NCBI GenBank assembly: GCA_945861865.1
Contig: CAMAWN010000047.1
Location: 1 to 33,750, forward strand
DNA: 33,750 nucleotides
Origin: Candidatus Kuenenia stuttgartensis
GTDB taxonomy: Bacteria; Planctomycetota; Planctomycetia; Planctomycetales; Planctomycetaceae
Reading direction: 5' to 3'
Below are positions 1 through 33,750 of this stretch, one piece after another. Within the stretch, counting starts at the first letter, position 1. Each line of letters begins with the position of its first letter. Position numbers and translations under genes: made by a program. A model generated the notes under the pieces. The model did no database searches and had not been told where the DNA came from. It worked only from the letters and a program-made list of their open reading frames with translations.

Positions 1-32
1 GTTCGCTGACATGCTCGGCACGCTCCGTCGGC

Positions 33-437
33 TCAGCGTCCGACAACAGGTTTTGACCTTGGCCCTCGCAGGACCAGGGTCTCGAAAAATCCAACAACTC
101 CTAGAAAACGCGGTGGCCTTGGCCACCTAAAGTGCAAAAGTCGAACTAACATGCGATTCTTTACATGCTCCGTGGTGTCACAAGAAGGGCAAGTAACGAT
201 CACGCCGCTATCGACCATGCCATGAAGCTTGCCCTCTCCGTGCTGGCCAGCATACCAGACATGTTCGCAGTTGGGACAATTTCTTACGGATGCACCGACC
301 GCTCGCCGACGAATGGTTGGTGTTCGACAATTCCGACCCAGCCAGACATCGGTTGCTTGCGTGTGGGGAATGTGACACAGTGAGGCAGATTTTTGACGCT
401 CCGATTTGGGGCATCTTCGCGAAAGATCCAAGTTCAT
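33..437 (-). CDS. Hypothetical protein with a possible zinc ribbon (weak call)
   Basis: An ATG-started minus-strand frame of 134 codons. Its middle contains two CxxC pairs, CPNC and CPSC, about 24 residues apart, separated by a polar Gly-rich stretch (YAGQHGEGKLHGM). That is the spacing of a small zinc ribbon, and it is the only reason to take the frame seriously. The N-terminal third and the C-terminal 40 residues (rich in Arg, Pro and Phe) look like nothing known and may be non-coding. No convincing ribosome binding site precedes the ATG at 437. The DNA here is less GC-biased than in the genes further right, consistent with decayed or acquired DNA. It could be a real zinc-binding protein, a truncated gene or a chance frame. 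Confidence 0.3.
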   Translation of the reverse strand: MNLDLSRRCPKSERQKSASLCHIPHTQATDVWLGRNCRTPTIRRRAVGASVRNCPNCEHVWYAGQHGEGKLHGMVDSGVIVTCPSCDTTEHVKNRMLVRLLHFRWPRPPRFLGVVGFFETLVLRGPRSKPVVGR

Positions 438-668
438 GATTCAACCAGTGGCACTGCGGCCAGCGGCTTTTTCAGAAGTCGCTCCCGCCGAAGTCAAAGC
501 AGCCTTTCGGCGAGGCATTCGCGAAGCTCGGCTTCCCCGCCGTCGGCTCCGAAAACGGACAGATCATGCACTGGTCACCAGAACGAGTCCTCGCAGAGTT
601 CGCCTCCGAGGTTGATTCAACGAATGCCAATGCCACCAATTGATTGAGCGTGAAGGACCACTCGACTC
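438..668 (+). other. Weakly coding leader with possible frameshifted gene relic
   Basis: No intact gene is convincing between the zinc-ribbon frame and the DUF58 gene. A frame starting with ATG at 436 reads plausible protein at first (MIQPVALRPAAF...), then turns Arg-rich. A second frame, open from 440 to the TGA at 641-643, reads sensible protein in its second half (GFPAVGSENGQIMHWSPERV) but has no start codon. The two halves together would resemble one short gene joined by a frameshift near 500. This is a reading from composition only, with no family recognised. Confidence 0.2.
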
Positions 669-1589
669 GTGAAGACCACACACAAGCATCTGCGTCCCGA
701 AGTCATCTCGCGAGTGGCACGCCTGGAGATTCAGGCACGCCAGATTGTCGAAGGCTTTCTGTCCGGCGGGCATCGCAGTCCGTACTTCGGACAGTCGGTC
801 GAGTTCGTGCAGCATCGCGAGTACGTCCCCGGTGACGACGTGCGGCGCATCGACTGGAAGGTCTGGTCGAAGACGGACAAGGTTTATGTGAAGCTCTATG
901 AGGAAGACACGAACCTGCGGACGACGCTGATCGTGGACCTCAGCGAGTCGATGCGGTTCGGCAGCGGAGCGGCGCACTCGCCGCACGGGCTGGCCACGAA
1001 GTACGACTATGCCTGCACGACGGCGGCGACGCTGGCGCATTTGATGTTGCGACAACAGGACTCGGTCGGGCTGGTTGCGTTCGATGAGGCGATCCGTGCG
1101 CAGGTTCCGCCGCGCAGCAAGCGGACGCATCTCAACGACATCTTGCTGGCCCTGGAAGCCGAGGAGCCGAAGCAGAAGACCGACATCTTCGACGTGCTCC
1201 GCCACGTCGCCGAGGCACAAGGCCGCCGGGGGATGATCGTATTGATTTCCGATCTGCTCGTACCCCGACCGGGATTGTTCCAGGGCTTGAAGCTGCTGCG
1301 GCATCGTGGTCACGACGTGCTCGTGTTTCATGTGCTCGACGACGAAGAGCTGGACTTCAACTTCACGGGCACGACGAAGTTTGAAGGCCTGGAGGAACTC
1401 GGCGACGTGCTGTGTGATCCGCGTGCTCTCCGAGACGGTTACCTGGCCGCGATGCACTCGTACCTGGATGAACTGCGTCACTTCTGTGCACAGCAGACGA
1501 TCGACTACCGCACCATCCGCACCAGCGAGCACATCGACGCCGTGCTGCTGGCCTACATGCACCATCGCATCGGCATGGTTCGGCACTGA
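669..1589 (+). CDS. DUF58 domain-containing protein (vWA-like, MoxR-associated family)
   Basis: This 306-residue protein matches the DUF58 family throughout. The signature R[14 protein letters not shown] lies at residues 50-64, and a von Willebrand A-like strand with a metal-site motif DLSES at 90-94. A later strand ([11 protein letters not shown]) fits the vWA fold. DUF58 proteins usually work with MoxR AAA+ ATPases and BatA-like membrane proteins in envelope or complex-assembly functions that are poorly defined. The start is GTG at 669, with AAGGA at 653-657 as a rather distant ribosome binding site. No MoxR ATPase gene lies directly upstream within the window, which is the usual arrangement, so the partner must be elsewhere or beyond the left edge. 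No signal peptide or membrane segment is present, so it is probably cytoplasmic. Confidence 0.9.
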
Positions 1590-1696
1590 GACGCTCGCCG
1601 TTGAGGTCGCGACACACGCTGTCGGCGCGATATCATCCGCCGGGCGGACGGCCACCGAAGCTGCAAACTCATGGACACTCAATCGACGAGACAATC

Positions 1697-4591
1697 ATGC
1701 GCACAAATTTGCCGGCCCTGTTGATTTCGATGGTACTTGCTGCAAGCCCACTTGCTGTCGCCGACGATGCGAAGCCGCAATCTCCCGACTTCAACACGCA
1801 GGTGACACCGATCTTCAAGAAATACTGCAACGGCTGCCACAATGCCGACGAGAAGGAAGGCGGACTGATCCTGGAGTCGTTTGACTCGGCGCTGAAAGGT
1901 GGCAAGCGTGGAGCGGTCATCGTTCCCGGCAAGAGCGATCTCAGCCGGTTGGTGCTGAGTGTCGAGAAGAAGGTCAAACCGGTGATGCCGCCGGAAGGGA
2001 ATGAGGGGCCGAAGGCCGACGAGATCGCGATTCTTAAAGCGTGGATCGACACCGGGGCGAAAGGGCCGAGCGGAAAGGCTCCCGATCCGACGTTGCTCGT
2101 CACTCCGAAGATTGCGACCAAAGGGCAGGTGCGGCAGCCGATTCAGACGCTCGCGTGGTCGCGCGATGGACAGCAGGTGGCAGTTGCTCGGCAAGGTGGC
2201 GTGGAAGCATTTTTGGGAAATGCAGCCCTCACCCTCGCCCTCTCCCCAAAAGAGAGGGGACCGGACAAATCCTTTCGGCAGTTGTCTGGTTTGCGTGGCG
2301 TGATGAACGATGTCGGCTTCTCGGCGGACGCGAGCATGATTTTCGTCGCGGCGGGTGAACCGGGTGTCTTTGGTGAAGTGCGATTCTTTAAGACGTTCGA
2401 CGGTTCGCTGATTCGGACGATTCAAGGACATCGCGATGCGATCTACGCGGCCGAGTTGAGTCCCGATGGCAAACTGCTCGCGACGGGCAGCTACGATCAA
2501 AAAGTGAAGCTCTGGAATGTCGAGACCGGCGCGGAAGTGCGAACTCTGCACGGCCACAACGACGCGGTGTACGACGTCGCGTTTCATCCCAGCGGCCACA
2601 TCCTGGCGAGTGCATCGGGCGACCGCACCGTGAAGCTGTGGAACGTCGCGACCGGCGAACGGCTCGACACGCTCAATCAGCCGGAGAAAGAACAGTACGC
2701 AGTCGCGTTCAGCCTCGACGGCAAGCGGATTGTCGCGGGCGGTGCCGACAAACGGATTCGCGTCTGGGACATCACGGCCGGCGGCAAGGAGGGGACAAAC
2801 CCGATCGCTTTCGCGCGGTACGCGCACGAAGGAAGCATTCTCAAACTCGTCTTCTCGCCGGACGGAAAGATGCTGGTCTCTTCGGCCGAGGATCGCCGCA
2901 TCAAGTTGTGGGAGACGCAGTCGTTCACGCAACTCAAAGTTTTGGCGACTCAGCCCGACTGGCCGCAGGCGCTGGCGATCTCGCCGGACAGTGGCCTGCT
3001 GCTGGTCGGTCGCCTGGATGGATCATTGCAGTCGTACCCGATCGCGAACGCCGGCGCGGGACTCGTCGCCTCGACGCCGCTGACGGGCGATCCGATTCCA
3101 CCACTCGCCAGCGAATCGGCTCCGATGCAGACCGTCGACGAGGCCGAGCCAAACGATGCGTTCGCTCAGGCTCAAGCGATCTCGCTGCCGACGACCGTCA
3201 ACGGCAAGTTTGTGGCGGCGGGCGATCGTGACCTCTTCCGTTTCGAGGCCAAAGCGGGACAAGTCTGGATACTCGAAACGAATGCGGCTCGCAACAAATC
3301 GCTCGCCGACACGAAACTGGAAGTGCTGTCTCCCGACGGCCGGCCAGTTCAACGACTCGTGCTGCAAGCGGTTCGCGAGACGTACAACGAGTTCCGACCG
3401 ATTGATTCCAATGGGCCCGATATGCGTCTGAAGAACTGGGAAGAGATGGACCTCAACCAATTTTTGTACATCGGCGGCGAAGTGCTGAAGACTTTCCGAA
3501 TGCCGCAAGGCCCGGACTCCGGAATGCAAATGTACGCCAACGGCGGCAAGCGGATCGACTACTTCGACACGAGCGCCACCGTCCACGCGCTCGACGAAAT
3601 TTGCTACATCGTCGAGCCGTATCCCGTCGGCACGAAGTTGATCGACAACGGCCTGCCGGTCTTCCCGCTGAACTACGAAAACGACGACGACGGCGAACGA
3701 AAGCTCGGCAACGACAGCCGGCTGCGATTCACGGTTCCGGCCGACGGAACGTACCTCGTCAAAGTCACCGACACACGCGACTTCGGCGGCGACAAGCACG
3801 ACTACTCACTGATCGTGCGATCTCCAAAGCCCGACTTCACTCCGTCGCTCGCCGGAGGCAAAGACGCGACCGTCGCCGCCAGCAGCGGCACGCGAGTCAC
3901 TTTCCAGATCGAACGCTCTGACGGCTTCGATGGCGACGTCCGCTTCGATGTTGCGGGGCTGCCCGAAGGTTTTTCGATATCGACTCCGACCGTTATTGAA
4001 GCCGGACACCAACAAGCTCGCGCGGTCTTGAGCACCTCGCTGGACGCCAAAGAAAAAACTCCACCGAAGGAAGCTTGGGCGAACGTGAAGATCACTGCGA
4101 CGGCGACCATCCACGGACAAGCCGTCACGAAAGAGGCCGGTACGCTCGGCGAGATCAAGCTCGCGGACAAGCCGAAGTTCGCCGTCTTCCTCAAGCCCGA
4201 CCAACAGCCGCTCAAGGCCGAGGAAAACAAATCCACTCCACCCGCCGACTCGCCGGCGAAATCGGATGACATTCCAGAACTGGTCATCGCTCCGGGTACG
4301 ACCATCACGGCGATGCTGCGAATTGAGCGAGCCGACAAGTTCAACAACGAACTACGCTTCGATATCGACAACTTGCCGCACGGCGTCATCGTGGACAACA
4401 TCGGCCTCAGCGGCGTGATGATTCGGCAGGGTGAGACGGAACGCCAAATCTTCCTTACGGCCTCAAGCTGGGTGCCGGAGTCGACTCGCCTGATCTACGG
4501 CATCTCACAGCAAGAAGGGAATCAAGCGTCCAAGCCGGTGCGATTGACCGTCCGCAAACCGGGGCAGGTCGCACGAGCCAACACGAACTAA
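1697..4591 (+). CDS. Secreted cytochrome c / WD40 repeat / PPC-like domain protein
   Basis: A 964-residue exported protein of a type abundant in planctomycetes. Residues 1-22 are a signal peptide ending in VADD. A planctomycete cytochrome c (PSCyt1) domain follows, with heme motif CNGCH at 44-48. About six or seven WD40 repeats span roughly 130-460, with recurring SPDGK and VKLWNV motifs. At about 478-560 is a segment starting AEPNDAFAQAQ, typical of bacterial pre-peptidase C-terminal domains, and two further beta-rich segments precede the C-terminus. The electron partner and substrate are unknown. An upstream in-frame TTG at 1601 would add 32 residues ahead of the signal peptide, so ATG 1697 is preferred. 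A palindromic repeat is inserted in frame in the first WD40 repeat (2225-2263). The stop overlaps the convergent small gene on the other strand. Confidence 0.9.
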   Translation: MRTNLPALLISMVLAASPLAVADDAKPQSPDFNTQVTPIFKKYCNGCHNADEKEGGLILESFDSALKGGKRGAVIVPGKSDLSRLVLSVEKKVKPVMPPEGNEGPKADEIAILKAWIDTGAKGPSGKAPDPTLLVTPKIATKGQVRQPIQTLAWSRDGQQVAVARQGGVEAFLGNAALTLALSPKERGPDKSFRQLSGLRGVMNDVGFSADASMIFVAAGEPGVFGEVRFFKTFDGSLIRTIQGHRDAIYAAELSPDGKLLATGSYDQKVKLWNVETGAEVRTLHGHNDAVYDVAFHPSGHILASASGDRTVKLWNVATGERLDTLNQPEKEQYAVAFSLDGKRIVAGGADKRIRVWDITAGGKEGTNPIAFARYAHEGSILKLVFSPDGKMLVSSAEDRRIKLWETQSFTQLKVLATQPDWPQALAISPDSGLLLVGRLDGSLQSYPIANAGAGLVASTPLTGDPIPPLASESAPMQTVDEAEPNDAFAQAQAISLPTTVNGKFVAAGDRDLFRFEAKAGQVWILETNAARNKSLADTKLEVLSPDGRPVQRLVLQAVRETYNEFRPIDSNGPDMRLKNWEEMDLNQFLYIGGEVLKTFRMPQGPDSGMQMYANGGKRIDYFDTSATVHALDEICYIVEPYPVGTKLIDNGLPVFPLNYENDDDGERKLGNDSRLRFTVPADGTYLVKVTDTRDFGGDKHDYSLIVRSPKPDFTPSLAGGKDATVAASSGTRVTFQIERSDGFDGDVRFDVAGLPEGFSISTPTVIEAGHQQARAVLSTSLDAKEKTPPKEAWANVKITATATIHGQAVTKEAGTLGEIKLADKPKFAVFLKPDQQPLKAEENKSTPPADSPAKSDDIPELVIAPGTTITAMLRIERADKFNNELRFDIDNLPHGVIVDNIGLSGVMIRQGETERQIFLTASSWVPESTRLIYGISQQEGNQASKPVRLTVRKPGQVARANTN
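2225..2263. repeat. In-frame palindromic repeat inside the WD40 gene
   Basis: A tract beginning CCCTCACCCTCGCCCTCT contains a hairpin: CCCTCT (2238-2243) pairs with AGAGGG (2253-2258) around a CCCCAAAAG loop. It is read as ALTLALSPKERGP at about residues 177-189 of the host protein, replacing the short linker that WD40 proteins of this family normally have before RQLSGLRG. The peptide has nothing in common with a WD40 blade. From memory, closely similar CCCTCACCC...CTCTCCC...GAGAGGGGA elements are dispersed in many planctomycete and some proteobacterial genomes; this could not be checked here. Confidence 0.7.
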
Positions 4592-4788
4592 TGACCGCGC
4601 AGAATCTCCAGATAGGTCCAGGTCGCGGCGGTCGACATCGCGATCAGCGTGTAAACGAACAACACCGAAAGCATCTTGCAGATTTGTCGGCCAGCCAATT
4701 GATCGTCGGCGACAAACCCGGCCAACTCGCTCTTGTCGAAAAGTTCTTCAGTGGCGGCGGCGGACTCATGAGCGTGAGAATCGGACAT
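4588..4788 (-). CDS. Small single-span membrane protein, conserved function unknown
   Basis: A 66-residue frame with an acidic, His-containing N-terminus (MSDSHAHESAAATEE) and one hydrophobic segment near the C-terminus (MLSVLFVYTLIAMSTAATW), so probably an inner-membrane protein with one helix. GGAG lies eight bases before the ATG at 4788, a good ribosome binding site. The TAG stop overlaps the stop of the convergent WD40 gene by three bases, so the two transcripts run into each other. The next gene on the plus strand starts 160 bp away, giving a short divergent promoter region. No family is recognised. The well-placed ribosome site and clean single helix make it more credible than a chance frame. 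Confidence 0.6.
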   Translation of the reverse strand: MSDSHAHESAAATEELFDKSELAGFVADDQLAGRQICKMLSVLFVYTLIAMSTAATWTYLEILRGH

Positions 4789-4948
4789 CGAATTGGCTCC
4801 GAAAGCGGCAGTGATAGAATGCGTGGCAACTGGCCCGTCGGGTGAAACCCCAAGCTTGATTCGAGCGGGATTCTGAGGAAATCATGAGGGGCTGTCGAGT
4901 TCACTCGCTAAGTTTCTCGGTCAATTTGGTTCGCGAGAGGTGTCTGCC

Positions 4949-5248
4949 ATGCCGTTGTACGAATACGTGATCTTGAACGACGATGGCTCCCACGGGGAGA
5001 CCTTCGAGGTCTTGCAACGAATCGCCGATCCGCCGCTGAAGAAGCACCCGCAGACCGGCCAGAAGGTCCAAAAAATCATGGCCGCACCGAGCGTCAAGAA
5101 GAAATACTCCGGCGGCCCGATTACCGGCGACATCAGCAACAAGAGCCTCGAACGCCAAGGCTTCACAAAGTATCAGAAGTCCAAAACCGGAACCTACGAA
5201 AAGGTGCTCGGCACGGGACCGGACCTCATCAAGCGAGATGCCGAATAA
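4949..5248 (+). CDS. FmdB-like protein lacking the zinc-ribbon cysteines
   Basis: A 99-residue protein whose start MPLYEY and following TFEVLQRIADPPLKKHPQTGQKVQKIMAAPSV align by eye with the FmdB/CxxC_CxxC_SSSS family. In that family two CxxC pairs form a zinc ribbon. Here both pairs are gone: NDDG stands where the first should be and HPQTG where the second should be, and the protein has no cysteine at all. The ATG at 4949 is preferred over GTG 4940 because GAGAGG (4935-4940) sits eight bases upstream and the family begins exactly at MPLYEY. The C-terminal half is Lys- and Gly-rich and probably flexible. The DUF1549/DUF1553 gene starts 11 bp after its stop, so the two are probably cotranscribed. 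Function unknown. Confidence 0.75.
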   Translation: MPLYEYVILNDDGSHGETFEVLQRIADPPLKKHPQTGQKVQKIMAAPSVKKKYSGGPITGDISNKSLERQGFTKYQKSKTGTYEKVLGTGPDLIKRDAE

Positions 5249-5259
5249 TCGGAAGCGAG

Positions 5260-8076
5260 ATGACCATGCTCAGGGCGAGTCGAACCACCTGGCTATTGTT
5301 GATCGCGGCGACGGCCTTCGTGGCAGCGAATCATTCACGACAGGTGCTCGCCGCCGACGCCGTCGATTATGCGACAAAAGTCAAACCGATCTTGGCGGCT
5401 CGTTGTTTTCGGTGTCACGCAGCCGCAAAACAGGAAGGCCGCTTGCGATTGGACACGGCAGCGGCCATCCGCACCGGCGGTGAGAACGGAGCCGCGATTG
5501 TCCCCGGCAAGTCCGATGGCAGCTTGTTGCTGAAACGAATTCGAGCCGCAGACGACTCGGAACGCATGCCACCGGAAGGCGATCGCCTCACGGCGGAGCA
5601 GATTGAACTCCTGCAACATTGGATCGAGTCCGGTGCGCTCGCGCCCGCCGACGAGATTCCCCAGAAAGATCCGAAAGCTCATTGGGCATTCCAGCCACCT
5701 CGCCGACCGGCCATTCCGAAGAGCGCGGCCGCGCGAGCGGGACGGAATCCCATCGACCAATTTCTCTCGGTGACGAGAACGACGAAGGGACTCGTCCCGC
5801 TGCCGTCGGCCTCAAGGGCGGTCCTGCTGCGTCGCGTCTTTGTCGATTTGATTGGCATCCCGCCGACAGCGAATGAGTTGCGTGAGTTCTTGGCGGATGA
5901 ATCCCCCGACGCCTACGAGAAGCTCGTCGAACGATTGCTGACCGATTTCAGGTACGGCGAACGCTGGGGGCGGCACTGGATGGATGTCTGGCGGTACAGC
6001 GATTGGGACGGGTATGCCGCCGAAGTTCGCGAGAGCAAGCCGCACATCTGGCGCTGGCGAGATTGGATTGTCGAGTCGCTGAACTCCGACAAGCCATACG
6101 ACCGAATGCTCATCGAAATGTTGGCGGCGGACGAAGTCGCGCCGGATGATCCCGATGCGCTGCGAGCCACCGGGTTCCTCGTGCGGCATTGGTTCCGACA
6201 CAACCGAAACGTCTGGCTCGACAACGCCGTCGAACACACCGGCAAGGCGTTTCTCGGTCTGACGTTCAATTGCGCGAAGTGCCACGATCACATGTACGAC
6301 CCGTTGTCGCAGCCAGAGTATTTCCAGTTGCGAGCCTTCTTCGAACCGTATGACGTCCGCACGGATCGACTGCCTGGCGAGCCAGACCGCGACAAACTCG
6401 GCCTCGTCCGAGTGTTCGATGCGAACGCCGCGCAACCGACCTTCTTGTTCGCGCGCGGTGACGAAGCTCAGCCGATCAAAGACAAACCGCTCCCCCCTGC
6501 CCTGCCGAGCCTGTTCAACATTCCGACCGACATCCAACCGGTCGCGCTGCCGATCAAGGCGTCCTATCCCGGTCTGCAATCGTTCGTCCAAGATGAAGAG
6601 CGGCAAAAAGCTCGGCAACAGTTGGCTCAGGCGGAGCAAAACCTCGCGGCGGCGCGCACGAAATTGGCCGACGCCGAGAAACAAGCTGAGGCCGCGATCA
6701 AGTCTGATCCCGCTCAAGTCGAACCGGAGGCGCAGCTCGCCGAAGCACGGCGGGCGCTCCGCCAAGCCGAACGGCTGCAACATTCTGAACTGGCCAACGT
6801 TCGTTTTATCGATGCCGTGATCGCGGCGGACTCGGCCAAATTCGGAACACCTCCCGCCGACGACGCGAAACAAAAGGAGCTGGCTCACGCCGCCTCGCGT
6901 GCTGAACGCGAACAGGCACTCGCTTTGTCGGAAGTCCAACTCGGCAGCGCTGAGCAAACTCTCGCCAAAGCCAAACTGTCCGCGAAACCGGACGATGCGA
7001 AGACTCAAAAGGCCGTCACCGATGCGGAGGCCGAGTTGACGAAGAAGCAGCAAGCCCGCGACGCGGCGGCAAAAGCCCTCGAAACGGTCAGCGATCAGTA
7101 CAAAGGGCTGAGCGAGAACTATCCGACGACCAGCACCGGCCGGCGTTCGACGCTCGCAAAGTGGATCGCATCGCGCGACAACCCGCTGACGGCTCGTGTG
7201 GCCGTCAATCATATTTGGATGCGGCATTTCGGGACGCCGCAGGTCGCCAGCGTGTTCGACTTCGGCATCAACGGCAAATCCCCAACTCACCCGGAACTGT
7301 TCGATTGGCTCGCCGTCGAGTTCATGGAATCCGGATGGGATCAAAGACACCTGCATCGGCTGATTGTCCTGAGCGACGCTTATCGGCTCGCGTCTTCGGC
7401 ACCGGAGACGAGCGAATTAACCCAACAGAATTCCGCCATCGACCCGGAGAATCTGACGCTGTGGCGATTCAACCCGCGGCGGCTCGAAGCCGAAGCGGTG
7501 CGGGACGCGACGCTGCACGTCGCCGGCTCGTTGGAACATCAGCCGGGCGGTCCCGATCTCGATCCGAACCTCGGCCTGACGAGCGGTCGCCGCACCTTGT
7601 ACTTCCGCAACAGCAAGGAAAAACGGATGACGTTCACATCGTTGTTCGATGGCCCAAACGTTTCCGAGTGTTACCGCCGCTCGGAGAGCATCGCTCCGCA
7701 ACAAGCACTCGCGATGGCCAACAGCGGACTGACGCTCGCTCAGTCGCGTATCCTGGCTGGCAAACTGGCCGAGTGTGCTTTGAGCGAATCGCGAAACTCC
7801 GACCGTGTCTGGCTGAACTCGTCTCCTGGCCGGCGGGCCTTCGTGTCGCTTGCCTTCGAGCATCTGCTGAACCGACAGCCGACCGACGCCGAACTGATCG
7901 AATGCGAGACTTTCCTCGGACAGCAATCACAGTCGCACGCCGAAGCCGGTAAGCTCACGCCGTTCAAAACATCGACGGCCAGCAACGTCCCCCCATCAGC
8001 CGATGCAACTCAACGAGCACGCGAGAATCTGATTCATGTGTTGCTCAACCATCACGAGTTCGTGACGGTGCGTTGA
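5260..8076 (+). CDS. PSCyt1-DUF1549-DUF1553 secreted planctomycete protein
   Basis: A 938-residue exported protein of the planctomycete DUF1549/DUF1553 family. A signal peptide occupies residues 1-32 (hydrophobic core TWLLLIAATAFVAA, cleavage near VLAAD). The PSCyt1 cytochrome c domain has heme motif CFRCH at 49-53. DUF1549 covers about 155-365 and holds a second heme-like motif CAKCH at 338-342, followed by DHMYDPLSQ. A coiled coil rich in Ala, Gln, Lys and Glu spans about 440-620. DUF1553 follows from about 625 (LAKWIASRDNPLTARVAVN) to about 880. The role is unproven, but these proteins often sit beside sulfatases or DUF1501 proteins, neither of which is here. ATG 5260 is used; ATG 5266 in the same frame is an equal alternative. 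The preceding FmdB-like gene is 11 bp upstream. Confidence 0.92.
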   Translation: MTMLRASRTTWLLLIAATAFVAANHSRQVLAADAVDYATKVKPILAARCFRCHAAAKQEGRLRLDTAAAIRTGGENGAAIVPGKSDGSLLLKRIRAADDSERMPPEGDRLTAEQIELLQHWIESGALAPADEIPQKDPKAHWAFQPPRRPAIPKSAAARAGRNPIDQFLSVTRTTKGLVPLPSASRAVLLRRVFVDLIGIPPTANELREFLADESPDAYEKLVERLLTDFRYGERWGRHWMDVWRYSDWDGYAAEVRESKPHIWRWRDWIVESLNSDKPYDRMLIEMLAADEVAPDDPDALRATGFLVRHWFRHNRNVWLDNAVEHTGKAFLGLTFNCAKCHDHMYDPLSQPEYFQLRAFFEPYDVRTDRLPGEPDRDKLGLVRVFDANAAQPTFLFARGDEAQPIKDKPLPPALPSLFNIPTDIQPVALPIKASYPGLQSFVQDEERQKARQQLAQAEQNLAAARTKLADAEKQAEAAIKSDPAQVEPEAQLAEARRALRQAERLQHSELANVRFIDAVIAADSAKFGTPPADDAKQKELAHAASRAEREQALALSEVQLGSAEQTLAKAKLSAKPDDAKTQKAVTDAEAELTKKQQARDAAAKALETVSDQYKGLSENYPTTSTGRRSTLAKWIASRDNPLTARVAVNHIWMRHFGTPQVASVFDFGINGKSPTHPELFDWLAVEFMESGWDQRHLHRLIVLSDAYRLASSAPETSELTQQNSAIDPENLTLWRFNPRRLEAEAVRDATLHVAGSLEHQPGGPDLDPNLGLTSGRRTLYFRNSKEKRMTFTSLFDGPNVSECYRRSESIAPQQALAMANSGLTLAQSRILAGKLAECALSESRNSDRVWLNSSPGRRAFVSLAFEHLLNRQPTDAELIECETFLGQQSQSHAEAGKLTPFKTSTASNVPPSADATQRARENLIHVLLNHHEFVTVR

Positions 8077-8078
8077 AA

Positions 8079-8159
8079 GTAGGTCAGCCTTTTCGGTCTG
8101 ACACGAACGGCGATCGGTGCTGTTTGCCAATTCGGGTCAGACCGGAAAGCCTGGCCTAC
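8079..8159. repeat. Long palindromic intergenic repeat
   Basis: Arms 8079-8107 and 8131-8159 form an imperfect inverted repeat. The outer 24 positions (GTAGGTCAGCCTTTTCGGTC and on) match at 21 of 24 after reverse complementing, and the rest pairs through CGAA. It starts two bases after the TGA of the DUF1549/DUF1553 gene, so it could form the 3' end hairpin of that transcript. There is no T-run, so it is not a classical terminator. Confidence 0.75.
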
Positions 8160-8420
8160 GATGCGTCTCGCGAATTTTGCCGAAGTCGAATTGACACGAT
8201 TTCGCAATTCGGTCTATCAATCGTCCGCTTGCTCGGCCGCACGGCAAAACAAGCATCCCTTCTCGTGCCTCCCCTCCGCCCATTCCGGGCCACTCCCTTC
8301 CGCAGCGTCGCGAACTTCGCCCCACTGCATCCTGTCTGAATCCGCCCTTCCCCTCCTTGAGTCAGCTTCTTGCATCCCCTCGTGACGGCATTCGTCCGTC
8401 AGAACCCCCGTCTGACTTTC
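8160..8420. other. Intergenic region before the regulator gene
   Basis: Pyrimidine-rich in its right half (many CCCTTC/CCCCTCC tracts). No convincing gene, promoter hexamers or terminator can be named. It presumably carries the promoter of the regulator/flagellar block. A TTG at 8370 would extend the regulator by 17 residues into this region, but the extension looks non-coding. Confidence 0.4.
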
Positions 8421-9908
8421 ATGGATCACGCCATGCACTCAAGCCCATTCCGTCCTGATTTCTCTTCGATAACAGCGGTCGCCGGCCGACTGTCCGCCAC
8501 CGCTCGCGTTTTGACGTGCATCTCGCACGCGACAATTCGCGCCGCACTCGAAAACTCTGCGGGAGCCTGCGTCTCGGCCGAACCAAGTCGGTCGCTGGAC
8601 CAAGCGACTGCACTGTTGCTTCGCGAGCCAACGCCGTTGGTGATCGTCGACGAGGCCACGTTGGTTGCCGCCAGCAACACAGACAATGGTTCGCGGCCGA
8701 TTCGAGATTTCGCGGCCGCACTGCTCGGCAACAGCGGCTACACGCAGTTGATTGTGGTTTCCGCGTCCTGCGACGCGTACACGCTGCCAAACGGTCTGCG
8801 TTCCGACGAGATCGCCGCGCGACTGACCTTGCTCACCGAAGAGGAACTCTCTGGAACCGCGTTGAACTCGATCATCGCGATGGCGATCCGACACGCCGAT
8901 TCGCAACAGTCGCAACGACAGACGGCGCGTCCGCAGTCGCGGACTCATTCGCTTCGCGAAGTTCTCGGTGGAAGTCCACGCATGGAAAAACTATTCGAGG
9001 CGATCGACGCCATTTCCGCTTGCGACACGCCAGTTTTGATCTGCGGCGAATCCGGCACCGGCACCAGCCTGCTGGCCAACGCGATCCATGATGGCAGTTC
9101 GCGATCGGCCCAGCCGTTCGTCCGAGTTCACAGCCGGTCGCTGACGTTGGAGCAACTCAACGATTTGCTGTGCGTTGATGTTCCCGATTCCGAAGTCGCG
9201 ACGCTGCCCATCGACACGCCGACGCGCCCCGCGGGCGGCACGTTGTTTCTCGACGAGTTCGACGAATTCCCGGTCGCGTTGCAGAAGCCGCTCTGTCGAT
9301 TCGTTGCTCGCCAACAAGAACTGTCGGACGGTTCACAAGGCCGGCATCGTTCGATCGCCCGCATCATCGCATCGACGCATCAGAATCTTGATTTGCCGAC
9401 TCGCCAAACACTCGGACTGGAGATCCTCGTTCGCGGATTGAACGCCGAGCGGCTGCTCGTTCCGCCGGTTCGCGAACGCCCTGAAGACATCGCACCTCTG
9501 GCCGAGCAATTCTTCATCCGCTGGGCGTTGCAGGAAGATCAACCCCATCCGCGACTGACTCGCAACGCGCTGGAATGTCTGAAGTCGCATTTCTGGACTG
9601 GCAACCTTCGCGAGCTGTACACCGTGCTGAGAAACACCGCGATCGTCGCCAACGGCAATGACATCACGGCCGACATGCTGCAACCGTGGCTCGCGAAAAC
9701 CGAGACCCCGGACGGCACCGAAGTCCCCCGCATGACACTGGCCGACATGGAGCGGCAGCTCATCGAAACCACGTTCACTCGCTGCGGCGGCAATCGCGAG
9801 AAGACCGCCAGTTCGCTCGACATCGGCCTCCGCACTCTCTCCGGCAAGCTCCGCGAATACGGCTACCCACCGCGCGGCGGGCCGGGATCAAATCTCAAAG
9901 CCGCGTAG
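8421..9908 (+). CDS. Degenerate NtrC-family (AAA+/Fis) regulator at the flagellar locus
   Basis: About 495 residues. The N-terminal ~170 form an alpha/beta domain that may be a degenerate receiver. A central AAA+ domain runs from about 185 to 430 and the C-terminal 45 residues are a Fis-type helix-turn-helix (CGGNREKTASSLDIGLRTLS). The AAA+ domain is abnormal. Walker A reads GESGTGTS (209-216), with Thr215 where Lys is required. The sigma-54 contact loop GAFTGA is missing, its place taken by VDVPDSEVATLPIDTPT. Walker B is intact (GGTLFLDE, D278-E279), and the arginine-finger block is altered to LGLEILVRGLN. It can probably still bind DNA, but sigma-54 activation by ATP hydrolysis is doubtful. 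It lies just upstream of fliF, so a flagellar regulatory or assembly role is inferred. The start could also be ATG 8433; neither has a strong ribosome site. Confidence 0.85.
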   Translation: MDHAMHSSPFRPDFSSITAVAGRLSATARVLTCISHATIRAALENSAGACVSAEPSRSLDQATALLLREPTPLVIVDEATLVAASNTDNGSRPIRDFAAALLGNSGYTQLIVVSASCDAYTLPNGLRSDEIAARLTLLTEEELSGTALNSIIAMAIRHADSQQSQRQTARPQSRTHSLREVLGGSPRMEKLFEAIDAISACDTPVLICGESGTGTSLLANAIHDGSSRSAQPFVRVHSRSLTLEQLNDLLCVDVPDSEVATLPIDTPTRPAGGTLFLDEFDEFPVALQKPLCRFVARQQELSDGSQGRHRSIARIIASTHQNLDLPTRQTLGLEILVRGLNAERLLVPPVRERPEDIAPLAEQFFIRWALQEDQPHPRLTRNALECLKSHFWTGNLRELYTVLRNTAIVANGNDITADMLQPWLAKTETPDGTEVPRMTLADMERQLIETTFTRCGGNREKTASSLDIGLRTLSGKLREYGYPPRGGPGSNLKAA

Positions 9909-9962
9909 GATGGGCACTCTTGCCCGTCCGCGATTCTAAGGTGGCAAGAATGCCCGTCCTAC
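9905..9962. repeat. Palindromic repeat supplying the regulator's stop codon
   Basis: Arms GTAGGATGGGCACTCTTGCC (9905-9924) and the segment 9943-9962, whose reverse complement is GTAGGACGGGCATTCTTGCC, match at 18 of 20 positions. The TAG at 9906-9908 ends the regulator gene, so the C-terminus of that protein is set by the repeat. Related GTAGGACGGGCATTCTTGCCC elements are, from memory, common in planctomycetes. Confidence 0.75.
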
Positions 9963-10018
9963 CAAATGGCTGTCACGGACGACGGCTTCACCCGACCATC
10001 CCGCAGGGCAGCGCGTTC

Positions 10019-11740
10019 ATGGACGAATTGCGACGACACGCGGCCCCACTCGTTGATCGTTGGCAGCGAACCGCTCGCGGCCAACAGGTCGCGATGGTCG
10101 CCGTGCTCGTCGCCAGCGCGGTCGGGTTTGTTTTTCTGCTGAACCGTTCGACCGAAAGCTGGCAGCCGATCGTCGATGGCCGAGAGTTCTCTGCATCGGA
10201 GTTCGCCGCCATTCGATCCGCCTGGCGACAAGCTGGCCTGAATTCGTTTCGGCGCGACGCTCGCAAATTGCTCGTTCCGTCGGCAGAGATGGCCCGCTAC
10301 ACCGCCGCGCTTCCGAAATCGCAACGAGACGACGGCGACTCCAGCAACGAGCGAGGTCCGTCAATTGCAACGGCCAACCTCTTCACCAGCCACGAACAGT
10401 TTGAGCAACTCAAGGACACCGCGCTGCGAAACACAGTGGAACGACAGTTGAAGGCGATCCCCGCCATCGCCGATGCCGAGGTAAACTGGGCTCGCGGCAA
10501 GAGCCGTTCCGCGTTCTCTGGACGCTCGAAAGTGACTGCCACCATCAGCGTTCTGCCGCGAGACGGACACGACCTCACGCCGGAACTTGCGCAATCACTT
10601 CGAACCGCTGTCGCCGGCATGATTCCCGACCTCAGTGCGGAAGATATCGTCGTGCTCGACCAATCAACCGGCTTCGCGATGACCGGCGATTCCGAGCCAT
10701 TGTTCGTCGAACAACAACGCCGCCGCCAACAAGAACGACTCGCTCGGCAACTTGAATCGCGGATCGCCGCAGCTTTCGCACACATTCCGAATGCGACCGT
10801 GCAGGCCAATCTTGTGGAAGTGCCCCGCTCGACGAACCGCCACATTGCCGCGAAACCAATCTTCGGCTCGGCGGTCGTCTGGATGACGGATGTTCCGGAC
10901 AATCTTGTGGAGTTCTCGCCGCTGGCCTTCACGGACGGCAGCACCCCGCCGCTGTCGATGGCGACAGACTCCGCCTGTTCCGTCGCGTGGCACATCGCCG
11001 TTCAGATTCCGCAAATTTATTTTGACGCCCACATCGCCCAGCAGTCCTTGTCCGCTGAGCATCGCACTACGCAACTCGACGACCTCTGCGATGCGGAATA
11101 CGCTCGCCTGCAACTCGTCGTGCGAAACCTTCTGCCGCCCGAGGCGACGCTCGCCGAGTTGTCGATCGTTCCGAGCGTCGCTAACACGAACGTGACTCCA
11201 CCTGCGGTCTCTTTCGCCGCCTGGCCACATGTCGCGTGCGGATTTTTCGCCGTGCTGTGTCTCACGGTCGTCGCAAGTCGTTGGCGAGCAGAAGGTGTTA
11301 ACCCTCCGCGGGATCGTTCGTCATTGGATTCCGAATCCCTCGGAGGGTTAACACCTTCCGCGCGCCAAGACAAAGACACGATCATCACACCACCAACTTC
11401 GACCGAACCGCTCACCGACCTCGCTCGTCTGCAACAACTCGATCTGCAACCGCTTGCTGATGCGATACGACACGAGCGTCCACAAGCCATCGCAGTCTTG
11501 CTGACTCGCTTTCCGACGCGGCTCGCCTCGGCTTGCTTGTCGCAATTGACATCGTCCTTGCAGACCGACGTGATCCGCCGCCTCAAGTCACTCGGCGAAG
11601 TTCCCGACGAACTCGTTGCGGAAATCGCTCACTCCGTCTGCCAACGGATGGCCCCTGCCACTGCGACGATCAGCCACGAACCGACCAATCGCATCGCCCA
11701 TCTGCTGCCAGAAACCGTGACGCAAAGGGCCATTGCATGA
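10019..11740 (+). CDS. fliF: FliF M-ring protein fused to a FliG-middle-like domain
   Basis: A 573-residue protein that builds the membrane (MS) ring of the flagellar basal body. Helix 1 is at about 24-42 (VAMVAVLVASAVGFVFLL), the YscJ/FliF ring-building domains at about 45-390, and helix 2 at about 398-418 (WPHVACGFFAVLCLTVVA). Canonical FliF ends in a short cytoplasmic tail that binds FliG. Here the tail carries a palindromic insertion (421-450) and then about 85 residues (LADAIRHERPQAIAVLLTRF ... DVIRRLKSLGEVPDELV) matching the FliG middle domain, including an ERPQ version of its EHPQ motif. The torque-bearing FliG C-terminal domain is absent. No separate fliG lies between this gene and fliH. 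ATG 10019 is chosen because it precedes helix 1 at the normal distance; the open frame reaches 9686 but overlaps the regulator gene. The stop overlaps the fliH start as ATGA. Confidence 0.85.
   Translation: MDELRRHAAPLVDRWQRTARGQQVAMVAVLVASAVGFVFLLNRSTESWQPIVDGREFSASEFAAIRSAWRQAGLNSFRRDARKLLVPSAEMARYTAALPKSQRDDGDSSNERGPSIATANLFTSHEQFEQLKDTALRNTVERQLKAIPAIADAEVNWARGKSRSAFSGRSKVTATISVLPRDGHDLTPELAQSLRTAVAGMIPDLSAEDIVVLDQSTGFAMTGDSEPLFVEQQRRRQQERLARQLESRIAAAFAHIPNATVQANLVEVPRSTNRHIAAKPIFGSAVVWMTDVPDNLVEFSPLAFTDGSTPPLSMATDSACSVAWHIAVQIPQIYFDAHIAQQSLSAEHRTTQLDDLCDAEYARLQLVVRNLLPPEATLAELSIVPSVANTNVTPPAVSFAAWPHVACGFFAVLCLTVVASRWRAEGVNPPRDRSSLDSESLGGLTPSARQDKDTIITPPTSTEPLTDLARLQQLDLQPLADAIRHERPQAIAVLLTRFPTRLASACLSQLTSSLQTDVIRRLKSLGEVPDELVAEIAHSVCQRMAPATATISHEPTNRIAHLLPETVTQRAIA
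11281..11368. repeat. In-frame 88-bp palindromic repeat inside fliF
   Basis: Arms 11281-11314 and 11335-11368 (core AAGGTGTTAACCCTCCG) match at 31 of 34 positions as an inverted repeat around a 20-base loop. It lies in the cytoplasmic linker of FliF, between the second membrane helix and the FliG-like domain, and is translated as residues 421-450. Because it is palindromic, both strands read almost the same peptide (RAEGVNPPRD...GGLTPSARQ). It adds no stop and keeps the frame. Confidence 0.85.
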
Positions 11741-12318
11741 CGACCGCCGCACGCATCCCCAAGGCCGATCACCGCAACAACACCGCACGACGAGTCTGTT
11801 TGTCTGACTTGTCAGAGACGACCTCTTCGCGTTTCGACTCCGCCATTTTCGAACCGCTGGTGCTACCGGCTGCTCTCTCGCCGACACGAGAGTCGCACGC
11901 CGACACTCGTTTGCAGTCCGCTCTTGCCGCAGTGCAAACCGTCGCCGACCAATTGCATGCCCAACGAGACCAATGGCTCGATCAGTGCCAACACGAGACC
12001 GTCCGACTCGGGGTTGCCATCGCCGAACGCCTGTTGCGCCGCACGCTCGCCGTTCAACCCGAAGCCGTTCTCGATTTGATTCGCTCCGCCCTCGACTGGT
12101 CCGTCGGTGCGGATCGCTTGCGAGTCCGCCTGCACCCTGCCGATGCGGACCTGGTCGAGTCTGCGGCACAACCTCTCGAAGCGGCCCGCGAAATCGAATT
12201 CCTCCCGGACGACTCGCTCACGCGCGGCGATTGCGTCGTCGAAACACCGAGCGGTCAAACGGACGCGCGGCTCGAAGTCATTCTGCAACGCATCACCGAT
12301 GAACTGCTCGCGGAGTGA
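11737..12318 (+). CDS. fliH: FliH, negative regulator of the flagellar export ATPase
   Basis: A 193-residue cytoplasmic protein. FliH forms a dimer that binds and restrains the FliI ATPase and docks it at the export gate. The N-terminal ~50 residues are poorly conserved. A helical, Gln-rich part at about 60-100 (LAAVQTVADQLHAQRDQWLD) resembles the FliH/YscL stalk. The C-terminal domain ends with GDCVVETPSGQTDARLEVIL, matching the family's conserved G-x-ET-x-G-x-D-A-x-LE-x-Q/L pattern. The ATG overlaps the fliF stop (ATGA), and the TGA overlaps a possible GTG start of fliI, so translation of the three genes is probably coupled. Length and position between fliF and fliI fit FliH well, despite the absence of a separate fliG. 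Confidence 0.82.
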   Translation: MTTAARIPKADHRNNTARRVCLSDLSETTSSRFDSAIFEPLVLPAALSPTRESHADTRLQSALAAVQTVADQLHAQRDQWLDQCQHETVRLGVAIAERLLRRTLAVQPEAVLDLIRSALDWSVGADRLRVRLHPADADLVESAAQPLEAAREIEFLPDDSLTRGDCVVETPSGQTDARLEVILQRITDELLAE

Positions 12319-12326
12319 ACTCAACA

Positions 12327-13631
12327 ATGCTCGCCTTCGCCGAACGAATTTCGGAAATCATTCCGGTCGGACTGACCGGCCGAGTCACTCGGCTGAGCGG
12401 CCTGACCATCGCCGCCGCAGATTTCCCGGTGCCGGTCGGTGCATTGTGCCGCGTTCATCGAGGTCCACAACAACTCGCCGAAGCCGAGGTGGTCGGCTTT
12501 CGCGATCAGGAAACTTTGCTCCTCCCGCTCGGTGACATTGCCGGCCTGCGTCGAGGCGATTCGGTTTCGCTGCGAAACTCCGCTCCGCAAGTTTGCGTCG
12601 GCGAACAGATGCTCGGCCGAGTCTTCAACGCTCGCGGCGAAATCCTCGATGACGGCGAGAAGCCCTCACTGCCACATCGCCGTTCGTTGTACGGCGCACC
12701 GCCCGCGTCGATGAGTCGGCCACGAATCACCGAACCACTCGCCACCGGCATCCGCTCGATCGACGCACTGCTGACCTGCGGCAAAGGCCAGCGCGTCGGC
12801 TTGTTCGCCGGAAGCGGTGTCGGCAAGAGCACGTTGCTCGGCCAGATCGCTCGCGGCAGCCAGGCGGACGTCAACGTCGTCGTGCTCGTCGGCGAACGCG
12901 GCCGTGAAGTCCGTGAGTTCCTTGAAAAGTCTCTCGGTCCCGATGGCCTGAGCCGCAGTGTGGTCATTGTCGCGACCGGCGATGAAGCACCGACACTTCG
13001 ATTACGAGCCGCTCACTTCGGAACGACTGTCGCCGAGTTCTTTCGCGATCAAGGCCGTGATGTGCTGCTGCTCATCGATTCGCTGACTCGCTTCGCTCAC
13101 GCCCAACGCGAAGTCGGCTTCGCCGCCGGAGAACCTCCCGCCGCTCGCGGATTTCCCCCCAGCGTTTTCAGCGTGTTGCCGAAACTCGTCGAACGGACCG
13201 GCCACTCGGAGTCCGGCAGCATCACCGGCCTGTACACGGTCCTCGTCGATGGTGACGACTTCAACGAACCGATCGCCGATGCGGTGCGCGGTCTGCTTGA
13301 CGGCCACTGGGTTTTGTCACGACGACTCGCCGAGCAAGCTCATTGGCCGGCCCTCGACGTTCTCGCCAGCATCAGCCGCGTCATGCCCGATGTCACTTCG
13401 CCACAGCATCGTGCCATTGCTGACCAGTTGAAACGAGTCCTCGCCGCGTACCGCCATCACGAAGACTTGATCTCCGTCGGAGCCTATCAACCCGGCTCAC
13501 ACTCGCTGGTCGATACCGCGATCCGCGAGCGGCTTCGCTGGACCGAGTTCCTCCAGCAGTCGCTCGATCAACCGACAACCTTGCCAGACACGCTCGCTTG
13601 GCTGCGGCGGCTTACTGGCCAACTCTCTTGA
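12327..13631 (+). CDS. fliI: FliI, flagellum-specific export ATPase
   Basis: A 434-residue ATPase of the F1-beta/FliI/YscN family that energises unloading of flagellar subunits at the export gate. Walker A is AGSGVGKST (161-169). Walker B is LLLIDSLTRFA with Asp251. The FliI/YscN stretch REVGFAAGEPPAARGFPPSV and the downstream TGLYTVLVDGDD are intact. The N-terminal beta-barrel domain is at about 15-90, and the C-terminal helical domain follows from about 340. ATG 12327 is chosen because GGAG sits 11 bases upstream. GTG 12315, overlapping the fliH stop, is a real alternative that would add four residues. All catalytic residues are present, so the enzyme should be active. fliJ begins within 30 bp of its stop. 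Confidence 0.96.
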   Translation: MLAFAERISEIIPVGLTGRVTRLSGLTIAAADFPVPVGALCRVHRGPQQLAEAEVVGFRDQETLLLPLGDIAGLRRGDSVSLRNSAPQVCVGEQMLGRVFNARGEILDDGEKPSLPHRRSLYGAPPASMSRPRITEPLATGIRSIDALLTCGKGQRVGLFAGSGVGKSTLLGQIARGSQADVNVVVLVGERGREVREFLEKSLGPDGLSRSVVIVATGDEAPTLRLRAAHFGTTVAEFFRDQGRDVLLLIDSLTRFAHAQREVGFAAGEPPAARGFPPSVFSVLPKLVERTGHSESGSITGLYTVLVDGDDFNEPIADAVRGLLDGHWVLSRRLAEQAHWPALDVLASISRVMPDVTSPQHRAIADQLKRVLAAYRHHEDLISVGAYQPGSHSLVDTAIRERLRWTEFLQQSLDQPTTLPDTLAWLRRLTGQLS

Positions 13632-13657
13632 AAATTCCTTCCATCGGAAACCTCGCG

Positions 13658-14110
13658 ATGTCATCGCTCACGCCTTGGTTGACCACGTTGCAGCGCGTTC
13701 GCGAGCATCGCCGTAACACCGCGCTGCAATCGCTTGCTCAAAGCTTGCAAACGGCTAAGAAAATTCGAGACACGACCATTCGCGTTGAGTCCATGATTTC
13801 AAGCCTGGGACAAGCTCTGCAGCAAAGCAACCATGCCGGACGACTGGACTCGGAACGAATGCGGCAGATTCGCCAACACCGCGACGACTTGCGGTCTCAT
13901 TTGACTGATCTCAACAATCAGCAGACGTCCGCCAACGCCACTGTCCACCAGGCACAGGTCAACGCGACCGCCAAAGACTCGGAGGCCGAAGTCTTGAGGC
14001 GTCTGCAAGATCGGCTCGATTCCACTCACCGGCAGGCTCAACGACGTCGGGACGAACAAACTCCGCTAGATGTCGCCGTCTCGCTTTGCAACGAGCAGGT
14101 TTCCGGCTAG
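13658..14110 (+). CDS. fliJ: FliJ-like export chaperone / ATPase stalk protein
   Basis: A 150-residue, almost entirely helical coiled-coil protein (RVREHRRNTALQSLAQSLQ, and QHRDDLRSHLTDLNNQQ), rich in Arg, Gln, Asp and Ser and with no hydrophobic segment. FliJ proteins are about 145-150 residues and work as an antiparallel coiled coil inserted in the FliI ring; they diverge so much that sequence identity is rarely useful. The call rests on length, helical pattern and position immediately after fliI. ATG 13658 has GGAA eight bases upstream. A TTG at 13628, overlapping the fliI stop, would add ten residues. Confidence 0.75.
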   Translation: MSSLTPWLTTLQRVREHRRNTALQSLAQSLQTAKKIRDTTIRVESMISSLGQALQQSNHAGRLDSERMRQIRQHRDDLRSHLTDLNNQQTSANATVHQAQVNATAKDSEAEVLRRLQDRLDSTHRQAQRRRDEQTPLDVAVSLCNEQVSG

Positions 14111-14157
14111 ATTCCCGCACCCATTCAACAATCACGAATTCCAAATGAGGAAATGAC

Positions 14158-14256
14158 ATGGCCAAGAACAATCGCAAGATCACGAAAGCGAACCACGGTG
14201 CTCGCCCATGTAGCGGTCACACTCGCCGCAAACTGCGCGGCAAGCCAAAGCTGTAA
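14158..14256 (+). CDS. 32-residue, highly basic small protein
   Basis: A complete small frame starting MAKNNRKITKANHGARP and ending KLRGKPKL. About 12 of 32 residues are Lys or Arg, it has one Cys, and it contains no hydrophobic segment. TGAGGA ends seven bases before the ATG, the best ribosome binding site in this part of the window. The coding part is followed after 33 bp by a strong terminator. A basic, glycine/asparagine-containing peptide of this kind is what ribosome-associated or RNA-binding small proteins look like, but no named family is assigned. It could be the last gene of the flagellar operon or its own short transcript. Too short for usual gene-calling limits. Confidence 0.6.
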   Translation: MAKNNRKITKANHGARPCSGHTRRKLRGKPKL

Positions 14257-14289
14257 GCCGCTACGTTCGCTCGAGCAACTGACGAAAAA

Positions 14290-14324
14290 ACCCGGTCCAG
14301 AATCCTGAACCGGGTTTTTGTTTT
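14290..14324 (+). terminator. Rho-independent terminator after the small basic ORF
   Basis: ACCCGGTCCAG (14290-14300) pairs with CTGAACCGGGT (14305-14315) around an AATC loop, with one C-A mismatch, followed by TTTTTGTTTT. Six A residues precede the stem, so it could also act, less strongly, on the minus strand, where the poly-His gene ends at 14383. Confidence 0.88.
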
Positions 14325-14382
14325 GCAGCGTTGTTCTGCGAGAATCTCGTCCGCACCAAGGTTTAGGCACGATCGTCAGTTG

Positions 14383-14712
14383 TTAGTGGTGATGATGGTG
14401 GCGATGACCATGATGGTAGCTGCGGCCGCCACCGAATCCGCCGGTGCTGTAGCCATTGCCGCGATAGCCAGAACCGAACGAGACGCTCAAACTAGGACGG
14501 CTGTAGTGGAAACCGGACGACGGATAGGAGTAGCCAAAGCTATTCACCGGCGCGTAGCTGTAGCGATACGCGGGACCGTAGTTGAAACTCGATCCGTAGT
14601 AGCCTCCATAACAGGGACCGCAGCTATTCCAGTGGTCGGCCTTCGCTTCGGAAGTCACGCTCAGGGTCAACACACCCACTGCCAGCATCGCGAGAAGAAT
14701 CAACTTTTTCAT
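14383..14712 (-). CDS. Secreted Gly/Tyr/Ser-rich protein with poly-His C-terminus
   Basis: A 109-residue protein with a clean signal peptide (MKKLILLAMLAVGVLTLSVT, cleavage near EAKA). The mature part is low-complexity: Gly, Tyr and Ser dominate (NYGPAYRYSYAPVNSFGYS), there are two Cys in CGPC, and the end is a His cluster (YHHGHRHHHHH). Such tails bind transition metals, and a Tyr/Gly-rich body suggests a surface or matrix protein; both are inferences. AAGGAG sits seven bases before the ATG at 14712. An AT-rich tract at about 14823-14842 upstream is a likely promoter region. The gene is isolated, convergent with the flagellar block and divergent from the metalloprotease. No family is recognised. 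Confidence 0.8.
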   Translation of the reverse strand: MKKLILLAMLAVGVLTLSVTSEAKADHWNSCGPCYGGYYGSSFNYGPAYRYSYAPVNSFGYSYPSSGFHYSRPSLSVSFGSGYRGNGYSTGGFGGGRSYHHGHRHHHHH

Positions 14713-15129
14713 GGTCAGGCTCCTTTTTCCTGCGGGATGAACGGCGGAGGGAAGTGGTTTGATTTCCGGGAAGTCCGTTCGTTCGTGTTTGCTCTGACAT
14801 GGGTGATACGCAGACGCAGTGCCAATTTTTTATTTTTTAAACGACACCGAAAGTTTCCGTGATGAGCAGCGTTTTCCCATCAGAAATCGCGAAACGAGCC
14901 GGCCAAACGCCTCGGAGATGCGTTCCTTGTCGCCTTGCCGCGATATTGTCTGTCATCCAGAAGCGTCAGCGGCCATCAATCTGACGACGATTCCGGTGGC
15001 AAGCCGGACAAGAAGCCGAGGCACTCAACGAATCACCCGCCGTTCGCGTAAACTCTGACGCATGTCGAGACCGCCTAACAAAGAAACTAGGCGATCAAGA
15101 CGTGACTTCTCACAGACCAAGGGCCAGCC
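14713..15129. other. Divergent intergenic region, no gene seen
   Basis: 417 bp between the poly-His gene and the metalloprotease. It holds an AT-rich tract (AATTTTTTATTTTTTAAAC at about 14823-14842), likely part of the promoter of the minus-strand gene, and otherwise ordinary GC-rich DNA. Short frames of up to 79 codons are open across it but have no ribosome site and no protein-like composition. Confidence 0.4.
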
Positions 15130-15819
15130 ATGTTTTTCGATCCGCGATATCTGGTGTTTCTTGCCCCAGCGATGATTCTGATGCTGTGGGCACAGTGGCG
15201 AGTCAAATCCGCGTACCACCACGGCATGCAAGTTTCTGCGCCGCTGAGTGGAGCCGCTGCGGCGCGATACATTCTGGATCATTCCGGTTGCCACGAGGTT
15301 GGAGTCGAGGTCGCCAGCGGTTGGCTGTCGGACCACTACGATCCCCGTTCGCGAGTGCTGCGGCTCAGCCCAGAGGTTTATGAAAGCCATACCGCCACAG
15401 CCGTCGGCATCGCCGCCCACGAAGCCGGCCACGCGCTGCAGCATGCCGCTCATTACGCCCCGCTGATTGCCCGAAATGCCGCCGTGCCGGCAGCACACTT
15501 CGGTGGCATGACGTTTGGCCTGCTGTTCTTGCTGGGGTTGATCCTCTCCAGCCCGACTCTGATTTTGCTAGGGTTTACAGCGATCGGAGCGACCTGCGTC
15601 TTTCAACTGGTCAATCTGCCAGTCGAATTCGACGCCAGCAACCGCGCCAAACGACTGCTCGGGCAGCTCAACATCGTGGACGAGGAAGGCGCGTTGGCCG
15701 TGCGCAGCGTGCTCAACGCCGCCGGCTGGACCTACGTTGCGGCGACGCTGCAATCCATCCTCACGCTGGCATATTACCTGTTCCGATTCAGCGGTGTCTT
15801 GAATTCGCGAGACGATTGA
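15130..15819 (+). CDS. YugP-type membrane zinc metallopeptidase
   Basis: A 229-residue membrane protease of the zinc_peptidase_2 (YugP) family. An N-terminal hydrophobic segment (YLVFLAPAMILMLWAQW) is followed by the conserved AAAARYILDHSG block and the active-site motif HEAGH at 97-101, within AAHEAGHALQHAAHYAPL. Two adjacent membrane helices (MTFGLLFLLGLILSS and PTLILLGFTAIGATCVFQL) and the family's PVEFDASNRAKRLL signature come next, and a final helix near the C-terminus (TLAYYLFRFSGVL). Length is normal and all zinc-site residues are present. AAGGG lies about seven bases before the ATG. Natural substrates of this family are not known. The gene is alone, convergent with the methyltransferase. 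Confidence 0.93.
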   Translation: MFFDPRYLVFLAPAMILMLWAQWRVKSAYHHGMQVSAPLSGAAAARYILDHSGCHEVGVEVASGWLSDHYDPRSRVLRLSPEVYESHTATAVGIAAHEAGHALQHAAHYAPLIARNAAVPAAHFGGMTFGLLFLLGLILSSPTLILLGFTAIGATCVFQLVNLPVEFDASNRAKRLLGQLNIVDEEGALAVRSVLNAAGWTYVAATLQSILTLAYYLFRFSGVLNSRDD

Positions 15820-15831
15820 TCCGCCGTACTG

Positions 15832-16878
15832 TCACTTCCGTCCGCCGACGACCGCGCAATGCACGAGCGTGGACAGGAGTGGCAACAAGGTCAGTCCCAC
15901 ATCGGTCAGCCAGGTTTGAAACTCGCGGGCCGAGTACGCTCGGCCTTCGGTCAGCGTGAACAATGCGGCCGAGTACAACGCGATCGGCAACGGCCCGCTG
16001 TGATCATCGTTGAGCAGTACGTCGTGAATCAGCAGTCGTCCGTCTGACGGCAGCGCCGCCGCGCAGCGTTCAACCAGCGTTCGACATTCCGGCTCATCCC
16101 AGTCATGTAGGATGTTCGACAACAGCACGACATCTGCCGCCGGAACCGGATCAACGAACATGTCGCCGGACATGCACTCCAGTCGATCCGCAACGCCGTA
16201 CTGCTCGGCCATCTCGCGAGCGACTTTCAATACCTCCGGTCGATCCCACACGATGGCTCGCAACTCCGGATGCCGTCGCAGCCACGCGATGCTGTAAATG
16301 CCCGATCCCCCTCCGACATCCAACAACGTCCGAGCGCCGTCGAGCGGCACTCGCTCGGCCAACACCGGCGCGACATTCTTGGCTCGACCGGCCAACGACA
16401 GCGTGAGGAACCTTGCAGACGCTTCCGCCTCCATTGCCGACTCGGTTCCCTCGCGGTAGATGAACGCTGTTCCCTCGTCGGGATCGGAAGCTCCCGCAGG
16501 GCGATTGGATTTCAATCGTTCAATCATCTCGCGCACACCGGGACTACTGCCCGCCAATGCAATGTAACCACTCACGTCAAACTCGGTGCCCGACACTAGG
16601 TGCTCGCGACTGAGCGGCGTCAGACTCAAACGCTCTTGCGAATCGGTTGCCAGCAAGCCCATCGCCCGCAGTGCCGTACACAGCACAACTGCCGGACGAA
16701 GCTGCAAGCCAATCTGGGCACGCAACTCGTCGAACGATTTCGGTTGCTCGACAAGCCGGCGAAAGAGATCGAATTCGACGACGGCCGCAGTCAGCAACTC
16801 GGTGCCGTAACTGCCGCGAAAGAGCTCGAAGATCGAAGTCGGATCGGTTGTCGGCGGAATCAGCGGCACGGCAGACAT
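15832..16878 (-). CDS. SAM-dependent O-methyltransferase (Methyltransf_2 type)
   Basis: A 348-residue enzyme of the hydroxyindole/caffeate-type O-methyltransferase family. The N-terminal ~95 residues form the winged-helix dimerisation domain (TELLTAAVVEFDLFRRLVEQ ... SLTPLSREHLV). The Rossmann SAM domain begins with LLDVGGGSG at 185-193. SNILHDWDEPEC carries the His that serves as catalytic base in characterised relatives, and GRLLIHDVLLNDD is also typical. The acceptor substrate cannot be deduced. ATG 16878 is chosen because AAGGAAG precedes it; the frame is open 85 codons further upstream but overlaps the esterase gene. It starts 23 bp after the esterase stop, so the two are probably one transcript. 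Confidence 0.88.
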   Translation of the reverse strand: MSAVPLIPPTTDPTSIFELFRGSYGTELLTAAVVEFDLFRRLVEQPKSFDELRAQIGLQLRPAVVLCTALRAMGLLATDSQERLSLTPLSREHLVSGTEFDVSGYIALAGSSPGVREMIERLKSNRPAGASDPDEGTAFIYREGTESAMEAEASARFLTLSLAGRAKNVAPVLAERVPLDGARTLLDVGGGSGIYSIAWLRRHPELRAIVWDRPEVLKVAREMAEQYGVADRLECMSGDMFVDPVPAADVVLLSNILHDWDEPECRTLVERCAAALPSDGRLLIHDVLLNDDHSGPLPIALYSAALFTLTEGRAYSAREFQTWLTDVGLTLLPLLSTLVHCAVVGGRK

Positions 16879-16901
16879 CAGGCTTCCTTCGCAAGTGGGT
16901 A

Positions 16902-18398
16902 TCACTTCGCCGACAGATACTTGGTAACCATTTCCGCTCGCAGCCGGCTCATTAACTGCGGCGTGAGCAGGCTGCCGTGATCGTGGCCGGGAAGCATCTC
17001 GACGACGGCATCGCTGTCGAGTTTCTTCAAGCTCTCGCCGAGCAATCGCGTTGCGCCTTCGAGATAAAACGTGTCGGCGTCCCCCATGACGACGTGCAGC
17101 TTGCCTCGCAGCTTCGGGCCGAGCGTCGGCCAATTGCGTTCGAGCACCAGCCGAATGTCATAAGCCTCCCAAGCCTTCGCAGCTTCCGTGTTGACCGCTC
17201 CCGTCTGGCGATTCCAAACGCGGATCGGTTTGCCGCCAGGACCGCGTGGGCTGAATGCGGCCTCAAAGCTGTGAAGCTGACCTCCGGTGCCGAGGGCTTC
17301 TTCCATCACGTCGAAGTCGCGATACCACAAGACAACCTGCGGACCGCGCCGCGCGATCGGGCGGCGTTCACCGGCACGATCCGAGTACATGTTCTCGCCA
17401 GCGGTGTAGAGATTGATCCGCTGGAAATCGCGAAAATCAACCGGGTCTGGCGAAGTGCTCCAAGTGCCGGCGAAATCGTCGGGATGCGAGACCATCAACC
17501 ACAAACTCGACCAACCGCCAGACGAGTGCCCCGTGAGAAACCGCGCCGCAGGCCGAGCGTCCGCCCGAAACTGTTTGTCGAGTTCCGGAATCAATTCCTG
17601 CACCAGCGCCGTGCCGAACGTCCCGTTGTTGGCCGAGTCCGCGAAGACGTGATGTCCCAGCGGACAACTCGGATCGAGCATCAGTCGAATGAACTCAACG
17701 CCCCCTTCGTTTTGCTCAACGAGCGGCTCGGCCCGCACGCCGTCAAAGTGTGTGCCGCCAAAACCGGGGATCGTGAAGATGACCGGATACTTTCGCTCCG
17801 GCTGTTTGTGGTAGCTCGCCGGCAGCAACACGGCGGCTTGCAGAAAGACGTCTTGCTTGTGGAATTCGCTGAGCAACTTCGACCGGACACGGAGCAACTT
17901 GCACCACTCGTTCTCCGGGAACTTGCGGTCGGGGATAAGTTCTGAAATCGGCAAGTCGATCGTCGCCGCGTTTTGCGGAACGGCAACGGTGGGCGAGAAA
18001 CCATTGCCCGCTCCGTCGCCAACCTTTCGTTCCCACGCATTGAATCTGGCCACCGCTTGAACCTTCCAACCAGCCAGGTTGAGTTGATCGACGGGCATCG
18101 GACACGTCGTCACGTCGTCCGGCTTGTGGCTGTCGATGACCAACGGCTCGCCCGGCTTCCAGTCAATCACATCGCGGCCGACCAGGATTTCCGGTTTGAA
18201 CCAACTCAATCGCTCGCGCGGCTGCGGCCGAGTCTGACTGAGATACAACACGACTCGGCCGGTGTACGGCTCGGCCCGAACCTCCTTCGGAAAGCTCAGC
18301 CGAAACTGCCAGCGAGGAAGTTTTTCGTCGGCGTGACTCACGCTCACGACCAGCCACATCACACCGCACGCACGAATCAGCGATCGGCAAACACGCAT
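16902..18398 (-). CDS. Secreted alpha/beta-hydrolase, esterase D-like
   Basis: A 498-residue exported hydrolase. A signal peptide is present (MRVCRSLIRACGVMWLVVSV, cleavage near SHADE). The first 170 residues are a beta-rich domain, and the hydrolase domain follows. The nucleophile elbow GHSSGGWSS lies at about 290, with a likely catalytic His in LPGHDHGSLL near the C-terminus; the acid is probably the Asp in MGDADTFY. These match esterase-D/putative esterase domains (IFTIPGFGGTHFDGV carries the oxyanion strand). Substrate unknown, possibly an acylated sugar or polysaccharide. ATG 18398 has AGGAGA seven bases upstream; a GTG-type extension to 18458 would bury the signal peptide. The methyltransferase gene follows after 23 bp. 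Confidence 0.87.
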   Translation of the reverse strand: MRVCRSLIRACGVMWLVVSVSHADEKLPRWQFRLSFPKEVRAEPYTGRVVLYLSQTRPQPRERLSWFKPEILVGRDVIDWKPGEPLVIDSHKPDDVTTCPMPVDQLNLAGWKVQAVARFNAWERKVGDGAGNGFSPTVAVPQNAATIDLPISELIPDRKFPENEWCKLLRVRSKLLSEFHKQDVFLQAAVLLPASYHKQPERKYPVIFTIPGFGGTHFDGVRAEPLVEQNEGGVEFIRLMLDPSCPLGHHVFADSANNGTFGTALVQELIPELDKQFRADARPAARFLTGHSSGGWSSLWLMVSHPDDFAGTWSTSPDPVDFRDFQRINLYTAGENMYSDRAGERRPIARRGPQVVLWYRDFDVMEEALGTGGQLHSFEAAFSPRGPGGKPIRVWNRQTGAVNTEAAKAWEAYDIRLVLERNWPTLGPKLRGKLHVVMGDADTFYLEGATRLLGESLKKLDSDAVVEMLPGHDHGSLLTPQLMSRLRAEMVTKYLSAK

Positions 18399-18539
18399 TT
18401 GAAGTCTCCTGGAAAAACGGGGCCGCGAGCGTATCGCAACCGCCGCTTGAGTTTCCACGCGCGCCGCCTACCATGCCCGGCCGAAAGTCCAAAGTCGAAA
18501 GCCGTTATCTCACTTTTGAAATTTGAGATTTGAAACCCC

Positions 18540-18758
18540 ATGCCCGCACTCAACACCGACGATCGAGTCATCAACGTCGAACTCCTGCTGACGCACCTGC
18601 AACACGACTTCGAGCAACTCAGCCAAGTCGTCTTCCGACAGCAGGCAGAGATTGACGCTCTAAAAACCGAAGTCACAAAACTCAGTACGCGAATCGTGAC
18701 ACTCACTGACGACCCGGAAGTCCGCGACCCGCAGGACGAGAAGCCGCCACACTATTGA
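18540..18758 (+). CDS. slyX: SlyX family protein
   Basis: A 72-residue protein with the SlyX pattern: a short coiled coil (LLTHLQHDFEQLSQVVFRQQ) and the C-terminal PPHY typical of the family. SlyX is a small cytoplasmic protein of unresolved function. No clear ribosome binding site is visible before ATG 18540; an A/T-rich repeat-like stretch with ATCTCA/TGAGAT arms lies just upstream. The citrate-synthase-like gene starts 28 bp after its stop, so the two are probably cotranscribed. Confidence 0.85.
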   Translation: MPALNTDDRVINVELLLTHLQHDFEQLSQVVFRQQAEIDALKTEVTKLSTRIVTLTDDPEVRDPQDEKPPHY

Positions 18759-18786
18759 TCGCACCTCCTCACACTAGCCCGACGCC

Positions 18787-19905
18787 ATGAAGAAACCAGC
18801 CGCTGGATTAGACGGATTCATCGTCGGCGAGACGGCCATCAGCACGCTCGACCACGGCTTGCATCTTCGCGGATTCTCCATCGAAGACCTGGTGCGGCAA
18901 GCGACCTACTCCGAAGTCGCCTACCTGTTGCTGCACGGCGAGCTGCCAACCCAGGAATTGCTCGCCGATTTCCGAGCGATCCTCGCCGAAGCGGCCGAAG
19001 TCCCTCCGGCGATCCTGCAACTCTTGCACGAGTTGCCGTTGCACGTCGCCCCGATGGACGCACTGCGCACGGCCATCAGCGCGCTCGCCCACTTCGATGA
19101 ACAGCCCGACGAGAACGATGACGCCGCCAGTCTCGGCAAAGCGATCCGACTGCTCGGACAGGTTCCGGTCTTGCTGGCCACTCGCCATCGGCTGACTCGC
19201 GGACTGGAGCTGATCGAGTCCGACCCAGAACTGAGTTTCGCTGGCAACTTGTTGTCGCTACTGACGGGCCGTGTCCCGACCGCGCAGGACGAACGAGCAC
19301 TCGATCAATCGCTGATCTGCTACGCCGACCTCGAATTCAACACCTCCACCTTCACCGCCCGAATCGTCGCCTCGACGGGTTCGGATTTGCATTCCGCCAT
19401 AACCGCCGCTGTCGGAGCACTCAAAGGTCCGCTGCACGGCGGAGCCAACGAAGATGTCCTGGACGTGCTGCTGGCAGTCGACTCGCCCACACACGCGGAC
19501 AAGTTCGTGCGCAACGCCGTTGCCAAGAAACGCCGCCTCGCCGGGTTCGGCCATCGTGTCTATCGCGACCGTCCCGATCCACGAGCGGTCGTACTCAAAG
19601 ACATCTGCCGCGAACTCGCCACGACCGATGAGCAACACCGACTCGAAGAGATCGCTGAGACCATCGAAGCCGCGATGTGGTCGCACAAGCAACTCCGCCC
19701 GAACGTCGATTGGCCGATCGCGCGGCTGTATCGGAGGCTCGGCTTCGATGCGGAACTCTTCACTCCGCTGTTCGTCGTCGCGCGTGTCGCCGGCTGGTCA
19801 GCCCACATCCTCGAACAGCAACGCAACAACCGCCTGATCGCGCCACGAGCCAACTACACCGGCCCACCGCCACGAGCGTTCGTACCACTGCACGAACGCG
19901 GCTGA
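18787..19905 (+). CDS. Citrate synthase family enzyme with altered oxaloacetate-binding motif
   Basis: A 372-residue protein of type II citrate synthase architecture, matching the short bacterial citrate/2-methylcitrate synthases from end to end. The catalytic triad is present: His217 in GPLHGGANE, His256 in GFGHRVY and Asp308 in NVDWPIA. The oxaloacetate-binding His of the DHE-(x)-N motif is missing: the sequence reads YADLEFNTSTFTAR, so Leu182 replaces His. The loop after GFGHRVY has one extra residue before DPR. Enzymes of the family condense acetyl-CoA or propionyl-CoA with oxaloacetate; the Leu makes normal oxaloacetate binding doubtful, so a different 2-oxo acid or a non-synthase role is possible. 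No ribosome site is obvious. Cotranscription with SlyX is likely. Confidence 0.85.
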   Translation: MKKPAAGLDGFIVGETAISTLDHGLHLRGFSIEDLVRQATYSEVAYLLLHGELPTQELLADFRAILAEAAEVPPAILQLLHELPLHVAPMDALRTAISALAHFDEQPDENDDAASLGKAIRLLGQVPVLLATRHRLTRGLELIESDPELSFAGNLLSLLTGRVPTAQDERALDQSLICYADLEFNTSTFTARIVASTGSDLHSAITAAVGALKGPLHGGANEDVLDVLLAVDSPTHADKFVRNAVAKKRRLAGFGHRVYRDRPDPRAVVLKDICRELATTDEQHRLEEIAETIEAAMWSHKQLRPNVDWPIARLYRRLGFDAELFTPLFVVARVAGWSAHILEQQRNNRLIAPRANYTGPPPRAFVPLHERG

Positions 19906-19968
19906 CCGCGTTCGTCGTGCCCCCATTGATGGGGACGAGACTCAATGAAGACCCGAAACATCGGAACG

Positions 19969-21687
19969 CTACGACCGCCCGACCACTGGCTGCACGAATT
20001 CCAGTTCGGCATCGGTCGTCGGCCGCAGGAAATCGAAATCGCAGCCTTCGTCCGCTTGCAGCACATGATCGATGTAAAGCCGAGGATACCCGCGCAGATG
20101 CTTGATCGGCCGAGGCTGCCAAGCGGCTCGGCGACGAGACAACTCGGCATCATCGACCAGCAATTGCAGCTTGCGAGCCGTAACATCCAACTCGATCAGA
20201 TCACCGTCATGCACGAGGCCAATCAATCCTTCGGCCGCCGCTTCAGGAGCGACGTGCAGCACGACCGTTCCAAATGCCGTGCCGCTCATGCGCGAGTCGC
20301 TGATCCGCACGACATCGGTGACTCCCGCCTGCAACAGCTTCGTCGGGATCGGGATGCTCCCCCATTCTGGAAATCCGGGCACACCCTTCGGCCCGGCGTT
20401 CTGCAACACGAGCACGCTGTCGGCATCGACCGCCAACGCCGGATCGTTGATGCGCGCGAGCAGGTCTTCGTAGTCGTGAAACACCACCGCGCGGCCGCGA
20501 TGTTTCATCAGCTTGGGTGACGCGGCCGAGACTTTGATAACCGCCCCGCGCGGCGTGAGGTTGCCCGTCAGCACCGCCAGCGCGCCGCCGTCCGCCAGCG
20601 GTTGTTCGCGTGAGCGGATCACCTCCCGATCAAAGCTGCGTGCGCGAGCGATGTTCTCACCCAGCGTCCGGCCGGTGACGGTCAGGCTGTCGAGATTCAG
20701 CAGATCGCGAATCTCCGCCAGCACGGCCGGCAATCCGCCCGCCGCGTAGAAGCGATCCATCAAATGCTGCCCCGACGGCATCAGGTTCACGAGGAACGGC
20801 GTCGTCCGCGCCAGTTCATCGAACCTCGACAGCGGCAGTCGGATGTTGCGGCGTCCGGCCATCGCGATCAGATGTACGACGGCGTTCGTCGAACCGCCCA
20901 GTGCCAACAACGCTCGAATCGCGTTATCGAACGCGGCCGGCGTGAGAATCTTCGACGGCCGCAAGTCTTCGCGAACCATTTGCACAATGCGCTGACCGGT
21001 CGCCGTCGCGGCTTGCATGCGGCGAGCGTCCGTCGCCGGAATCGCGGCCGTCCCCGGCAGCATCATGCCGAGCGCTTCCGACAGCGACGTCATCGTCGAA
21101 GCCGTCCCCATCGTGTTGCACGCGCCAACACCGCAGCCGTAACACGCTTCAAGCTCTCGCCAATCCGCATCCGACAACCGCCCTGCCCTGCGTTCATCCG
21201 AGTACCGCCACAGATCGGTCCCCGAACCAATCGGCTCGCCGTGAAAATGACTGATCGCTCGCGGGCCGCCGTTGAGTTGGATCGCCGGCAAGTCCGCGCT
21301 CGCCGCCGCCATGAGTTGCGCCGGTGTCGTCTTGTCGCAGTTGCACAGCAGCACGACGCCGTCGATCGGGTTCGCGCGCAGCGTCTCTTCGACATCCATC
21401 GCCATCAGGTTGCGATACAGCATCGCCGACGGCTTCATGAACTCTTCGCCCAGCGAGATTGTCGGGAACTCCAGCGGCAGTCCCCCTTCCAACAACACAC
21501 CCCGCTTGACCGCCTCGGCCAAGTCACGCAAGTTCGCATTGCAGTTATTGAGATCGCTCCAACTGTTCGCGATGCCGATCACCGGCTTGCCGGCGAAGTC
21601 ATCCGGGTTCAATCCCATCGACCTCAAGGCGGAGCGATTTTGAAACGCCAGTTCTTCACGACCAGCGAACCACTGTTGGCTTCTCAT
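19969..21687 (-). CDS. IlvD/Edd family dehydratase, probably a sugar-acid dehydratase
   Basis: A 572-residue iron-sulfur dehydratase. Cluster-ligand cysteines are present at Cys49 (LNNCNANL), Cys117 (LCNCDKTTP) and Cys190 (GCGVGACNTMGTASTM). The catalytic Ser motif SRMSGTAFG is near the C-terminus. The long MKPSAMLYRNLMAMDVEE and IGSGTDLWRYSDE stretches resemble aldonate dehydratases (arabinonate/xylonate type) more than the branched-chain IlvD, so a role in pentose or hexose acid breakdown is inferred; dihydroxy-acid dehydratase cannot be excluded. Start: ATG 21687 or TTG 21696; GGAG sits four bases before the TTG and fourteen before the ATG. The cyclase-like gene ends about 20 bp upstream, so it is probably the last gene of that operon. 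Confidence 0.9.
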   Translation of the reverse strand: MRSQQWFAGREELAFQNRSALRSMGLNPDDFAGKPVIGIANSWSDLNNCNANLRDLAEAVKRGVLLEGGLPLEFPTISLGEEFMKPSAMLYRNLMAMDVEETLRANPIDGVVLLCNCDKTTPAQLMAAASADLPAIQLNGGPRAISHFHGEPIGSGTDLWRYSDERRAGRLSDADWRELEACYGCGVGACNTMGTASTMTSLSEALGMMLPGTAAIPATDARRMQAATATGQRIVQMVREDLRPSKILTPAAFDNAIRALLALGGSTNAVVHLIAMAGRRNIRLPLSRFDELARTTPFLVNLMPSGQHLMDRFYAAGGLPAVLAEIRDLLNLDSLTVTGRTLGENIARARSFDREVIRSREQPLADGGALAVLTGNLTPRGAVIKVSAASPKLMKHRGRAVVFHDYEDLLARINDPALAVDADSVLVLQNAGPKGVPGFPEWGSIPIPTKLLQAGVTDVVRISDSRMSGTAFGTVVLHVAPEAAAEGLIGLVHDGDLIELDVTARKLQLLVDDAELSRRRAAWQPRPIKHLRGYPRLYIDHVLQADEGCDFDFLRPTTDAELEFVQPVVGRS

Positions 21688-21706
21688 CGTTGTCAATGCG
21701 CTCCAA

Positions 21707-22807
21707 CTATCGCTGATAAATCGGCAGGTACTGGTACTCGACCGACAGCGCCAGCACTGCGAGGCTCGTGGCGTACACGGTGCCGAGGTTGCGTTCCTGG
21801 CCTTGACGTCCAGACCAACTGCCGTCTTTGGCTTGCAGATTCAAGAGCAGCGGAATCAAGTGACCTTTGCCTTGTTCCCAAGGCTTGCCGCCGACTTGGA
21901 ACAGGCCGATCGTGCAGTAGTAGGCTCCGTAGTAGAACCATTCTTGATCGGCTCGCAGCGGGTCTTGCAGCAGCGAATCGGCAGCGCCGAGCGTTTCGGG
22001 CGAGTGATGCACTCCGCAGATTTCGAGGCACAGGATGCCGGTTCCTGCGCGGGTTGGAGACGAACCGCTGCCGTTCTGGTAGCCGAAGCCGCGATTGCGG
22101 ACGGAGAGACGCTTCACATACTCGACCGCCGCGTCGATGTTTTCCGCGGGGACATCGCAGCCGAGATTCTTGGCGGCTCGCAGCGCGAGCAATTGCCAGC
22201 CGGTGACGCTCAGGTCGCTGTCTTCGCTGCTGGGATGATAGCGCCAGCCCCCTTCGTGGCCTCGACCCTTGCGAACCATTTGAGCTTTCAGGATGACGAG
22301 GACGGCCCGCTTGAGGGCCTCACGGCATCGCACGGCGAGAGCCTCGTCGGTCATGCCGGCAACTTCGGCCAGCATCAGCGTGCTGATCCCGTGAGCGTAC
22401 ATCGGCCCGTGGCCACCTTCTCGGACGAGCATTCCGTTCGGCTGCTGTTGATTGAGCACCCAAGTCACGCCTTGTTGGATCTTCGCGCCGTATGGTCCTT
22501 CGCCGGGAACGTGTCCCGCCGCCAGAAACGCCATCACAGCGAGCGACGTCGCCGACGTCGCGGGATTCTGCCGATTCCCTTGGTCAAGACCCCACGATCC
22601 ATCAGCTTGCTGTTGCTTCGCGAGATGATCGAGCGCCTTCGAGATCGCCGCGTCGATCTGCTTGTCCCGTTCGGTGCGATCGTCCGCGCGAGCGAATCCT
22701 GCACAGAGAAGAACGACGGCAGACAGCAGCGTCCGCCACTTCATTCCGGACCGAATGCCGTGAGCCGGTCGGCGATCGGCTGGCACACAAAGTTGCGGTG
22801 CGCTCAT
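21707..22807 (-). CDS. Secreted squalene-cyclase/prenyltransferase-like repeat protein
   Basis: A 366-residue exported protein made of alpha-alpha repeats like those in squalene-hopene cyclases and prenyltransferases. QQADGSWG and GGWRYHPSSEDSDLSVTGWQ are typical QW-like repeat motifs, and the last repeat has AKDGSWSG. It lacks the DxDD protonation motif of true cyclases, so it is not a hopene synthase. A signal-type hydrophobic core lies at 22-42 (MKWRTLLSAVVLLCAGFARA). The ATG at 22807 overlaps the stop of the upstream gene (ATGA) and has a near-perfect GGAGGTG six bases away, so it is preferred over ATG 22744, despite the long N-terminal region before the signal. In planctomycetes such proteins sit beside DUF58/DUF4175-type genes, as here; function unknown. 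Confidence 0.85.
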   Translation of the reverse strand: MSAPQLCVPADRRPAHGIRSGMKWRTLLSAVVLLCAGFARADDRTERDKQIDAAISKALDHLAKQQQADGSWGLDQGNRQNPATSATSLAVMAFLAAGHVPGEGPYGAKIQQGVTWVLNQQQPNGMLVREGGHGPMYAHGISTLMLAEVAGMTDEALAVRCREALKRAVLVILKAQMVRKGRGHEGGWRYHPSSEDSDLSVTGWQLLALRAAKNLGCDVPAENIDAAVEYVKRLSVRNRGFGYQNGSGSSPTRAGTGILCLEICGVHHSPETLGAADSLLQDPLRADQEWFYYGAYYCTIGLFQVGGKPWEQGKGHLIPLLLNLQAKDGSWSGRQGQERNLGTVYATSLAVLALSVEYQYLPIYQR

Positions 22808-23862
22808 CGCTTCACCTCCGGGCCGGGCTGCGTCTTCGCGATTTCTTGGAAGTACAGCTTGATGAGCTTGCTGTAGTCGCCGTGAGCTTGATGCTTGGCT
22901 TGCTGCGAGAGTTCGGTCTTGAGCTTGCTCGACAACTGGCCCCAGTTGCGGCCGGTCAACTTCTTGATTTGGGCCTGCAAGTCGCCAACATTCTCACCAC
23001 GATCTGGTTCCATGTTGCCTTGGCCGTTACCCCCTTCACCTTGAGCCAGCTGTGGCTTGTCATTCGACTGGTTCGCTGGCGACTTCGGCTGCGGTTGTCC
23101 CAGTTGCGGTGCCGCTTGATTCGCCGCCTCAGATAGCGCGCGAGCCGCTTCGCGGAGTCGCTGAGCCATCTGCGCGAACGGCGAACCTGGAGCCTGTCCT
23201 TCTCCTTTGGCTGCTTCATCCGGTTTGTTGGGCTGTTCCTGTGGAGCATCCGGCATCGGTTGTCCGTCGTTCTTGGGTTCGTTGGCCTGGATCGCCTGCC
23301 GCAGACGGTCGGCCGCATCGGCCACATCTTCGCCGACGCCGCGCGGGACCGGTGATTGTGGAGGCCGGCTTTTCTCAGCGGCGGCCTGAGCTTGCTCCGC
23401 CGCCTTCTGCAAATTCTCGGCAGCTTGCTCGGCCGCTTGAGCCGCCTGGTTCGCGTTGCCTTGTTGCGACGCTTGTTTCGCGGCCGCCATTTTTTGCTGA
23501 CTGTTTGCCGCTTGTTCTCCAGCCTGCTTCGCTCCTTCGGCCGGCTGCGGCAGATTGAGCGGTTGCTGACCGAGCTTGCTCTGTGACTCAGCCAATTGCT
23601 GGCCGAGTTGACCGGCGGCGGCGTTCAACTCTTGCTGACGCTGTTGCTGTGCGGCATTCGCGGCTCCCGGTTGTTGGCCGAGTTGCTGCATCTGTTGCGC
23701 GACTTGCTCTTGTTTCTGGGCAAGCTCATTGGCTTGCTGCGCGAGTTCTGGATTCGCACGCGGGTTGTTCTGTAATTGCCCGGCCAATTGCTGAGCGGAT
23801 TGAGCAGCCTGTTGTCCGGATTGTGAAGCCTGACCAAACTGGCCAGAGGAGCCTTGTCCCCT
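22804..23862 (-). pseudogene. C-terminal part of the interrupted DUF4175-like protein
   Basis: 352 codons continue, in the same frame and with the same low-complexity style, directly after the TGA at 23863-23865 that ends the large gene. The sequence is a Gln/Ala/Asn/Pro-rich coiled coil (LAQQANELAQKQEQVAQQMQ), ending in a more ordinary folded tail (NWGQLSSKLKTELSQQAKHQ ... KLIKLYFQEIAKTQPGPEV) that is typical of the C-terminus of these proteins. The only start codon near the front is a TTG at 23787, with no ribosome site, so separate translation is unlikely. It is therefore taken as the rest of one gene split by a single stop. Sequencing error, true nonsense mutation and readthrough cannot be told apart here. 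The stop overlaps the cyclase-like gene's start. Confidence 0.7.
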
Positions 23863-26800
23863 TCAGGACTCGCACAGTCGAGCGGTCTGCTGCGACTGTT
23901 TCGCCTCGGCGGAATCTTTACCCAACTCCTGCTCGACTTGCTTCTGAAGTTCCTGAGCTTGCTGTGCCAGTTCCTTCTGAGCTTGCTGTGCCTCACGGAC
24001 CTGCTGAGCCACCGGCAGTTGCTCACCACCTTTCGGTTGTTCGCTGGCTTTCGGCTGTTCGTTGGGTTTGTTCGCGTTAGCCTGCTCGTTCTCGGCGGGA
24101 GGTTGAGCAGCTTTGGGTTGCGACGGTTCTCCACGCTGTTCGTTCAGAGCTTGCTCGACCTCTTTGGCGAGTTGACGTTGTTCTTCGGCAAGCTGCGCCA
24201 CTTGCTGTGCAGCGGGATCACGTTTCGCTTCGTTGGGCTTGGCGTTCTCCATCGGAGCCTGATCGTCACGATTGGCTGGAGCCTCCGGCATCGGCTGAGC
24301 GGCGGCTTGCTTGGCGATTTCCCGCAAGGCTTGTTCGGTACGACGTTGCTCTTGAGAAGCTTTTTCGAGATTGCCGTCGGCGAGCGCTTGCTCGGCTTGC
24401 TCGGCGCGTTTCTCGGCCTCTTGTTGCGCGGCTTGAACGGGGTTTGGCTTCGCTTCGGCATCGGCCGGTTTCACGTCTCCGTTCGGCTTTTCGGCATTCG
24501 GATCAGCGGGATTGCTCTTCACGCCATCGGCCGGCTTGTTGTCTTTATTGACCGGCAGATTCTCGATCCGTTCATTGAGCGCGGTTTGTTCACGGTTCAA
24601 TTGCTCGGCGGCCTGTTGACGCGCATCGGCGTCGTCGGACTTCGCCGCCTCGGCCGCTTTTTCGGCGAGCTTTTTCTGTTCGTTCGCTAATTCACGCGCG
24701 GCTTGAGACAGCGGCGATTGATTCGCTTTCGCTTGCTGCAACTCGCCCGCGAGGCGATCCAGTTCGCTGGCGGCTTGTTGCTGCTGCTTCTGAGCTTCGG
24801 CGAGATCGCCTTGCTTGAGCGCGGCAACAGCCTCTTGCAAAGCTTCGGAAGTGGCAGGCTTGTCGGCTTTCGGTTCGTCGCCGGCTGGTTTCGAAGCAGC
24901 CGCTTTCTCGGCGGCTGCTTCGGCTCGCACTTGAAGGTCTTGCTGCCTCTCGGCGAGTTCGGCGTTGCGTTCGGCAGCGGCCTCTTGCTGCTGGCGCAGC
25001 GCGTCGGCCAGTTCCTTTTGTTGCTCGGCGAGTTGACGAGCCTCTTCGGCGAGTTCGCCGAGTTGTTCGAGTTGATCGCGGCGCGCGGCGGCGAGGAGTT
25101 CGGGGCGGCGTTTCAAGAGATCGTTGAGTGCGTCGGCAAGTTGTTTTTGTTGCTCGGCGAGTTGTTGCTTTTCGGCTTCAGCTTTAGCAGCCTCGGCGGC
25201 GACCTTCTTTTCGTCACTTTCGTCCTTGGCGTCCCGCGCTGGCGCTTCGGGTTGGTTTGCCCCGTCGTTCTTCGCCAACTCATCCGCGCGGTTGGCGAGT
25301 TGTTCGGCTTGGCGGGCGAGGCGGCGGAGTTCCAGCAAGTCCTTTTGCAAGTCGGCAAGCTGCTCGAACGGTTTTTCGAGTTGGGCGAGCTTCTTCGAGG
25401 CGGCCTCAAGTTGCTGCTCGGCCTCGCGGACGTGATTGCGTTGTTCCTGAGTGAGGTTCTCGCCGGCATCGTTGCGCGCCTGCTCGACCTCAGTCTCGGC
25501 CTGCGTGAGTTCGGTCTGAGCGACCTGCTCAGCCTTCTCGCCGAGTTCGTGGAACAGCGGGTCATTGGCCAATTGCTCGGCAAGCTTTTCGGTTCGTTCG
25601 GTCAGCGTGTGCAGTTCGCGTTGCAGTTGGGCGACATGCTCGCCGTCCGGCGGAGCGTCTTTCTTCTTGGTCTGAATCGATTCCTTGCGGAGTTCCGCCA
25701 GATCGTTTTTCTTGGCGTCGATGTCGCGACGAAGGTCGTTGAGTTCGTCTTTGAGTTGCTCGTGCGTTTTCGCGAGTTCATTGGCTCCTGGCGGCGCGGC
25801 CTTCTTGCTGATGCGGAGGACTCGCGGTTCGGACCAGACTTCGTGTGGACCGGGTTCGGGACGTTCGTCGGTGATGCGCACGCGATAATTCAGCCACTGA
25901 TTGTGCTCGACTTTGAGCTGACTCAGGTCGAGCGTGAAGCGCTGCTCGAAGCTCTTCTGCCCGCGAACCGCTTCGACGGAGATTGGCTCGCGCGGGTTGT
26001 TTTCGATGGTGAAGTGCAGTTCCATCGCGCCCAGGCCGACGTCGTCAGATGCGGTCACGTCGATCGGCAAGACGTCGTCCGGACGAGCTTCCGAACTGTG
26101 GTCCCCTTTGACCGTCAGCTTCGGAGCTTCGTCGGCAACAACCACCAACTCGCGCGGCACGGTGTCGTTGTTCGGCAGCTTGTGAATGTCTTCCAATGAG
26201 AACAAAAATGGCCCCGCGACATTCGGATCGGCCGACACTTCGAGCGTCGCCGTCTGCTTCGATCCAGCGAGTTCCAGCTTCTTGTTCGCATCACCGTGCT
26301 GCCGCCAGACAAGCTGCGCGGTCTCGACCGGCTTGTTGAATTCCAGCGTGAACTTCAATCGGCTCTTCTCGAAGACCTTGATCGAACCGATCGCGCCATC
26401 CAGCGACTGCGCGGGCCAGCCGGCGTAGGCAGGCGGCTCGACATCGAGCCGGATCTTTGTGACGACGGGCGGCTCGACGACTTGGACTTTGTAGTCGCGT
26501 GATTTCTGACGCTCGACCGCGATGCGGAAATCGAAATCCCGCATGACGTGCGGCACGACCACGACGAACGACTTGCGAGCTTCATCAAACGGCATCGTGC
26601 GGCGATCCGTCGTGCCGGCCGAGTCACGCCATTCGAGCGACAGCGACTTCAGCGGCTCGGCTTGCCCGTCCCGTTCGGCCGTCGCCAGCAATTCGACATC
26701 GCTGCCGCGAGCAATGATCCGATCGCCATTCTCGACGTTGACGACCCACGCTCCAGCCGTGCCCCAGTTGCCCCACGGCATCAGGAGCCGCTGCCAGAGT

Positions 26801-27342
26801 TGGCGATACATGCTCGGCGCGACGAACACCGGAATCGCCAGCAGCACACACGACGCGAGTCCCCATCGCACCGACGACCACGCCTTCCGCGACGAGACAA
26901 CTTCTTCAAATTCCAGTTCATCAATCCGTTGCCGCGTTTGTTTCAGCAACATCTCGCGCATCACCGGCGAGCCTTTGAATCCATCCGGCTGAGTCGGATC
27001 AAATAATTCCACCGCCGAGGTGAGCGCTCCCTCCCAGCGCGGGTTCGCTTTGTCGGCCATCGCGGCAAGTTCCGCCCAACCGATGCGTCGGCACAGTGGC
27101 ACGACGATCCAAGCCAGACAGGCCACCAACGTCGCCACCGCCACGCTCGACAACACGGCGATGCGTGTCGTCGGAGCCAAGTCGTAGCAATAGTCCGTGA
27201 CGAACGCTCCGGCCAAACCGAACGACGCGATCAGGCCGACTCGGCCCGCGCCGCGCAGCAGCCATTGCCAGCGGACCCACGATTTCAACTCGGTCAACTG
27301 ATCCGCGATTTCCGAAGGGAGCCACGCAGCGTCTTGAGACAT
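23863..27342 (-). CDS. DUF4175-like giant membrane coiled-coil protein, N-terminal part
   Basis: An 1159-residue product up to the TGA; about 1512 residues if the TGA is ignored, a usual size for this planctomycete family, often misnamed Smc. Three membrane helices lie at about 33-52, 60-84 and 158-178. A beta-rich periplasmic-type region follows (about 190-560; VEPPAYAGWPAQSLDG, VVADEAPKLTVKGD), then a very long coiled coil rich in Gln, Ala, Glu and Lys. Members accompany MoxR/DUF58/BatA systems, so an envelope role with the DUF58 protein is conceivable, although that gene is far away in this window. ATG 27342 has GGAG six bases upstream; the frame is open to 27480 across a repeat arm. It starts about 180 bp after the hisD stop. 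An in-frame repeat lies at 25231-25254. Confidence 0.88.
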   Translation of the reverse strand: MSQDAAWLPSEIADQLTELKSWVRWQWLLRGAGRVGLIASFGLAGAFVTDYCYDLAPTTRIAVLSSVAVATLVACLAWIVVPLCRRIGWAELAAMADKANPRWEGALTSAVELFDPTQPDGFKGSPVMREMLLKQTRQRIDELEFEEVVSSRKAWSSVRWGLASCVLLAIPVFVAPSMYRQLWQRLLMPWGNWGTAGAWVVNVENGDRIIARGSDVELLATAERDGQAEPLKSLSLEWRDSAGTTDRRTMPFDEARKSFVVVVPHVMRDFDFRIAVERQKSRDYKVQVVEPPVVTKIRLDVEPPAYAGWPAQSLDGAIGSIKVFEKSRLKFTLEFNKPVETAQLVWRQHGDANKKLELAGSKQTATLEVSADPNVAGPFLFSLEDIHKLPNNDTVPRELVVVADEAPKLTVKGDHSSEARPDDVLPIDVTASDDVGLGAMELHFTIENNPREPISVEAVRGQKSFEQRFTLDLSQLKVEHNQWLNYRVRITDERPEPGPHEVWSEPRVLRISKKAAPPGANELAKTHEQLKDELNDLRRDIDAKKNDLAELRKESIQTKKKDAPPDGEHVAQLQRELHTLTERTEKLAEQLANDPLFHELGEKAEQVAQTELTQAETEVEQARNDAGENLTQEQRNHVREAEQQLEAASKKLAQLEKPFEQLADLQKDLLELRRLARQAEQLANRADELAKNDGANQPEAPARDAKDESDEKKVAAEAAKAEAEKQQLAEQQKQLADALNDLLKRRPELLAAARRDQLEQLGELAEEARQLAEQQKELADALRQQQEAAAERNAELAERQQDLQVRAEAAAEKAAASKPAGDEPKADKPATSEALQEAVAALKQGDLAEAQKQQQQAASELDRLAGELQQAKANQSPLSQAARELANEQKKLAEKAAEAAKSDDADARQQAAEQLNREQTALNERIENLPVNKDNKPADGVKSNPADPNAEKPNGDVKPADAEAKPNPVQAAQQEAEKRAEQAEQALADGNLEKASQEQRRTEQALREIAKQAAAQPMPEAPANRDDQAPMENAKPNEAKRDPAAQQVAQLAEEQRQLAKEVEQALNEQRGEPSQPKAAQPPAENEQANANKPNEQPKASEQPKGGEQLPVAQQVREAQQAQKELAQQAQELQKQVEQELGKDSAEAKQSQQTARLCES
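25231..25254. repeat. In-frame copy of a CCCGAAGCGCCAGCG-type repeat
   Basis: On the minus strand the DNA reads CAACCCGAAGCGCCAGCGCG followed by GGAC, with hairpin arms GCGC/GCGC and CCC/GGG. It is translated as QPEAPARD, residues 697-704 of the giant coiled-coil protein, interrupting a Lys/Glu/Gln-rich helix with Pro and Arg. In another frame it reads NPKRQRG, a peptide I associate from memory with many planctomycete hypothetical proteins. Both memory points need a database check. Confidence 0.6.
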
Positions 27343-27417
27343 GATCGACTCCGACTGGGGCGAAAGATCGGCTCGGATTGTATCGGCCGCCCGGCCTGCG
27401 GCTATCTCAGCCTGTTG

Positions 27418-27520
27418 CTCGTGGGGCAGGTTTTCAACCTGTCCGTGGAACAAAATGACGGGGCTTCGCCGGGTGGTCACTTCAAATTCTGGCGAGCAAG
27501 TTGAAAACCTACCCCACGAG
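27418..27520. repeat. Long palindromic repeat between hisD and the giant gene
   Basis: Arms CTCGTGGGGCAGGTTTTCAA (starting 27418, 24 bases in all) and 27497-27520 match at 22 of 24 positions as an inverted repeat around a 55-base loop. The right arm ends two bases from the hisD stop codon. It lies in the intergenic part of the minus-strand run and could mark or stabilise the end of the hisD part of the transcript. Confidence 0.8.
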
Positions 27521-27522
27521 GG

Positions 27523-28872
27523 CTAACGCAACCGAGTATCGACGCTCGCGCTGTGAGCGGTCAGCCCTTCGACTGCCGCTATGCGTCGAATGTCGTCCGC
27601 AGCGTTCACGAGCGCGGCGGCGTTGTACGAGATGATCGATGACCGCTTCAAAAAATCGTTTGCGCAGAGGCCGTTCGCAAAACGAGCCGTCCCGCCCGTG
27701 GGCAAGACATGCGACGGGCCGGCAACGTAATCGCCGACAGCGACCGGCGTGTGATGGCCGAGGAAGATGGCTCCGGCGTTTTGCACCTTGGCGAGGATCG
27801 CTTCGGGATCGGCGGTCGAGATGTGCAAGTGCTCGGTCGCCAGCAAGTCGGACAATCGGCACGCGTCGTCAGCATCTTTCGCCAGAATCAACGCGCCATA
27901 GTTTTCGAGGCTCTGCCGCGCGAGGTCGCCTCGCGGCAGTCGCGCGAGTTGCTTCGTCAGCTCTTCTTGCACGGCAGCGATCAGTGGGGCGTGCCAAGTG
28001 ATGAGCACTCCCGATCCGGGACTATGTTCCGCTTGCGAGATCAAATCGCTGGCAACGAAGTCCGCTCGCGCAGACGAGTCGGCGAGCACGACGACCTCGC
28101 TGGGGCCGGCGATGCTGTCGATGTCCACTTCGCCGTAGACGAACTTCTTGGCAAGCGCCACGAACAAGTTGCCGGGACCGACGATCTTGTCCACTCGCGG
28201 CAAGCCTTCGACGCCGAATGCCAGCGCCGCAACGGCTTGTGCTCCGCCGATGCGATAGACCTCGGTGATGCCGAGCAACTTGCAGGCGGCGAGGAGGTCG
28301 CGGTTGTAGCTGCCGAATTCGGTCGGCGGTGCGACGACGGCAATCTCGTTCACACCCGCGACCTGAGCGGGTACGGCGGTCATCAGCAAGGTTGACGGAT
28401 ACGCCGCTGCACCGCCGGGGATGCAGATGCCGACTCGCTTGAGCGGCAGGTATCGCTGCCACAGTTGGATGCGTGCGTCGCCGTTTTGCTTCGTCAGCGA
28501 GACCGTTTGGTTCAGCAGTTTCGTTTGAAATTCGACAATGTTGTCGCGGATGCGACCGAGCGTTTTGAGAAACTCCGGATCTGCCGACGCGAAAGCGGCA
28601 TCGAACTCGGCTGGCGTAACTCGCAGCGTTTCACGAGTCAGCTCTTTGCGGTCGAGCTTCTTCGTGTACTCCAACACGACCGGCAAACCGCCTTGTCGAA
28701 CGTCGCCGCAGATCCGTTCGACGACTTGCTGCGGCGTGAGCGGCTCGCCGAAGAGCGCGATGGTTCGCTGACGACCGGCGTCGGAGACCACATCTCCACG
28801 CGGCGAGAGCTTCTGGCGCAGGGAATCAAACAGCTTTTCGGCGCTGTCTTTGGTGCAGTCGATGGTCTTCAT
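27523..28872 (-). CDS. hisD: Histidinol dehydrogenase
   Basis: A 449-residue enzyme that performs the last two steps of histidine biosynthesis, oxidising L-histidinol to L-histidine with two NAD+ molecules. Signatures are intact: CIPGGAAAYPSTLLM, the NAD-binding IGGAQAVAALAFGV, IVGPGNLFVALAKK, SQAEHSPGSG with the zinc-binding Gln-x-x-His, and GHHTPVAVGDYVAGPSHVLP with the catalytic His pair region. Length is normal. The ATG overlaps the stop of the YhaM-like gene (ATGA), so translation is likely coupled; no other histidine gene is in the window. The stop lies next to a palindromic repeat. Confidence 0.97.
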   Translation of the reverse strand: MKTIDCTKDSAEKLFDSLRQKLSPRGDVVSDAGRQRTIALFGEPLTPQQVVERICGDVRQGGLPVVLEYTKKLDRKELTRETLRVTPAEFDAAFASADPEFLKTLGRIRDNIVEFQTKLLNQTVSLTKQNGDARIQLWQRYLPLKRVGICIPGGAAAYPSTLLMTAVPAQVAGVNEIAVVAPPTEFGSYNRDLLAACKLLGITEVYRIGGAQAVAALAFGVEGLPRVDKIVGPGNLFVALAKKFVYGEVDIDSIAGPSEVVVLADSSARADFVASDLISQAEHSPGSGVLITWHAPLIAAVQEELTKQLARLPRGDLARQSLENYGALILAKDADDACRLSDLLATEHLHISTADPEAILAKVQNAGAIFLGHHTPVAVGDYVAGPSHVLPTGGTARFANGLCANDFLKRSSIISYNAAALVNAADDIRRIAAVEGLTAHSASVDTRLR

Positions 28873-29936
28873 TTCGCGGATTCTGTGGTGGCAGACTGAG
28901 TGGAATTTTCGGCGAGACCTCGAAAGATCGCGCGGCGCAGCGGGTTGTCGCGAGTCGTAAATTCCTCGCCGGGTGTCGGCGGAATCATCAAGGCGGCGGC
29001 AAGTTCGTGAAATTTCGCGTCCAGGTTATCGGCTTCGGCGACCAGCAATGCTTCGGGAGTGCTGGGAGGAATCGGAGAACCCCATTCCGGCAACGACTGA
29101 TGCGAGATGATGATGTGTTCGAGTCGCAGCAGCGTTTCCGGATTGAAGTCGGGGATCGAACCCGCCTTGTCGCGAATCATGTCACGGCCGATGAAAATGT
29201 GACCGACCAACCGGCCAGCGGCGGTGTAGGTCGTGCCGCTCGGCGAATACTTCAGTTCGTGGATTTTGCCGATGTCGTGCAGGATTGCCCCGGCGGCGAC
29301 CAGCGACTTGCTCAGCGGCGGGTACATGTCGGGGTAATAGTCGGCGTATTTGTCGGCGAACTGCATCGCAAGACGAGTCACTGACAAGACGTGCTCCAAA
29401 AAGCCGCCGGTGAAGGCGTGGTGATTCTTCGAGGCAGCGGCGATCTGGCGAATTTCGTGCTGATGCTCCATGAGCAGGCCAATCACCAGCGTTCTCAGCG
29501 GGACTTCGGTGATTTGCTGGGAGGCGATCGAAATGAGTTCCGTGAACATTTCTTCGACATTAAACCGCGTGGCCGGGACCAGATCGCCGGCGCGAAAGCC
29601 TTGTGCTTCATCGCCGGATTCGACGAACCGGATTTTTTCGAGTTCGAACTGCGGGCCGAAATCGGTTTCCTGATATCGGCCGCGGACTTTGTAGAATTGC
29701 CCTGACTGCCAGGACGTGTCGCATTCGGCGAAAAATGTGGAGTCGCTCCAGATCATGCTGGTCGTGGCACGCTTCGCATCGCGAAGCGTAACTCGGTAAT
29801 ACGGCTTGCCGTCGCGAGTCTTCGCCTTCTCTTTGTTGGCCAGGAGCACGAAACAGTCGGCCGACTGCTTGGGTTGCAGGTCGCTCAGTCGGCTAATTTG
29901 CGATTCGCGAGAATCAAACGGAAGTTGTGCTTGCAT
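28869..29936 (-). CDS. YhaM-like 3'-5' exoribonuclease (OB-fold plus HD domain)
   Basis: A 355-residue cytoplasmic protein. The N-terminal ~110 residues form an OB-fold nucleic-acid-binding domain (YYRVTLRDAKRATTSMIWSD ... FYKVRGRYQETDFGPQFEL). The HD phosphohydrolase domain follows, with HHAFTGGFLEHVLSV, the HD motif in AGAILHDIGK and a final His/Asp block (LEHIIISHQ ... EADNLDAKFHE). This layout is that of YhaM/CBF1, a metal-dependent 3'-5' exonuclease acting on RNA and single-stranded DNA. All metal ligands seem present. No clear ribosome site precedes ATG 29936. The stop overlaps the hisD start. A perfect 9-bp inverted repeat lies within the gene at 29769-29789. Confidence 0.88.
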   Translation of the reverse strand: MQAQLPFDSRESQISRLSDLQPKQSADCFVLLANKEKAKTRDGKPYYRVTLRDAKRATTSMIWSDSTFFAECDTSWQSGQFYKVRGRYQETDFGPQFELEKIRFVESGDEAQGFRAGDLVPATRFNVEEMFTELISIASQQITEVPLRTLVIGLLMEHQHEIRQIAAASKNHHAFTGGFLEHVLSVTRLAMQFADKYADYYPDMYPPLSKSLVAAGAILHDIGKIHELKYSPSGTTYTAAGRLVGHIFIGRDMIRDKAGSIPDFNPETLLRLEHIIISHQSLPEWGSPIPPSTPEALLVAEADNLDAKFHELAAALMIPPTPGEEFTTRDNPLRRAIFRGLAENSTQSATTESAK

Positions 29937-30010
29937 GGTGTTCGACTTACGGAGGGTATTCCGCCCGACATAAGGGGCGAGTTGAGAATTCTTGCTCGGA
30001 AGTCCGAATT

Positions 30011-30039
30011 TGACGGGCAGATTGCAAACCTGCCCCGCG
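30011..30039. repeat. Solo arm of the same repeat family as 27418-27520
   Basis: Its reverse complement, CGCGGGGCAGGTTTGCAATC and on, aligns with the left arm of the 27418 element across 29 bases with about five differences. No second arm is present, though CGGGCAG and CTGCCCCG can pair with each other. It sits in the region between the YhaM-like and IscA-like genes. Confidence 0.55.
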
Positions 30040-30111
30040 AATCAGAGGCCACTGTACCAATCGCCGAACCGGCACCGAAGCAGGTGGCGAAGTGTTTTCA
30101 CAGACGAACTT

Positions 30112-30151
30112 GCGAAAACTCAGTTTTCGCCGGAAAATCGCCCGCTATACT
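30112..30151 (+). promoter_or_regulatory. Candidate promoter with overlapping 19-bp palindromic operator
   Basis: GCGAAAACTCAGTTTTCGC (30112-30130) is a perfect 8-bp inverted repeat with a three-base spacer. TATACT at 30146-30151 resembles a -10 box, so the palindrome covers where the -35 box would be; a good -35 hexamer is not visible. This lies about 80 bp before the IscA-like gene. A dimeric repressor or activator binding here would be well placed to regulate it. Confidence 0.4.
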
Positions 30152-30229
30152 CTGCGATCACTTGAGCCGCACAGATGCTCGGCTCGACGAACTTCCCCAC
30201 GCCCCTTTTCCACAAGGAATTCTCAAACC

Positions 30230-30631
30230 ATGTCTTCATGCACGATGTCTCCCCCCGCTGCGTCTTCTTGTGCGTCTTCCGTTGAATCCGTCGTCGGATC
30301 CGTCGTCATCATCACCGAGAAGGCCGTCGGTGAGATGAACCGCGTGCTGACCGAGAAAAATCTCCCCGAATCAACCGTCTTGCGAATCGGTGTCGCTGGC
30401 GGCGGATGCAGCGGGTTTTCGTACAGCCTGGGCTTCGACGACAAGTGCGATGAGATGAACGACGTTGTCACCAGTCAACACGGCCTGCGAGTCGCCGTCG
30501 ATCGCAAGAGCGCGATGTTTCTCGAAGGGACCGTCATCGACTTCTACGACGGCATCGAACGCCGTGGTTTCACGTTTGAAAACCCAAATGCCAAGAAGTC
30601 CTGCGGCTGCGGCAGCAGCTTCTCGGTGTAA
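30230..30631 (+). CDS. IscA/ErpA-type iron-sulfur cluster carrier
   Basis: A 133-residue protein with the HesB/IscA/ErpA fold. The three cluster-binding cysteines are present, one in [16 protein letters not shown] and two in SCGCGSSF at the C-terminus. It receives and passes on iron-sulfur clusters in the cytoplasm. An N-terminal extension of about 25 residues is rich in Ser, Ala and Cys ([20 protein letters not shown]), longer than the usual ~107-residue family length; its three Cys are unusual. ATG 30230 has AAGGA about ten bases upstream. The gene is single, preceded by a candidate regulated promoter and followed by a terminator, so it probably forms its own transcript. ErpA, IscA and SufA cannot be distinguished. 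Confidence 0.9.
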
Positions 30632-30672
30632 ATTGACAAAGCGGTGATTCGTCACTGCACTCCAAAATCAGC

Positions 30673-30702
30673 AGCCCGTCTGTTCCACAGCCGGGCTTTT
30701 TT
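30673..30702 (+). terminator. Rho-independent terminator after the IscA-like gene
   Basis: AGCCCG (30673-30678) pairs with CGGGCT (30692-30697). CTGT/ACAG extends the stem inside, with one mismatch, around a TCC loop. A run of six T follows. It ends 14 bp before the next ATG, so the dehydrogenase needs its own initiation or readthrough. Confidence 0.85.
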
Positions 30703-30716
30703 GCGTTGAGGGCATC

Positions 30717-31499
30717 ATGAAATTCGCTGGGAAAAATGCTTTGATCACCGGAGCCTCGTTGGGCATCGGCCGCGCGATCGCGATTGAATTGGCGAAAGGG
30801 GGAGCCAATGTCGCCATCAATTACCGCTCGCATCTCGACCAGGCGGAAGAGGTCGCGCGCGAGATCGAGAAGACCGGCCAAAAGGCATTGCTCTTGAAAG
30901 CGGACGTGGCGGACCAAGCGGCCGTCGAAGAGATGGTCGCGAAGACCGCCAGCACTTTCGGGAGTCTCGATCTGTTCGTCTCGAACGCCGCCTACAGTGA
31001 CCGGCAATTGATGGTCGAGGCGGACATGACTGGCTTCAAGCGAACGATCGACGTCTCGATGTGGGGCGCGTTTTATGGCGTGCGAGCGTCGGCTCAGCAG
31101 ATGTTGAAGCAAGGGACACGCGGCTCGATCGTGGTGGTCAGTTCGCCGCACGCGGTGATCCCGATCCCGACGGCAATGGCCTACAACATGGCCAAAGCGG
31201 CGATCGACCACATGGCTCGGACGGCGGCGATTGAACTCGCCTCGAAAAAAATTCGAGTCAACATCGTCCACCCCGGCTGGATCGACACGCCGGGCGAGCG
31301 AAAGTTTTTCTCGGAAGAACAAATTGAGGTCGGCGGTCAAAAGCTGCCTTGGGGCCGCATGGGCCAGCCCGATGAGATCGCGAAAGCGGTCAGCTATGTC
31401 CTCTCGGATGACGCCGACTACATGACCGGCAGCACGCTGACCATCGACGGCGGCGTGAGCCTGCCCTGGTGGTCTAATCGTGGCAGCGGCGAGATGTGA
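30717..31499 (+). CDS. Short-chain dehydrogenase/reductase
   Basis: A 260-residue classical SDR. The cofactor motif TGASLGIG is at 10-17. NAA appears in LFVSNAAYSD, the catalytic Ser in VVVSSPHAV and the YxxxK pair in YNMAK. PGWIDTPG and the C-terminal TGSTLTIDGGVSL are the standard late motifs. SDRs oxidise or reduce alcohols and ketones with NAD(P)(H). The closest general look is glucose-1-dehydrogenase or FabG-like, but the substrate cannot be told. The Asn and Tyr-Lys residues are intact, so the enzyme should be active. The ATG lies only 14 bp after the upstream terminator and no ribosome site stands out. A 163-bp gap follows. Confidence 0.92.
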   Translation: MKFAGKNALITGASLGIGRAIAIELAKGGANVAINYRSHLDQAEEVAREIEKTGQKALLLKADVADQAAVEEMVAKTASTFGSLDLFVSNAAYSDRQLMVEADMTGFKRTIDVSMWGAFYGVRASAQQMLKQGTRGSIVVVSSPHAVIPIPTAMAYNMAKAAIDHMARTAAIELASKKIRVNIVHPGWIDTPGERKFFSEEQIEVGGQKLPWGRMGQPDEIAKAVSYVLSDDADYMTGSTLTIDGGVSLPWWSNRGSGEM

Positions 31500-31662
31500 A
31501 AACCAGACGGCAGAATGCAGTTTTGATGGCCGCTGCCCTCTACTTTCCGCCGACGGCCTTCTGCTTGTCAAACTCGGCAACCTGCGTCACGTCTACCAAT
31601 CCGTCAAGGCTTCACCGCTTGGACAAGCTGGTTAAGGCGATGTTTGCTGCGGAGTCGATGTG

Positions 31663-33399
31663 ATGACTGAACTCTGGACGGAACCGGAGTCATCGCAATC
31701 ATCGAACCGCAGGAATTACGCCGTGAACGGATTCAAACGCGCGTCGAGACGTCAGGCCGCCGTTGTTGGGCTGGCCGTGCTCATGGGAGCTTCGATGCTG
31801 GGTTGCCATGCTGGCCCCCGGTTCTTCTCCAAGAACGACCGCGACCACCGCGCGGACACGAAGGAACTTGCCGAGAAGGACAGGGGGAAATTCATTAACC
31901 GCAAGAAAGTCCGCCCAGAATCGGATTACCTCGAAGACAACGACCAGCAAGTCGCCAAACAGGATGGCAAGGCCAAGGCGAAACCGACTGCTGCGGATCG
32001 AAAGCCCTCCAGCAACACGGACGAGCGTGCGGAAATTGCTCGGCGTGGCACGAACAAACGCCCGGTGACGGATCTGCTGAATAACGATTCGTCTTTTGAG
32101 GACGACCTGCCGGAATCTCGCCCGACCGCGAAGGGAGCAGCCGCCTCCAACTCATCCGCGAAATCGACGGTCGGTAAAACGAGATCTTTGGGCGAAGACC
32201 CCTTCAAGAACTCGGTCATCGGCCCGACGACCACGAAACGGTCGGAGAAGCAAGTCGCAACCGTCAACTTTTTCGATGACGAGAAAGGCCCCAACGAAAT
32301 CGCCGAAGAGGCTGATGAAATCGAAAACCTGCATGTTCCGGCGGCGAAGAAAAATGTTGTCCAGTCGGCCGCAGCGGCAGTTTCACCCAATCGCCAGGTG
32401 TCCCCATCGGCGTCACCGATCCAACGAAAATTTCTCGACGAAATTGATGAACCGGCTGCTGGATCATTTCGGAGCCTGTTACTACGTGATGAAGTGACCG
32501 ACGAATCGAACGACGAAGGTATCGTTCCCGCGGACGTGCAATCGGTGAAACGCACAGTTGACGCACCAAGAGCTGTGGTCGGGCAAAAAGTGATCGACCG
32601 ACGACTGCAGGTGCAGCAAACACTCGATGATTGGCGACGTGAAATGGACGGCGACGAATCGCTGGCAAGCTCGGAGGACAAAGTCTACGCCTCCGCTACG
32701 CCAACCTCGCTTCACACCAACACTTCGCCCGCAGCGAAAGAGCACCTCAGCCAGACAGATATCAATGAACTCGATCCGCCGGCTACGTCTCAAGGAGCGG
32801 TACTCAACGGCGAGTTGATCATCGACACGAATACTTTGCCTTCAAGGTTTCAACAATCTGCGACACGTCCGACTGAGCCGAGCATGCCCAGCGGAGCCTC
32901 TGGGCGAATGAATTCGAACTCTGGCGTGAATATCGACATCGTTCCGGGCACAACACAAAACCGAACGCGCCCGGCCGGCCAGATCTCGTTGCAATCGGCA
33001 ACCGAGCTTGACGCAGCAACCGAGCTTGACGCAGCGACCGGACTGACCACCGCCGGCTACGAGCAAACGACTAATCCGACCGAGATAGGCAAGCTCCCCT
33101 CCTTGAAATTAGACGCGGATTTGGAAACCGGCCCCTTGCTATCCGCGCTAGACGACGAGGTCCAAATCGCGCCGCCGCCCGAAGAGCTCACGGACAGCAA
33201 GGCTGGAATTGGACTCGGCGATTCAACGTCTCGGAATCGCGTCTGGAAGCGAACGTTGCTGGTTTTGGCAGCGATGGCCTCCGCTGTGGTGATCGGCTTT
33301 GGACTGCGACACCGAATGGAACTGATCCCAGAACCAATTCGATTTCCGAAGCAGCCGAGAAAAGACCCGCAAGATCCAGCCTCGTGGCCGCGCGGTTGA
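31663..33399 (+). CDS. Unrecognised protein with terminal membrane segments and disordered middle
   Basis: A 578-residue protein of no recognised family. A hydrophobic segment at about 31-47 ends in LGC at residue 48, a poor lipobox, so either a lipoprotein or an N-terminal membrane anchor. The next ~470 residues are polar, rich in Ser, Thr, Asp, Glu, Lys and Pro with no clear domain, and look disordered. Short motifs recur (DEIDEP, NFFDDEKG, LINELDPP-like). A second helix lies near 526-545 (LLVLAAMASAVVIGFG), followed by a basic, Pro-rich tail. ATG 31663 has GGAG eight bases upstream; a GTG at 31660 is adjacent. Likely a membrane-bound, mostly extended protein. An 18-bp tandem repeat sits at 32998-33033. 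Confidence 0.75.
   Translation: MTELWTEPESSQSSNRRNYAVNGFKRASRRQAAVVGLAVLMGASMLGCHAGPRFFSKNDRDHRADTKELAEKDRGKFINRKKVRPESDYLEDNDQQVAKQDGKAKAKPTAADRKPSSNTDERAEIARRGTNKRPVTDLLNNDSSFEDDLPESRPTAKGAAASNSSAKSTVGKTRSLGEDPFKNSVIGPTTTKRSEKQVATVNFFDDEKGPNEIAEEADEIENLHVPAAKKNVVQSAAAAVSPNRQVSPSASPIQRKFLDEIDEPAAGSFRSLLLRDEVTDESNDEGIVPADVQSVKRTVDAPRAVVGQKVIDRRLQVQQTLDDWRREMDGDESLASSEDKVYASATPTSLHTNTSPAAKEHLSQTDINELDPPATSQGAVLNGELIIDTNTLPSRFQQSATRPTEPSMPSGASGRMNSNSGVNIDIVPGTTQNRTRPAGQISLQSATELDAATELDAATGLTTAGYEQTTNPTEIGKLPSLKLDADLETGPLLSALDDEVQIAPPPEELTDSKAGIGLGDSTSRNRVWKRTLLVLAAMASAVVIGFGLRHRMELIPEPIRFPKQPRKDPQDPASWPRG
32998..33033 (+). repeat. 18-bp tandem duplication within the gene
   Basis: The unit GCAACCGAGCTTGACGCA occurs twice in direct succession (32998-33015, 33016-33033) and keeps the frame, giving ATELDAATELDA. 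A third, diverged half unit (GCGACC) follows. Identical copies suggest a recent slippage duplication in a disordered part of the protein. Confidence 0.9.
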
Positions 33400-33621
33400 C
33401 GTTCGTGTTTCTGAACCAGAAGCCGGGCCTCTTCCGCCACAGCGCAATCCATTCTTGAAATGTGAATGAGTTCACTGTGACTCTTCCCAATTGATGCGTC
33501 CGGCATAATCGTCATCGTGAAACCAATCTTCACGCCGCGATGGCTGATTGACGCTCAAAAAAATCTCGCAAACCTCTGCATCGTGCTCCGCAAAGCTGAC
33601 CTATAATCCGGTTCGCAGAAA

Positions 33622-33750
33622 TTAGGTGCGCGTTGGGATGTAGCTTTTGGCGCAGACGGATTTGATCAGGTTGGTGTTGAGGCAGTGTTGGCACCAAGAG
33701 CTGGAGGCGACCTCGAAGAGGTCGTCGTAGTTTTCGTAGGAGCGGTTGGA
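33622..33750 (-). CDS. Possible transposase C-terminal fragment, cut by the window edge
   Basis: From the right edge, the minus strand has an open frame of 42 codons ending in TAA at 33622-33624. It contains SYENYDDLFEVASSSWCQHC and ends with KSYIPTRT. The SY-x(4)-L-x(6)-W pattern resembles the C-terminus of IS630-type DDE transposases, where SYE-x-L-x-A-x-x-x-AW precedes a final Arg/Ser-rich tail, but several Cys are unexpected. The start lies beyond the window. Between 33400 and 33621 nothing else was recognised. Confidence 0.35.
   Translation of the reverse strand, partial: SNRSYENYDDLFEVASSSWCQHCLNTNLIKSVCAKSYIPTRT

Follow-up and report, generated by a model that had tools for sequence, protein, structure and literature searches.

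The window, by which we mean the whole stretch of 33,750 nucleotides analysed here (Candidatus Kuenenia stuttgartensis, contig CAMAWN010000047.1), carries a run of flagellar genes behind a transcriptional regulator (Table 1). The first gene of this run encodes a 573-aa protein, in which Pfam found YscJ_FliF at residues 59-216 (1.1e-14, over the cut-off) and FliG_M at residues 479-543 (2.5e-12; 51.1 bits for the tail alone against a cut-off of 25). The FliG C-terminal torque domain, which the original prediction had described as missing, is indeed not there: FliG_C (PF01706) reached only 12.8 bits (cut-off 23.3), on residues of the M domain. FliG_N likewise stayed below its cut-off of 25, with 17.3 bits (21.3 for the tail alone) on the same residues as FliG_M. 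The NCBIfam fliG and fliF equivalogs also matched the fusion below their whole-protein cut-offs, as is expected when only parts of the proteins are present. The gene probably begins with the ATG at 10019, since MDELRR is kept in five aligned genus members (the fifth included with an upstream extension); the reading frame is already open from 9686.

Table 1. Features of the fusion gene and its neighbours (positions in the window; residues of the 573-aa protein)
Feature	Position	Strand	Basis
Sigma-54-dependent regulator, FleQ/NtrC type	8370..9908	+	Pfam Sigma54_activat, HTH_8
fliF::fliG_M fusion gene, 573 aa	10019..11740	+	ORF, Pfam, conservation, predicted fold
First membrane helix (20-42)	10076..10144	+	helix in AF2 model; membrane nature read from sequence
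RBM1 (48-96)	10160..10306	+	Pfam YscJ_FliF 59-216; model
RBM2 (125-221)	10391..10681	+	model; Foldseek to FliF ring chains
RBM3-like region (226-386), disordered loop 273-317	10694..11176	+	model
Second membrane helix (402-425)	11222..11293	+	model; membrane nature read from sequence
34-nt inverted repeat, 20-nt loop, within linker	11281..11368	.	read through in frame
Linker (426-466), weakly constrained, mostly disordered	11294..11416	+	pLDDT <50 at 420-463; pN/pS 0.71
FliG middle (ARM_M) domain (467-544)	11417..11650	+	Pfam, fold, conservation
C-terminal tail with N-R-I-x-H-L motif	11657..11737	+	motif kept in 11/11 aligned rows
fliH	11737..12318	+	Pfam FliH 4.6e-22; start overlaps fliF stop (ATGA)
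fliI, export ATPase	12315..13631	+	Pfam ATP-synt_ab 3.3e-85, T3SS_ATPase_C 6.9e-21
fliJ-like	13658..14110	+	position; Pfam FliJ 0.016, below cut-off

Structure prediction, which had been proposed as a check, gave a FliG-like helical fold in the tail. The AF2 model of the whole protein (19-row alignment; mean pLDDT 70, pTM 0.34) runs through TM1, RBM1, RBM2, an RBM3-like region, TM2 and a disordered linker to a helical domain at residues 467-544, where pLDDT is about 90. Foldseek matched the model to FliF ring chains and its last domain to 8wo5_B5 (76 columns, 1.5 A, 29% identity) and 8wiw_3 (78 columns, 1.7 A, 28% identity), both from flagellar C-ring/motor structures and taken by us to be FliG chains. 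When the tail was modelled by itself the result was less good (pLDDT 65); the 14 best PDB matches of that model were FliG or FliG-holding complexes, none reaching an E-value of 0.001. Profile score and fold together bear out the reading of this gene as a FliF-FliG-middle fusion. Flagellar FliF has a beta-collar insert in the RBM3 region, and the disordered loop at 273-317 would sit where that insert belongs.

Judged from sequence comparison, the fused FliG_M domain is under purifying selection. Across the 36 pairs formed by nine genus-type rows (of eleven; the distant L144 and L145 were left out), the median pN/pS was 0.17 for FliG_M, 0.14 for RBM2, 0.26 for TM1-RBM1, 0.39 for RBM3 and 0.28 for the C-tail, while the linker reached 0.71. 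The arms of the inverted repeat in the linker are 91% complementary, and its exact 14-nt core occurs in 4 of 236 loci, namely at the same place in L001, L003 and L042 and in a near relative, L137; it looks like a REP-type element at a spot where the protein tolerates insertion.

Because the fliH start at 11737 lies inside the fliF stop, there is no room for a fliG between fliF and fliH, which agrees with the gap noted in the original prediction. A sigma-54-dependent regulator also lies directly upstream of the fusion in G340, G364, G392 and G382, as shown by synteny. A search of the window for sigma-54 promoters, using a consensus pattern, gave three pattern matches against 7.1 expected and hence no support for such a promoter.

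The rest of the machine was sought in the own genome (G000; 90% complete, 351 contigs). No second FliG_M passed the cut-off there (next best match 12.1 bits), nor did any FliG_C. In the congener G340, which is 99% complete, a whole-protein search gave the fusion as the sole match among the matches listed, and FliG_C (0.217), rods and flagellin were likewise not over the cut-off. The suggestion that a separate FliG docks on the fused domain therefore found no support in either genome. As for the axial parts, rods gave zero matches at E 1 in the own genome and flagellin stayed under the cut-off (best 0.51). The best MotA_N match there was 0.60; this absence carries little weight, since just 5 of the 28 panel genomes score above the cut-off of this model though 12 of them have rods and flagellin. 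The export apparatus, on the other hand, was found on several contigs. A single FlhA (Pfam) lies on contig C36, adjoining FlhF and FlhG (both by reading), and a protein with FliM and FliMN_C domains (Pfam) lies on C8. Contig C68 carries a FliN-FliO fusion followed by FliP and FliQ (by reading) and then FliR and FlhB (Pfam). This FlhB aligns to its profile only as far as position 240 of 335 and thus has no C-terminal domain, a second hallmark that sits on another contig than the fusion gene. Hence the genome has the export gate and the ATPase, with flagellar axial parts not found over the cut-off, which is the picture of a non-flagellar type III secretion system (T3SS) in the broad sense. The FliN-FliO protein (359 aa, L009:8986-10065; Pfam FliMN_C, FliO) is a second fusion in the same machine; several other genera have FliN and FliO as two adjoining frames at that place.

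Matches to the fusion protein, in its FliF part, its FliG part or both, were found in at least 103 of 120 genomes of the family Planctomycetaceae, and among the matches listed many genomes have a FliF frame of 515-577 codons with FliG in a separate frame of 320-390 codons. A scan of named genomes gave 20 loci, all from MAGs, ten of which (L137-L146, 38-92% identity) are genus-type fusions with FliG M alone; further matches came from Gimesia, Schlesneria, Planctomicrobium and Planctomycetaceae. Some of the names (LacPavin, Erken) suggest lakes as the source. The names of genus members conflict (Kuenenia versus Planctomyces sp. SH-PL62) and look like binning labels. A viral relative was searched for and none was found.

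A short FlhB, defined as a match from the profile start that ends at or before position 254, occurs in 28 of the 120 family genomes (109 with any FlhB match); this count excludes the divergent matches of G316 and G352 (profile 10-217 and 8-216) as well as the incomplete matches in G373, G378 and G323. FliF and FliG are fused in 21 of these 28 genomes and separate in five (G321, G388, G396, G357, G301), while no FliG part was detected behind FliF in G105 and the FliF/FliG region of G333 is cut by a contig end. As determined by Pfam for eleven fusions and by a profile built from 30 planctomycete FliGs for the rest, FliG content ranges from N+M+C in one (G376) through M+C in 13 (G365, G341, G330, G354, G297, G318, G385, G339, G363, G389, G360, G291, G300) to only C detected in two (G266, G087) and only M in five, the latter being the present genus (G000, G340, G364, G392, G382). 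One further fusion was found in another family of the same class (G274). The gene runs FliN-FliP-FliQ-FliR-FlhB and FliF-FliH-FliI are conserved in many of the genera read. The divergent FlhBs of G316 (L235, L236; its FliF frame runs off the contig) and G352, whose matches end near profile position 217, possibly belong to another, more diverged system of the same sort.

FlhB length and axial parts were compared in a panel of 28 genomes, which were picked partly for their fusions. Rods and flagellin were over the cut-off in 12 panel genomes, 11 of which have a full FlhB, while all 16 genomes without rods over the cut-off have a short FlhB and none a full one. The exception, G364, belongs to the present genus: flagellin, rods and a separate FliG are there, but the FlhB search found just the short form. 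Both FlhB kinds occur in G382, G365, G291, G323, G087 and G376 (the short copy of G323 is cut by a contig end). In G364 and G382, which have flagellin and rods, FliF and FliG also occur as separate proteins, encoded on different contigs from the fusion gene.

Self-cleavage and the switching of substrates are functions of the C-terminal domain of FlhB. The cleavage-site motif NP[TE]H was present in none of the 25 short FlhBs read (out of 28) and in 10 of 11 full ones, the full FlhB of G283 being without it. In G354 and G385, which have a short FlhB, matches to the FlhB C-domain lie in frames of about 950 codons (G354:C265:4577-4849, 32.1 bits; G385:C1072:33686-33934, 22.6 bits), so in these two genomes the domain may have been relocated and not lost. 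Beside a full FlhB, G303, G305 and G315 have small extra frames (111-134 codons) whose match is confined to the C-terminal part.

The torque-making residues of FliG (E. coli numbering, checked on MG1655) were compared between 39 FliGs taken as ordinary flagellar ones, comprising the 30 best phylum-search matches and nine from the family, and 24 second-system proteins. The latter are five separate FliGs and 19 fusions, including G274 as well as G373 and G323, whose FlhBs are cut by contig ends; L148, which reads like G388, was dropped, and genus members do not enter the count as their fusion has no FliG_C. Arginine at 281 was present in 39/39 ordinary FliGs versus 2/24 second-system proteins, an acidic residue at 288 in 39/39 versus 1/24, lysine at 264 in 36/39 versus 8/24, and an acidic residue at 289 in 36/39 versus 9/24. 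R297, found in 32/39 ordinary FliGs, is still retained in 20/24 second-system proteins, which indicates that their FliG C domain is correctly aligned. G301 (L229, L230) has a short FlhB and a separate FliG that lacks R281 but keeps the acidic residues at 288/289, and could represent an early stage of conversion; in the genome scan its FlhB match contains one TGA.

Domain content, absences over the cut-off, conservation, predicted fold and the series of intermediates lead us to propose, with a probability of roughly 0.78, that the fusion gene is part of a flagellum-derived, non-rotating type III secretion system. The other alternative suggested originally was that the rotor is built differently in this lineage. 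The building part of that idea stands, in that the MS ring carries a FliG domain as a fixed part of its own chain; the rotor part probably does not, and a non-flagellar export machine is the likelier product, because flagellin and rods are not over the cut-off in the own genome and in G340 and because the relatives that keep FliG_C mostly lack the torque residues. In the proposed system, FliF would form a membrane ring around the FliPQR-FlhA-FlhB export gate, and the C-terminal FliG middle domain would stand in for the usual FliF_C/FliG_N contact. This domain would anchor the FliM/FliN cytoplasmic ring, and thereby the FliHIJ ATPase complex, beneath the base ring. Lacking the FliG torque domain, rod, hook, filament and FlhB C-terminal domain, such a machine would export one substrate class and would not rotate.

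Could the locus instead be a decaying relic, with the flagellum lost and the remaining genes on their way out? The loss of rods, filament and FliG parts and the long branches of several members are in line with this, but intact frames, pN/pS values of 0.14-0.39 on the folded parts (nine genus rows) and the gene runs conserved across genera argue against it, as does the persistence of these genes in several genomes that also possess another, fuller flagellar set; we regard decay as unlikely. Somewhat less probable still is a use of the export core in another envelope process, such as the control of pili, instead of secretion. For this there is a precedent in non-flagellated Lysobacter enzymogenes, whose flagellar export homologues are said to control pili in the available part of that report (PMC7277350); here, however, the whole gate and the ATPase are kept and not just some parts.

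A true flagellum with a streamlined rotor, whose torque comes from another protein and whose missing parts are too divergent or unassembled, appears very improbable. In its favour stand the retained FliM and FliN, the 90% completeness of the genome, the poor reliability of MotA_N as a marker in these genomes, and the flagellin and rods of the congeners G364 and G382. Nevertheless, both congeners have the separate FliF and FliG described above, the nearly complete G340 has no rods and no flagellin over the cut-off, and FlhB is without its C-terminal domain.

The non-rotating secretion system would have been derived from the family's own flagellum by step-wise loss. The fusion FliFs branch with the family-type flagellar FliF, and the separate flagellar FliFs of G364, G382, G291 and G087 (L133-L136) fall outside the clade of family-type flagellar FliFs and fusions. 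The family thus comprises two separate flagellar lineages, one of which branches at a distance from the family type in the FliF trees and was perhaps acquired by transfer. To place the conversions, a FliF tree of 33 rows and 300 columns, without several long branches, was used; 11 of its 14 rows taken as flagellar come from full-FlhB genomes and three (G338, G335, G375) from genomes without an FlhB match, and L062 (G357) and L070 (G301) were labelled by the short FlhB that is the only one in their genomes. Placement of all short-FlhB rows in one clade was rejected (p-AU 8.4e-5), the systems of genus g238 standing, with support 100/99, beside L067 (G329, full FlhB) and L066 (G375, no FlhB match), both taken as flagellar. 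Without g238, one clade was not rejected (p 0.29). A single origin of the short-FlhB systems was also rejected by the FlhB tree (p 0.015) and not rejected by a five-protein concatenation (p 0.31), which holds only four family-type flagellar rows. At least two conversions of a flagellum to a motorless system are therefore likely, and if so, the fusion also arose at least twice, because G376 is nested among unfused g238 members. We lean slightly towards the fuller statement that, within one family, the flagellum turned independently at least twice into a motorless T3SS via the same steps, namely axial loss, truncation of FlhB ahead of its switching domain, disappearance of the torque charges from FliG, and FliF-FliG fusion with pruning of FliG domains.

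Arguments on how a rotary motor turns into a secretion machine generally start from a single ancient event, the emergence of injectisomes. If the reading of at least two conversions is true, there is a non-flagellar T3SS line separate from injectisomes, with living intermediates. One family holds flagella, unfused short-FlhB systems and fusions that contain FliG entire, as M+C or as M only, which opens to study the sequence in which parts were lost. It also becomes possible to ask about the use of half a motor, a question that appears as a heading in the accessible part of a 2025 survey (PMC12199754), and the fusion isolates the smallest part of FliG that such a machine keeps. In the open PMC literature, outside which subscription papers mostly lie, we found no report of a FliF-FliG fusion in planctomycetes, nor of a planctomycete T3SS without a motor.

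The PVC group includes both Chlamydiae and Planctomycetes. A FliF-FliG_M fusion has been described in Chlamydiaceae, in the consulted part of Bergeron 2016 (PMC4768692), and as in the present genus the C-terminus of FliF is there fused to the FliG M region, in bacteria that have no flagella and few flagellar genes. In contrast, the chlamydial protein has about 330 aa and, according to the same text, is missing a portion of the SctJ region as well as the third domain, whereas FliF is full length here; Chlamydia also has an injectisome; and in the present family whole-FliG and M+C fusions occur as well. The Myxo-type non-flagellar T3SS (Abby and Rocha 2012, PMC3459982, seen in part) is similar in that the secretion apparatus, ATPase and inner ring are kept while rod and hook are missing. 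By that account it lacks Mot proteins and FliG and roots the injectisome tree, whereas the present system keeps a FliG domain plus FliM, FliN, FlhF and FlhG and branches with the family's own flagellar FliF; the part consulted names Planctomycetes among flagella only. Finally, the engineered FliF-FliG fusions of Salmonella and Vibrio resemble the present protein in being one chain, and rings form in them, as stated in the parts available (PMC4768692, PMC11481574). Salmonella flagella with such a fusion are said there still to assemble and rotate, whereas the fusion described here is natural and belongs to a genus in which it carries no torque domain.
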